Below, in pieces: positions 1 to 64,000 of a stretch of DNA of 64,000 nucleotides (within the stretch, counting starts at the first letter, position 1; every line of letters begins with the position of its first letter). The notes under the pieces are model-generated. The model was not told the origin of the DNA. It ran no database searches and worked only from the letters and a program-made list of their open reading frames with translations. The stretch comes from Pseudomonas mediterranea CFBP 5447 (GTDB lineage Bacteria; Pseudomonadota; Gammaproteobacteria; Pseudomonadales; Pseudomonadaceae). The DNA is taken from NCBI RefSeq assembly GCF_000774145.1, contig NZ_KN322983.1:558001-622000 (forward strand), read 5' to 3'. The translations under genes and the position numbers were made by a program.

Positions 1-173
1 CCATGGGCGGTGGCGGGCTGGCGATGTCCCACATCAACGATGCCGGCTACTGGATCTTCACTAAACTGGCAGGGCTCAACGTGGCGGACGGCCTGCGCAC
101 CTGGACGGTGATCACCACGCTGCTCGGTACACTCGGTTTTGGAATCACCTTGTTGATCTGGCCTTTCGTTTAA
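1..173 (+). CDS. GntP-family gluconate/sugar-acid:H+ symporter, C-terminal fragment
   Basis: This is the last 57 or so codons of a membrane permease; the rest lies before the window. The visible end has SHINDAGYW followed by a hydrophobic terminal helix, which is the usual C-terminus of GntP-family gluconate/sugar-acid symporters. It stops 10 bases before the isomerase gene, so the two are probably cotranscribed. The isomerase and the nearby DeoR regulator suggest a sugar acid or tetronate substrate, but the fragment alone does not show which. Confidence 0.75.
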
Positions 174-183
174 GGAATATCGT

Positions 184-975
184 ATGCCTCGTTTCGCAGC
201 CAACCTCAGCATGCTCTATCCGCAACATGATTTCCTCGACCGTTTCGCGGCTGCGGCGGCCGATGGTTTCGATGCCGTGGAGTACCTGTTCCCGTACGAG
301 TACAGCCCCGAGGTGCTCAAGCAGCGGCTGGATGACAATGGTCTGGTCCAGGCGCTGTTCAACGCACCGCCCGGGAATTGGGCGGCGGGGGAGCGGGGGC
401 TGGCGACGTTGCCCGGGCGCGAGCAGGAATTTCGTGAAGGTTTCGAGCGGGCCCTGGAATATGCCGCAGTGCTCGGCAACTCGAACATTCACGTGATGGC
501 GGGCTTGCTCCCGTCCGAAGCCGAGCGTGCCCGGCACCACGCCGTGTACCTGGAAAACCTCGCCTACGCCACGACCCAGGCGGCGAAGGCCGGGATCACG
601 GTGTTGCTGGAGCCGATCAATACCCGGGACATGCCGGGCTTTTTTCTCAACCGCCAGGACCAGGCCCATGCCATCTGCCGGGAGGTCGGGGCAGACAATC
701 TCAAGGTCCAGTTCGATTGCTACCACTGCCAGATCGTCGAGGGCGACCTGGCGAGCAAACTCAGGCGCGACTTCAGTGGCATCGGGCACATCCAGATCGC
801 CGGCGTGCCGGATCGGCATGAGCCGGACCTGGGGGAGGTCCATTATCCGTTCCTGTTCGGATTGCTGGACGAGCTGGGCTATAACGGCTGGGTCGGCTGC
901 GAATACCGTCCCCGAGGTGATACCTCGGCCGGTCTGCAATGGCTGCGAGACTGGAAAGCGCGCCAGGAACTGTGA
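184..975 (+). CDS. otnI: Hydroxypyruvate / 2-oxo-tetronate isomerase (OtnI/Hyi family)
   Basis: A 263-residue cytosolic TIM-barrel sugar isomerase. The family interconverts hydroxypyruvate and tartronate semialdehyde, or 2-oxo-tetronate and 3-oxo-tetronate, using a metal. Two conserved acidic metal ligands are visible: Glu143 in [10 protein letters not shown] and Glu240 in GCEYRP. The FDCYHCQ motif near residue 178 and [13 protein letters not shown] near 202 complete the active-site signature. Length is normal for the family (about 258-265). It follows the GntP permease gene with a 10-base gap and a purine-rich ribosome site. Tetronate loci usually pair this isomerase with a permease and a DeoR regulator, as here, so OtnI is preferred over a glyoxylate-pathway Hyi; the kinase and aldolase partners would lie upstream. 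Confidence 0.85.
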
Positions 976-1020
976 GAGATGGTGGTGGGTCAGCCGGCTT
1001 TGATGTTGACTGTTCCACTG

Positions 1021-1254
1021 CTATCGCGAGCAGGCTCGCTCCCACAGGGATTTCAGTTGTTCGCCAGATCTGTGGTTTGCCATCAATACCCTTGTGGGAG
1101 CGAGCCTGCTCGCGATGGCAGTGGGTCAGCTTGCATCGATGTTATTTGTGCCGCCGTCATCGCGGGCAAGCCTGGCTCCCACAGAGATTTCGGCTGTTCA
1201 CAAGACTTGCGTTCGCCATCAATACCCCTGTGGGAGCGAGCCTGCTCGCGATAG
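1021..1254. repeat. Tandem array of four REP sequences (two REPIN units)
   Basis: Four copies of the GAGCCTGCTCGCGAT-type REP alternate in orientation at about 1021-1046 (reverse), 1092-1118 (forward), 1158-1184 (reverse, diverged) and 1228-1254 (forward). The spacers are also related: both end in GCCATCAATACCC just before the forward copy. The array is therefore a duplicated unit of about 136 bp. It fills the gap between the convergent isomerase and DeoR genes. Confidence 0.9.
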
Positions 1255-1277
1255 CGATGGACCGGCACGCGACGATG

Positions 1278-2096
1278 TCAGGCAGGCTGCCCATCCGGTA
1301 ACAGCAACTCGACGCCCTGCTTGCGGATACCATCGGCCGCCGCCGGTGCTAGGGCGTCGTCGCTGATAATGAAATCGAACTGCTCCAGCCCGGCGATTCG
1401 GTACATGCTGAAGGTGCCGTACTTGGAACTGCTGGCCACCAGCACTACTTGCGAGGCCGATTGCATCGCCACCTGCTTGACCTCCACCTTCAAGGCCGAC
1501 GGCGTGGTGATGCCCCGTTGCAGGTCCCACGAACTGGTGGACATGAAGGCAATGTCCGTCACGATCTGACGCAAGGTTGCCACCGCCAGCCCGCCGACGC
1601 AGGAGTGGTTGGAATGATCCAGCTGCCCGCCGGTATGGATCACCGTCACCTGCGGCGCTTCCATCAGCGCCTGGACCACGCCGAAATCGTTGGTCACCAC
1701 CGTCATCCCCGACAGCGCCTTGATGTAGGGCACGATCTCCAGGGTGCTGGTGCCGGCATCCAGGTACACCGTCATATCATCCTTCAACAGTCTGGCCGCC
1801 AGCTTGGCCATGGCCTGCTTCTGCGGCAGCTCCACCACGGCCTTGGACTGGTGGCTCGGCTCGCTGTGTAGCTGGCTGGCGATACGAACCCCACCGGTTA
1901 CCGAATAGGCCCGGCCTTCCTGCTCCAGCAAAGCGATGTCGCGGCGCACGGTCATGTGCGAGCAATCGAACATCTCCATCAACTGGTGAACGCTCAGCAC
2001 CTGATGCTTGCGCAACTGACGCAGGATCTGTTCCCGACGCTGCTCGGGAATCATCGGTGCGGGGCTGTCGTTGGCCATGTCCTTGGAGGTGGGCAT
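1278..2096 (-). CDS. DeoR/GlpR-family transcriptional regulator
   Basis: A cytoplasmic repressor-type protein of about 272 residues. The N-terminal DeoR winged helix-turn-helix is clear: EQRREQILRQLRKHQVLSV, then MFDCSHMTVRRDIALLEQEG. The C-terminal effector domain has the family signature YLDAGTSTLE and a DFGVVQALMEAP segment; it normally senses a phosphorylated sugar. It converges on the isomerase gene and probably controls that catabolic operon, though this is inferred only from proximity. The start is uncertain: ATG codons at 2096, 2078 and 2054 all lack a good ribosome-binding site, and the frame is open to a TTG at 2165. ATG 2096 is chosen as the first ATG. Confidence 0.85.
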   Translation of the reverse strand: MPTSKDMANDSPAPMIPEQRREQILRQLRKHQVLSVHQLMEMFDCSHMTVRRDIALLEQEGRAYSVTGGVRIASQLHSEPSHQSKAVVELPQKQAMAKLAARLLKDDMTVYLDAGTSTLEIVPYIKALSGMTVVTNDFGVVQALMEAPQVTVIHTGGQLDHSNHSCVGGLAVATLRQIVTDIAFMSTSSWDLQRGITTPSALKVEVKQVAMQSASQVVLVASSSKYGTFSMYRIAGLEQFDFIISDDALAPAAADGIRKQGVELLLPDGQPA

Positions 2097-2188
2097 TGGT
2101 GTGGGCTCGGTGACTGAAAGGGCAGGGGAATAGTAGCGAATCTGCAAGCAATGGACGAGGCGCAACTATGAATGCACCCCTAACCCCT

Positions 2189-2230
2189 CTGGCGGAGGAG
2201 CTTGCTCCCGCTGGGCTGCGAAGCGGCCCC
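2189..2230. repeat. Single REP-like sequence, GGAGCTTGCTCC family
   Basis: A stem of the second repeat family in the window (CTGGCGGAGGAGCTTGCTCC and a GCTGGGCTGCGAAGC tail). It lies just upstream of the deoR-type gene, between it and the end of the convergent-side DUF6124 gene. Confidence 0.7.
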
Positions 2231-2314
2231 AACCCGGACGGCTCAAAGGAAACTGACAGGCGCAGCACTCCTGTAACTTGGGCCCGGGTCTGTCAGGTTA
2301 AAGGGCATCGCCTG

Positions 2315-2683
2315 CTAGGGAGCAGCTTTTTGAGGCTCCATGTCATCCAGCGCTCGGTTTGCCAGTAATGAACCCAGTTCGACCAATTGCTGAATCCCTA
2401 ACGCCACATGTCGTCGAGAACCTTCCAGCTCAAACGCCAGGTCACTGACCATTGCATTGGCCGAGGCGAGGGTTTCGCTGAGAGTGGTCAACACCGATTC
2501 CGTGTTGATACCCGGAACCACTGAAAAGACCTGCCTGTCCTGGGTGTCGGGTTTACTTGGGTTGGATGGGGATAAATGTACATTCAGCGCCCGATCGGCG
2601 GCTTCGCGAAGCTTTTTTGTATCGAGAGAGGTGTAGGCGGAAAGGTTTTCAGCCTTTGGGGGATTGGGGGTTACCTTGACCAT
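2315..2683 (-). CDS. DUF6124-type small protein (paralogue of the gene at 55425)
   Basis: A 122-residue protein of unknown function. It begins MVKVTPNPPK; the variable middle is polar, and the C-terminal half is a conserved helical region with LSETLASANAM, then DLAFELEGSRRHVALG, IQQLVELG and LLANRALD. That block is nearly identical to residues about 63-105 of the gene at 55425, so the two are paralogues. No signal peptide or membrane segment is seen. The ATG at 2683 is chosen because AGGAG lies 7 bases upstream and the paralogue starts with the equivalent MFKVTPNPPE; longer in-frame reading would run through the structured leader. The family assignment (DUF6124, common in Pseudomonas) is from memory of its signature. 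Confidence 0.85.
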   Translation of the reverse strand: MVKVTPNPPKAENLSAYTSLDTKKLREAADRALNVHLSPSNPSKPDTQDRQVFSVVPGINTESVLTTLSETLASANAMVSDLAFELEGSRRHVALGIQQLVELGSLLANRALDDMEPQKAAP

Positions 2684-2913
2684 GGTGAAGCTCCTGACTT
2701 GGAAGTGGCGCTCATTCCCCCCGTGACCAAACGAGGGTGGTGGGCGGTACGCAGGTTGGTCAACCGGGAAGTCAGGCACCCGGCGCACTCGAAAGTGCCC
2801 CGCGCACAGCCCACCGCAAAGCATACCGACAAAAGTGTCGCCATGCTGAGGTTGGCGCGTATGCGCCTGACATTGGACAGGTGACCAAACCTGATCGCTG
2901 AATTTGCAGCGAC
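2684..2913 (-). ncRNA. Candidate structured 5' leader RNA, copy 1 (SD-sequestering pseudoknot)
   Basis: Reading 5' to 3' on the minus strand: hairpin P1 TCGCTG/CAGCGA (2912-2895); segment a, TTTGGTCAC (2889-2881); GGTGGGC (2815-2809), which pairs with GCCCACC (2745-2739); hairpin GCACT-TTCG-AGTGC (2798-2785); hairpin P4 CCGGG/CCCGG (2783-2764) with loop TGCCTGACTT; TGACCAA (about 2762-2756), complementary to a and to segment b TTTGGTCAC (2731-2723). The P4 loop CCTGACTT is exactly complementary to AAGTCAGG (2700-2693), which overlaps the Shine-Dalgarno site. Copy 2 at 55198 has the same layout with compensatory differences in nearly every helix. The pairing is seen in the sequence; its regulatory role and any ligand are inferred. 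Confidence 0.75.
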
Positions 2914-2919
2914 CCACAA

Positions 2920-2949
2920 AGCCTATCTTCGCGCCTTCCGAACCGGCAA
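2920..2949 (-). promoter_or_regulatory. Possible sigma-70 promoter of DUF6124 gene, copy 1
   Basis: TTGCCG (2949-2944) and TAGGCT (2925-2920) are separated by 18 bases. The -10 match is weak (3 of 6). It is listed because it aligns with a better candidate at the paralogous locus (55166-55194), and in both cases the predicted transcription start falls at the 5' arm of hairpin P1. Confidence 0.35.
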
Positions 2950-3007
2950 CCGCCGCGACTCGTCAGAAAATTCCTGTTCTGCAAATTTCTTGTAGGAACA
3001 CCATGTC

Positions 3008-3152
3008 CTGTGGCGAGGGGATTTATCCCCGCTGGGCTGCAAGCAGCCCCCTACTGCAACTCGGTGGGTCAGATCAGTTGAGTGGTCAGCATTGGGGCTG
3101 CTTTGCAGCCCAACGGGGCGGTGCGACGTTTCGCTAAATCCCCTCGCCACAG
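3008..3152. repeat. REPIN, inverted pair of GAGGGGATT-type REPs
   Basis: CTGTGGCGAGGGGATTTATC with a GCTGGGCTGCAAGCAGCCCC tail at the left, and the inverted partner ending AAATCCCCTCGCCAC at the right, facing each other over about 60 bases. It sits in the gap between the DUF6124 leader and the end of the nuo operon; nothing else is evident there apart from the terminator. Confidence 0.85.
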
Positions 3153-3184
3153 GGGGTCCGATTACACCCAGGGAACACAGGCAT

Positions 3185-3217
3185 AAAAAAACCCGCATCT
3201 CGCGATACGGGTTTTTT
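3185..3217 (-). terminator. Terminator of the nuo operon
   Basis: AAAAAACCCG and CGGGTTTTTT form a 10-bp stem around a 13-base interior, 22 bases after the nuoN stop codon. The A and T tracts on both sides make it usable from either strand. Confidence 0.85.
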
Positions 3218-3239
3218 CACAGCGCCGGGGCTCAGGCGA

Positions 3240-4703
3240 TCAGCCTGTCAGGCCCGCCTGCTGGACCAGGGTCAGCAACGGCTGCGGGTACACACCGAGG
3301 AAGAACGCCAGGATGGCGATGGCCAGCAGCATCACGCCGCCCGCTTTCTGTTCCCAGTGCAACTCGGCGTCGTGGCGACGCAGGTTGGGTTCCATCAGGT
3401 ACAGGGTGACCATGACGCGCAGGTAGTAGAACACGCCGATGGCACTGCCCAGCACCAGGGAGCCGACCAGCCACCATTGATGCGCCTCGACGCCGGTGGC
3501 GACGATGTAGAACTTGCCGATGAAGCCGGCGGTCAGCGGGATGCCGGCCAGGGACAGCATCATCACGGTCAGCACGGCGGTCAGGTACGGACGGCGCCAG
3601 AACAGGCCGCGGTATTCGTACAGGGCGTCGGCGTCGCGGCCGTTGTACGGCGAGGACATCAGGGTGATCACGCCGAAGGCGCCGAGGCTGGTGATCACGT
3701 AGGTGACCAGGTACACGCCGATGGCTTCCACCGCCAGGCCCTTGCTGGCGATCAGGGCGATCAGCAGGTAGCCGAAGTGGGCGATGGACGAGTAACCCAG
3801 CAGACGCTTGAGGTTGCTCTGGGTCAGTGCCAGCAGGTTACCGAACAGGATCGACACGATGGCGATGATGGTCAGTACGTTGCTCAGCACACCGCTGCTG
3901 GCTACTGGCGAGATCTGGAACAGACGCACCATGACCGCGAACACCGCCACTTTCGAAGCGGTGGCCAGGAACGCCGCCACTGGCGCCGGGGCGCCTTCGT
4001 AGACGTCCGGGGTCCACAGGTGGAACGGCACCAGCGACAGCTTGAACGCCAGGCCGATCAGCATCATGCCCAGGCCCAGTTGCGCGATCGGGCTAGGCAG
4101 GCCGGTGGCCGCCAGGGCCTGGCCGATGCCGACGAAGCTCAGGGTACCGGCTTCCGCGTAGAGCAGCGCCATGCCGAACAACAGGAACGCCGAACCGGCG
4201 GCCGACAGCACCATGTACTTGATGCCGGCTTCCAGCGAGCGTTTGTTGAAGAAGGCGTAGGCCACCAGGCCGTAGACCGGCACCGACAGCAGTTCCAGGC
4301 CGATGAACAGGCTGGCCAGGTGCTGTGCGCTGACCAGGACCAGGCCACCGGCGGCGGCCATCAGGATCAGCAGGTACAGTTCTTCGCGGTTGCCCGGGTA
4401 ACCCGAACCGCCGTCGCCGAGGTAGGCGTGGGCGAGGGTGACGCAGGCCAGGGTGGCGACCAGGATCAACGCCATGTACAGGCAGGCGAAGCTGTCGATC
4501 TGCAGCAATGGCGTGACCGCCAGTGGTGCGACTTTCAGGGCCGGCAGGATCGACAGCAAGGCCAGGTTCAGCCCCGCCACCGACAGCAGGAAGGTCTGTG
4601 AGTGATTGCGCCGCCAGGCGATCGCCAGCATCACCACGATGATCGTGGCGCTGGTGATCAACAGCGGTGCAAGCGCGATAAAGTGTTGAATCGTGAATTC
4701 CAT
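3240..4703 (-). CDS. nuoN: NADH-quinone oxidoreductase subunit N
   Basis: A 487-residue inner-membrane subunit of respiratory complex I. It is one of three antiporter-like subunits (with NuoL and NuoM) that pump protons when NADH electrons reach quinone. The protein is almost wholly hydrophobic with many membrane helices, and carries the conserved segment [21 protein letters not shown] (written here across about residues 228-248) whose Lys and His lie in the proton path, followed by SIAHFGYLL. It is the last gene of the operon, 7 bases after nuoM. The ATG at 4703 gives [15 protein letters not shown], the usual NuoN start; the frame is open further upstream but overlaps nuoM. Confidence 0.97.
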
Positions 4704-4710
4704 AGCGCTC

Positions 4711-6243
4711 TTACCGGGCCGAAGCGAGTTGAGAGAAGGCGGTGCCGAGCCACTGCTGCACGCCATGCATGGTGGCGGCAGACGTGTCGAGGAACGGCTG
4801 CGGGTAGACGCCGAGGTAGACCAGCAGTATCGCCAGGCCCAGCACCATGATCAGTTCGCGACCGTCCATGCCGCGCAGCACTTCGTCCGATTTCGACGGG
4901 CCGAAGTAGGCGCGGTGGATCATGATCAGCGAGTAGACCGAACCGAACACCAGGCCGGAGGTGGCGATGGCGATGATCCACGGCGCGCTGACGAAGCTGC
5001 CGATCAGGATCAGGAACTCGCCGACGAAGTTGCCGGTACCCGGCAGGCCCAGGGAGGCGGCCGCGAAGAACAGGCTGATGGCCGGCAGGTAGGCGATGCG
5101 CGACCACAGGCCACCCATCTCACGCATGTCCCGGGTGTGCAGGCGCTCGTACAACTGGCCGCTGAGGATAAACAGCGCCGCCGCCGACAGGCCGTGGGCG
5201 AGCATCTGGATCACTGCGCCTTGCAGGGCGAGCTGGCTGCCGGAGTAGATCCCGATCAGCACGAAGCCCATGTGCGAGACGCTGGAGAAGGCGATCAGGC
5301 GCTTGATGTCGGTCTGGGCGAACGCCAGGAACGCACCGTAGAAGATCCCGATCAGGCCCAGGGTCATCGCAATCGGCGCGAACTCGGCCGAGGCGTTGGG
5401 GAACAGCGGCAGGGCGAAACGCAGCAGGCCGTAGGCCGCCGTCTTCAGCAGGATACCGGCCAGGTCCACGGAACCGGCGGTCGGCGCCTGGGCGTGGGCA
5501 TCCGGCAGCCAGGAGTGGAACGGCACCACCGGCAGCTTCACCGCAAAGGCGATGAAGAAGCCCAGCATCAGCACGTACTCGGTGCCGCGCGACATCTGCA
5601 CTTTCAACAGGTCGGCGTAGTTGAAGGTAATCACGCCGGTGTTGTTGAAGTTCACCAGCACCAGGCCCAGGATCGCCACCAACATGATCAGGCCGGAAGC
5701 CTGGGTGAAGATGAAGAACTTGGTCGCCGCGTAGATCCGGGTCTTCTTGCCGTCCGAAGAACTGTGACCCCAGAGCGCGATGAGGAAGTACATCGGCACC
5801 AGCATCATTTCCCAGAAGAAGAAGAACATGAACAGGTCCAGCGCCAGGAACACGCCGACGACACCGCCCAGGATCCACATCAGGTTCAGGTGGAAGAAGC
5901 CGACGTGACGCTGGATCTCTTTCCAGGAGCAGAGGACCGAGAGGATACCCAGCAGGCCGGTCAGCAGGATCATCAGCAGCGACAGGCCGTCGAGGGCCAG
6001 GTGCACGCTGATGCCGAAGCGCTCGATCCAGAGGTGCTTGAACTCAAGCGCCCAGGTCGGGTTGGCGCCAGGGGCCGGGGCGAATGAATAGTCACCGGTC
6101 GCCCACAGCCAGAGGCCGAGCGCGAGTTCCAGGGACATGGTCAGCAGCGCAATCCAGCGCGGGAGCGTGGAGCTGGAGCGCTCCGCGATCCAGCACAGCA
6201 GGCCGCCGATGAAGGGAATCAGGATTAGCCAGGGCAGAATCAT
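4711..6243 (-). CDS. nuoM: NADH-quinone oxidoreductase subunit M
   Basis: A 510-residue membrane subunit of complex I and second antiporter-like proton channel. Family landmarks are visible: [18 protein letters not shown] around residues 140-157, with the conserved Glu of transmembrane helix 5; [20 protein letters not shown] near 235-255; and [17 protein letters not shown] near 315. Length matches E. coli NuoM (509). It follows nuoL after 39 bases and precedes nuoN by 7. Confidence 0.97.
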
Positions 6244-6282
6244 GACGGGCTCGTTTCCTTTCGCAAGTTCGCAAGGTTCATA

Positions 6283-8136
6283 TCAGACCGCTACCAGCAC
6301 GATGGCGCCGATAACCAGCACAGCGCCAGCCGCCATGGAAGCCGCATACCAACGCAATTGACCGGTCTCGGTACGGCTCAGGGCAGTGTGGCCACCCTTG
6401 GCCATGCGCGGGATCAGGCCAATGGTCTGGTCGAGCGGGTCTTTGCGCAGAATGTGGCTGATCGCAAGGTATGGCTTGACGAACAGTTTGTCGTAGATCC
6501 AGTCGAAGCCCCAGGCAGCGAACCACCAGGCCGAAAGGACACGGCCGAGGCCGCTGTTGGCGATCGCGGTCACGAAGCGACGCTTGCCCAGGAACAGCAG
6601 GGCGGACAGCAGGATACCCGCCAGGGCGATGGCACCGGAGGCGATTTCCAGGCTGTGCTTGGCTTCGCCGCCGGCATGGCCGACGCTTTCCGGCAGCACA
6701 CCGTGCAGCGGCGGGGTGATCATGGCGCCGACGAAGGTCGACAGCACGATCAGCACCGACAGCGGCAGCCAATGGGCAATCCCGTGGCCGGCGTGGGCTT
6801 CGGTCTTGGCTTCACCATGGAACGCGATGAAGATCAGGCGGAAGGTGTACAGCGAGGTCATGAACGCACCCACCAGGCCGGCATAGAGCAGGCCCTGGTT
6901 ACCGCTGGCGAACGCTTCCCAGAGGATCTCGTCCTTGGAGTAGAAGCCGGCGGTGACCAGTGGCAGGGCCGCCAGGGCCGCGCCGCCGACGATGAAGCTG
7001 GCGTAGGCCAACGGCAGTTTCTTCCACAGGCCGCCCATCTTGAAGATGTTCTGTTCGTGGTGGCAGGCAACGATCACCGCACCGGAAGCAAGGAACAGCA
7101 GGGCCTTGAAGAAGGCGTGGGTCATCAGGTGGAAGATCGCGCCTTCCCAGGCGCCGACGCCCAGGGCCAGGAACATGTAGCCGATCTGGCTCATGGTGGA
7201 GTAGGCGAGGATCCGCTTGATGTCGGTCTGGACCAGGGCGGCGAAGCCGGCCAGTACGAGGGTCACGCCGCCGACGATGCCCACCAGGTGCAGGATGTCC
7301 GGCGCCAGGGCGAACAGGCCGTGGGTACGGGCGATCAGGTAGACGCCCGCGGTCACCATGGTGGCGGCGTGGATCAGGGCCGATACCGGGGTAGGGCCGG
7401 CCATCGCGTCCGCCAACCAGGTCTGCAGCGGCAGTTGCGCGGATTTACCGACGGCGCCGCCCAGCAGCATCAGGGTCGCCAGGACGATCCAGAAGTCGCC
7501 GACCTTGAAGTGCTCGGGTGCCTTGACCAGCAATTCCTGGATGTTCAGCGTGCCCAGTTGCTGGAACAGGATGAACAGGCCGATGGCCATGAACACGTCG
7601 CCGATGCGGGTGACGATGAAGGCCTTGAGTGCCGCGTTGCCGTTGTTGCGGTTGCTGTAGTAGAAACCGATCAACAGGTACGAGCACAGGCCCACGCCTT
7701 CCCAGCCGAAGTACAGGAACAACAGGTTATCGCCGAGCACCAGGAACAGCATGCTGGCGATGAACAGGTTGGTGTAGGCGAAGAAACGCGAGTAACCGGC
7801 TTCACCGCGCATGTACCAGGACGCGAACAGGTGGATCAGGAAACCCACGCCGACCACCACGCCCAGCATGGTGATCGACAGGCCGTCGATGTACAGGGCG
7901 AAGTTCGGCGTGAAGCCTTCCACCGCCATCCATTGCCACAGCACCAGGGTGTAGTGACCACCTTCGGGTGGTGCGACGTTGAATTGCCAGATCACGTACG
8001 CGGCAACAATCGCCGACAGGCCGATGGAGCCGACGCCAACCAGTGCCGAGAGGTTTTCCGACCAGCGTCCACGGGAGAACGCCAGCAGCAGGAAACCGAT
8101 CAGGGGAAATACGAAAGTCAGAAAGATCATGTTCAT
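6283..8136 (-). CDS. nuoL: NADH-quinone oxidoreductase subunit L
   Basis: A 617-residue membrane subunit of complex I, the most distal proton channel, which also contributes the long lateral helix that ties the membrane arm together. It shows the [17 protein letters not shown] segment with the conserved Glu near residue 144, the [20 protein letters not shown] motif near 236, and [16 protein letters not shown] near 310. The C-terminal 100 residues are less conserved, as expected for the lateral helix and final helix. It overlaps the nuoK stop by 4 bases (ATGA), suggesting translational coupling. Confidence 0.97.
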
Positions 8137-8441
8137 CCGCGCATCTCACTGGCAGCGTCGATGTCGAGCGTGTGGAAGCGGCGATACAGCTGCAACAGGA
8201 TCGCCAGGCCGATACTGGCCTCGGCGGCTGCCAGGCTGATCACCAGGATGAACATGATCTGTCCATCCGGCTGAGCCCAGCGAGCGCCCGCGACGATGAA
8301 GGCCAGGGCGGCGGCATTCATCATGACCTCCAGGCTCATCAGCACGAACAGAATGTTGCGGCGGACCATCAGGCCGACCAGACCGAGACAGAACAGGATG
8401 CCGGCAACCGCCAGACCGTGTTCGAGAGGGATAGCAGGCAT
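8133..8441 (-). CDS. nuoK: NADH-quinone oxidoreductase subunit K
   Basis: A 102-residue membrane subunit of complex I with three predicted helices, the usual length. It contains the conserved acidic residues of the central hydrophilic axis: Glu in [15 protein letters not shown] near residue 36 and Glu in [17 protein letters not shown] near 70. The ATG at 8441 gives [17 protein letters not shown], matching family N-termini, and sits 4 bases after the nuoJ stop. Its own end overlaps nuoL. Confidence 0.97.
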
Positions 8442-8445
8442 GTGA

Positions 8446-8946
8446 TTACTCCTTCGCCTCGTTACGGCCCAAATGGAACGCCGTGACGGCTGCGGCAAGC
8501 AGCAGCATCGAGGCGAGTTCGACCACCAGCAGGTACGGACCGAACAGGCTGATGCCCACGGTCTTGGCGCCTACGGTGGTGTGGCCGATGGCCTGGCCGC
8601 TCTGGTGAGCGAACAGCACATACAGCAGTTCACCCAGCAGCAGGGCGGCGAGAATCACCGGCCCCGCCCAGATGCCGGGCTTGAGCCAGTTGCGCTCCTG
8701 CTGGACCGAGGCCGGGCCGAGGTTCAGCATCATCACCACGAACACGAACAGCACCATGATGGCGCCGGCGTAGGCGATCACTTCCAGGGCCCCGGCGAAC
8801 GGTGCGCCGAGGGCGAAGAAGGTCATGGCCACGGCGATGAGCGAAATGATCAGGTAGAGCAGGGCATGTATGGGATTGGTGTTGGTGACCACACGAAGCG
8901 TGGACACCACCGCGATACCCGATGCGAAATAGAAAGCGAATTCCAT
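8446..8946 (-). CDS. nuoJ: NADH-quinone oxidoreductase subunit J
   Basis: A 166-residue membrane subunit of complex I with five predicted helices. The family segment [20 protein letters not shown] (about residues 54-73) is intact; this is helix 3, which has a pi-bulge in solved structures and takes part in coupling quinone reduction to proton pumping. It starts 9 bases after nuoI and ends 4 bases before nuoK. Confidence 0.96.
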
Positions 8947-8955
8947 CTTTCTTCC

Positions 8956-9504
8956 TTAAGGCAGCAAGCTCTTCACGTTGATCGGTTCGGCTTCGTTCTG
9001 CGCGGCGCCTTTCGGCTTACCGGCAATGGCCATACCTGCAACACGATAGAAGTTGTAATCAGGGTTTTTACCGGGACCGGAAATCAGCAGATCTTCTTTC
9101 TCGTACACCAGGTCCTGACGTTTGAAATCCGCCATTTCGAAATCCGGCGTGAGCTGGATCGCGGTGGTCGGGCATGCTTCCTCGCAGAGGCCGCAGAAAA
9201 TGCAGCGCGAGAAGTTGATGCGGAAGAAGTCCGGGTACCAGCGACCGTCTTCGGTTTCAGCTTTCTGCAGCGAGATGCAGCCCACCGGGCAGGCTACGGC
9301 GCACAGGTTGCACGCCACGCAGCGCTCCTCGCCGTCGGGGTCGCGGGTCAGGACGATGCGGCCGCGGTAACGCGGTGCCAGGTAGACCGGCTCTTCCGGG
9401 TATTGCAGGGTGTCGCGCTTGCGGAAGCCATGGCCGAAGATCATGACCAGGCTTCGCAGTTGGGTACCGGTACCCTTAACGATGTCGCCAATATATTTGA
9501 ACAT
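8956..9504 (-). CDS. nuoI: NADH-quinone oxidoreductase subunit I (two 4Fe-4S ferredoxin)
   Basis: A 182-residue peripheral-arm subunit that carries iron-sulfur clusters N6a and N6b and passes electrons toward NuoB. Two complete CxxCxxCxxxCP motifs are visible: [12 protein letters not shown] and [12 protein letters not shown], about 39 residues apart. The N-terminus [19 protein letters not shown] contains the amphipathic anchor helix typical of the family. It lies between nuoH (11-base gap) and nuoJ. Confidence 0.97.
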
Positions 9505-9515
9505 GGGTCAAATCC

Positions 9516-10523
9516 TCACTGAACCGCGGCCGCAGGCATGTTCAACAACACGATCGCAGCGGTCACCAGCAAATTGATCAGGGTCAGTGGCAGGCAGAAT
9601 TTCCAGCTGAAGTCCATCACCTGGTCGTAGCGCGGGCGCGGGATGGCGGCGCGCAGCAGGACGAACAGCATGATGAAGAACGCGGTCTTCAGGGCGAACC
9701 ACACGAAGGACAGTTGCGGCAGGATGTCGAACGGACCGTGCCAGCCGCCGAAGAACAGCGTCACCAGCAATGCCGAGATCAGGACGATACCGATGTACTC
9801 GCCGACGAAGAACATGCCCCATTTCATGCCGGCGTATTCAATGTGGTAACCGTCGGCCAGTTCCTGTTCCGCTTCCGGCTGGTCGAACGGGTGACGGTGA
9901 GTCACGGCCACGCCAGCGATGAAGAAGGTACAGAAGCCGAAGAACTGCGGAATGATGAACCACAGGTTCTGGGCCTGGTACTCGACGATGTCGCGCATGT
10001 TGAACGAGCCGACCTGGACCACCACGCCCATCAGCGCCAGGCCCATGAACACCTCGTAGGACACGGTCTGGGCCGAGGCCCGCAAGCTGCCCAGCAGGGC
10101 GTACTTGTTGTTGCTCGACCAACCGGCGAACAGCACCGCGTAGACCGACAGGCCGGCCATGGCGAAGAAGAACAGCAGGCCGATGTTCAGGTCCGCCACG
10201 CCCCAGGTCGGGGTGATCGGGATGATCGCGAAGGCGATCAGCAAGGCGCTCATGGCCACCACCGGCGCCAGGGTGAAAATCACCTTGTCGACGAAGGGCG
10301 GCGTCCAGTCTTCCTTGAAGAACATCTTGATCATGTCGGCGGCGATCTGGAACATGCCGAACGGGCCGACGCGGTTCGGACCGTAGCGGTCCTGCCACCA
10401 GCCCAGCAGGCGACGTTCGACAAAGCTCAGCAACGCGCCTGTGACCACTACGGCCAGCAGGATCACGATGGCCTTGAGGACCGTCAGGATCACAGCGATC
10501 ACATCAGGGGTGAACCAGCTCAT
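9516..10523 (-). CDS. nuoH: NADH-quinone oxidoreductase subunit H
   Basis: A 335-residue membrane subunit that forms much of the quinone-binding chamber at the junction of the two arms of complex I. Conserved landmarks include the motif [20 protein letters not shown] near residues 37-56, [20 protein letters not shown] near 213-232, and [13 protein letters not shown] near 290. Eight membrane helices are expected and the hydrophobic pattern agrees. Its start overlaps the nuoG stop by 4 bases. Confidence 0.97.
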
Positions 10524-13234
10524 TGCGCTGCCTCCTGCAGACCGTCGACGGTTTTACCGAACACCGCCGGCGGGATTCCCGCCAGGCCGGCCGGCAGGGC
10601 CACCAGGCCGGCGCCCAGTTCTTCATTGATGCGCAGCGGCAGACGCAGGGTCTGGCCGGCCACGTTCAGGCTCAGCAGGGCGCCATCGTTGACACCCAGG
10701 CGGTCGGCTTCGGACTTGGCCAGCGCCACGTAGGCGGCCGGGATGCGTTCCTGCACCGGTGCGGCCTTGGAAGAGTTCTCTTCGCTACCGAACAGGTGAT
10801 GGAACGGCACGACCTGCCAGGTGCCCGGTGCCGGGTTGAAGGCGCGCGGCACGCTGGCGAACCAGCTCAGGCCATCGCCCTGGCTTTCGATCAGGCGGGT
10901 ACCCGGGTCACCGGCACGCAGGTGACCACCGACTTCGTCCTGGAACTTGTTCCAGGCCTGCGGCGAGTTCCAGCCCGGCGACCAGGCGAACGGCACTTGC
11001 GAGCGCGGTTCGGCGGAGCCCGAGTAACCTTCCATGGAGAAGGCGAACGCGGTGTCCGTGTCCTGCGGGGTGCGTGGTTCGTGAACGTTGATGTTCGCGC
11101 GCATGGCGGTGCGGCCAGAGTAACGCAGCGGTTCACGGGCCAGTTTCAGGCCCTTGATGCGGAACGCGGCGGACGGCGCGGCGTCAACGATGCCGGCCAG
11201 TTGCGCGGTGCTCGAGGCACAGGCAGCGGTGACGTGGTCGAGTTGCGTCCAGTCGATCGGCTGGTTCAGCAGGGTGGCGCGCAGCGCATGCAGCCAGCGC
11301 CAGCCTTCGTGGACCAGGATGCTGGCGTCCAGGTATTGCGGGTCGAAGACCTGGAAGAAGCGCTGGGCGCGGCCTTCCTGGCTGACCAGCGTACCGTCGC
11401 CTTCGGCGAAGCTCGCCGCCGGCAGCACCAGGTGGGCGCGGTCGGTGGTGGCGGTCTTCTGGTGGTCGGCGACGATCAGCACTTTCGCGGCGTTCAGGGC
11501 GGCGTCCACACGGGCGTTATCGGTGCGGGTGTACAGGTCGTTCTCCAGCACCACGATGGCGTCGGCGCTGCCGTCGATCACCGCTTGCAGGGCGGCATCC
11601 ACCGATTCGCCACCGAGCATGGCCAGGCCGAGGCTGTTGGCTTCCGGCACGACCAGGCTGATGGAGCCGTTCTTCTCGCGCAGCTTCAGGGCCTTGGCGA
11701 TGTTGGCGGCGGCCTCGATCAGGGCCTTGGAGCCCAGGGAGGTACCGGCGATCACCAGCGGGCGCTTGGCGGCCAGCAGGGCGTCGGCGATGCGCTGGAC
11801 CAGGGCGGTCGCTTCGCTGTCCAGGCCTTCGACGGCCGGGGCGCTGGCGTCCAGGGCGTGGGCGACGGCAAAGCCGATGCGTGCCAGGTCGTCAGGGGCG
11901 GCGTGAACGCATTCCTCGGCGACGTCGTCGAGCTTGGTTTCAGCCAGGCTGGCGATGAACAGCGGGTTCAGCTCGTGCTGACCGATGTTCTTCACGGCAG
12001 CGTCGAGCCACGGCTGGACGCGCATGGCGTCGGCCATGTCCTCGGCCTTGCCCTTGACCGACTGGCGCAGGGCCAGGGCCATGCGTGCCGCGGTCTGGGT
12101 CAGGTCTTCGCCGAGGACGAACACGGCGTCGTGGTCTTCGATGTCGCGCATCGTCGGCACGGGCAGCGGACTGTCCTTGAGCACTTGCAGCACCAGGCGG
12201 ATGCGCTCCAGTTCAGCGGCCTCGATGCCGCTGTAGAAGTGCTCGGCGCCGACCAGTTCACGCAGTGCGTAGTTGCTTTCCAGGCTGGCCCGTGGCGAGC
12301 CGATGCCGACGATGTTGCGGCCGCGCAGCAGTTCGGCGGCCTTGTCCAGGGCGGCGTCCAGGCTCAGCTTGGTACCGTCGGCCAGCAGCGGCTGGCGTGG
12401 ACGGTCCGTGCGGTTGACGTAGCCGTAGCCGAAGCGGCCGCGGTCGCACAGGAAATACTGGTTCACCGAGCCGTTGTAGCGGTTCTCGATGCGACGCAGT
12501 TCGCCGTAGCGCTCGCCCGGGCTGATGTTGCAACCGCTGGAGCAGCCGTGGCAGATGCTTGGCGAGAACTGCATGTCCCACTTGCGGTTGTAGCGCTCGG
12601 AGTGGGTCTTGTCGGTGAACACACCGGTCGGGCAGACCTCGGTGAGGTTGCCGGAGAATTCGCTTTCCAGGGTGCCGTCTTCAATGCGACCGAAGTACAC
12701 GTTGTCGTGGGCGCCGAACACGCCGAGGTCGGTGCCGCCGGCGTAGTCCTTGTAGTAACGCACGCAGCGGTAGCAGGCGATGCAGCGGTTCATCTCGTGG
12801 GAGATGAACGGGCCCAGTTGCTGGTTCTGGTGGGTGCGTTTCTTGAAGCGATAACGGCGCTCGTTGTGGCCGGTCATCACGGTCATGTCTTGCAGGTGGC
12901 AGTGACCGCCTTCCTCGCAGACCGGGCAGTCGTGCGGGTGGTTGGTCATCAGCCATTCGACGACACTGGCGCGGAACGCCTTGGATTCTTCATCGTCGAT
13001 GGAGATCCAGGTGTTGTCGGTGGCGGGGGTCATGCAGGACATGACGATACGACCACGGGTGTCGTTCTCGTCGGTGTACTGCTTGACCGCACACTGCCGA
13101 CAGGCCCCGACGCTACCAAGCGCGGGATGCCAGCAGAAATAAGGGATGTCGAGGCCTAGCGACAGACATGCCTGTAACAGGTTGTCTGCCCCGTCGACTT
13201 CGAGCGCTTTGCCGTCTACGTGGATAGTGGCCAT
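10520..13234 (-). CDS. nuoG: NADH-quinone oxidoreductase subunit G
   Basis: A 904-residue peripheral-arm subunit, the largest of complex I, that carries several iron-sulfur clusters. In order: an N-terminal 2Fe-2S ferredoxin domain ([15 protein letters not shown] near residues 34-48), a His/Cys cluster site ([16 protein letters not shown] near 100), a 4Fe-4S pair ([12 protein letters not shown] near 152), and [10 protein letters not shown] near 229, the ligands of the extra N7 cluster found in only some bacteria. The remainder is a molybdopterin-oxidoreductase-like fold without evident cofactor function. An unusual 137-base gap with hairpins separates it from nuoF. Confidence 0.97.
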
Positions 13235-13291
13235 GGTTCAAAGTTCTTCGTTGGCCCGGTGTCAGCGGGCGTGGCTAATGGAATCTTGTTA

Positions 13292-13361
13292 TTCGTCCGA
13301 ATCCAAACAGCCTGCAAAGGCGTCATCGGACGAAAGGCGAAGGGCACGGACCCTTCGCCTT
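13292..13361 (-). promoter_or_regulatory. Double inverted repeat in the nuoF-nuoG gap
   Basis: The only large gap inside the operon's G-rich middle holds a perfect 11-bp stem, AAGGCGAAGGG / CCCTTCGCCTT with a 6-base loop (13334-13361), and next to it a 9-bp inverted repeat TTCGTCCGA (13292-13300) / TCGGACGAA (13326-13334). The first resembles an intrinsic terminator without a strong U tract; it could attenuate, stabilise or process the transcript. Function is inferred. Confidence 0.55.
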
Positions 13362-13371
13362 CTTAAGCGTG

Positions 13372-14730
13372 TTACGCGCCGACCATGGTCGGCGTGACCA
13401 CCTGATTGAGATCGCCTGCGCGGGTAGGCGCGATGCCGGCCTCGAATTCAGAGCGGAAGTATTTGATCGCGCTGCCCAACGGCTCCACGGCACCCGGTGC
13501 GTGAGCACAGAAGGTCTTGCCTGGGCCGAGGAAACCCACCAGTCCCAGCAGGGTCTCGATGTCGCCGGGCTGGCCTTCGCCGTTCTCGATGGCCATCAGC
13601 AGCTTGACGCTCCAGGGCAGGCCATCGCGGCAAGGGGTGCAGAAGCCGCAGGATTCGCGAGCGAAAAACTGCTCCATGTTGCGCAGCAGCGACACCATGT
13701 TGACGCTGTCGTCCACCGCCATGGCCAGGCCGGTACCCATCCGGGTGCCCACCTTGGCGATGCCGCCGGCGTACATTTGTGCGTCCAGGTGTTCCGGCAA
13801 CAGGAAACCGGTACCGGCACCGCCGGGCTGCCAGCACTTGAGTTTGTAGCCGTCGCGCATGCCGCCGGCGTAATCCTCGAACAGCTCGCGGCCGGTGACG
13901 CCGAAAGGCAGTTCCCACAGGCCCGGGTTCTTGACCTTGCCGGAGAAGCCCATGAGCTTGGTGCCCATGTCTTCGCTGCCGTCGCGGGCCAGGGATTTGT
14001 ACCAGTCCACGCCGTCGGCGATGATCGCCGGCACGTTGCACAGGGTCTCGACGTTGTTCACGCAGGTCGGCTTGCCCCACACGCCTACAGCGGCCGGGAA
14101 GGGCGGCTTGGAGCGCGGGTTGGCGCGGCGGCCTTCCAGGGAGTTGATCAGTGCGGTTTCTTCACCGCAGATGTAGCGTCCGGCGCCGGTGTGGACGAAC
14201 AGTTCGAAATCGAAGCCGCTGCCCAGGATGTTCTTGCCCAGCAGGCCGGCGGCCTTGGCTTCTTCCACGGCACGGTTCAGGTGCCTGGCGGCGGTGGTGT
14301 ATTCGCCGCGCAGGAAGATGTAGCCACGGTAGGTTTTCAACGCACGGGCGCTGATCAGCATGCCTTCGATCAACAGATGGGGCAGTTGCTCCATCAGCAT
14401 GCGGTCCTTCCAGGTGTTGGGTTCCATTTCATCCGCGTTGCAGAGCAGGTAGCGGATATTGATGGATTCGTCCTTGGGCATCAGGCCCCACTTCACGCCG
14501 GTGGGGAAGCCCGCACCGCCGCGACCCTTGAGGCCGGAGTCCTTCACGGTCTGGACGATATCGTCCTGGGCCATGTCGGCGAACGCCTTGCGCGCGGCGG
14601 CGTAGCCGTTCTTGGCCTGGTACTCGTCCAGCCACACGGCTTCGCCGTCGTCACGCAGGCGCCAGGTCAGCGGATGGGTTTCGGCCGAGCGCTTGATGCG
14701 GTTGGCGGGCCCGAAGGAAGTCAGGGTCAT
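13372..14730 (-). CDS. nuoF: NADH-quinone oxidoreductase subunit F (FMN and NADH binding)
   Basis: A 452-residue peripheral subunit that binds NADH and FMN and holds 4Fe-4S cluster N3. Visible motifs: [16 protein letters not shown] near residues 63-78 (FMN/NADH-binding glycine-rich loop), [19 protein letters not shown] near 182-200, and [11 protein letters not shown] near 354-364 with the cluster cysteines, the fourth being in FCAHAPG near 400. Its start overlaps the nuoE stop by 4 bases. Confidence 0.97.
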
Positions 14731-15224
14731 ACGTAGCCCTCCAGCAATTTGGCGACGCCAGCGGGTGCAACGTCACCGAAGGTGTCGTCGTCGATCATCA
14801 GCGCCGGGGCCTTGTCGCAGTTGCCCAGGCAGCACACCGGCAGCAGCGTGAAGCGGCCGTCGGCGGTGGTCTGGCCGAGGCCGATGCCCAGCTTGCTCTG
14901 GATTTCGCTGACCACGGATTCGTGGCCGCCGATGTAGCAGACCATGCTGTCGCAGACGCGAATGATGTGGCGGCCTACCGGCTGGCGAAAGATCTGGCTG
15001 TAGAAGGTGGCGACGCCTTCGACGTCGCTCGCCGGGATGCCGAGGATCTCGCCGATGGCGTAGAGCGCGCCGTCAGGCACCCAGCCACGTTCCTTCTGGA
15101 CGATCTTCAGGGCTTCGATCGACGCCGCGCGCGGGTCTTCGTAGTGATGCAGCTCGTGCTCGATGGCCGAGCGCTCGGTTTCGCTCAGGGCGAAACGGTC
15201 TGTCTGGATAAGCGTGCTGTTCAT
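14727..15224 (-). CDS. nuoE: NADH-quinone oxidoreductase subunit E (2Fe-2S)
   Basis: A 165-residue thioredoxin-like subunit that carries 2Fe-2S cluster N1a beside NuoF. The four ligands are visible in two pairs: [10 protein letters not shown] near residues 91-96 and [12 protein letters not shown] near 132-137. An N-terminal helical bundle ([20 protein letters not shown]) precedes it. It begins 2 bases after nuoCD ends and overlaps nuoF. Confidence 0.96.
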
Positions 15225-15226
15225 GC

Positions 15227-17017
<1,791 letters not shown>

Positions 17018-17084
17018 TTATCGCTTTCGGTCAACGTAAAGAATGAAGCCAGGTTCGTGTTTCTTGTTCAGGAACAGAGCTGGA

Positions 17085-17759
17085 TCAGACTTCGTCGGGG
17101 CTGCGCAGGTTGGTGACTGCGATACGCTGTTCGCGGCGCTGTTCCTTTTGCGACGGCATCTCGGCGCGATAGACGCCTTGATCGCCGACGACCCAGGACA
17201 GTGGGCGACGCTCCTGGCCAATCGATTCCTGCAACAGCATCAGGCCTTGCAGGAAAGCTTCGGGGCGGGGCGGGCAGCCAGGCACGTAGACGTCCACGGG
17301 CAGGAACTTGTCCACCCCTTGAACGACGGAATAGATGTCGTACATGCCACCGGAGTTGGCGCACGAACCCATGGAGATCACCCACTTCGGTTCGAGCATT
17401 TGCTCATAAAGACGCTGGATGATCGGCGCCATCTTGATGAAGCAGGTACCGGCGATAACCATGAAATCCGCCTGACGCGGCGATGCCCGGATCACTTCGG
17501 CGCCAAAGCGCGCGATGTCGTGGGGCGCCGTGAAGGCGGTGGTCATTTCCACGTAGCAGCACGAAAGGCCGAAGTTGTACGGCCACAGGGAGTTCTTGCG
17601 ACCCCAGTTGACCGTGCTGTTCAGCACGTCTTCGAGCTTGCCCATGAAGATGTTCTTGTGGACTTGATCTTCTAACGGATCGGAGACGGTTTCCCGTTCG
17701 CCAATCGGATACTGCTCGTTAGGAGCATCGGGGTCGATCCTGGTGAGATTGTATTGCAT
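17085..17759 (-). CDS. nuoB: NADH-quinone oxidoreductase subunit B (cluster N2)
   Basis: A 224-residue subunit that holds 4Fe-4S cluster N2, the last carrier before quinone. Ligands are visible: the tandem pair Cys67-Cys68 in LSCCYVEM, Cys in [11 protein letters not shown], and Cys in [11 protein letters not shown]. The ATG at 17759 gives [14 protein letters not shown]; two codons upstream there is an in-frame TTG but the ATG matches relatives. It starts 10 bases after nuoA. Confidence 0.97.
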
Positions 17760-17769
17760 TGCCAAAGCC

Positions 17770-18183
17770 TCATTGTTTCAGCTTCGCTTGCCGCTTGCGC
17801 CGAGCTTCCGGAGCCCAATCAAGTGCCCCCACCCGGAATAGGTAGACAAGACCTGCCAACAGAATTGCTATGAAAACGAGAGCTTCGACAAATCCGGTCC
17901 AGCCGCTTTCGCGGACGGACACAGACCAGGCAAAGAGAAAGAGGGCTTCGATATCGAAGATCACGAAGAGCATCGCGACCAGATAGAATTTGGCTGAGAG
18001 CCGCAAGCGGGCGCCACCGGTAGGCAGCATGCCGGACTCGAACGGTTCGTTTTTGCTGCGGCCCCAGGCTTTTGACCCGAGCAGGCTCGACAGCCCGAGC
18101 ATGAAGGCACACAGGCCGACGACACCCAGAAGGAAAATGGCAAAGCCCCAGTTGTGGGCCATGAGTCCTGTCGCTTCGGGCAT
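17770..18183 (-). CDS. nuoA: NADH-quinone oxidoreductase subunit A
   Basis: A 137-residue membrane subunit and first gene of the complex I operon. Three helices are predicted. The loop between helices 1 and 2 has the family motif [15 protein letters not shown], and helix 2 has [14 protein letters not shown] with the conserved Asp and Glu of the quinone-proximal acidic cluster. ATG 18183 gives [17 protein letters not shown]; a longer frame reaches 18288 but has no ribosome site and is not conserved-looking. Confidence 0.96.
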
Positions 18184-18605
18184 GCTGGAAATCCTTAACA
18201 GAGGGCAAAGGGCCTCTGAGCTTGAAAAGAAATAACGCAGTGACGATATGTCGCAGCAATCAATCGCGGTGATTTTATGGCTAAACACCGGGCAAGTAAA
18301 ATTCCGATAGCGAAATTATTTATTGGAATAAGGACATGGCACACCTCCAAGGCTGCGCAGCCCCGGCCCTGCGGGCATTGGCCGATTATTCATTCACTCT
18401 GCTTTGTTCGCGCTGCAACAATGATAATGCCTTTCAAATGATAATTATTATTGTTTGTCCGGGCTTTTCATCATTAATCCGGTGCAGTCGCTGAGAACTT
18501 TTCTTACAGGTTCGCTACTGCAATTGTCAGCGCCGGCCGTTTTACTCTTTTTCAGACTACCTGTTACTGCGTTCGATCAATTTTTCTGAAGTCGCACTTT
18601 TTTCT
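18184..18605. other. Promoter region upstream of the nuo operon
   Basis: About 420 bases without a gene. The 18300-18600 part is AT-rich compared with its surroundings, as expected for the regulatory region of nuoA. A Fur-like site is listed separately. No clear -35/-10 pair stands out. Confidence 0.6.
18437..18453. promoter_or_regulatory. Candidate Fur-box-like site
   Basis: AATGATAATTATTATTG resembles the repeated GATAAT hexamers of the Fur consensus, and another AATGATAAT lies 16 bases earlier (18420-18428). It is about 255 bases upstream of nuoA, whose complex needs many iron atoms. Binding is inferred from sequence similarity only. Confidence 0.4.
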
Positions 18606-18696
18606 TGTGGGAGCGAGCCTGCTCGCGATAGCGGTGCATGAGCTTGTACTGATGTTGAATATGCCGGCGCTATCGCGAGCAGGCTCGCTCCCACAG
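18606..18696. repeat. REPIN, GAGCCTGCTCGC family
   Basis: TGTGGGAGCGAGCCTGCTCG at the left and its inverted copy ending GCTCGCTCCCACAG at the right, with about 40 bases between. It lies between the nuo promoter region and the aceA terminator. Confidence 0.9.
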
Positions 18697-18726
18697 GGAA
18701 GATGTGTTGCTGGTAAAGGGTAGGCG

Positions 18727-18752
18727 AAAAAAAGCCCCGAACCAGTCGGGGC
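18727..18752 (-). terminator. Terminator of aceA
   Basis: GCCCCGA / TCGGGGC stem with a 5-base loop, followed on the minus strand by a run of seven T before TCGCC. It is 60 bases after the aceA stop codon. Confidence 0.9.
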
Positions 18753-18812
18753 GTCAGATCGTCGGCCTTGCGGTTAGCTTTTATTCGGTCCGCAAGGGCC
18801 GTTGCCCATTGA

Positions 18813-20138
<1,326 letters not shown>

Positions 20139-20630
20139 GGAAATAAACCTCGTCGCATCGTCGGGTGTGGAAGATTCCTGCTCCTGCCGATCCGCCAGTC
20201 ATTGGCGAAGAAGGCTGCTCGCTGGCCAGGGGGCCGGGCATACAAGTCGGTTCAGGCGGGGAGGCGACGGGATGAACGATGGGCTCGAGGGGAAAGTGAG
20301 CAGGTAGAGGCGGACTGCGGGCGCATTCGGGCGTCGTGGGCCCTTGTACGAACTCAGAGTGATGCCGGGTTACCTAGTTACGCTTCCGTCCCTCGGGACA
20401 ACTTCGTTCCAGTCGCAACCTCGTCAAACACACCTTGTGGGCAGTACAGACACGAATCGGCTTGCGGGGTAGGTGCAAGCGGCGACCCGAAGGCCCTTGC
20501 CAGGGCCCCTGATTAGCGGGAGCGAGGCCATCATGCCTTCGGTTTTTTGGCTCGTCAAACGTTTTGTAGTGCTTTTTTTCAAGCACTACATCTTTGGTCT
20601 AATACGACTCATCAGTCAGTTTTTGGTGCT
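20139..20630. other. Upstream region of aceA
   Basis: About 490 bases with no convincing gene. It must contain the aceA promoter. The only strong structure is the inverted repeat at 20565-20590. A 70-codon frame in the region (20374-20586, minus strand) has no ribosome site and no recognisable product. Confidence 0.6.
20565..20590. repeat. Perfect inverted repeat TGTAGTGCTT / AAGCACTACA
   Basis: A 10-bp perfect stem around TTTTTC, about 425 bases upstream of aceA and 40 bases beyond the stop codon of the secretin-N-domain gene. It may be an operator for a dimeric regulator or an RNA hairpin ending the upstream transcript; there is no T tract to favour the second. Confidence 0.5.
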
Positions 20631-21392
20631 TCAGTTCAGGGTGTCGACCTTGACCCGCAGAATCATGTCGTCGCGGCCTTGTGTCGAGTAGCTGCGGGTC
20701 AGGCCTTGTTTATCGGCCTGGGTCTGGCGATTCACGCCCGCCAGGGTGATCCATTCACCCAGTCGGCCGCTGACCGTTGTGTCGGTACTCTGAACGTTCA
20801 CTACATCAGGACGTTCCTGGCTCATGCGGTCACGGTTGGTACTGATGCTCAGATGAACGGTCTCGCCGGTGACGCTGGCGGTGACATAGAAACCCTGGGT
20901 GACGTTGCGGTATTCGGTCTGGCTTTGCATGCGGCCGTAGCTGTCGGTCTGGTTGCTGGTGAACGGTACGCTCTGGCCGACCTGGATCAGTGCCGGCTGG
21001 CCTTCGCTGGCTTGTACCTGTTGCACGCCGCCGTCACGGCTGGCCGTGCTGCGGTTGATGATGCGGGTCTGGCTGGGGGCGGCGCCGTTGATGGAGTAGC
21101 CCTGGTCGCCTTGCAGGTTGTTCTCGTTGGTGTCGACCGTGATCAGCAGGCGCTTGGGGGCGGTGTCCAACTGGGCCAGGAACTGCCGGAGTTCCTCGAT
21201 CTTGCCGGGAGCGGCGTTGACGATCAGTTGGTTGCCGTAGGCGCTGACCTGGCCGTCCTTGCCGATGAAATTCTGCGCCACCGGAAGCAGGTCGGCGCTG
21301 GTGCGGTAGTTCAACGGCACGATTTGCGTATCGGCCATGACCGACAGGCTGCAGCCGAGCAGCAGGGTGGCCAGGAGGGTGCGTAGGGACAT
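20631..21392 (-). CDS. Exported protein with secretin N-domain (NolW-like)
   Basis: A 253-residue protein with a signal peptide (MSLRTLLATLLLGCSLSVMA, likely cut before DTQ). Residues about 24-85 form a secretin N-domain of the ring-building type: LNYRTSADLLPVAQNFIG, then GNQLIVNAAPGKIEELRQFL and LDTAPKRLLITVD. The rest resembles the linker and early beta region of secretins (FYVTASVTGETVHLSISTNR), but the C-terminal pore domain is missing, so this cannot by itself form an outer-membrane channel. No other secretion genes are nearby. A GGAG lies upstream of ATG 21392. A periplasmic accessory role is possible but not shown. Confidence 0.75.
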   Translation of the reverse strand: MSLRTLLATLLLGCSLSVMADTQIVPLNYRTSADLLPVAQNFIGKDGQVSAYGNQLIVNAAPGKIEELRQFLAQLDTAPKRLLITVDTNENNLQGDQGYSINGAAPSQTRIINRSTASRDGGVQQVQASEGQPALIQVGQSVPFTSNQTDSYGRMQSQTEYRNVTQGFYVTASVTGETVHLSISTNRDRMSQERPDVVNVQSTDTTVSGRLGEWITLAGVNRQTQADKQGLTRSYSTQGRDDMILRVKVDTLN

Positions 21393-21519
21393 TCCGTTTC
21401 TCCGCGGGACAAAGGCTGGATATTGCCAGTTTGTCGGCCCAGGGTGGGGCAAGTTGAATGATAGACGGCAAAACGCCCCGGCATCGGTGGATGGCGGGGC
21501 GTCTTGGGGTTGATGCTTT

Positions 21520-21614
21520 TGTGGCGAGGGAGCTTGCTCCCGCTGGGCTGCGTAGCAGCCCCAAAAGCTTGCGAGCGCTGCGCACTCGAGCGGGAGCAAG
21601 CTCCCTCGCCACAG
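21520..21614. repeat. REPIN, GGAGCTTGCTCC family
   Basis: TGTGGCGAGGGAGCTTGCTC with GCTGGGCTGCGTAGCAGCCC at the left, inverted copy GGGAGCAAGCTCCCTCGCCA at the right. It sits in the 250-base gap between the acetyltransferase and the secretin-N gene. Confidence 0.88.
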
Positions 21615-21644
21615 GTGTTCATCATGCCCCAGATCAAGACTGTG

Positions 21645-22070
21645 TCAGGCCGAGCGACGCACCATATCCACATGGGGAATCCCGGCTTCCAGGAATTCCT
21701 CGCTGACCACGGCGAAGCCCAGTCGCTCATAGAACGGCGTGGCGTGCACCTGGGCGCTGAGTTTCTGTTGCTTGAGGCCGCGCTTTTCGGCCTCCGCGAT
21801 CACCGCGTGCATCAGGGCGTCGCCGACCTTCAGGCCGCGCCAGTCCTTGAGCACCGAGACACGGCCGATGTGACCGTCGGTCAGCAGGCGTGCAGTGCCG
21901 ATGGGGAAGTCGCCTTCGAAGGCGAGGAAATGCACCGCGCCCTGATCGTCGGCGTCCCATTCCAGCTCGGGCGGAACGGACTGCTCGACAATGAATACGC
22001 TCTCACGAATGCGCCGGATCTCGGCGTTTTCCTTTTGCCAGTCTGCGACACGAACGTGGATTTTATTCAT
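21645..22070 (-). CDS. GNAT-family N-acetyltransferase
   Basis: A 141-residue acetyl-CoA-dependent acetyltransferase of the ElaA/YjdJ-like type. The acetyl-CoA loop is IGRVSVLKDWRGLKVGDALM, followed by a C-terminal FYERLGFAV segment typical of the fold. It begins with ATG 22070, overlapping the last 8 bases of roxA, so the two are translated from one transcript. Substrate unknown; coupling to the ribosomal hydroxylase gene does not prove a ribosomal target. Confidence 0.85.
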   Translation of the reverse strand: MNKIHVRVADWQKENAEIRRIRESVFIVEQSVPPELEWDADDQGAVHFLAFEGDFPIGTARLLTDGHIGRVSVLKDWRGLKVGDALMHAVIAEAEKRGLKQQKLSAQVHATPFYERLGFAVVSEEFLEAGIPHVDMVRRSA

Positions 22071-23229
22071 CGGCGAACCCCAGGCTGCCTTGCTTGACCA
22101 GCTCATGGATCAGGCCGCGACCGTCTTCGTCGGCCAGCCATGGGCTGAGGTTTTCAATGTGCAGGGCATCGGCCGCGCAGATCATTTTCAGCAGTTCGCG
22201 CAGCTTGCCCGGCAGGTAGCGGCTCTGGCCGCTGGCGAACAGCAGCAGGTCGTCATCCACTTCCGACCAGGCCAGGCGCGCGCTCGGGTTGCGGATGATC
22301 ACGGCGCCCTGTTCCAGGCCGGCCAGCAGGTCGTCTTCTTCCAGTTCGGGACCTACCACCAGTTCCGGGTAGCGCGGCTCGGTCATGAACTGGCCGAACC
22401 AGGTCAGCAGCAGGCGTTCGTCGCTCATGTGTTCGGCCAGCAGGCCCTTGAGGCGGTCGAGGGCGTCGTGCTGGATCTGGTGCGGATCGCTCACCGGGCG
22501 CGCGTCGGCGTCGGTGTAGCGCTCTTCGTCCGGCAGGAACTGGCTGAGGAAGTCGGTGAAGTGGGTCAGCACTTCGGCGGCGCTCGGCGCGCGGAAACCC
22601 ACGGAGTAGGTCATGCAGTCATCCACGGCCACGCCGCAATGGGCCAGGCGCGGCGGCAGGTAGAGCATGTCGCCCGGTTCCAGGACCCACTCGTCGGTGG
22701 CGTCGAAGTCGGCGAGGATGCGCAGGTCGGCGTGAGGCAGCAGCGGGCTGTCGGAGTCGCACATCTGGCCGATCTTCCAGTTGCGCTTGCCATGGCCTTG
22801 CAGCAGGAACACGTCGTAGTTGTCGAAATGCGGACCCACGCTGCCACCGGGGGCGGCGAAGCTGATCATCACGTCGTCGATGCGCCAGCTCGGCAGGAAG
22901 CGGAAGTGCTCCAGCAGTTCGCTGACTTCCGGGACGAACTGGTCGACCGCCTGCACCAGCAGGGTCCAGTCGCGCTCCGGCAGTTTGCTGAATTCGTCTT
23001 CGGCGAACGGGCCGCGACGCAGTTCCCACGGGCGCTCGCCGTGCTCGAGCACCAGGCGCGATTCGACTTCTTCTTCCAGGGCCAGGCCGGCCAGTTCGTC
23101 GGCATCGATCGGGCTTTCGAAGTCAGGAATCGCCTGGCGGATCAGCAGCGGCTTTTTCTGCCAGTAGTCGCGCAGGAACTCCCGTACCGTGATGCCGCCC
23201 AGGAGTTGCAGAGGAATATCAGGATTCAT
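22063..23229 (-). CDS. roxA: Ribosomal protein uL16 3-hydroxylase, JmjC-type cupin
   Basis: A 388-residue Fe(II)/2-oxoglutarate oxygenase of the YcfD/RoxA family, which hydroxylates an arginine of ribosomal protein L16. The iron triad is visible: His134 and Asp136 in GPHFDNYDVF and His197 in PPRLAHCGV. The C-terminal third (about residues 250-388) is the winged-helix-like region used for dimer and substrate contacts. It has a terminator-bearing gap from purB, so it probably has its own promoter, and it overlaps the acetyltransferase gene. Confidence 0.9.
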   Translation of the reverse strand: MNPDIPLQLLGGITVREFLRDYWQKKPLLIRQAIPDFESPIDADELAGLALEEEVESRLVLEHGERPWELRRGPFAEDEFSKLPERDWTLLVQAVDQFVPEVSELLEHFRFLPSWRIDDVMISFAAPGGSVGPHFDNYDVFLLQGHGKRNWKIGQMCDSDSPLLPHADLRILADFDATDEWVLEPGDMLYLPPRLAHCGVAVDDCMTYSVGFRAPSAAEVLTHFTDFLSQFLPDEERYTDADARPVSDPHQIQHDALDRLKGLLAEHMSDERLLLTWFGQFMTEPRYPELVVGPELEEDDLLAGLEQGAVIIRNPSARLAWSEVDDDLLLFASGQSRYLPGKLRELLKMICAADALHIENLSPWLADEDGRGLIHELVKQGSLGFADE

Positions 23230-23268
23230 GTGTAACCTATTGAAAAAATATACTTTTCAGACGCGAAT

Positions 23269-23294
23269 AAAAACGCCCGGCGCGGCCGGGCGTC
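23269..23294 (-). terminator. Terminator of purB
   Basis: ACGCCCGG / CCGGGCGT stem, followed on the minus strand by TTTTTATTC, 20 bases after the purB stop. Confidence 0.85.
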
Positions 23295-23313
23295 TCAAGG
23301 GTGCAGCCGTGTG

Positions 23314-24771
<1,458 letters not shown>

Positions 24772-24801
24772 TTACGCGTAACGAAATAAAACTGTTTATT
24801 A

Positions 24802-24913
24802 CCTGTGGCGAGGGGATTTAGCCCTAAAAGCAGCGAACTCAATCTTCTTGGCGCACCGAGTTGCCTGGTTTGAGGCCGCTTCGCAGCCCAACGGGGATGA
24901 ATCCCCTCGCCAC
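24802..24913. repeat. REPIN, GAGGGGATT family
   Basis: CTGTGGCGAGGGGATTTAGC at the left and the inverted copy GGGGATGAATCCCCTCGCCA at the right. The left half has lost most of its GCTGGGCTGC tail, so the pair is asymmetric. It lies between hflD and purB and separates them. Confidence 0.8.
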
Positions 24914-24933
24914 AAAAAAACGAGTTGAGGCGA

Positions 24934-25557
24934 CTATTCGTTGCGCATCAACGGGTAAAGCTCTTTCAGCAATTTGCGTCGGCTGATCACCAACTGCCAG
25001 CGATGCCCGCCCAGTTGTCGCCACAGCCGTGCCGAACGGATGCCCGCCAGCAACAAGGCGCGAATCTTCGAGGCGTTGCTCGGTTGCTGCAGGTTGCGCA
25101 TGTCGCCGTGGACCTGGATACGCTGGCGCAGGGTGCTCAGGGTGTCCTGGTACAGCGCGCCGCAGGCCGCGATAACGTTTTCATGGGTGGGGCCGAAATG
25201 CTCGACCTGGGACTGGATCTGCGGCAAGCGCTTGCCGATGGTGTCCAGCAGGTCGTCGCGCTTGGCGAGCTGGCGTTCAAGGCCCAGCATCGACAGGGCA
25301 TAGCGCAGCGGCTCGCGCTGCAGGGCGCTGGGATCGCGCTCGAGGGCGCCGATCAGCGCGCGATAACCTTCGCGCAGGTTCAAGTCGTCGCCGCCATAGA
25401 CTTCCAGAGTGTCCTTGGGGTCGCGTACCAGCAGGCTGCCGAGCATGCAGCTCAAGCCGGCCTCGGAGGTCTGGCCGGTCTTGGCGATCCGGTCCACCAG
25501 CACGGCGGCGAGAAACACACCACCCAGCGCTGTCAGTTGCTCCTGGGTCGGGCTCAT
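24934..25557 (-). CDS. hflD: High-frequency-lysogenization protein HflD homologue
   Basis: A 207-residue helical, membrane-associated protein. In E. coli it was named for binding lambda CII; its normal role is unclear but it is conserved next to mnmA and purB. The family pattern is seen in [27 protein letters not shown], and [18 protein letters not shown] 25557 overlaps the mnmA stop region by 4 bases, implying coupling; an in-frame codon 5 residues upstream is less likely. Confidence 0.92.
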
Positions 25558-26678
25558 GCCTTGCTGCTCCACGGCTCTGCGACTTCGATCACGCCGCCGC
25601 CCAGGCAGATTTCGCCGTCATAGAACACCACGGACTGGCCGGGCGTCACCGCCCGTTGTGGGTCATCGAAGGTGGCGCGGTAGCCTGCGGCGGTCTTTTC
25701 CAGGGTGCAGGGCTGGTCGCTCTGGCGATAGCGCACCTTGGCTGTCAGGCGACGCGGTTCGCTCAGGTCGATCGGGTTGACCCAATAGATGTCGGAGGCG
25801 AGCAGGGCGCGGGAAAACAACCAGGGGTGGTCGTTGCCCTGGCCGACGATCAGCTCGTTATGCTCCAGGTCCTTGATCAGCACGTACCACGGCTCTTCGC
25901 CGGCGTCTTTCAACCCGCCGATGCCCAGGCCCTGGCGCTGGCCGATGGTGTGGTACATCAGGCCATGGTGACGGCCGATGACTTCGCCTTCGGTGGTCTT
26001 GATCTCGCCCGGCTGGGCCGGCAGGTACTGCTTGAGGAAATCGCTGAAACGGCGCTCGCCGATGAAGCAGATCCCGGTGGAATCCTTCTTCTTCGCGGTG
26101 GCGAGGGCGTGTTTCTCGGCGATGGCCCGAACTTCGGGCTTCTCCAGTTCACCTACCGGGAACAGCGTCTTGGCAATCTGCTCGCCGCCGACGGCATGCA
26201 GGAAGTAGCTCTGGTCCTTGTTCGGGTCCAGGCCCTTGAGCAGTTCGGTGCGCCCGTCGATGTCGCGACGGCGCACGTAGTGACCGGTGGCGATCAGGTC
26301 GGCGCCGAGCATCATGGCGTAGTCGAGGAACGCCTTGAACTTGATTTCGCGGTTGCAGAGGATGTCCGGATTCGGCGTGCGACCGGCCTTGTACTCGGCC
26401 AGGAAGTGCTCGAACACGTTGTCCCAGTACTCGGCGGCGAAGTTGGCGGTGTGCAGCTTGATGCCGATCTTGTCGCACACGGCCTGGGCGTCCGCCAGGT
26501 CGTCCATGGCGGTGCAGTATTCGGTTCCGTCGTCTTCTTCCCAGTTCTTCATGAACAGGCCTTCCACCTCATAACCCTGCTCGATCAGCAGAAGGGCGGA
26601 AACGGAAGAGTCCACGCCGCCGGACATGCCGACAATGACGCGTTTCTTGGTGGTGCCGGAAGGAGCTGGATCACGCAT
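25554..26678 (-). CDS. mnmA: tRNA-specific 2-thiouridylase
   Basis: A 374-residue cytosolic enzyme that adds sulfur to C2 of the wobble uridine of tRNA Lys, Glu and Gln. The ATP PP-loop MSGGVDSS is at residues 18-25. The catalytic cysteines are Cys108 in [13 protein letters not shown] and Cys204 in [12 protein letters not shown]. It receives sulfur through the Tus relay, whose four genes also lie in this window (47900-49279). Operon with hflD; a Nudix gene lies 60 bases upstream. Confidence 0.97.
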
Positions 26679-26737
26679 AGGGATTCAATGAGTGTCTTGA
26701 AAAAGGACGCGATTCTATCAGGCCCGGGCGCGCAAGG

Positions 26738-27184
26738 CTAAAGGGAAGGGCGTATCAGTGCCAGGCTGTGGCGATGGCCGGCCAGATAATCGTCAATGCA
26801 GCGGATGATCAGCTCGCTGCGCCAATGATCGCGCTGTTCGAGCAGTTCGTCGCGGGTCAGCCAGCGGGCGTCCAGGATGCCGTCGTCCAGTTGATAGTTG
26901 GGGTGGTGCTTGAGGGCTTTGGCGGCGAAGCAGACCCGCTGGTAGGTCACGCCATTGCTGGGAGCGGTGTACAGGTAGATGCCGATCACGCTGGTGGGCT
27001 CGACGTCCCAGCCGGTTTCCTCCAGGGTCTCGCGCACGGCGGCTTCGATCAGGGTCTCGTCCGGGTCCAGGTGCCCGGCGGGCTGGTTGAGCACCGCGCG
27101 CCCGCCCTTGGATTCTTCCACCATCAGGAAGCGGCCGTTGTCCTCGACGATGGTGGCGACGGTGATGTGGGGTTTCCAATCCAT
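26738..27184 (-). CDS. nudJ: Nudix hydrolase, NudJ-like phosphatase
   Basis: A 148-residue Nudix protein. The Nudix box (GX5EX7REUXEEXGU) is complete at residues about 37-59, from GHLDPDETLIEAA through RETLEETGW. NudJ enzymes remove phosphates from thiamine-pyrophosphate precursors and nucleoside di- or triphosphates. Its place before mnmA is conserved in gammaproteobacteria, which supports NudJ over a generic MutT. ATG 27184 gives MDWKPHITVATIV. Confidence 0.87.
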   Translation of the reverse strand: MDWKPHITVATIVEDNGRFLMVEESKGGRAVLNQPAGHLDPDETLIEAAVRETLEETGWDVEPTSVIGIYLYTAPSNGVTYQRVCFAAKALKHHPNYQLDDGILDARWLTRDELLEQRDHWRSELIIRCIDDYLAGHRHSLALIRPSL

Positions 27185-27221
27185 GTGGCTTCCTCGAAAT
27201 TTGAATAATGAAACACAAGCC

Positions 27222-27314
27222 CTGTGGGAGCGAGCCTGCTCGCAATAGCGGTGGGTCAGCCATACAGGTGTTGGATGATAAACCGCTATCGCGAGCAGGC
27301 TCGCTCCCACAGGG
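27222..27314. repeat. REPIN, GAGCCTGCTCGC family
   Basis: CTGTGGGAGCGAGCCTGCTC and its inverted copy, about 40 bases apart, in the gap between the nudJ-like gene and the idh terminator. The spacer begins GGTGGGTCAGCC, a phrase also seen beside other copies of this family. Confidence 0.9.
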
Positions 27315-27352
27315 TAATAGGTTTGTAAGGGAAATTGGGGGGGGCCAGAAGC

Positions 27353-27381
27353 ACAAACCCCGGCACAAGGCCGGGGTTTGT
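27353..27381 (-). terminator. Terminator of the monomeric idh gene
   Basis: ACAAACCCCGG / CCGGGGTTTGT, an 11-bp stem with a 7-base loop; flanking GAAGC / GCTTC can extend it with a small bulge. The T tract on the minus strand is short. It lies 18 bases after the stop codon. Confidence 0.75.
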
Positions 27382-27398
27382 GGTGCTTCCTTACAACC

Positions 27399-30106
<2,708 letters not shown>

Positions 30107-31363
30107 ATGGGGTATCAAAAGATTCAGGTTCCAGCCGTCGGTGACAAAATCACCGTCAATGCAGACCATTCTCTTAATGTTCCCGACAACCCGATCATCC
30201 CCTTCATCGAAGGCGACGGCATTGGCGTCGACATCAGCCCGGTCATGATCAAGGTTGTGGACGCTGCGGTGCAGAAGGCCTACGGCGGCAAGCGCAAGAT
30301 TTCCTGGATGGAGGTCTATGCCGGTGAAAAAGCCACCCAGGTCTATGACCAGGACACCTGGCTGCCCCAGGAAACCCTGGATGCGGTCAAGGACTACGTG
30401 GTTTCCATCAAGGGGCCCCTGACCACGCCGGTCGGCGGCGGCATCCGTTCGTTGAACGTAGCCCTGCGTCAGCAGTTGGACCTGTATGTCTGCCTGCGCC
30501 CGGTGCGCTGGTTCGAAGGCGTGCCGAGCCCGGTGAAGAAGCCTGGCGACGTGGACATGACGATTTTCCGTGAGAACTCCGAAGACATCTACGCGGGCAT
30601 CGAGTGGAAGGCCGGTTCGGCCGAGGCCACCAAGGTCATCAAGTTCCTGAAAGAAGAAATGGGCGTCACCAAGATCCGTTTCGACGAAGATTGCGGCATC
30701 GGCGTCAAGCCGGTCTCCAAGCAGGGCACCAAGCGCCTGGCCCGCAAAGCCTTGCAATATGTGGTCGACAATGACCGCGATTCCCTGACCATCGTGCACA
30801 AAGGCAACATCATGAAGTTCACCGAAGGTGCCTTCAAGGAGTGGGCCTACGAAGTGGCTGCCGAAGAGTTCGGCGCGACGCTGCTCGATGGCGGGCCGTG
30901 GATGCAATTCAAGAATCCGAAGACCGGCAAGAACGTGGTCGTCAAGGACGCCATCGCCGATGCGATGCTCCAGCAGATCCTGTTGCGTCCGGCTGAATAC
31001 GACGTGATCGCAACCCTGAACCTCAATGGCGACTACCTCTCCGATGCCCTGGCGGCGGAAGTGGGCGGTATCGGTATCGCGCCGGGCGCCAACCTGTCCG
31101 ACACCGTGGCGATGTTCGAAGCGACCCACGGTACCGCGCCCAAGTATGCGGGCAAGGACCAGGTCAACCCGGGATCGCTGATCCTGTCTGCAGAAATGAT
31201 GCTGCGTCACATGGGTTGGACCGAAGCGGCTGACCTGATCATCAAGGGCACCAATGGCGCGATTTCGGCCAAGACCGTGACCTATGACTTCGAACGCCTG
31301 ATGGAAGGCGCCAAGCTGGTGTCGTCCTCGGGCTTCGGCGATGCCTTGATCTCACACATGTAA
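30107..31363 (+). CDS. icd: NADP-dependent isocitrate dehydrogenase, dimeric type
   Basis: A 418-residue TCA-cycle enzyme of the E. coli Icd type. The substrate-binding and phosphorylation site is [12 protein letters not shown] with Ser115, equivalent to Ser113 of E. coli, whose phosphorylation by AceK shuts the enzyme and sends isocitrate to the glyoxylate shunt. [17 protein letters not shown] and the coenzyme segment [18 protein letters not shown] are intact. ATG 30107 has GGAG 7 bases upstream; two in-frame upstream ATGs are less suitable. Ends in a strong terminator. Confidence 0.97.
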
Positions 31364-31384
31364 GCGGATCGACGCGCAATAAAG

Positions 31385-31421
31385 GACGCCCGGCTCGAGT
31401 GATCGAGCCGGGCGTCTTTTT
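31385..31421 (+). terminator. Terminator of icd, possibly shared with cspD
   Basis: GACGCCCGGCTCGA / TCGAGCCGGGCGTC, a 14-bp perfect stem with a 4-base loop, followed by TTTTT. The convergent cspD ends 20 bases further on, so the same hairpin may stop transcription from both sides. Confidence 0.92.
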
Positions 31422-31440
31422 GACCGATGACTACAGCAGG

Positions 31441-31719
31441 TCAATGGGTTTCAGTGACTCTGGTTTTGACTTTGACTTTTTCGGGGGTGGAGGTGCTTTC
31501 GACCTCGACCGGCGAAATATTGACCGCATGCAGCCCCTTGGGGCCCTGGATCACTTCGAATGTGACAGGTTGCCCGGCCTTCAGGGTTTTGTAGCCTTCC
31601 ATCCTGATAGCCGAGAAATGCGCGAAAAGGTCTTCATCCCTGCCAGACGCCAGAATGAAGCCGTAGCCCTTGGCGTTGTTGAACCATTTCACCTTGCCAC
31701 TCATCTTGACGACCGACAT
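31441..31719 (-). CDS. cspD: Cold-shock-domain protein, CspD-like
   Basis: A 92-residue single-stranded nucleic-acid-binding protein. The cold-shock domain includes both RNP motifs, KGYGFI and DLFAHFSAI. Position before clpS matches cspD of pseudomonads; in E. coli CspD slows DNA replication in stationary phase. ATG 31719 has GAGGG 9 bases upstream and gives MSVVKMSGKVKWFNN; a second ATG at 31704 would give the more usual MSGKVKW. The C-terminus carries about 22 extra residues (VEVESTSTPEKVKVKTRVTE), a charged tail beyond the ordinary domain. Confidence 0.88.
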   Translation of the reverse strand: MSVVKMSGKVKWFNNAKGYGFILASGRDEDLFAHFSAIRMEGYKTLKAGQPVTFEVIQGPKGLHAVNISPVEVESTSTPEKVKVKTRVTETH

Positions 31720-31945
31720 AGACCATTTCCCTCTGCAACGCACTCCATCACTGGAGTATCATCCAGTTCATCCGCAATCTAATCTTGTTTTAAGGATCGA
31801 TTCCACGGACCTTTTTAACCCACGATGGGCTCTATTGGTTGTAACACCGTTTTGCCGATAGTCAAGGTGACCTGGCAGCGGCGGTTGAAATCGTCAGCCA
31901 ATGCCCCCATCACTGTATTTGCCAACTAAACGAACCTTTCTTTCC

Positions 31946-32308
31946 ATGCATGCAATCAGCCAGATTCGACTAACATTCAATCAGGATCGCCCGGATCTAC
32001 ATGACGACGATTCCGCAGGCATTGCTGTTCAGGAAGCAAAGCCTACGTTGCAGGCGCCACCGATGTACAAGGTGGTTTTGTTCAACGATGACTACACACC
32101 GATGGATTTCGTCGTCGAAGTGCTCGAGGTGTTTTTTAACCTGAATCGCGAGCTGGCGACCAAGGTCATGCTGGCCGTTCATACAGAGGGACGGGCAGTG
32201 TGTGGAGTGTTTACCCGCGATATCGCCGAAACAAAGGCCATGCAGGTCAACCAGTACGCCCGGGAAAGCCAGCATCCGCTACTCTGTGAAATCGAGAAGG
32301 ACGGTTAA
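31946..32308 (+). CDS. clpS: ATP-dependent Clp protease adaptor ClpS
   Basis: A 120-residue adaptor that binds proteins with N-terminal Leu, Phe, Tyr or Trp and hands them to ClpAP. The N-degron pocket segment [20 protein letters not shown] and the contact motif [21 protein letters not shown] are intact. The variable N-terminal extension (first 35 or so residues) is the part that enters the ClpA pore. It lies 29 bases before clpA. The transferases that create its ligands are encoded at 35226 and 35990. Confidence 0.96.
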
Positions 32309-32337
32309 CGCCGACCACTTGGGTATGAGGTGAAGCC

Positions 32338-34608
32338 ATGTTAAACCGCGAGCTCGAAGTCACCCTCAATCTAGCCTTCAAGGAGGCCCGTTCGAAGCGT
32401 CATGAGTTCATGACCGTCGAGCACCTGCTGCTGGCCCTACTGGATAACGAGGCTGCCGCCACCGTTTTGCGTGCCTGTGGCGCGAACCTCGATAAACTCA
32501 AGCATGATCTGCAGGAGTTCATTGACTCCACCACGCCATTGATCCCTGTCCATGACGAGGATCGCGAAACCCAGCCAACTCTGGGCTTCCAGCGTGTCCT
32601 GCAACGTGCTGTCTTTCATGTGCAGAGCTCGGGCAAGCGTGAAGTCACCGGTGCCAACGTGCTGGTCGCCATCTTCAGCGAGCAGGAAAGCCAGGCGGTC
32701 TTCCTGCTCAAGCAGCAGAGCGTTGCCCGTATAGATGTCGTCAACTACATCGCCCATGGCATTTCCAAGGTGCCGGGGCATGGCGATCATTCCGAAGGTG
32801 AACAGGATATGCAGGACGAGGAGGGTGGTGAGTCTTCTTCTTCGGGCAATCCGCTGGATGCCTATGCCAGCAACCTGAACGAACTGGCGCGCCAGGGGCG
32901 TATCGATCCGTTGGTCGGGCGCGAAGTCGAGGTCGAGCGCGTTGCGCAGATCCTGGCCCGGCGTCGCAAGAACAACCCGTTGCTGGTGGGCGAGGCGGGC
33001 GTGGGTAAAACCGCGATTGCCGAAGGCCTGGCCAAGCGCATCGTCGACAACCAGGTGCCGGACCTGCTGGCCAACAGCGTGGTGTATTCCCTCGACCTGG
33101 GTGCCCTGCTGGCCGGTACCAAGTACCGCGGCGATTTCGAGAAGCGCTTCAAGGCACTGCTGGGTGAGTTGAAGAAACGTCCGCAGGCGATCCTGTTCAT
33201 TGACGAGATCCACACCATCATCGGTGCGGGCGCCGCATCCGGCGGGGTCATGGATGCCTCGAACCTGCTCAAGCCGCTGCTGTCGTCGGGCGATATCCGT
33301 TGCATCGGGTCGACTACCTTCCAGGAGTTCCGCGGGATCTTCGAGAAGGACCGTGCCCTGGCCCGGCGCTTCCAGAAAGTCGACGTCTCGGAGCCTTCGG
33401 TGGAAGACACCATCGGTATCCTGCGCGGCCTGAAGGGGCGGTTCGAGCTGCACCACAGTATCGAATACAGCGATGAAGCCCTGCGGGCCGCGGCCGAGTT
33501 GGCCTCGCGCTACATCAATGACCGGCACATGCCGGACAAGGCCATCGACGTGATCGACGAAGCAGGTGCCTATCAGCGCCTGCAGCCGGTGGACAAGCGC
33601 GTCAAGCGCATCGAAGTGCCTCAAGTCGAGGACATCGTGGCGAAGATCGCACGTATTCCGCCCAAGCACGTCACCAGTTCCGACAAGGAACTGCTGCGTA
33701 ACCTTGAGCGTGACCTGAAGCTGACGGTGTTCGGCCAGGATGCTGCCATCGACTCGCTGTCGACCGCCATCAAGCTGTCCCGCGCCGGTCTCAAGTCGCC
33801 GGACAAGCCGGTCGGTTCCTTCCTGTTCGCCGGTCCCACCGGTGTCGGCAAGACCGAGGCTGCGCGGCAACTGGCCAAGGCGATGGGGATCGAGCTGGTA
33901 CGCTTCGACATGTCCGAGTACATGGAGCGCCACACCGTATCGCGTCTGATCGGTGCGCCTCCGGGGTATGTCGGGTTCGACCAGGGCGGCCTGCTGACCG
34001 AAGCCATCACCAAGCAACCCCACTGCGTGCTGTTGCTCGATGAAATCGAGAAGGCGCATCCGGAAGTCTTCAACCTGCTCCTGCAGGTCATGGACCACGG
34101 TACGCTCACCGATAACAACGGGCGCAAGGCGGACTTCCGCAACGTGATCGTGATCATGACCACCAACGCCGGCGCCGAAACCGCGGCGCGTGCTTCGATC
34201 GGTTTCACCCATCAGGACCATTCGTCCGATGCGATGGAAGTGATCAAGAAGAGCTTCACGCCTGAGTTCCGCAACCGTCTGGACACCATCATCCAGTTTG
34301 GTCGCCTCAGCCATGAGGTCATCAAGAGCGTGGTGGACAAGTTCCTCACCGAACTCCAGGCGCAGCTCGAAGACAAGCGTGTGTTGCTGGAAGTCACCGA
34401 TGCGGCCCGCAGTTGGCTGGCAGAGGGTGGTTACGATGTGACGATGGGGGCGCGGCCGATGGCTCGCTTGATCCAGGACAAGATCAAGCGTCCGCTGGCC
34501 GAGGAAATCCTCTTCGGCGAACTGGCCGAGCATGGCGGTGTGGTCCACATCGACATCAAGGACGGCGAGCTGACCTTCGACTTCGAAACCACGGCCGAAA
34601 TGGCCTGA
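32338..34608 (+). CDS. clpA: ATP-dependent Clp protease ATP-binding subunit ClpA
   Basis: A 756-residue AAA+ unfoldase that feeds ClpP. It has an N-terminal repeat domain (about 1-145) that docks ClpS, then two ATPase modules with Walker A motifs GEAGVGKTA at about residue 218 and GPTGVGKTE at about 499. Between the modules there is no ClpB-type coiled-coil middle domain, which marks it as ClpA. An acidic linker with DEEGGESSSSG lies near residue 162. A terminator follows. Confidence 0.97.
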   Translation: MLNRELEVTLNLAFKEARSKRHEFMTVEHLLLALLDNEAAATVLRACGANLDKLKHDLQEFIDSTTPLIPVHDEDRETQPTLGFQRVLQRAVFHVQSSGKREVTGANVLVAIFSEQESQAVFLLKQQSVARIDVVNYIAHGISKVPGHGDHSEGEQDMQDEEGGESSSSGNPLDAYASNLNELARQGRIDPLVGREVEVERVAQILARRRKNNPLLVGEAGVGKTAIAEGLAKRIVDNQVPDLLANSVVYSLDLGALLAGTKYRGDFEKRFKALLGELKKRPQAILFIDEIHTIIGAGAASGGVMDASNLLKPLLSSGDIRCIGSTTFQEFRGIFEKDRALARRFQKVDVSEPSVEDTIGILRGLKGRFELHHSIEYSDEALRAAAELASRYINDRHMPDKAIDVIDEAGAYQRLQPVDKRVKRIEVPQVEDIVAKIARIPPKHVTSSDKELLRNLERDLKLTVFGQDAAIDSLSTAIKLSRAGLKSPDKPVGSFLFAGPTGVGKTEAARQLAKAMGIELVRFDMSEYMERHTVSRLIGAPPGYVGFDQGGLLTEAITKQPHCVLLLDEIEKAHPEVFNLLLQVMDHGTLTDNNGRKADFRNVIVIMTTNAGAETAARASIGFTHQDHSSDAMEVIKKSFTPEFRNRLDTIIQFGRLSHEVIKSVVDKFLTELQAQLEDKRVLLEVTDAARSWLAEGGYDVTMGARPMARLIQDKIKRPLAEEILFGELAEHGGVVHIDIKDGELTFDFETTAEMA

Positions 34609-34629
34609 TCGTCAGGTGTAACAAAGCAG

Positions 34630-34653
34630 AAGGCGCCGAAAGGCGCCTTTTTG
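34630..34653 (+). terminator. Terminator of clpSA
   Basis: AAGGCGCC / GGCGCCTTTTT with a short loop, 21 bases after the clpA stop. Confidence 0.88.
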
Positions 34654-34684
34654 CTGTCTGGTTACTCGTATTCACCGCCGCCCC

Positions 34685-34777
34685 CTGTGGGAGCGAGCCT
34701 GCTCGCGATAGCGTCGACACATTCAACATTAATGCAAGCTGACCCACCGCCATCGCGAGCAGGCTCGCTCCCACAGG
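34685..34777. repeat. REPIN, GAGCCTGCTCGC family
   Basis: CTGTGGGAGCGAGCCTGCTC and its inverted copy, between the convergent clpA and infA terminators. Confidence 0.9.
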
Positions 34778-34807
34778 GGATCTGCGTGGTTATCAAATCC
34801 CGGGCAA

Positions 34808-34838
34808 ACAAAAACGCCCGGTATCAGCCGGGCGTTTT
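34808..34838 (-). terminator. Terminator of infA
   Basis: AAAACGCCCGG / CCGGGCGTTTT, an 11-bp stem with a 6-base loop, 12 bases after the infA stop; the minus strand runs into TTTTGTTTG. Confidence 0.9.
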
Positions 34839-34849
34839 GTATTGACCTG

Positions 34850-35068
34850 TTAGCGAGCGCGGTAAGTGATGCGCCCTTTGCTCAAGTCATAGGGCGTCAG
34901 CTCGACGCGCACTTTGTCGCCGGTAAGAATACGAATGTAGTTCTTGCGCATCTTGCCGGAGATGTGCGCGGTAACGACGTGCCCATTTTCCAACTCCACG
35001 CGAAACATGGTGTTGGGCAGGGTGTCGACGACAGTGCCTTCCATTTCGAAGCTGTCTTCTTTCGACAT
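34850..35068 (-). CDS. infA: Translation initiation factor IF-1
   Basis: A 72-residue OB-fold protein that occupies the A site of the 30S subunit during initiation. The sequence [19 protein letters not shown] through [18 protein letters not shown] is highly conserved and complete. It sits between clpA and bpt and is transcribed with the transferase genes or from its own promoter in the 157-base gap. Confidence 0.98.
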
Positions 35069-35225
35069 GCAGTAAAGCCCTCGGTGTCCAGTGAATGGCC
35101 CGGTGCAACTGCGCCAGGCAAAAGCGGCGTGCATTGTGCCCGAAAAAGGGGGGGCAAGCCAAGGGGTTCTGGTGTCCTGTCTCAGGCTCCGCCAAAAATG
35201 AACGGCTTGTTTCCGAGGCAGGACA

Positions 35226-35933
35226 CTAGCTGAGGACAACCCAACGCTGGTTAACCAGCAGTTCAATCGGCCGATACTGGGTCTTGTAGTTCATTTTCTT
35301 GCAGTTCTTGATCCAGTAGCCCAGGTACACCGCTTCCAGGCCCAGGCGTCGTGCTTCGTTGATCTGCCAGAGGATGGCATAGCGCCCCAGGCTGCGCCGT
35401 TCTTCGTCTGGCTCATAGAAGGTGTACACCGCCGAAAGTCCGTTGGGCAGCAAGTCCGTCACGGCAATCGCCACCAGTCGTCCTTCGAGGCGGAATTCAT
35501 AGAAGCGGGAAAAGGGCAGGTCGCGCACCAGGAAGGTCGAGAACTGATCGCGGCTCGGCGGGTACATGTCGCCGTCGGCATGGCGCTGCTCGATGTAGCG
35601 CTGGTACAGGTCGAAATACTCTTCGCTGAACTGTGGCTTGGCCGGCCGGACCTGGAGATCGGCGTTGCGCTTGAAAATGCGTTTCTGCTGGCGGTCGGGG
35701 GTGAATTGCGCCACGGGAATGCGCGCCGGCACACACGCATTGCAATGCTGGCAATGGGGCCGGTAGAGATGATCGCCACTGCGCCGAAAGCCCATTTCCG
35801 ACAGGTCTGCGTAGACATGCACATCCATGGGCTGGCTAGGGTCGAGGAACAGCGTCGTGGCCTGCTCTTCGGGCAGATAACTGCAAGAGTGAGGTTGAGT
35901 GGCATAAAACTTCAAGCGCGCCAACTCGGTCAT
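35226..35933 (-). CDS. bpt: Aspartate/glutamate leucyltransferase (N-degron)
   Basis: A 235-residue transferase of the ATE/Bpt family that moves leucine from Leu-tRNA onto proteins with N-terminal Asp or Glu, creating ligands for ClpS. The N-terminal cysteine cluster [13 protein letters not shown] near residues 62-74 and the C-terminal acyl-transfer segment [20 protein letters not shown] are intact. Older annotations call it arginyltransferase (ate), but bacterial members of this length transfer leucine. ATG 35933 gives [15 protein letters not shown]. It lies 56 bases after aat. Confidence 0.94.
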
Positions 35934-35989
35934 GATCAACCCTCGGGATAAGCTTTGGATTAAGTGTAAGCCACTGGGGCAAATGTCGC

Positions 35990-36670
35990 TCAGCAAACCC
36001 AGGTTGCGTGGTTGGGCTGGTCCAGGTGCGCCTTGAGGTAGCCGGCAAATGCCGTGCGCGCGATCGATCGCGCGCCCAGGCTGTGCAGGTGCTCGGTGGG
36101 CATCTGACAGTCTATCAGCACAAAACCGGCCGCCTTGAGGTGTTGGACCAGGGTGGCGAAGCCGAATTTCGACGCGTTGTCGGCCCGGCTGAACATGGAT
36201 TCGCCGAAAAACAATTGGCCCATCGCCAGGCCATACAGGCCGCCCACCAGCAACCCTTGGTCCCAGACCTCCACCGAATGGGCGTAACCGCGCCGATGCA
36301 GCTCCAGATAGGCGGTTTGCATGGCTTCGGTGATCCAGGTGCCTTCAGCATACGCCCGCGGTGCGGCGCAGGCCTGGATGACCGCGGCGAAGTCCTTGTC
36401 GAACGTCACTTCATAGCGCTGCTTGCGCAGGAGCTTGCCCAGGCTGCGCGAGACGTGCAGTTCGTCGGGAAACAACACCGTGCGAGGGTCGGGAGACCAC
36501 CACAGGATCGGTTGTCCCTCGGAAAACCAGGGAAAACAGCCATGGCGATAGGCCTGGATCAGCCGGTCCGCAGACAGATCGCCACCGGCGGCCAGCAAGC
36601 CATTGGGATCGCGCATGGCTTTTTCCAGGGGAGGAAAGTCGAATGTGTTGCGTTGTAACCACGTCAGCAT
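35990..36670 (-). CDS. aat: Leucyl/phenylalanyl-tRNA--protein transferase
   Basis: A 226-residue enzyme that adds Leu or Phe to N-terminal Lys or Arg of proteins, the second entry route to the ClpS-ClpAP N-degron pathway. Motifs include [20 protein letters not shown] near residue 41 and [20 protein letters not shown] near 142. ATG 36670 gives [16 protein letters not shown], the usual start. Forms a likely unit with bpt and infA. Confidence 0.96.
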
Positions 36671-36703
36671 TGTTGTCCGAACTTGCAGAAGGGGAGGGCG
36701 GTG

Positions 36704-36729
36704 TGGCGAGGGGGTGAAGCCCCTCGCCA
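36704..36729 (-). terminator. Perfect 10-bp hairpin after trxB
   Basis: TGGCGAGGGG / CCCCTCGCCA with a 6-base interior, 26 bases after the trxB stop. Its sequence is that of the GAGGGG REP family reduced to a single hairpin, so it may be a REP fragment serving as transcript end. No T tract. Confidence 0.5.
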
Positions 36730-36754
36730 TGAGCACTGGTTCGAAGATTAACCG

Positions 36755-38032
<1,278 letters not shown>

Positions 38033-40438
38033 TTGAAGAAATCCACCGCAGCACCTAAAACAGTCGTTCCGCTCTGGCGCCAGCAATTGCACTACCGGCT
38101 CAAGGAAGGTGCATTGATCGCCATCGGCGCCTTGTGCCTGTTCCTGATGATGGCCTTGCTGACCTATGGCAAGGACGATCCGGGTTGGAGCCATAACAGC
38201 AAGATCGACGACGTGCAGAACTTCGGCGGTCCGGCCGGTTCCTACAGCGCCGATATCCTGTTCATGGTGCTGGGTTATTTCGCCTATATCTTTCCGCTGT
38301 TGCTGGCGATCAAGGCCTACCAGATCTTTCGCCAGCGCCACGAGCCATGGCAGTGGAGCGGCTGGCTGTTTTCCTGGCGGCTGATCGGCCTGGTGTTCCT
38401 GGTGCTGTCGGGGGCCGCGTTGGCCCATATCCATTTCCATGCCCCCACCGGCCTGCCGGCCGGGGCGGGTGGCGCCCTGGGGGAAAGCCTCGGCGACCTG
38501 GCCAGGAACGCCCTGAACATCCAGGGCAGCACGTTGTTGTTCATCGCCCTGTTCCTGTTTGGCCTGACGGTGTTCACCGACCTGTCGTGGTTCAAGGTCA
38601 TGGACGTCACCGGCAAGATCACCCTCGACCTGATCGAACTGATCCAGGGCGCTGTGAATCGCTGGTGGGCGGCGCGCACCGAGCGCAAGCAACTGGTGGC
38701 GCAACTGCGTGAAGTGGACGACCGGGTCCATGACGTGGTGGCCCCGACCGTGCCCGACAAGCGCGAGCAGGCCAAGGTCAAGGAACGCCTGATCGAGCGC
38801 GAGCAGGCCTTGAGCAAGCACATGTCCGAGCGCGAGAAGCAGGTGCCGCCGGTCATTACCATGGCGCCGGCCAAGCCGCCTGAGCCGAGCAAGCGCGTGC
38901 AGAAGGAAAAACAGGTACCGCTGTTCGTCGACAGCGCGGTGGAAGGCACCTTGCCGCCGATTTCGATCCTCGACCCGGCGGAAAAGAAACAGCTCAATTA
39001 TTCTCCCGAATCCCTGGCGGCCGTCGGTCATCTGCTGGAGATCAAGCTCAAGGAGTTCGGTGTCGAGGTGTCGGTGGATTCGATTCACCCGGGCCCGGTC
39101 ATCACCCGTTACGAAATCCAGCCGGCCGCCGGCGTGAAAGTCAGTCGCATCGCCAACCTCGCCAAGGACCTGGCGCGTTCGCTGGCCGTGACCAGCGTGC
39201 GGGTGGTGGAAGTGATTCCCGGCAAGACCACCGTGGGTATCGAGATTCCCAACGAAGACCGGCAGATCGTGCGCTTCTCCGAAGTGCTGTCGACCCCCGA
39301 GTACGACAACCACAAATCCCCGGTCACCCTGGCCCTGGGCCACGACATCGGCGGCAAGCCGGTCATCACCGACCTGGCGAAGATGCCCCACCTGCTGGTG
39401 GCCGGTACCACCGGTTCCGGTAAGTCGGTGGGTGTGAACGCGATGATCCTGTCGATCCTGTTCAAGTCCGGCCCGGAAGACGCCAAGCTGATCATGATCG
39501 ACCCGAAGATGCTTGAGTTGTCGATCTACGAAGGCATCCCGCACCTCCTGTGCCCGGTGGTCACCGACATGAAGGACGCCGCCAACGCCTTGCGCTGGAG
39601 CGTTGCCGAGATGGAGCGCCGCTACAAGCTGATGGCCAAGCTGGGGGTGCGCAACCTGTCGGGCTTCAACGCCAAGGTCAAGGAAGCCGAAGAGGCGGGC
39701 ACGCCACTGACCGACCCGTTGTACCACCGCGAAAACATCCATGACGAAGCGCCGCTGCTGCACAAGCTGCCGACCATCGTGGTGGTGGTGGACGAATTCG
39801 CCGACATGATGATGATCGTCGGCAAGAAGGTCGAAGAACTGATCGCCCGTATCGCCCAGAAGGCCCGTGCGGCCGGTATCCACCTGATCCTCGCCACGCA
39901 GCGGCCGTCGGTGGACGTGATCACCGGCCTGATCAAGGCCAACATCCCGACCCGCATGGCGTTCCAGGTGTCCAGCAAGATCGACTCGCGGACCATCATC
40001 GACCAGGGTGGCGCCGAGCAATTGCTCGGTCACGGTGACATGCTCTACATGCCGCCGGGCACCAGCCTGCCGATCCGGGTACACGGTGCGTTCGTCTCCG
40101 ACGACGAAGTGCACCGCGTGGTGGAAGCCTGGAAGCTGCGTGGCGCTCCCGAATACAACGACGACATCCTCAACGGCGTCGAAGAAGCCGGTAGCGGTTT
40201 CGAGGGCGGTGGCGGCGGTGGCGACGAGGACGCGGAAACCGACGCGCTCTATGACGAGGCGGTGCAGTTCGTCCTGGAAAGCCGCCGGGCATCGATTTCC
40301 GCTGTCCAGCGCAAGCTCAAGATCGGCTACAACCGTGCCGCACGCATGATCGAGGCCATGGAAATGGCCGGGGTCGTGACGGCCATGAACACCAATGGTT
40401 CGCGCGAAGTGCTGGCGCCGGGCCCGATGCGCGACTAA
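38033..40438 (+). CDS. ftsK: DNA translocase FtsK
   Basis: An 801-residue septal motor that pumps chromosomal DNA to the dif site during division. Four N-terminal membrane helices (about residues 25-190) anchor it at the septum; a linker follows (about 200-320), much shorter than in E. coli FtsK (1329 residues). The motor has Walker A GTTGSGKS at 458-465 and Walker [12 protein letters not shown] near 583. The C-terminal gamma winged helix ([20 protein letters not shown]) recognises KOPS DNA. The start is TTG with a purine-rich AGGAAAAGAAG upstream; relatives begin MKKSTA as here, so the weak start appears real. Confidence 0.95.
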
Positions 40439-40494
40439 TGACCCGGGCGGCCCTGTAGGCGCCGCTCGCCCCCCACGAATTCATGAGGACTCCC

Positions 40495-41118
40495 ATGCGC
40501 CTGATTCGCATGCTGCTGTTGCCCGTACTGGCCCTGACCACCTTGTCGGCCCATGCCGATGAAAAGGACGTGGCTCGCCTGACCCAGCTGTTGGAAACAT
40601 CCAAGACCCTGACCGCACGCTTTTCCCAACTGACCCTGGACGGCAGCGGCACCCAGTTGCAGGAAACCGCCGGTGACATGGCGCTCCAGCGTCCGGGGCT
40701 GTTCTACTGGCACACCGATGCACCGGCCGAGCAGTTGATGGTGTCCGACGGCAAGAAAGTCTCCCTGTGGGACCCGGACCTGGAGCAGGTCACCATCAAG
40801 AATCTCGACCAGCGCCTGACCCAGACGCCGGCCTTGTTGTTGTCGGGCGATATTTCCAAGATCAGCCAGAGCTTCGACATCACGGCCAAGGAAGCGGGTG
40901 GCGTGATCGACTTCACCCTCAAGCCCAAGACCAAGGACAGCCTGTTCGACAGCCTGCGCCTGTCGTTCCGCAACGGCCTGGTCAATGACATGCAACTGAT
41001 CGACAGCGTAGGCCAGCGCACCAACATCCTGTTCACCGGGGTCAAGGCCAACGAGCCGATCGCGGCGTCCAAGTTCAAGTTCGACATCCCCAAGGGTGCC
41101 GATGTAATCCAGGAATAA
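40495..41118 (+). CDS. lolA: Outer-membrane lipoprotein carrier protein LolA
   Basis: A 207-residue periplasmic chaperone that ferries lipoproteins from LolCDE to LolB. Signal peptide [21 protein letters not shown]. The beta-barrel half contains [20 protein letters not shown] and [16 protein letters not shown], with the conserved Arg that latches the hydrophobic cavity. ATG 40495 is preferred to one 4 codons upstream because GAGGA lies 6 bases before it. It is 56 bases after ftsK, likely the same transcript. Confidence 0.95.
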
Positions 41119-41143
41119 ACAATAGCTGATTGGAACACAGGAC

Positions 41144-41235
41144 CTGTGGGAGCGAGCCTGCTCGCGATAGCGTCGGGTCAGTCAGCATTGATGTTGAATG
41201 TGGTATTGCCATCGCGAGCAGGCTCGCTCCCACAG
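41144..41235. repeat. REPIN, GAGCCTGCTCGC family
   Basis: CTGTGGGAGCGAGCCTGCTC and its inverted copy between lolA and rarA, two genes of the same direction. Confidence 0.9.
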
Positions 41236-41283
41236 AGGGATTGTGCTGTTCAAGAGTGTCCAGTGGAGGTTGCATAAGCAGTG

Positions 41284-42605
41284 ATGGACCTGTTTCGAAG
41301 CGCCCCGATTGCCCAGCCATTGGCCGCCCGCCTGCGCGCGACCAACCTGGATGAGTACGTCGGCCAGGAGCACGTGCTGGCCAGGGGCAAGCCCCTGCGC
41401 GAAGCCCTGGAGCAGGGTGCGCTGCATTCGATGATCTTCTGGGGGCCGCCGGGCGTGGGCAAGACCACCCTGGCCCGGTTGCTGGCGGAAGTCTCCGACG
41501 CGCATTTCGAAACGGTCTCGGCGGTGCTGGCCGGGGTCAAGGAGATCCGCCAGGCGGTGGAAGTCGCCAAGCAGCAGGCCGGGCAGTACGGCAAGCGCAC
41601 CATTCTGTTCGTCGACGAAGTGCACCGCTTCAACAAGTCCCAGCAGGACGCGTTCCTGCCGTATGTCGAAGACGGCACGCTGATCTTCATCGGCGCGACC
41701 ACCGAAAACCCTTCCTTCGAACTCAACAACGCCTTGCTGTCCCGGGCGCGGGTCTATGTGCTCAAGAGCCTCGACGAAGCGGCGATGCGCAAGCTGGTGC
41801 ACCGGGCGCTGACCGAAGAGCGCGGCCTGGGCAAGCGCAAGCTGAGCCTCAGCGACGAAGGCTTCCAGATCCTGTGTTCAGCCGCCGATGGCGATGGCCG
41901 CCGCTTGCTCAACTTGTTGGAGAACGCTTCGGACCTGGCCGAGGACGACAGCGAGATCGGCGTCGAGCTGCTGCAAAGCCTGTTGGGCGACACCCGGCGG
42001 CGTTTCGACAAGGGCGGCGAGGCGTTCTACGACCAGATCTCGGCGCTGCACAAGTCCATACGCGGCTCCAACCCCGACGCGGCCCTGTACTGGTTTGCCC
42101 GGATGATCGACGGTGGCTGCGATCCGTTGTACCTCGCGCGGCGGGTGGTGCGCATGGCCAGCGAGGACATCGGCAATGCCGATCCTCGGGCCCTGAGTCT
42201 GTGCCTGGCGGCGTGGGACGTGCAGGAGCGCCTGGGCAGCCCCGAAGGCGAGCTCGCCGTGGCCCAGGCCATCACGTACCTGGCCTGCGCGCCGAAAAGC
42301 AACGCGGTGTACCTGGGTTTCAAGGCGGCGATGCGCAGCGCCACCGAACATGGCTCCCTCGAAGTGCCGCTGCACCTGCGCAATGCGCCGACCAAGCTCA
42401 TGAAGCAGCTGGGCTATGGCGAAGAATACCGTTACGCCCACGATGAGCCGGATGCCTACGCCGCCGGCGAAGATTATTTTCCCGAAGCACTCGAACCGCA
42501 GTCGTTCTATCAGCCGGTGCCCCGTGGCCTGGAGCTGAAGATCGGCGAGAAGCTCAACCACCTGGCGCAACTGGACCGACTGAGTCCACGGCAGCGGAGA
42601 AAGCC

Positions 42606-42609
<4 letters not shown>
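41284..42609 (+). CDS. rarA: Replication-associated recombination protein A (AAA+)
   Basis: A 441-residue AAA+ ATPase of the RarA/MgsA/WRNIP1 family, which acts at stalled replication forks with SSB. Walker [10 protein letters not shown] lies near residue 56, Walker [18 protein letters not shown] near 107, and sensor 1 [12 protein letters not shown] near 139. The start may be GTG 41281 or ATG 41284; family members begin MDLF, fitting the ATG, and GGAGG lies at 41265-41269. Overlaps crcB by 4 bases. Confidence 0.95.
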
Positions 42610-44277
<1,668 letters not shown>

Positions 44278-45672
44278 ATGGACTATCTGCCACTGTTCCA
44301 TAACCTGCGCGGCAGCCGCGTGCTGGTGGTCGGCGGCGGGGAGATTGCCTTGCGCAAGTCCCGCCTGCTGGCCGACGCCGGTGCGTTGCTGCGGGTGGTC
44401 GCACCCGAGATCGAGCCGCAACTGCGGGATCTGGTCAGTGGCAGCGGAGGCGAATGCGTCCTGCGCGGTTACCTCGAAACGGACCTGGACGGTTGCGGGT
44501 TGATCATCGCCGCCACCGACGACGAAACCCTTAATGCCCGGGTATCGGCCGACGCCCACAAGCGTTGTGTGCCGGTCAATGTGGTGGACGCGCCGGCGCT
44601 GTGCAGCGTGATCTTCCCGGCCATCGTCGACCGCTCGCCACTGGTGATCGCGGTGTCCAGCGGCGGCGATGCGCCGGTGCTGGCAAGGCTGATCCGGGCC
44701 AAGCTGGAAACCTGGATTCCCTCGACCTACGGGCAACTGGCGGGTCTGGCGGCGAAGTTTCGCGGCCAGGTCAAGCGGCTGTTCCCGGATGTGCAACAAC
44801 GCCGGGCGTTTTGGGAGGATGTATTCCAGGGCCCTATCGCCGACCGCCAATTGGCCGGGCAGGGCGCCGAAGCCGAGCGCCTGCTGCGGGAGAAAATCGC
44901 CGGCCAGGCGCCGCACGCACCAGGTGAGGTCTATCTGGTGGGGGCCGGGCCGGGTGATCCCGATCTGCTGACCTTCCGCGCCTTGCGCTTGATGCAGCAG
45001 GCCGATGTGGTGCTGTACGACCGTCTCGTCGCGCCCGCGATCCTTGAGCTATGCCGGCGTGACGCCGAGCGGGTCTACGTCGGCAAGCGCCGCGCCGAGC
45101 ATGCCGTGCCCCAGGACCAGATCAACCAGCAGTTGGTCGAGTTGGCCCGGCAAGGCAAGCGGGTGGTGCGCCTCAAAGGCGGCGATCCGTTCATCTTCGG
45201 GCGCGGCGGTGAGGAGATCGAAGAGCTGGCGGCCCAGGGCATTCCGTTCCAGGTCGTCCCGGGCATCACCGCGGCCAGTGGGTGCGCGGCGTACGCCGGC
45301 ATTCCGCTGACCCATCGCGACTACGCCCAGTCGGTGCGTTTCATCACCGGCCATCTCAAGGACGGCACCACTGATCTGCCATGGGCGGACCTGGTGGCCC
45401 CGGCCCAGACCCTGGTGTTCTACATGGGCCTGGTGGGGCTGCCGAGCATCTGCAGCGAGTTGATCAAGCACGGTCGTGCGGCCGATACGCCGGCGGCGCT
45501 GATCCAGCAAGGCACGACATCCAACCAGCGGGTGTTCACCGGCACCCTGGCGGACCTGCCAAAGCTGGTGGCCGAGCATGAGGTCCACGCGCCGACGCTG
45601 GTGATCGTCGGGGAAGTGGTGCAACTGCGCGAGAAGCTGGCGTGGTTTGAAGGGGCTCAGGGGCAGGTCTAG
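44278..45672 (+). CDS. cysG: Siroheme synthase CysG (trifunctional)
   Basis: A 464-residue fusion that makes siroheme from uroporphyrinogen III. The N-terminal half (about 1-205) is the NAD-dependent precorrin-2 dehydrogenase/ferrochelatase with [17 protein letters not shown]; the C-terminal half is the SAM-dependent uroporphyrinogen methyltransferase with [14 protein letters not shown] near residue 218, [16 protein letters not shown] near 300, and [20 protein letters not shown] near 330. Siroheme serves sulfite and nitrite reductases. Confidence 0.96.
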
Positions 45673-45690
45673 AAAGACCGCGTCGCCTTC

Positions 45691-45785
45691 AATCGCGAGC
45701 AGGCTCGCTCCCACATTGGACTGTGTGTAACCAGGAACTTATGGTTGTACCCAGATCCCTTGTGGGAGCGAGCCTGCTCGCGATG
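45691..45785. repeat. REPIN with outward-facing halves, GAGCCTGCTCGC family
   Basis: AATCGCGAGCAGGCTCGCTC at the left and TTGTGGGAGCGAGCCTGCTC at the right. The order (reverse then forward) is the opposite of the usual pairs in the window. Confidence 0.85.
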
Positions 45786-45814
45786 AGGCCTTTAGATCCA
45801 CTTCAAGTCCTGGA

Positions 45815-46813
45815 TCAGTCCCCGCCCCAGATCCCTTTCCCCACCCATCGCGCCCGATCATGGGCCCCATTGAAATCCTGCTCCGGTCCCTTGGGCACGA
45901 TCCCGTTGGGATTGATGGTCTTGTGGCTGCCGTAGTAATGCCGCTGGATGTGGGTGAAATCCACCGTCTCGGCAATGCCCGGCCATTGGTACAGCTCCCG
46001 CAGCCAGTTCGACAGGTTCGGGTAGTCGGCGATGCGCCGCAGGTTGCATTTGAAGTGGCCGAAATACACCGCGTCGAAACGGATCATGGTGGTGAACAGG
46101 CGGATATCCGCTTCGGTCAGGTATTCGCCGGCCAGGTAACGTTGTAAGCCCAGCAGTGCATCCAACCGGTCGAGTTCGGCGAACAACTGGTCGAACGCTT
46201 CTTCGTAAGCCTGTTGGCTGGTGGCGAACCCGGCACGGTAGACGCCGTTGTTCACCGCCGGATAGATCCGTTCGTTCAGCGCATCGATCTTGCTGCGCAG
46301 GTGTTCGGGATACAGGTCCAGGTGGTTGCCGGTCAGGCCGTTGAAGGCACTGTTGAACATGCGGATGATTTCCGCCGATTCGTTATTCACGATGCGCTGT
46401 TGGCGCTTGTCCCACAACGCCGGTACGGTGACGCGGCCGGTGTAGTCCGGCGTGTCGGCGGTGTAGCGCTGGTGCAGGAAGCGCAGGTTGTCCAGTTTGT
46501 CGCCGGTGGAGCCGTGGGCCTTGTCGAAGGTCCAGCCGTTTTCCAGCATCAGGTAGCTGACCACCGAGACATCGATCAGGCCTTCCAGGCCCTTGAGCTT
46601 GCGGTAAATCAGGGTGCGATGGGCCCAGGGGCAGGCCAGGGACACATACAAGTGGTAGCGCCCTGCCTCGGCGGCAAAGCCACTCTCGCCCGAGGGGCCG
46701 GCGCTGCCGTCGGCGGTGATCCAGTGACGGCGCTGCGCCTGTTCTCGCTGGAAGGTGCCGTCCTTGCTTTCATACCACTGATCTTGCCAGCGGCCTTCGA
46801 CTAACAAACCCAT
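45815..46813 (-). CDS. Glutathionyl-hydroquinone reductase (GST omega/Xi, YqjG/EcmB-like)
   Basis: A 332-residue glutathione transferase of the Xi class, which reduces glutathionyl-hydroquinones. The catalytic motif is SLACPWAHR with Cys61, and the C-terminal domain has YLAGEYLTEADIRLFTTMIRFD. The tail GPEQDFNGAHDRARW is usual for the class. ATG 46813 has GAGGAG 6 bases upstream. It is the only gene of the strand here and ends near a REPIN. Confidence 0.9.
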   Translation of the reverse strand: MGLLVEGRWQDQWYESKDGTFQREQAQRRHWITADGSAGPSGESGFAAEAGRYHLYVSLACPWAHRTLIYRKLKGLEGLIDVSVVSYLMLENGWTFDKAHGSTGDKLDNLRFLHQRYTADTPDYTGRVTVPALWDKRQQRIVNNESAEIIRMFNSAFNGLTGNHLDLYPEHLRSKIDALNERIYPAVNNGVYRAGFATSQQAYEEAFDQLFAELDRLDALLGLQRYLAGEYLTEADIRLFTTMIRFDAVYFGHFKCNLRRIADYPNLSNWLRELYQWPGIAETVDFTHIQRHYYGSHKTINPNGIVPKGPEQDFNGAHDRARWVGKGIWGGD

Positions 46814-46901
46814 CTCGATCTCCTCGGCCAATAAACGTTGGAGGTGAGTCTATTCCGATAGGTTCGAACAAAAAGCGCAAAGGTTGGGCGCTGATCATCG
46901 A

Positions 46902-47903
46902 TTAAATCGATCGATCCCGGGTGTCCCAGTACTGCCGGGCCCGCTCGAACGCTTCTTCCCGCGCCAGGCCGAGGCCGCGCAAGGCCAGGGCCATGGTGGC
47001 GACCAGCGCCAGTTGCGGATAGCTGTCTGCCACGTCACCGCGCCAGAGGGCTTTCAGGTGTTCGGGGTCGAGGCTTTCCGGCTTGACGTGACGCTGTTGT
47101 GACAGCCGTGGCCATTCTTCATCCCAGCTGGCACCGCCGGTGGTGCCATACAGGTGACTGTCGGCATCCGGGTTGATCTCGATTTCACCACCGTCGCCCT
47201 TGATCACGATGGCCGTATCCCCCAACAAGCCGCCGGCATCGCGATGCACTGCCTGGTAGCCGGGATGAAAGATACTCTGCAGACCGCACCGGGCCTTCAG
47301 CGGGTTGAGGATCCGCGCCAGGGAATGGATCGGCGAGCGCAGGCCCAGGGTGTTGCGCAGGTCGATCATGCGCTGCATCTGGGGGGCCCAGTCCACCAGC
47401 GGCATGAAAGCCAGGCCGCCGTTGTCCAGCGCTGTGCCGACCTGCTGCCAGTCACGGCACAGCGGAATCTGCAGAAACCCCAGTAACTGTTCGGTGTAGA
47501 GCCGACCCGCCGTATGGGCGCCACCACCGTGCATGAAGATCCGTACGCCGTTCTGGCCGAGGCACTTGGCCGCCAGCAGGTACCAGGGCAGATGACGCTT
47601 CTTGCCGGCGTAGGTCGGCCAGTCGAGGTCCACCGCCAACGCCGGGGCATCCAGGCGTGCGCGCAGGGCTTCGGTGAAGCCGGCCATTTCCTCGGCGCTT
47701 TCTTCCTTGTGCCGCAACAGCATCAGGAAGGCGCCAAGCTGGGTATCCTCGACCTGTTCGTCGAGCACCATGCCCATGGCTTCGCGGGCTTCTTCCCGGG
47801 TCAGATCACGGGCACCGCGCTTGCCTTTGCCCAGGATGCGCACGAACTGGGCGAATGGATGTTCGGCCGGGGTTTCGAGAGTCAGCGATGGAACGTCGGT
47901 CAT
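46902..47903 (-). CDS. TrpD2/YbiB-type protein, anthranilate phosphoribosyltransferase fold
   Basis: A 333-residue protein of the glycosyltransferase family 3 fold (TrpD-like), usually annotated YbiB. It keeps the overall helical N-domain (LTREEAREAMGMVLDEQVED) and HGGGAHTAGRLYTEQLL, but the PRPP-binding motifs of true TrpD are changed. E. coli YbiB binds nucleic acid rather than making tryptophan. ATG 47903 overlaps the tusE stop by 4 bases, so it is translated with the tus genes. Confidence 0.82.
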   Translation of the reverse strand: MTDVPSLTLETPAEHPFAQFVRILGKGKRGARDLTREEAREAMGMVLDEQVEDTQLGAFLMLLRHKEESAEEMAGFTEALRARLDAPALAVDLDWPTYAGKKRHLPWYLLAAKCLGQNGVRIFMHGGGAHTAGRLYTEQLLGFLQIPLCRDWQQVGTALDNGGLAFMPLVDWAPQMQRMIDLRNTLGLRSPIHSLARILNPLKARCGLQSIFHPGYQAVHRDAGGLLGDTAIVIKGDGGEIEINPDADSHLYGTTGGASWDEEWPRLSQQRHVKPESLDPEHLKALWRGDVADSYPQLALVATMALALRGLGLAREEAFERARQYWDTRDRSI

Positions 47904-48235
47904 AAGCAATTCGTCGGTTTGGGCAGGCCCGCCAGCTTGGCGGCGAGTTTGGCGGGAGTGCCTTTGAACAGTCGGTTCAGGTGCAGGCTGTTGCCCTTGT
48001 CCGCGCCCAGTTTCAGCGCGGTGTATTTGATCAGCGGCCGGGTGGCGGGGGAGAGCTGGAACTCGTCGTAGAAGCCCCGCAGCAGTTCGAGGATTTCCCA
48101 GTGCTCGGGGCTCAACTCGATATCTTCGGCGGCGGCCAGGGCCGTGGCTACCTCGACTGACCAGTCGTCCCGGTCGGCCAGGTAGCCGTCCTTGTCCAGC
48201 GCGATGGCGCGTTCGCCCACGTTCAGCGCATTCAT
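47900..48235 (-). CDS. tusE: Sulfurtransferase TusE (DsrC family)
   Basis: A 111-residue carrier that takes sulfur from TusD and gives it to MnmA for tRNA 2-thiouridine. The C-terminal functional cysteine is Cys110 in PTNCL. Conserved DKDGYLADRDDWS and LSPEHWEILELLRGFYDEF are present. It overlaps tusB by 4 bases. Confidence 0.94.
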   Translation of the reverse strand: MNALNVGERAIALDKDGYLADRDDWSVEVATALAAAEDIELSPEHWEILELLRGFYDEFQLSPATRPLIKYTALKLGADKGNSLHLNRLFKGTPAKLAAKLAGLPKPTNCL

Positions 48236-48525
48236 AGCCAGGTGTTGACCTTGTCATGCTGGATCGACAGTTCGACGAAGGCCGGGTAGTCGATGGCCTT
48301 GGCCCAGTCGGGTGCTTGCAAGCCTCGGGCCTGGACATCTTCGGCCAGTGCGAACAGCTTCAGGCCGGCGGACTGTAACCAGGCAAACGGCGCGGTGTCG
48401 GGTTGCAAGGCGTAAGTCGCGTCGCCGCACAACAGCAGCGCATCCTCGCCTCCCAGGACCCGCAGGCAACTGGCGAGGCGGTCATCGCCAAAAGGTGAAT
48501 GGGACAACACATGCAAAGTGGACAT
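48232..48525 (-). CDS. tusB: Sulfur relay protein TusB (DsrH family)
   Basis: A 97-residue subunit of the TusBCD hexamer. The sequence MSTLHVLSHSPFGDDRLASC and LQPDTAPFAWLQ fits DsrH proteins; the C-terminus ends in the usual KVNTWL. Its start shares the last base of the tusC stop. Confidence 0.9.
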   Translation of the reverse strand: MSTLHVLSHSPFGDDRLASCLRVLGGEDALLLCGDATYALQPDTAPFAWLQSAGLKLFALAEDVQARGLQAPDWAKAIDYPAFVELSIQHDKVNTWL

Positions 48526-48887
48526 CAGAGGGTGATCACCTGGTCGTAACGGTCAATGAGAGCGGTGATATCCGGCGCGGTGAGTACCTTCAGGTCAGCC
48601 AGGGCCAGCGCATCGGTGTCGATGCCGCGTTCGGCGGCGCTGTCGGCGCAGACGAAGAGGTCTTCGACGCCGAACATGGGCAATGCCTGCAGGTTAGCGC
48701 TCAGGTCTTTCTGCTGGACGGCCCTGGCGTTCTGGCCTGGCAATAGCTGATTTACGCCGTCATCGAGAAACAGCAAACCGATGGGCAGGTCGAACGCCCC
48801 ACCGGCCAGGACGATGTCCAAGGCTTCCCGGGCGCCGGGGCCCGACCATGGAGACTGGCGGCTGATGAGCAACAGAGACTTGGCCAT
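48525..48887 (-). CDS. tusC: Sulfur relay protein TusC (DsrF family)
   Basis: A 120-residue subunit of TusBCD. It carries SLLLISRQSPWSGPGAREALD at the N-terminus and a DsrE/F fold throughout. There are two adjacent ATGs; 48887 is chosen as it gives GGAGG a 6-base spacing. It overlaps the tusD stop. Confidence 0.9.
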   Translation of the reverse strand: MAKSLLLISRQSPWSGPGAREALDIVLAGGAFDLPIGLLFLDDGVNQLLPGQNARAVQQKDLSANLQALPMFGVEDLFVCADSAAERGIDTDALALADLKVLTAPDITALIDRYDQVITL

Positions 48888-49279
48888 CATGGACCTCCAA
48901 AACAGATCAAGCGGTCGGCATCCTGGATCGCATCGTGCAACTGGCCAAGCCCGGACAGGGCCCAGGGAGCTTCGACGCTCACGGCCGAGCGTTGATAGCG
49001 CTGGGCTTCTTCGGCATTCAACACCCCACGGCGCAACGCCGCCGCGATGCAGACCACACCGTCGAGCTGGTGGTCGCTGACAAAGCTGCGCCACTGTTTG
49101 GGCAGGTCCTGTTCGTCCTGGGGGGTGACCACGCCGCTGTCGGCGTTGTAGACACCGTCCTGATAGAAAAACAACCGCACGATTTCATGCCCGCCGGCCA
49201 GCGCGGCCTGGGCAAACAGCAAGGCACGGCGCGAGGACGGCGCATGAGCAGCGGAGAACAGCGCAATGGCGAACTTCAT
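48887..49279 (-). CDS. tusD: Sulfurtransferase TusD (DsrE family)
   Basis: A 130-residue subunit of TusBCD that accepts sulfur from TusA. The active cysteine is Cys77 in DGVVCIAAALRRGV, matching Cys78 of E. coli TusD. First gene of the tusDCBE-ybiB-like operon. ATG 49279 gives MKFAIALFSAAHAP, the usual N-terminus. Confidence 0.93.
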   Translation of the reverse strand: MKFAIALFSAAHAPSSRRALLFAQAALAGGHEIVRLFFYQDGVYNADSGVVTPQDEQDLPKQWRSFVSDHQLDGVVCIAAALRRGVLNAEEAQRYQRSAVSVEAPWALSGLGQLHDAIQDADRLICFGGP

Positions 49280-49365
49280 GGCGGATCCGATCAGCAAAAC
49301 TGCGGCCATGATAAAGCTTTATGGGCGGAGGGGCGATTGGCACCGCAGGATTGTGAGGACATCCT

Positions 49366-49499
49366 TGTGGCGAGGGGATTTATCCCCGCTGGGCTGCAAC
49401 GCAGCCCCTGATCTCAACATCCCGGTGGGTCAGATAGATCGAGTTGGCTGGTTTTGGGGCTGCTGCGCAGCCCAGCGGGGATGAATCCCCTCGCCACAG
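49366..49499. repeat. REPIN, GAGGGGATT family
   Basis: TGTGGCGAGGGGATTTATCC with GCTGGGCTGC at the left and the inverted copy ending ATCCCCTCGCCACAG at the right, with GGTGGGTCAGAT in the spacer. It occupies most of the gap between tusD and the DUF6388-type gene. Confidence 0.88.
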
Positions 49500-49503
49500 T
49501 GGT

Positions 49504-49839
49504 TCAGCGGTCACCCGTAAGCCCATGCAACTCGCAATACTCTACCCAACCCATCCCCGCCATCTCTGCCACTTCCCTGTGCACGTCCATCCGCTGCGCC
49601 TGGTAATCCTCTGGCGAGGCGGCGGTCAATTGCAGGGTCAGTTCCCAGGCGAACAGGCCCTGGCGCTCGGCCTCGGCTTCGAAGGCTTCATGCAACCGCT
49701 CGGCACGGTATTGTTCCGCTGTCTCGCCCTTGGCCTGGGCCAGCAGTGGGTTGAGGTGGTCCAGTTCGGCGCGCAGTTCAGGGTGCTCGTCGAGAAACCT
49801 TTCCAACGCCCGCTCATGTTGCTGTTCGGTTGCCGCCAT
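49504..49839 (-). CDS. DUF6388-type small protein
   Basis: A 111-residue soluble, helical, acidic protein of unknown function. Characteristic pieces are QYRAERLHEAFEAEAERQGL, FAWELTLQLTAASPEDYQA and AEMAGMGWVEYCELHGL. No signal peptide. ATG 49839 begins MAATEQQHERALERFL. The family name is recalled from similar Pseudomonas proteins and is uncertain. Confidence 0.7.
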   Translation of the reverse strand: MAATEQQHERALERFLDEHPELRAELDHLNPLLAQAKGETAEQYRAERLHEAFEAEAERQGLFAWELTLQLTAASPEDYQAQRMDVHREVAEMAGMGWVEYCELHGLTGDR

Positions 49840-49978
49840 GCTGACTCCCTGGTTGTGACGAAAAGGCGTGACAGGTTGCGCGAATCGTCGTCCGGTGTCG
49901 CGCATAAATTTCAGTAAAGCCGCACGAAGACCTGGGGCGCGGTGCTACAGTCCGTTTTTTTCTCGATGAGTGAACGCA

Positions 49979-50329
49979 ATGCGAATGCTGACGGTGGCCC
50001 TGGCCGCCACCTTGCTGGCCGGCTGCGCGGGTTCGGCGATGAACCAGGCCCGGTCCCAGGCCCCTTACAAGACACTGGCCTCGGACAAGCCGGAACAGGT
50101 CGTGGCCCAGTGTGTGCAGTTTTCCTGGCAGGACGAGGCGGTGTTCGGCGTCGACGCCGGGGCTTACCTGCAACCGAACAAGAAAGGCGGCTCGACGGTG
50201 TACACCCGTTCTGCTGAATCCTTTGTCGACCTGGAAACCGGCGCTGCCGGTACGACGTTGAACTACTACGCCAAGCATGACGACTTCATGGCCAAGCGCC
50301 GGTTGGCGGCGTTGGCGACTTGCTTGTAA
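49979..50329 (+). CDS. Small lipoprotein of unknown function
   Basis: A 116-residue exported lipoprotein. The signal ends in the lipobox LLAGC, so Cys16 or so is lipidated; the next residue is Ala, favouring outer-membrane sorting. The mature domain contains VVAQCVQFSWQDEAVFGVDA and two further cysteines may pair. Start ATG 49979 is preferred over GTG 49970 because it gives a compact signal peptide. Confidence 0.75.
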   Translation: MRMLTVALAATLLAGCAGSAMNQARSQAPYKTLASDKPEQVVAQCVQFSWQDEAVFGVDAGAYLQPNKKGGSTVYTRSAESFVDLETGAAGTTLNYYAKHDDFMAKRRLAALATCL

Positions 50330-50340
50330 ACCGGTAGAGC

Positions 50341-50499
50341 ATCGCGAGCAAGCTCGCTCCCACAGGGATTGGCGGTAGATAGGGATCTTGCGGCCAGCCC
50401 GGAACCCATGTGGGAGCGAGCCTGCTCGCGATGGCGGTGGGTCAGTCGACGACAGTGTCGAAGGGGGGACCACTTCGCGAGCAAGCTCGCTCCCACAGG
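50341..50499. repeat. Three REP sequences, GAGCCTGCTCGC family
   Basis: One reverse copy (50341-50365) and a forward-reverse pair (50409-50499). Two of the reverse copies carry GAGCAAGCTCGC instead of GAGCAGGCTCGC. They lie between a lipoprotein gene and a convergent acetyltransferase gene. Confidence 0.87.
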
Positions 50500-50508
50500 T
50501 TTTGTATT

Positions 50509-50943
50509 TCAATCGGACTCAGTCAGGCGCTTCTGGAGGAAGAAGTGCTTGTGCCCAGGCGGGTAATCGTCGATCTGGCCGATTTCCGTGAAGCCGTGCT
50601 TGCGGTAGAACTCCGGCGCCTGGAAGTCGAACGTGTCCAGCCAGATGCCGACGCAGTTCTTCTCCCTGGCCAGTTCTTCGACCTTGCGCATCAAGGCCGA
50701 TCCCGTGCCCTGGCCGCGGGCCTGTTCCGGCACCACCAGCAACTCGATATAGAACCAGCGGAAGAACACCCGACCGTAGAGCCCGCCCACGATTTCATCG
50801 CTGTGTTCGTCCCGTACCAGCCAGGCGACCAGTTCCGGTACCGTTCCGCCGGTCTTGGCGGTGTTGTAGGCGCGTAGCGGGGCCAGGATGGCCTGGCGCT
50901 CCTCGTCGGTGGGAGCGTCGGTACGTTCGATTCGCAGCGTCAT
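50509..50943 (-). CDS. GNAT-family N-acetyltransferase
   Basis: A 144-residue acetyltransferase. The acetyl-CoA loop is VVPEQARGQGTGSALMRKVE, followed by WLDTFDFQAPEFYRKHGFTE, the usual C-terminal half. Substrate unknown; the sequence resembles small-molecule acetyltransferases. ATG 50943 gives MTLRIERTDAPTDEER; the frame is open upstream but without start support. Confidence 0.85.
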   Translation of the reverse strand: MTLRIERTDAPTDEERQAILAPLRAYNTAKTGGTVPELVAWLVRDEHSDEIVGGLYGRVFFRWFYIELLVVPEQARGQGTGSALMRKVEELAREKNCVGIWLDTFDFQAPEFYRKHGFTEIGQIDDYPPGHKHFFLQKRLTESD

Positions 50944-51074
50944 CGGCGATGTCCTTATTGCGGGGAGGATGAACGGCATGAGCCTACCGCAAAAGACCGT
51001 CCGGCAGTGAACGGGCGCATTTCGCAAACCGGGCCATACTTCCTTGGATTTCAAAAACAAGAAGAGAGTGGCTC

Positions 51075-52802
51075 ATGAAGTTCGAATCCTTGACCCGGAC
51101 CCTGGTTGCGACGTCCCTGACCCTCAGTTGCTTATACGTGCAGGCCGCCTCCCAGGCCCCGGTTGCCGCCGAGAACGGCATGGTGGTCACCGCCCAACAT
51201 CTGGCGACCCATGTGGGCGTCGATGTGCTCAAGAACGGCGGCAATGCCGTGGATGCGGCGGTGGCGGTGGGGTATGCCCTGGCGGTGGTATACCCGGCGG
51301 CGGGGAACCTGGGGGGCGGTGGTTTCATGACCCTGCAATTGGCCGATGGGCGCAAGACCTTCCTGGACTTCCGCGAGAAAGCACCGTTGGCTGCCACGGC
51401 CGACATGTACCTGGACAAGGACGGCAACGTCGTCCCCGACCTCAGCACTCGCGGGCACCTGGCGGTGGGTGTGCCCGGCACGGTATCGGGCATGGAGCTG
51501 GCGCTGAAGAAGTACGGCAGCAAACCCCGGGCCGAGCTGATCGCCCCGGCCATCCGCCTCGCCGAGGACGGTTTTACCCTGGAGCAGGGCGACGTCGACC
51601 TGCTGGAGACGGCCACCGACGTGTTCAAGAAGGACATGCGTGACTCCGGTTCGATCTTCCTGCACAACGGCGAGCCGATGCAGGTCGGCCAGAAGCTGGT
51701 GCAGAAAGACCTCGCCAGGACCCTGCGGGAAATCTCCACCAAGGGCGCCGATGGTTTCTACAAGGGTTGGGTCGCCGATGCCCTCGTCACCTCCAGCCAG
51801 GCCAACAAAGGCATCATCACCCAGGCCGACCTGGACAAGTACAAGACCCGCGAGCTGGCGCCGGTGGAGTGCGACTATCGCGGCTACCACATCGTCTCGG
51901 CGCCGCCGCCCAGTTCCGGCGGCGTGGTGCTGTGCCAGATCATGAACATCCTCGACGGCTATCCGATGAAAGAGCTGGGCTTCCATTCGGCCCAAGGCAT
52001 GCACTACCAGATCGAAGCCATGCGCCATGCCTATGTGGACCGCAACAGCTACCTGGGTGACCCGGACTTTGTGCAGAACCCCATCGACCATCTGCTGGAT
52101 AAAAACTATGCCGCCAAACTGCGGGCCGCTATCGAACCGCAAAAGGCCGGTAACTCCCACGCGATCAAGCCCGGCGTGGCACCCCACGAAGGCAGCAACA
52201 CCACCCACTATTCTATCGTCGACAAGTGGGGCAATGCCGTTTCCGTCACCTACACCCTCAACGACTGGTTCGGCGCGGGCGTCATGGCGAGCAAGACCGG
52301 GGTGATCCTCAACGACGAAATGGACGATTTCACCGCCAAGATCGGCGTTCCCAACATGTACGGCCTGGTGCAGGGGGAGGCCAACGCCATCGCGCCGGGC
52401 AAGGCGCCGTTGTCATCCATGAGTCCGACCATCGTCACCAAGGATGGCAAGACCGTCATGGTGGTGGGGACGCCGGGCGGCAGCCGGATCATCACCGCGA
52501 CATTGTTGACGATCCTCAATGTGATCGACTACGGCATGAACCTGCAGGAAGCCGTCGACGCGCCGCGCTTCCACCAGCAGTGGATGCCCGAGCAGACCAA
52601 CCTGGAAACCTTCGCCGCCAGCCCCGACACGCAAAAGATCCTGGAAAGCTGGGGGCACAAGTTTACAGGTCCCCAAGACCCCAACCACATTGCCGCGATT
52701 CTGGTGGGCGCACCGTCGCTGGGTGGGAAGCCGGTGGGCAAGAATCGGTTCTATGGGGCCAACGATCCACGTCGCAACACCGGGTTATCGTTGGGTTATT
52801 AA
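51075..52802 (+). CDS. ggt: Gamma-glutamyltransferase
   Basis: A 575-residue periplasmic enzyme that cleaves or transfers the gamma-glutamyl group of glutathione. A signal peptide ends near residue 24 (LYVQA-ASQ). The precursor is cut before Thr376 in SNTTHYSIVD, which becomes the nucleophile of the small subunit; GGSRIITATLL near residue 476 supplies the oxyanion region. The isochorismatase-like gene follows 26 bases later. Confidence 0.95.
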   Translation: MKFESLTRTLVATSLTLSCLYVQAASQAPVAAENGMVVTAQHLATHVGVDVLKNGGNAVDAAVAVGYALAVVYPAAGNLGGGGFMTLQLADGRKTFLDFREKAPLAATADMYLDKDGNVVPDLSTRGHLAVGVPGTVSGMELALKKYGSKPRAELIAPAIRLAEDGFTLEQGDVDLLETATDVFKKDMRDSGSIFLHNGEPMQVGQKLVQKDLARTLREISTKGADGFYKGWVADALVTSSQANKGIITQADLDKYKTRELAPVECDYRGYHIVSAPPPSSGGVVLCQIMNILDGYPMKELGFHSAQGMHYQIEAMRHAYVDRNSYLGDPDFVQNPIDHLLDKNYAAKLRAAIEPQKAGNSHAIKPGVAPHEGSNTTHYSIVDKWGNAVSVTYTLNDWFGAGVMASKTGVILNDEMDDFTAKIGVPNMYGLVQGEANAIAPGKAPLSSMSPTIVTKDGKTVMVVGTPGGSRIITATLLTILNVIDYGMNLQEAVDAPRFHQQWMPEQTNLETFAASPDTQKILESWGHKFTGPQDPNHIAAILVGAPSLGGKPVGKNRFYGANDPRRNTGLSLGY

Positions 52803-52828
52803 CGGCCATTGTTCTGAAGAGGAAAACC

Positions 52829-53362
52829 ATGAGCACCGCTTTGTTGATCATCGATGTCCAGAGCGCCCTGTGCACCGGTGAAGAAGAATGTTTCGAGAGC
52901 CAGCGCGTCATCGCGACCATCAACGACCTCAGCGCCAGGGCCAGGGCTCTGGAACTGCCGGTGATCCTGGTCCAGCACGAAGAACTGCAAGGTCCGCTGT
53001 CGTACGGCTCCGCGGCCTGGCAACTGGCCGACGGCCTGTTGACCGCCGCGGACGACCTGCGGGTGCGCAAGACCACACCGGACGCGTTCTACCAGACCGA
53101 CCTGTTGTCGCTATTGCAGGCCCGGAGCATCGACCGCCTGGTGATCTGCGGCATGCAGACCGACTATTGCGTCAACGCCACGGTACGCCAGGCCCACACC
53201 CTGGGCTATGAAGTGGTCCTGGTGGCCGATGCCCACACCACCGTGGACAACGGCAGCCTGGCGGCGGAGCAGATCATCGCCAACCACAATGAGCGCTTGG
53301 GACGCCTGAGTAGTGCGGTGTCGCGGATTGATGTGGTGCCGGGGCAGGACGTGCGTCTCTGA
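52829..53362 (+). CDS. Isochorismatase-family cysteine hydrolase
   Basis: A 177-residue cytosolic hydrolase. The catalytic triad Asp9, Lys81 and Cys114 (ICGMQTDYCVNATVRQA) is present. Substrates in the family include nicotinamide, isochorismate and other amides; none is indicated. ATG 52829 has AGAGGA upstream and directly follows ggt. Confidence 0.88.
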   Translation: MSTALLIIDVQSALCTGEEECFESQRVIATINDLSARARALELPVILVQHEELQGPLSYGSAAWQLADGLLTAADDLRVRKTTPDAFYQTDLLSLLQARSIDRLVICGMQTDYCVNATVRQAHTLGYEVVLVADAHTTVDNGSLAAEQIIANHNERLGRLSSAVSRIDVVPGQDVRL

Positions 53363-53424
53363 CCCGGTCTCATGTCGATAGTGGAATTGGCTGGCCCGCC
53401 ATCCAATCAGGCGGGCTGGACGTA

Positions 53425-53679
53425 CTACCAAATGGCTCGGTATCGAAACGCGATCTGATAGTCATATTTTGCTATGTCGATCCTATGGCCGAAAAAGGGT
53501 TGCAGGATCGATATCCACCCTTCGGATAAGTCAAAACCGCCATCGTAGAGCTCTGGCTCGTTTTCCAAACCCAATACGGTAATTATCGACAAGTCATCAG
53601 CCAGGTCTATCGAATACTCTTTGCCTTCGCCCGTTTCGGTTTTCTTGTTGTACCAGTCCAGTCTCAGTTTTAAACCCAT
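53425..53679 (-). CDS. Colicin E3/cloacin-type immunity protein
   Basis: An 84-residue acidic protein that should bind and block the E3-type rRNase encoded 6 bases upstream on the same strand. It matches the cloacin immunity family along its length: MGLKLRLDWYNKKT at the N-terminus, SIDLADDLSIITVLGLEN in the middle, and LQPFFGHRIDIAKYDYQIAF at the end. It is lower in GC than neighbouring genes. The gene appears intact although the toxin gene has a frameshift. Confidence 0.93.
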   Translation of the reverse strand: MGLKLRLDWYNKKTETGEGKEYSIDLADDLSIITVLGLENEPELYDGGFDLSEGWISILQPFFGHRIDIAKYDYQIAFRYRAIW

Positions 53680-53685
53680 TGGTCC

Positions 53686-54896
53686 TCACAAGTACTTTTT
53701 GATGTTGCGATTTTTTTGGGCCGGGCCCACCTGATGTCCCGTTTCGTGATTAAAAGCCCCTAAATGACTTCCGTCGCTTGCTCGATAAGCTTCCAGTTCC
53801 CCGTGTCTGGAGTCCCACTCGTAGATTGTCCTGCCTTTAAGATCAGTCCATCTCTCTCTTAACCCGGCTCCTGCTTGTTTTGGTGTTTTCTTTTTTGCCG
53901 TCTTGAGATTTGGAAAACCCGTGATTTCTTCGGTTTCTGGGGCCGAATAGTAATCGTGGTCAGCGTTACCTGCTCGTCTTACAGAGACGACTACATAAAC
54001 AGGGCGAACCCCCGAGTCTGCCGGAAACACCAGAATGAAATCTCTGTACTCCGGCGGATAGATCGGATCAACGATGATGCTGTCGGCCATCGGCGTCGGC
54101 GGATAAATCCAGATAGGAGGGGCCTGCGGTGCCGCTTCCAGGGCAGGGATGCCCAAGGTGTCGGACGGATCGACGGCTGGCGTCCAGATCAGCTCGATGC
54201 CGTCGCCCAAGTCAGCGACGTAGTGCTCGGCGCGAGGAACCAGGTGAACGACGTCGACCATTTCCCAATCGCGGTTCTGGCCGGTATAGAAACCATAGCC
54301 CTTGAGGCTGCCATCGGCCTGCTGCTCGATTTGCAGGCGCATGCGGCTGCGGGCCTGCTTCAAGTTGTGTAACTGTTCTTCGGAGTAAAGGGCGCTATCG
54401 CCCAGGCTGGAAGGCCAGAGCAAGGCAACCATGCCGGTTAACAGACCCGTGACGACGGAGCCACTGACTGCTGCCCCGGTGCCGCGGTTAACGCGGTTAT
54501 CGCGCCGGCGCCAATCTGCTTGAGGGGCACAGTCCCCGATGCGTCAGCCCGTCTGCCGCCGAGCCAGACCAGGTCGCCGTACTGCCTGACCAAGTCAGCC
54601 GGCACATAGCCGTTGGGGTTGCTGTAATCAATGACACCGTCGGGCAACTTGCCGCTCTTGGCGAATACGCTGCCGTTTATGGGCAGTAGCGTTTTATCGA
54701 CCTTGGTCCAGCGTTCCTTTTCATAGGCGGCCTGCCGGTCAAGCATGGCTTCGTACTTCAATTGTCCGGCTTCACGCTCGGCCAATTCGCTGGGCGTCAT
54801 GTCCCGATAGGTGACGTAGTGCCCATCACCGCCGGGCGGGTTCTTGACTTGGGGGATGTCTTTTTGACGTGTCACGGAGGGGCAGATCTCGTCCAA
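53686..54896 (-). pseudogene. S-type pyocin/colicin E3-like rRNase bacteriocin, frameshifted
   Basis: Two overlapping frames make one bacteriocin. The 5' part (54896-54438) is the N-terminal region (QKDIPQVKNPPGGDGHYVTY). The 3' part (open from upstream of ATG 54432) has the pyocin translocation-type domain, ALLWPSSLGDSALYSEEQL, then an E3 16S rRNase domain ending RNIKKYL. A one-base loss near 54455-54480 would explain the split; the frames read RGTGAAVSGSVVTGL once joined. Numbered in the 248-residue 3' part, the E3 catalytic residues are all present and equally spaced: Asp207, His210, Glu214, Arg242. Even joined (about 400 residues) it lacks a large receptor-binding domain. TTG 54896 or GTG 54875 could start it. 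Sequencing error or programmed shift remain possible. Confidence 0.8.
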
Positions 54897-55165
54897 TCAA
54901 TGCGGGAGAGACACTAACCCAGGGACCGAGGCTGGAGCTGTAGGGACTTTTTTGTATTAGTTGTTACGTCTTCCTCAGGCTTTGTAGGAAAAATAAATGG
55001 ATGTGTGACCAACGTCTTTCAGAACGCACTTTTTGATTGATGTGGTTGCATTCGTTTACTGCGCCCGAGTGCGACGATCAGTGTGTTTATTGAGCTGTTG
55101 GGCTCTGCTGGATCGAGCTACATCGTCTTGCGCCACCGCCTACAACTACGCCAGAATCCGCCGGC
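54897..55165. other. Gap upstream of the bacteriocin, before the DUF6124 promoter
   Basis: About 270 bases between the divergent bacteriocin and DUF6124 leader. No gene, LexA box or repeat was recognised; the 54940-55030 part is AT-rich and may hold the bacteriocin promoter. Confidence 0.5.
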
Positions 55166-55194
55166 TTGTGCGCTTGGGAAGCGGCCTCTATCGT
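55166..55194 (+). promoter_or_regulatory. Probable sigma-70 promoter of DUF6124 gene, copy 2
   Basis: TTGTGC (55166-55171) and TATCGT (55189-55194) are separated by 17 bases. Transcription would begin about 55200-55202, inside the 5' arm of hairpin P1. Confidence 0.5.
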
Positions 55195-55197
55195 TTG

Positions 55198-55424
55198 CCG
55201 ATCACTGACGAATCAGTGATCGGGTTTGGTAGCCCGGGTTTTCGGTGCACAGCGTCACCTCCTGCAAGTGCAATCATGCGCTTCGCTTTTTGGTGGCCAT
55301 GCGCAGGGCTTCTTCGGAGGCGCCGGTTCCGATACCCGGTCTACCAACCTTCGTATGGCCACCGCCCTTCGTTTGGTAGCGTGAGAGTGATGGCTCCTTT
55401 TCAAAATGTATCGGAGCTTTATCT
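55198..55424 (+). ncRNA. Candidate structured 5' leader RNA, copy 2 (SD-sequestering pseudoknot)
   Basis: Order of elements: P1 CCGATCACTGA/TCAGTGATCGG (55198-55223); segment a TTTGGTAGC (55225-55233); GGTGGCCAT (55292-55300) pairing with ATGGCCACC (55355-55363); hairpin GCTTC-TTCG-GAGGC (55308-55321); hairpin P4 CCGG/CCGG (55323-55339) with loop TTCCGATAC; CTACCAA (55341-55347), complementary to a and to segment b TTTGGTAGC (55372-55380). Loop bases TCCGATAC (55328-55335) are exactly complementary to GTATCGGA (55408-55415), which covers the Shine-Dalgarno site CGGAG. Same order and similar spacing as the copy at 2684-2913, but different helix sequences with pairing kept. The pairings are visible; function is inferred. 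Confidence 0.78.
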
Positions 55425-55754
55425 ATGTTCAAAGTAACTCCCAACCCGCCAGAAGCCGACACCTCAACCTCGTACGACAAGGCTGCCGATCGTGCCCTCG
55501 ACTACTACCTGAAACCCAAACCGACCGAGGCCGACTCGACATCCGATCAACTCTTTACTGTCGTTAACGGCATCGACACTGAAGTCCTGCTTGCCAATCT
55601 CAGCGAAACATTGGCCTCGGCCAATGCCATGACCAGTGATTTGGCATTCGAACTGGACGGCTCCAGACGGCACGTGGCCCTGGGTATTCAGCAACTGATT
55701 GAACTGGGCGCATTGCTGGCAAACCGGGCGCTGGATAACGTCGACCCGCGTTAG
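55425..55754 (+). CDS. DUF6124-type small protein (paralogue of the gene at 2315)
   Basis: A 109-residue soluble protein of unknown function. It begins MFKVTPNPPEADTSTS and ends with the conserved helical block NLSETLASANAMTSDLAFEL, GSRRHVALGIQQLIELGALL and ANRALD. The middle is shorter than in the paralogue. The ATG has CGGAG 9 bases upstream, inside the predicted pseudoknot. It stands alone between a bacteriocin locus and a CAP-protein gene; nothing in its surroundings gives a role. Confidence 0.87.
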   Translation: MFKVTPNPPEADTSTSYDKAADRALDYYLKPKPTEADSTSDQLFTVVNGIDTEVLLANLSETLASANAMTSDLAFELDGSRRHVALGIQQLIELGALLANRALDNVDPR

Positions 55755-55854
55755 CCACCTCCGTTCTCCGTGGAGGGAGCTTGGACACGCCAGATGGCGA
55801 AACTGACCCAGCTCCTCCTCCATAACCGCGCATGCCTCAGCATTGAAAAGGCTT

Positions 55855-56715
55855 TCAAGGCGCCCCAAACACCATGGTCCAGTAAACCCCCGCATCGCTG
55901 CGTGAATCACTGGCGGAGGCGGCGCCCACCTGAGTGAACATCGGGTTCATCAGGTTGGCGCAGTGTCCGGGGCTGGCGAGCCAGTCTTGCATGGCCTGGT
56001 TCGGTGAGCCTTGGCCGGCGGCGATGTTCTCGGCGAACTTGCGGCCACGGTAGCCGGCGCCCTTGGCCCGGTCGGCGACGGAGCGGCCGTCGGGATCGCG
56101 GTGGGCGAAATAGTTGCCATGGGCCATTGCCTGGCTATGTCCCAGGGCGGCCGACCCGAGTGCGGCGCTCCAGCTCAGTGGCCGGGCGGCGGCAAAGCGC
56201 TGGCGACCACACACACGGGACTTGGCCCTTGCCGCGTTGACCTGGGCCAGCAGTGCCTTGCCAATCGATGACGTGTCGCCAACCGGCGCACCGCCCATGG
56301 GCTGTGCCAGTACCACTCGCCACTCATCACCGACCCGGTTGACGCCGATGTCGGCGTACTGGTTGTCCAGCAAGGCGTCGCAGTGCTCGTCCGCCAGCAT
56401 CTCGAAGGCTTCTTCGGCGTCCCGCGCATCCGTCAGGCGGATGCTGCGCACGGCTTGGGCTCGATAGCCGACGTCTTTCAAGGTTTCCCGCAAACCGTCA
56501 CGAAAGCCGATCGGCAGCGCCAGGCGCGAGCGCAGCACCAAGGGCGGGGAGGCCCGGACAGTGCGCCATTCACAGCGGCGGGACTGGCTGCGGTAGTCGT
56601 TGATGGCATCCACCAGTTGTCCCTCGCCCCGGGCGTGGGCAGGGCTGGCGAGCAAAGGCAGCAAGGGGAGCAGGCAAAGCGAAACGAAACGGCAAGAGCG
56701 AACGAGGTGGCGCAT
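55855..56715 (-). CDS. Exported protein with tandem CAP/SCP-like domains
   Basis: A 286-residue secreted protein. A signal peptide (hydrophobic run LCLLPLLPLLASPAHA) is followed by two CAP-like regions. The second (about residues 155-286) is canonical: LLAQVNAARAKSRVCG, HSQAMAHGNYFAHRDPDG, ENIAAGQGSPNQAMQDWLAS and PGHCANLMNPMFTQVG. The first (about 30-150) keeps the fold marks LVDAINDYRSQSRRC and YADIGVNRVGDEWRVVLAQP but lacks the HxxxM/HF and ENIA motifs, so it is degenerate. Substrate and role unknown. It lies just beyond the second DUF6124 gene, convergent. Confidence 0.85.
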   Translation of the reverse strand: MRHLVRSCRFVSLCLLPLLPLLASPAHARGEGQLVDAINDYRSQSRRCEWRTVRASPPLVLRSRLALPIGFRDGLRETLKDVGYRAQAVRSIRLTDARDAEEAFEMLADEHCDALLDNQYADIGVNRVGDEWRVVLAQPMGGAPVGDTSSIGKALLAQVNAARAKSRVCGRQRFAAARPLSWSAALGSAALGHSQAMAHGNYFAHRDPDGRSVADRAKGAGYRGRKFAENIAAGQGSPNQAMQDWLASPGHCANLMNPMFTQVGAASASDSRSDAGVYWTMVFGAP

Positions 56716-56952
56716 GGGGCGGACGGCTCGAGAGGGAGGGTGGCGCGGGCGCCAGGCCTGGCGCCGATCAGCCGCAAAGCGCCTCGCAGGGGATGGCGAG
56801 GTGTTCACGGCTGGGGTAGGACTGTGGGTTTGAAAACAAGTTTCAGAGGTGCACATAACCTCCCTGTGCGCTCCCCTAAATAGGGGCGACCCGACGCATC
56901 GTCGGGCAAAGGCTGATAACGCGGTGTCCCCAGGAATATCGATGCGCTTATA

Positions 56953-56996
56953 GGGGGCTGCTGTGCAGCCCAACGGGGATAAATCCCCTCGCCACA
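56953..56996. repeat. Single REP-like sequence, GAGGGGATT family
   Basis: GGGGCTGCTGTGCAGCCCAA followed by CGGGGATAAATCCCCTCGCC, a single copy in reverse orientation. It is 10 bases beyond the EamA gene stop and may serve as its transcript end. Confidence 0.78.
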
Positions 56997-57005
56997 AATG
57001 CGAGT

Positions 57006-57974
57006 TCAGTTGTTCTCAGTCACTCCGGCCGCAGGCGCTCCGATCCGTTCGACCTTGCGATAGGTCAACAGCACGATTCCGGCCACCACGATAGCGCCGC
57101 CGAGTACCTGGCCGGGGTTGAGCATCTGGTCCAGCACCAGCCAGCCAATCAGCAGGGTCGCCAACGGTTCGACGTTCATCACCGGGGCATTGCGCGGCAT
57201 ATCCAGGCGCGGCACGGAAATGAACAACACGATAAATCCGGTGCCATAGAGCGTCACCAGGGTGGCCAGGGCCAGCCAGCCGGTGCTGGTGGCCGGCAGG
57301 TTGAAGCCGCCGGGGAGGGCGCCGCTCAGACCGGCGAGATTGACGCTGCTGAACACGATAAAGATCGTCAACAGGCTGCGCACCGAGCCGCGTACCTGAG
57401 ACAGCTTGTGATCGGTGATCCACAACGCGCAAGCGAACGCACAGGCCGCGCAAAAAGCCAGCCCGACGCCCAGCAGCCATTGCGGGCCGACGTCCTGCCC
57501 GGACGATAACCGCGCCGGCACCTCCAGCACGAACACCAGCCCCACCAGAATCATCCCCATCAGCGCGGCGGTGCGTGTGGTGGGACGAGGGCCACCCAGT
57601 GCCCAAGTCAACAGCGCAAGCAGAATCGGGAACACATTGCCCACCAGCAGCGCCAGCGCCACCGGGACTCTCGCCACGGCCGAGTACAGACACAAGCTTT
57701 GCGTGCCGATCAACAGTCCAAGCAGCAACTGCCAGCGCCAGGCCCCCGGTGGAAGGCGCAGGCTCTGGCGCTGCAACAGCACCATCAAGGCCAGCACCAG
57801 CAGTGTCCCTCCCGAGCGCATCAGGATCGCCAGTAACACACCGGCGCCATCATCGAACGCCACTCGCGCCGCGACATGGTTGCCGGCGAAGGCGCACCCC
57901 ATGCACAGCAGGACGAGCACGGCGATATGGCGTGGGAACGGAGCGGGAGTGTCCGAGGCGGCGGCGCGGGGCAT
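57006..57974 (-). CDS. EamA/DMT-family transporter
   Basis: A 322-residue inner-membrane protein with two EamA repeats of five helices each, the drug/metabolite transporter fold (about residues 16-140 and 165-305). Members export amino acids, metabolites or drugs; no substrate is indicated. ATG 57974 begins MPRAAASDTPAPFPRHIAV; an in-frame TTG lies 5 codons upstream. It is divergent from the SMP-30 gene with 278 bases between. Confidence 0.87.
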   Translation of the reverse strand: MPRAAASDTPAPFPRHIAVLVLLCMGCAFAGNHVAARVAFDDGAGVLLAILMRSGGTLLVLALMVLLQRQSLRLPPGAWRWQLLLGLLIGTQSLCLYSAVARVPVALALLVGNVFPILLALLTWALGGPRPTTRTAALMGMILVGLVFVLEVPARLSSGQDVGPQWLLGVGLAFCAACAFACALWITDHKLSQVRGSVRSLLTIFIVFSSVNLAGLSGALPGGFNLPATSTGWLALATLVTLYGTGFIVLFISVPRLDMPRNAPVMNVEPLATLLIGWLVLDQMLNPGQVLGGAIVVAGIVLLTYRKVERIGAPAAGVTENN

Positions 57975-58037
57975 GGCAGGATTTCTCAAGAGAACGGCCG
58001 CTGAAGCGACGAGCCTCGGAGCAGCGATAGGTTATTG

Positions 58038-58048
58038 TTGTCGTACAA
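58038..58048. promoter_or_regulatory. Candidate GntR/FadR-type operator
   Basis: TTGTCGTACAA matches the TNGTNNNACNA pattern bound by FadR-subfamily GntR regulators and is extended by TG and CA on each side to a 6-bp inverted repeat. It lies 64 bases before the EamA start and 205 before the SMP-30 gene. No GntR gene is in the window. Pattern match only. Confidence 0.4.
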
Positions 58049-58252
58049 CACTTGGGGATTTGTACCGCATCCTGTTCGATGGGACAAGTTGCGAAGAAAT
58101 CGTAGCGTCCAGAATCATCCTGAATATGTCTGTTTTAAGCGGCCAATGATTCGTACTCTGTTAAACGTGGTAAAGACGGTATTCTTGTACGATGTCTTAT
58201 CACGTAGTAAAACTATCGCCCCGTCCAATAATAATCAACGGAGCGACGCGCG

Positions 58253-59344
58253 ATGGAAACTTCACAACAGACAAGCCCCGCCGACCAAGGCCGCCGGGTA
58301 TTCCTGAAAAAATCCCTGGTGGTCTCGGCCGCTGCCGCCACCCTCGGGAACCTGCCCGGGCTCACTCAGGCGGAGCCGTTGAGCCAGCGTTACCCAGACC
58401 CGTTGATCAACATCCTCGATCCCAGCTTCATGGACCTGCGCCTCTTCAACGCCAGCGTGGAAAAACTCGCCACGGGCCTGCGCTGGGCCGAAGGGCCGGT
58501 GTGGATCGGCGACGGCCGCTACCTGCTGGTCAGTGATATTCCCAACAACCGCATCGTGCGTTGGGATGAGATTACCGGTGGTCTGTCGGTGTACCGCGAG
58601 AACGCCAATTTCTCCAACGGCATGTGCCGTGATCGCCAGGGGCGGTTGCTGGTGTGCGAAGGCTCCACCACCTCGAACGAGGGGCGGCGTGTCACCCGTA
58701 CCGAACACAACGGCACCATCACCGTGCTGGCGGACAGTTTCGACGGCAAGCCTTTCAATTCACCCAACGATATCGTGTGCAAGCGCGACGGTTCGGTCTG
58801 GTTCACCGACCCGCCATTCCAGACCGGCAACAACTACGAAGGCCACAAGGTCACCCCGTCCCAGCCCCACGCGGTGTACCGCATCGACGGCGAAACCGGC
58901 AAGGTCAACCGGGTGATCGATGACCTGGCGGGGCCGAACGGCTTGTGTTTCTCCCCGGACGAGAAGACCCTCTATGTGGTGGAGGGCAGGGCCAAGCCCA
59001 ACCGTCTGATCTGGGCAATCGCGGTCAAGGACGACGGTACCTTGGGCGAGCGGCGCAAGCACATCGAAGGCCTGGACTACGCCGCCATCGATGGCATCAA
59101 GTGCGACGAAAGCGGCAACCTCTGGTGCGGTTGGGGCGGCAACGGCGACCCCAAGGCCGACCTGGAAAAGCTCGACGGTGTACGGGTGTTCAACCCGGAA
59201 GGCAAAGCCATCGGCCATATTTCCCTGCCGGAACGCTGCCCCAATATCTGCTTTGGCGGGCGGGAAGGTAATCGCTTGTTCATGGCCGGCAGTCACTCGC
59301 TGTATTCGCTGTTCGTGAATACCCGAGGGGCCACATTCAGCTGA
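58253..59344 (+). CDS. Exported SMP-30/gluconolactonase-family protein
   Basis: A 363-residue beta-propeller lactonase. The N-terminus has a twin-arginine-like signal, GRRVFLKKSLVVSAAAATL, suggesting folded export to the periplasm. Metal-site motifs are in the right order: Glu in RWAEGPVWI near residue 80, Asn in FNSPNDIVCK, Asn in GPNGLCFSPDEKTLY near 225, and Asp in AIDGIKCDESGNLWCG. Such enzymes open sugar lactones such as gluconolactone. With the transporter and LacI gene nearby it may supply a sugar acid to the cell. A purine-rich AACGGAG precedes the ATG. Confidence 0.9.
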   Translation: METSQQTSPADQGRRVFLKKSLVVSAAAATLGNLPGLTQAEPLSQRYPDPLINILDPSFMDLRLFNASVEKLATGLRWAEGPVWIGDGRYLLVSDIPNNRIVRWDEITGGLSVYRENANFSNGMCRDRQGRLLVCEGSTTSNEGRRVTRTEHNGTITVLADSFDGKPFNSPNDIVCKRDGSVWFTDPPFQTGNNYEGHKVTPSQPHAVYRIDGETGKVNRVIDDLAGPNGLCFSPDEKTLYVVEGRAKPNRLIWAIAVKDDGTLGERRKHIEGLDYAAIDGIKCDESGNLWCGWGGNGDPKADLEKLDGVRVFNPEGKAIGHISLPERCPNICFGGREGNRLFMAGSHSLYSLFVNTRGATFS

Positions 59345-59385
59345 CTGAATGGCTTGGGCCGCGGGCCTCGCCGCCGTGGGTCGGC

Positions 59386-59769
59386 TCAGGACGGATCGCA
59401 ACTCCACAATTCCACCAACGGTTGATCTGCCGTTGGTGGCCCCAGCCAATGGCTCATTGGCTCGCAATGTCCATTCAAACACAGCTGGTAATCCCCAGCC
59501 TGGGGTGTGCGGCCCAGTCTCAGCGGTTGCAGCGGCGGCAGTTGGCGCAGGTAGTGCCAGCTGCCGTTTTTCAGCCAGGCGCCGTCGGGAATCTCCATGC
59601 CAGCGCCGTTGCCTTTGACCCTGGCTTCCCCCAGAACCAACCCCTGCGCGGTAACCCGGTAGTCTTCCTCCCAGCGGATTTTCTCGATGGTGTGATTCCA
59701 CGCCAGCGTGAAATCCCGCGGGGGAAGCTGGGCCCAGACCACACCGGCCAGGCCCAGGCATAAACCCAT
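59386..59769 (-). CDS. DUF1850-type exported protein linked to TAXI-TRAP transporter
   Basis: A 127-residue protein with a short signal peptide (MGLCLGLAGVVWA). The DUF1850 marks FTLAWNHTIEKIRWEEDYRV and GAWLKNGSWHYL are present. DUF1850 genes are typically next to TAXI-type TRAP permease genes, and here the ATG overlaps the permease stop (TGATG), so the two are coupled. Function unknown. An alternative ATG lies 12 codons upstream within the permease gene. Confidence 0.8.
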   Translation of the reverse strand: MGLCLGLAGVVWAQLPPRDFTLAWNHTIEKIRWEEDYRVTAQGLVLGEARVKGNGAGMEIPDGAWLKNGSWHYLRQLPPLQPLRLGRTPQAGDYQLCLNGHCEPMSHWLGPPTADQPLVELWSCDPS

Positions 59770-61796
59770 CACGCCAGGGCCCGTCCGATGCGCCGCGAGC
59801 GCCATAGGTGCTGGAAAATCAACAGCCCGGCCAGCACGAAACCAATCTCATCCGTCAGCGGCAACGCGACGACCAGCAAAGCGCCTGCGGCAAAACACAG
59901 CAGGCGCTCCCAGATCGGCATCTTCTGTTGCAGATGGCCGGTGGACGCCATGCCCCAGAGCCCGACGGCGAGCATCGTCTTGATCAACATGTAAGCGGTC
60001 ATCCACAGATTGTCACCCTGAAGCATCAATGCCGGGTTATAGACTGCCATGAACGGAATGACAAAGCCGGCAAGCGCAATGCGCACCGCCCAGAAACTGA
60101 TTTTCAGGCCGGTCTCCCTGGCGATGGGCGCCGCCGCGAAGCAAGCCAGTGCCACGGGCGGCGTGAGGTCGGCGAGGATGCCGAAATAGAACACGAACAT
60201 GTGCGACACGATCAGCGGCACGCCCAATTCCAGCAGGGCGGGCGCGGCGATCGAGCTGGTGATGATGTAATTGGGGATGGTGGGAATGCCCATGCCGAGC
60301 ACCAGGCAGGTGAGCATTGTCAGGATCAGCGACAGCAGCAGGTTGTCCTTGCCGATGGCCAGGATATAACCGGCGAAGGTCGACGCCACACCCGTCAGCG
60401 ATACCACGCCGATGATGATGCCCACCAGGGCACAGGCAATCCCTACCGGCACCGCATGTCGCGCGCCGTCCACCAGGGCATCGAGGCAAATGGTCAGGGT
60501 TTCCCGCGCGCCTTTGATGAACCCGCAGACGATGACCAGCACCGCGATCACCGCAAAGATGACACCGATGCCCAGTTGGAAAAAACCCACGCACAGAATG
60601 CCCAGCGCGATCCAGAAGGCGCAGCGCAGGGCAAAGCTCGATACGCGCAGGATGATTGCCGAGCCGAGAATCACGATGGCAGTGAGCGCCAGCCCCACCA
60701 TGCCGGAAAAAAGCGGCGTGCGCCCGGAAAACAGCAGATAGATCAGGACGGCGAGCGGGATCAGCAGGTACCAGTTGTCTTTCACGGCGCCCAGTGCGCT
60801 GGGGCATTGGTCCTTGGGCAAGCCTTTGAGGTTGGAGCGCTTGGCTTCGAGATGAACCATCCAGAACACCGAGCCGAAGTACAGGCACGCGGGAATCAAG
60901 GCGGCCTTGGCGACTTCAACGAACGGCACGTTGATGGTCTCGGCCATGATGAACGCCACGGCACCCATGATCGGCGGCATCAATTGGCTGCCCATGCTGG
61001 AGGTGGCCTCCACGCCGCCAGCGAACGCGGCTTTGTAGCCGAAGCGCTTCATCAGCGGGATGGTGAATTGCCCGGTGGTCACCACGTTGGCAATACCGGA
61101 GCCAGTGATGGTTCCCATCAAGGCAGAGGAGGCGACGGCGACTTTGGCCGGGCCGCCGAGCTTGTGGCCGAACAGGCCCATGGCAAAGTCGGTGAACAGC
61201 TTGATCATCCCGGCTTTCTCGAGGAAAGCGCCGAACAGGATGAACAGGAAAATGTAGGTGGCCGACACGTAGGTCGGCGTACCGTACAGCCCCTCGGTGC
61301 CGAAGGACAATTGATTGACGATCTGATCGAAGCCGTAGCCGCGATGGGCCAGATCGCCCGGCAGGTATTCGCCGAACAGCCCATAGGCCAGGAACAGACC
61401 GCAGATCAACGGCAGCGCAATGCCCATCACCCGTCGAGCGGCTTCGAATACCAATACGATCAGCACGATACCGACGATGAGGTCCGTGTCGGTCAGGTCA
61501 CCGGAACGCTGGATCAAATCGGCTTCAAATATCCATTGGTACAGGGCCGTGGTCAGGCCGGCCAGGGACAATACCCATGCCAGTGGTTGCCAGGGGCGAC
61601 CGGTGCCATGGGCGGGATAACTCAAAAACACCACCCACAACAGGAAACCCACGTGCACGGCACGCAGTACCTGGCTGGAGACAGGGGCGAACGCCGCGGT
61701 GACGATTTGGAATACCGAAAACAGCAGGGCCACGTAGAACAGTGTCCTGGGCCAGTCCCGAGGGTCGGCAGGAATGCCGGGCTGAATCTCACTCAT
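59769..61796 (-). CDS. TRAP transporter, fused 4TM/12TM permease (TAXI type)
   Basis: A 675-residue inner-membrane permease combining the small and large TRAP subunits (DctQ-like region about 1-150, DctM-like region after). It is sodium- or proton-driven and works with a periplasmic TAXI protein, encoded 79 bases upstream. Motifs include GTITGSGIANVVTTGQFTIP, GSQLMPPIMGAVAFIMAE and GMGIPTIPNYIITS. ATG 61796 gives MSEIQPGIPADPRDWP; a longer open frame upstream runs into the preceding gap. Confidence 0.93.
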   Translation of the reverse strand: MSEIQPGIPADPRDWPRTLFYVALLFSVFQIVTAAFAPVSSQVLRAVHVGFLLWVVFLSYPAHGTGRPWQPLAWVLSLAGLTTALYQWIFEADLIQRSGDLTDTDLIVGIVLIVLVFEAARRVMGIALPLICGLFLAYGLFGEYLPGDLAHRGYGFDQIVNQLSFGTEGLYGTPTYVSATYIFLFILFGAFLEKAGMIKLFTDFAMGLFGHKLGGPAKVAVASSALMGTITGSGIANVVTTGQFTIPLMKRFGYKAAFAGGVEATSSMGSQLMPPIMGAVAFIMAETINVPFVEVAKAALIPACLYFGSVFWMVHLEAKRSNLKGLPKDQCPSALGAVKDNWYLLIPLAVLIYLLFSGRTPLFSGMVGLALTAIVILGSAIILRVSSFALRCAFWIALGILCVGFFQLGIGVIFAVIAVLVIVCGFIKGARETLTICLDALVDGARHAVPVGIACALVGIIIGVVSLTGVASTFAGYILAIGKDNLLLSLILTMLTCLVLGMGIPTIPNYIITSSIAAPALLELGVPLIVSHMFVFYFGILADLTPPVALACFAAAPIARETGLKISFWAVRIALAGFVIPFMAVYNPALMLQGDNLWMTAYMLIKTMLAVGLWGMASTGHLQQKMPIWERLLCFAAGALLVVALPLTDEIGFVLAGLLIFQHLWRSRRIGRALA

Positions 61797-61875
61797 CAAG
61801 GGTGTCCTCTTGCCTGCATTGAAGGTGCGAACCGGGAGGGCGCGGCGACGGTAGTCGCCGCTGCGTCGGATCGGC

Positions 61876-62826
61876 CTACAGGGCGCCGGCTTCCTTGTAG
61901 TAGCGCTCGGCACCGGGATGGAGGGGGATAGGCAAGTTTTTCGCGGCTTTGTCCAAGGTGATGTCTTTGGCTGCGGAGTGGGCGCTGCCGAGACGGGGAA
62001 GGTTTTCGAACAGCAGCTTGGTCATCTGGTAGGCCACCTCGTCCGAAACGTCTTCACGGGTGACCAGGATGTTGGTGATGGCCACGGTGGGTACGGCTTC
62101 GGTCTGGCCGTCATAGGTATTGGGCGGGATCGTTGCGCTTTGGTAGGCCGGGTTGCCGATTTTTGTCACCACCTCTGTCGGGATCGACACGTAGTTCAGC
62201 GGCATGGTCGAGGCCAGATCGCGGATGGCTGCCATTCCCAGCCCCGAAGACTGGAGCGTAGCGTCCAGCTGACGGTTCTTGATCAGGTCCACCGATTCGG
62301 CGAAGGGCAGATACTGGACCTTCATGTCGCTGTAGTTCAGTCCCGCTGCCTTGAGAATGGCCCGCGCGTTCAACTCGGTGCCGGATTTCGCCGCCCCCAC
62401 GGAAATGGATTTGCCCTTGAGATCGGCCAACGTCTTGATGCCCGACTCCTGGCTGGCAACGATCTGGATGTAATTGGGGTAGGCGCCGGCAATGGCACGC
62501 AGCTTGGTCAGGGGTGCCTTGAAGCCGGCATCTTCCACGCCATTCTTGGCGTCAGCCACCGAGTCGCCCAGCGCCAGGGCCAATTCTCCGCGCCCGGCCT
62601 GCAGCAGGTTGAGGTTTTCCACCGAAGCCTTGGTGGCTTGCACCGAGGTTTTGGCGTCCTTGATGCCGGCGCTGTAGATCTGTGACAGCCCCACCCCGAT
62701 CGGGTAGTAGACCCCACTGGTGCCCCCCGTCAGGATGTTGATGTACACCGGTGCGGCCTGGACCGTGGTCGTGACCACCAAGGCTGCCGCGGCGGCCAGA
62801 AGGGTGAAGCGCTTGTTGACTCGCAT
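61876..62826 (-). CDS. TAXI-family TRAP solute-binding protein
   Basis: A 316-residue periplasmic binding protein. The signal peptide ends near ALVVTTTVQA-APV. The family motif ILTGGTSGVYYPIGVGLSQI is at the N-terminus of the mature part; PFAESVDLIKNRQLDATLQS and the C-terminal HPGAERYYKE fit. Substrates of TAXI proteins are often organic acids such as glutamate or 2-oxoglutarate; here a sugar acid is possible from context. First gene of the transporter operon. Confidence 0.93.
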   Translation of the reverse strand: MRVNKRFTLLAAAAALVVTTTVQAAPVYINILTGGTSGVYYPIGVGLSQIYSAGIKDAKTSVQATKASVENLNLLQAGRGELALALGDSVADAKNGVEDAGFKAPLTKLRAIAGAYPNYIQIVASQESGIKTLADLKGKSISVGAAKSGTELNARAILKAAGLNYSDMKVQYLPFAESVDLIKNRQLDATLQSSGLGMAAIRDLASTMPLNYVSIPTEVVTKIGNPAYQSATIPPNTYDGQTEAVPTVAITNILVTREDVSDEVAYQMTKLLFENLPRLGSAHSAAKDITLDKAAKNLPIPLHPGAERYYKEAGAL

Positions 62827-62920
62827 GGAAAACTCTCCGTCTTGTTATGGCTTTATGCAGAGCCCTTCCACTGTAGTTGAAACGGGACCGATGGCGAGTC
62901 GATAGAACCGATGTGCCTGG

Positions 62921-63958
62921 TCAGGCAGTGCCGGGACCCGGAGCTACGCTGCTGCCGCGAACTGTCAGCTCGAATGGGAGCAGTACGTGCTGCTGTGGGA
63001 TAGGCTTTTTCTCGATCAACGCGATGAGCATCTCCACGGCTTTGCTGCCAAACGTCTCGGCAGGCTGGGAAATGGTGGTCAGCGGCGGATCGCAGTACGC
63101 CGCGAACGGGATGTCGTCGAACCCCACCAGGGAAATGTCCTCGGGCACCCGCAACCCCGATTCCTTGATGCGCTTGAGGGCGCCGATGGCCATCTCGTCG
63201 TTTTCACAGAACAGCGCGCTGGGCCGCTCGGCCAGCGCCAGCATCGCCCCGGCGCCGTCGTACCCGGCGTTCAGGGTGAAGTCGCCGTGGCAGATCAAGC
63301 CTGGGTCGATGGTCAGACCGGCCTGACGCAAGGCATCCTCGTAGCCGGCCACGCGGTCCAGGGTCAGGGGGCTGCTGCGGGGGCCCTTGATGATGCCGAT
63401 GCGGCGGTGACCGAGGCCGATCAGGTATTCGGTCATGGCCTGGGCTGCGGCGCGGTTGTCGAGACTGATGGTGGGATAGTCGGCACCCTTGACCACTTCG
63501 CAGGCGTTGACCAGCGGCAGGGCTCCGGCGCCTGGAGGGAGCGAGTCGAAAGGATTGCTTGCGCGCAACTGGATCACGCCGTCGGCCTGGTGCGCATAGA
63601 CCAGCGCGGCGAACTCCCGCTCGATTTCTGCCTGGCCCTGGGTGTCGCACAACAGCAGCCGATAACCCGCTGCCTGGGCAGACTGCTGGGCACCGCTGAT
63701 GACCCGGGCAAAGAATGTATTGGCGATGGCCGGCACCAGGATCACCAGGTTGCCGGTGCGCCGGGAACGGAACTGCACGGCCATCAGGTTCGGCCGGTAG
63801 CCGGCCTGTTCCACCGCCGCGTTGACCTTGTCCCGCGTCTCGGGCAGTACCCGTTCGGGGGATTTGAGCGTTCTGGAAACCGTAGCCACCGACACGCCGG
63901 CCAGCCGGGCCACTTCACGGATATTGGACAAAAGCACCTCGATCGAGCGCCGGAACAT
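62921..63958 (-). CDS. LacI/GalR-family transcriptional regulator
   Basis: A 345-residue repressor. The N-terminal DNA-binding helix-turn-helix is NIREVARLAGVSVATVSRTL with the hinge helix QAGYRPNLMA; the rest is a periplasmic-binding-protein-like sensor (GVIQLRASNPF, ISLVGFDDIPFAAYCDPPLT). The HTH begins at residue 12, so a later TTG start (about residue 9) is possible. It lies 94 bases upstream of the TAXI gene in the same direction and is the likely regulator of the transporter unit. Gluconate-responsive GntR-type members look similar. Confidence 0.9.
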   Translation of the reverse strand: MFRRSIEVLLSNIREVARLAGVSVATVSRTLKSPERVLPETRDKVNAAVEQAGYRPNLMAVQFRSRRTGNLVILVPAIANTFFARVISGAQQSAQAAGYRLLLCDTQGQAEIEREFAALVYAHQADGVIQLRASNPFDSLPPGAGALPLVNACEVVKGADYPTISLDNRAAAQAMTEYLIGLGHRRIGIIKGPRSSPLTLDRVAGYEDALRQAGLTIDPGLICHGDFTLNAGYDGAGAMLALAERPSALFCENDEMAIGALKRIKESGLRVPEDISLVGFDDIPFAAYCDPPLTTISQPAETFGSKAVEMLIALIEKKPIPQQHVLLPFELTVRGSSVAPGPGTA

Positions 63959-64000
63959 GGCGGCACGAAGGGGAGCTTACCGCAGGTTGGGTGCCTCACA

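What the first reader, a model, noticed from the sequence alone, without database searches (positions are those of the whole stretch)
55323..55415. Hairpin loop exactly complementary to the Shine-Dalgarno region in both leaders
At 55198 the P4 loop TCCGATAC (55328-55335) pairs with GTATCGGA (55408-55415), overlapping CGGAG before the ATG. In the other copy the loop CCTGACTT pairs with AAGTCAGG (2700-2693), overlapping CAGGAG. All 8 positions pair in both although the sequences differ at several positions. This is strong evidence for a loop-to-ribosome-site pseudoknot that blocks translation until something opens it (ligand, protein, temperature or an antisense RNA).
Basis: partly seen in the sequence, partly recalled or inferred. 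Interest (0 to 1): 0.93.

Follow-up and report, generated by a model that had tools for sequence, protein, structure and literature searches.

The report
Private-code C4 antisense switches, 29 copies
Both leaders hold a C4-type antisense RNA, a kind known from phage P1, whose loop matches the ribosome-binding site of the small gene that follows and is predicted to block its translation; the same genome holds 29 such units, most with their own matching code.

Summary
The element is a C4 antisense RNA (Rfam RF01695), preceded by its c4-a1b1 target element (RF03163); both score above the curated cut-offs. In phage P1, C4 carries two antisense boxes: b' pairs with b2 at the ribosome site of icd, a' with a2 just behind C4.

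What is new is the setting. This genome, probably a Pseudomonas, has 29 C4 units and 28 genes of function-unknown family DUF6124. All four pairings (a'-a2, b'-b2, a'-a1, b'-b1) beat each of 10,000 label permutations. Of 812 non-cognate pairs none matches both boxes at 7 or more pairs; 20 of 29 cognate pairs do. C4 occurs in 138 of 149 genomes of the genus but in 11 of 228 others sampled across the class. A C4 followed the IsrK-like element in 18 of 18 loci scanned (of 53 found). The mechanism (antisense block of translation, upstream copy as decoy) is inferred; no expression data were available, and cis and trans action cannot be separated here.

The parts
55137..55162 (+). Shared upstream box TGCCTACAACTRCGCCAGAATCCGCC (1 mismatch here); function unknown, possibly an operator
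   Evidence: 19 matches in the genome (<=3 mismatches), 0 in the reversed control; 17 lie upstream of C4 units. Not among the matches: the copy at 2.7 kb.
55166..55194 (+). Putative promoter TTGTGC-17-TATCGT
   Evidence: TTGNNN-16/18-TATCGT or TATAGT stands upstream in 14 of 29 units (after reading by eye); the consensus scan found no sigma-70 site, so this is inference.
55188..55240 (+). c4-a1b1 element (RF03163), upstream copy of the C4 target
   Evidence: 55.1 bits, cut-off 46.7.
55226..55232 (+). a1 box TTGGTAG
   Evidence: 7 of 7 complementary to a'.
55286..55369 (+). C4 antisense RNA (RF01695); mature 5' end predicted at GG 55292
   Evidence: 69.5 bits, cut-off 45.
55328..55335 (+). b' box, P3 loop TCCGATAC
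   Evidence: 8 of 8 complementary to b2.
55341..55347 (+). a' box CTACCAA, 3' linker of C4
   Evidence: 7 of 7 complementary to a1 and a2.
55373..55379 (+). a2 box TTGGTAG just behind C4
   Evidence: same place as a2 of P1.
55408..55415 (+). b2 box GTATCGGA overlapping the Shine-Dalgarno sequence
55425..55754 (+). Target gene, DUF6124 protein, 109 aa
   Evidence: PF19619, E 7.4e-32; model with two long helices and one shorter helix.
2874..2926 (-). c4-a1b1 element of the second copy
   Evidence: 51 bits, cut-off 46.7.
2882..2888 (-). a1 box TTGGTCA of the second copy
2866..2871 (-). b1 box GTCAGG of the second copy
2733..2821 (-). C4 antisense RNA of the second copy
   Evidence: 65.9 bits, cut-off 45.
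2769..2776 (-). b' box, P3 loop CCTGACTT
   Evidence: 8 of 8 complementary to b2.
2756..2762 (-). a' box TGACCAA
   Evidence: 7 of 7 complementary to a1 and a2.
2724..2730 (-). a2 box TTGGTCA
2693..2700 (-). b2 box AAGTCAGG overlapping the Shine-Dalgarno sequence
2315..2683 (-). Target gene, DUF6124 protein, 122 aa
   Evidence: PF19619, E 8.1e-30.

Best explanation
Each leader is a C4 antisense RNA whose P3 loop (b') and 3' linker (a') are complementary to the ribosome site (b2) and to a box just behind C4 (a2) of its own DUF6124 gene, and C4 pairing there is predicted to block ribosome binding and keep the gene off. Shown from sequence: the C4 fold, the boxes, their joint change, and the upstream a1/b1 copy. 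Inferred: one transcript likely runs from a promoter upstream of a1b1 through C4 into the gene; C4 is likely cut out by RNase P at the conserved GG, as in phage P1, and then acts as an antisense RNA; while still attached it could form the same pairs in cis as a pseudoknot. The a1/b1 copy likely works as a decoy that competes for C4 and relieves the block. Because the boxes differ from unit to unit, most of the 29 C4 RNAs of this genome are predicted to silence only their own gene.
For: Rfam C4 and c4-a1b1 above cut-off in both leaders. P1 record AF234172 annotates the same order a1, b1, C4, a2, b2, gene, with b2 (GTTAGTGA) in front of icd and a2 (TTGACAG) right behind C4. All four pairings beat 10,000 permutations in this genome (n=28) and in a genus sample (n=47, de-duplicated). 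Of 29 units, 29 have a'-a2 of 6 or more and 26 have b'-b2 of 6 or more; no non-cognate pair of 812 reaches 7 in both boxes, 20 of 29 cognate pairs do. Outside the genus, 13 of 16 loci have b' matches of 7 or more and 15 of 16 have a' matches of 7 or more; P1 has both (wider search stretch, no permutation test). In 39 units of two relatives, 35 have b' and 38 have a' matches of 6 or more. At matched sites both sides change together: L029/L178, L030/L174, L022/L185. The C4 scaffold covaries: 16 of 21 predicted pairs have double changes. A copy split by an IS110-type transposase gene still matches over 10 nt 1.39 kb away.
Against: No expression, processing or reporter data here. Three of 29 units have under 6 contiguous Watson-Crick b'-b2 pairs (L032, L032b, L035), as have 7 of 54 scored genus units (one, L111, probably through a wrongly picked start) and 4 of 39 units of two relatives (L181, L198, L195, L183; three of these reach 10-11 with G-U pairs). 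An energy version of the a'-a2 test was weak (333 of 10,000 permutations as good). The b1 box of the window copy at 55 kb is weak. Permutations ignore relatedness of the copies. Cis and trans action are not separated.
Confidence: 0.82

Rival explanations
1. A purely cis-acting leader: the loop likely folds back on the ribosome site of the same molecule as a pseudoknot, and a ligand, protein or temperature opens it.
For: Loop and site lie 72 nt (first copy) and 68 nt (second copy) apart on one predicted transcript; the pairing is cognate in most units.
Against: The fold is C4, which in P1 is processed and acts as antisense RNA. No Rfam riboswitch or thermometer match in the window at the curated cut-offs. 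The loop letters vary from unit to unit, unlike a ligand pocket. A second target copy (a1/b1) upstream is not needed for a sensor.
Confidence: 0.25
2. IsrK-like switch: the upstream a1b1 RNA is likely released as a short RNA and activates the gene in trans by pairing with the C4 part.
For: In 18 of 18 scanned loci with an IsrK-like pattern (18 of 53 found) a C4 lies just downstream on the same strand, 17 of 18 with RF01394 above cut-off; 4 of 16 out-of-genus C4 loci also have RF01394 above cut-off directly upstream. In Gifsy-1, readthrough mRNA is inactive and short IsrK activates it in trans (PMC4825925, abstract and section 21). b'-b1 and a'-a1 covary.
Against: A terminator-like hairpin between a1b1 and C4 was found in only 9 of 29 units (shuffles 3.8). 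The window copy tested scores below the IsrK cut-off (30.9 of 50). Gifsy-1 itself was not examined.
Confidence: 0.35
3. The units are remnants of prophages and the pairing is only inherited, without present function.
For: C4 is a phage immunity RNA; some genus copies precede a Bro-N antirepressor-like gene. Among 72 flanking reading frames there are two CI-like repressor matches.
Against: The loop stretches of the 29 units are all different while mostly staying matched; matched changes at the same site in relatives; of 72 flanking reading frames (picked from 130) the families shown (25 of 70 Pfam, 25 of 42 PHROG) are largely metabolic, transport and regulatory, with no named virion family; DUF6124 copy number follows C4 copy number, Spearman 0.87 with capped counts.
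Confidence: 0.05

Closest known systems
C4 antisense RNA of phages P1 and P7 (Rfam RF01695)
   Same: Fold, order a1-b1-C4-a2-b2-gene, b2 at the ribosome site, a2 right behind C4 (P1 sequence seen, P7 not).
   Different: Chromosomal, 29 copies, mostly one private code each, DUF6124 as target in place of icd-ant.
c4-a1b1 (Rfam RF03163)
   Same: Upstream target element found in front of both C4 RNAs.
   Different: b1 is weak in the copy at 55 kb.
IsrK sRNA of Gifsy-1 (RF01394; PMC4825925: abstract, section 21 and passages read)
   Same: RF01394 elements sit directly before C4 in 17 of 18 loci scanned.
   Different: The window element tested scores below its cut-off; terminator-like hairpin in a minority of units. 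The parts read describe the regulation without naming C4.
Acinetobacter baumannii Group 1 sRNAs (PMC5320573: section 16 and passages read)
   Same: A large set of C4-like RNAs in one genome (21) with a variable specificity loop.
   Different: Targets of those RNAs were not shown in the parts read; here most units carry their own matched target.
P4 CI RNA with seqA/seqC (seen here only in a passage of PMC4825925)
   Same: An antisense RNA with complementary sites upstream and downstream of itself.
   Different: Acts by premature transcription termination.

Membership tests
C4 antisense RNA (RF01695) | Covariance-model score above the curated cut-off | tested here: met
   69.5 and 65.9 bits, cut-off 45.
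C4 antisense RNA (RF01695) | Long P1 stem closing two hairpins, supported by covariation | tested here: met
   16 of 21 consensus pairs have double changes among 29 copies. RNAalifold did not draw P3; the Rfam alignment does.
C4 antisense RNA (RF01695) | b' pairs with b2 at the ribosome site, a' with a2 behind C4 | tested here: met
   P1 coordinates.
C4 antisense RNA (RF01695) | Second target pair a1/b1 upstream | tested here: met
   RF03163 in both leaders; a1 7 of 7 in both, b1 clear at 2.87 kb and weak at 55.24 kb.
C4 antisense RNA (RF01695) | Cut from a longer transcript by RNase P | not testable with these tools
   Only the conserved GG at the predicted 5' end was seen (first G in 29 of 29, second in 28 of 29; pair table).
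C4 antisense RNA (RF01695) | Represses translation of the downstream gene | not testable with these tools
   Inferred from pairing alone.
IsrK (RF01394) | Score above the curated cut-off | tested here: not met
   30.9 bits at 55201-55291, cut-off 50; 10 matches in the genome, all below the cut-off.
Riboswitch or RNA thermometer leader | Match to a known class at the curated cut-off | tested here: not met
   One search lists only SrbA, C4 and c4-a1b1.
Type I toxin-antitoxin | Small hydrophobic toxin with antisense RNA from the opposite strand (definition recalled) | tested here: not met
   C4 lies on the same strand as the gene. DUF6124 is modelled as helices without a fold match at E<=0.001; its toxicity was not tested.

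The most novel reading that the evidence does not exclude
This genus has turned a phage immunity RNA into a chromosomal set of about 30 mutually insulated antisense switches: one scaffold and, for most copies, one shared upstream box, but a private two-box code per unit, each silencing its own DUF6124-type gene, with the upstream a1/b1 copy as a built-in anti-antisense. IsrK and C4 would then be two halves of one widespread switch.
Probability: 0.55. Interest if true: 0.85.

Novelty: new variant of a known kind. Interest (0 to 1): 0.62.

Why it matters
The loop-to-ribosome-site pairing itself is the known b'-b2 pairing of C4. If the wider reading holds, nature has evolved some 29 largely orthogonal antisense-target pairs on one scaffold in one chromosome, a ready set for studying how RNA specificity diverges and for building insulated translational switches. 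It gives a function-unknown protein family (DUF6124), found in the class sample only in the own genome, a regulatory context. It also joins two literatures, C4 and IsrK, into one testable system. No paper held in the library contains 'DUF6124'; the only paper that holds both 'isrK' and 'C4 antisense' lists them next to each other in a table. Most subscription literature is not in that library.

Tried and rejected
Riboswitch or thermosensor leader: no Rfam match at cut-off besides C4 elements and SrbA. Prophage remnant: families shown for 72 flanking reading frames are largely ordinary chromosomal ones, with two CI-like repressor and a few AAA/Abi defence-like matches. Mobile cargo: DUF6124 found in 1 phage record, at its edge, and in no plasmid record. 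Function of DUF6124: model of two long helices, mean pLDDT 80.7, no PDB match at E<=0.001 by fold and best E 0.076 by sequence; led nowhere. Four DUF6124 genes without C4 (L049-L052) as trans targets of other C4 RNAs: among the four best C4 listed for each, none matches both boxes at 7 or more. Terminator between a1b1 and C4 as in IsrK: 9 of 29 against 3.8 expected, so not general. Sigma-70 scan: no site found. Energy-based a'-a2 test with loose stretches was weak (333 of 10,000); the contiguous-pair test with tighter stretches was strong. Both are reported.

Rows dropped before counts: L038 (transposase gene behind C4; included); six genus loci without an automatic start (L059, L083, L087, L097, L109, L112); L111 and repeated C4 sequences from the genus set; L128. 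Start codons of ten own loci were entered by hand. The genus loci are the best-listed C4 of 60 of the 138 genomes with a match, so they favour high-scoring copies. Of 53 IsrK-pattern loci, 18 were scanned, chosen by me. The 72 flanking frames were picked by hand from 130.

Full report
What is there. The window leaders at 55.2-55.4 kb (+) and 2.9-2.7 kb (-) each hold a c4-a1b1 element (RF03163) and a C4 antisense RNA (RF01695), both above Rfam cut-offs, followed by a DUF6124 gene (PF19619).

What the pairing is. The annotated P1 record (AF234172) gives a1 TTGACAG and b1 GTTAGTGC upstream, C4 at 48343-48419, a2 TTGACAG right behind it and b2 GTTAGTGA in front of icd, noted as 'repression of icd ant translation'. 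The C4 of P1 is complementary to the downstream pair over 8 (b') and 7 (a') bases. The window units have the same order.

How many. The genome has 29 C4 matches, 28 DUF6124 matches and 30 a1b1 matches, 15 of them over the cut-off. By their coordinates, 24 of the 29 C4 units precede DUF6124, one of them (L038) across an IS110-type transposase gene; 5 precede other small genes (L024, L027, L031, L033, L039). Four DUF6124 genes lack C4 (L049-L052); L049 and L050 keep an a1b1 element.

Joint change. Longest contiguous Watson-Crick match, cognate against permuted, n=28 own units: b'-b2 7.68 against 4.26; a'-a2 7.04 against 4.16; a'-a1 7.18 against 5.07; b'-b1 6.29 against 4.17; none of 10,000 permutations reached any of them. 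In 47 de-duplicated units from other genomes of the genus the same four tests also gave 0 of 10,000. Duplex energies for b'-b2: -16.06 against -9.37 kcal/mol, 0 of 10,000, own target ranked first in 17 of 28; the energy test for a'-a2 was weak, 333 of 10,000. With 29 units, 26 have b'-b2 of 6 or more and 29 have a'-a2 of 6 or more; none of 812 non-cognate pairs reaches 7 in both (6 reach 6 in both), 20 of 29 cognate pairs reach 7 in both. The permutations do not correct for relatedness. Matched genomic sites in two relatives help there: L022/L185 changes a' and a2 together, L030/L174 changes b' and b2, and L029/L178 changes all boxes while staying self-complementary. Of 39 units in those two relatives 35 have b' and 38 have a' matches of 6 or more; L181, L198 and L183 have 5 Watson-Crick pairs but 10-11 with G-U, L195 has 5 and 6.

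Spread. Across the class C4 is in 12 of 229 genomes, own included, and DUF6124 in 1 of 229, the own genome. In 16 of the 17 out-of-genus loci fetched, b' matches of 7 or more occur in 13 and a' matches of 7 or more in 15 (target stretch of about 90 nt, no permutation test). In the genus sample 47 of 54 units scored have b'-b2 of 6 or more.

Targets. In the genus sample the first gene behind C4 is, in the examples typed for Pfam and PHROGs, DUF6124, DUF3077, a Bro-N antirepressor-like protein, a leader of about 52 aa without family, or another small protein without family. In 17 of the 20 leader-type loci listed (L075, an apparently broken Bro-N gene, not counted) the longest next frame overlaps the end of the leader by 4 bases, the same overlap as icd and ant1 in P1 (48688-48691). 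Translational coupling is therefore likely there.

The upstream element. IsrK (RF01394) is described as an RNA that is silent as part of its long mRNA and activates it in trans as a short RNA (PMC4825925, abstract and section 21). Of 53 loci with an IsrK-like pattern I scanned 18: all 18 have a C4 just downstream on the same strand and 17 score as isrK above cut-off. In the 16 out-of-genus C4 loci, 4 have isrK above cut-off directly upstream. A published Xylella table lists the two next to each other (PMC12189769, one passage). IsrK is thus very likely the a1b1 element of C4-type operons. In the present genome only 9 of 29 units show a terminator-like hairpin before C4 (shuffles 3.8), so release of a short a1b1 RNA is unproven here.

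Upstream control. A 26-nt box occurs 19 times in the genome, 0 times in the reversed control, 17 times in front of C4 units, including the unit at 55 kb but not the one at 2.7 kb. TTGNNN-16/18-TATCGT or TATAGT stands upstream in 14 of 29 units, and the looser TTGNNN-16/18-TANNNT in 28 of 29 (no control run), though the sigma-70 scan did not flag the window copy.

Verdict. It is the b'-b2 pairing of a known RNA family, so the local claim is not new. Not seen in the searched library (listings; only PMC2864571, PMC5320573, PMC12197685, PMC4825925 and PMC12189769 were opened, in the parts named or as passages) is the chromosomal expansion with private codes and DUF6124 targets, and an account of the C4-IsrK link. 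Mechanism inferred: antisense block of translation, with a decoy upstream.

Noticed in passing
window 53686-54432 (-): An S-type pyocin / cytotoxic-domain bacteriocin-like gene lies near the C4-DUF6124 unit.
   Followed up: no
window 20298-20513 (-): SrbA sRNA, 103.1 bits.
   Followed up: no
L038: An IS110-type transposase gene sits directly behind C4 and splits the unit; the ribosome site 1.39 kb away still matches the loop over 10 nt.
   Followed up: yes
L055-L114: 17 of 20 listed leader ORFs of about 52-57 aa overlap the next frame by 4 bases, as icd and ant1 do in P1.
   Followed up: partly
L225-L271: A C4 directly behind the IsrK-like element in all 18 loci scanned (of 53 found).
   Followed up: partly
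window 55137-55162: A 26-nt upstream box shared by 17 of 29 C4 units, possibly a common operator; two further matches lie elsewhere (L210, L223).
   Followed up: partly
L049, L050, L051: DUF6124 genes without C4; L049 and L050 keep an a1b1 element.
   Followed up: partly
L243: A long CRISPR array lies close to a C4 locus.
   Followed up: no
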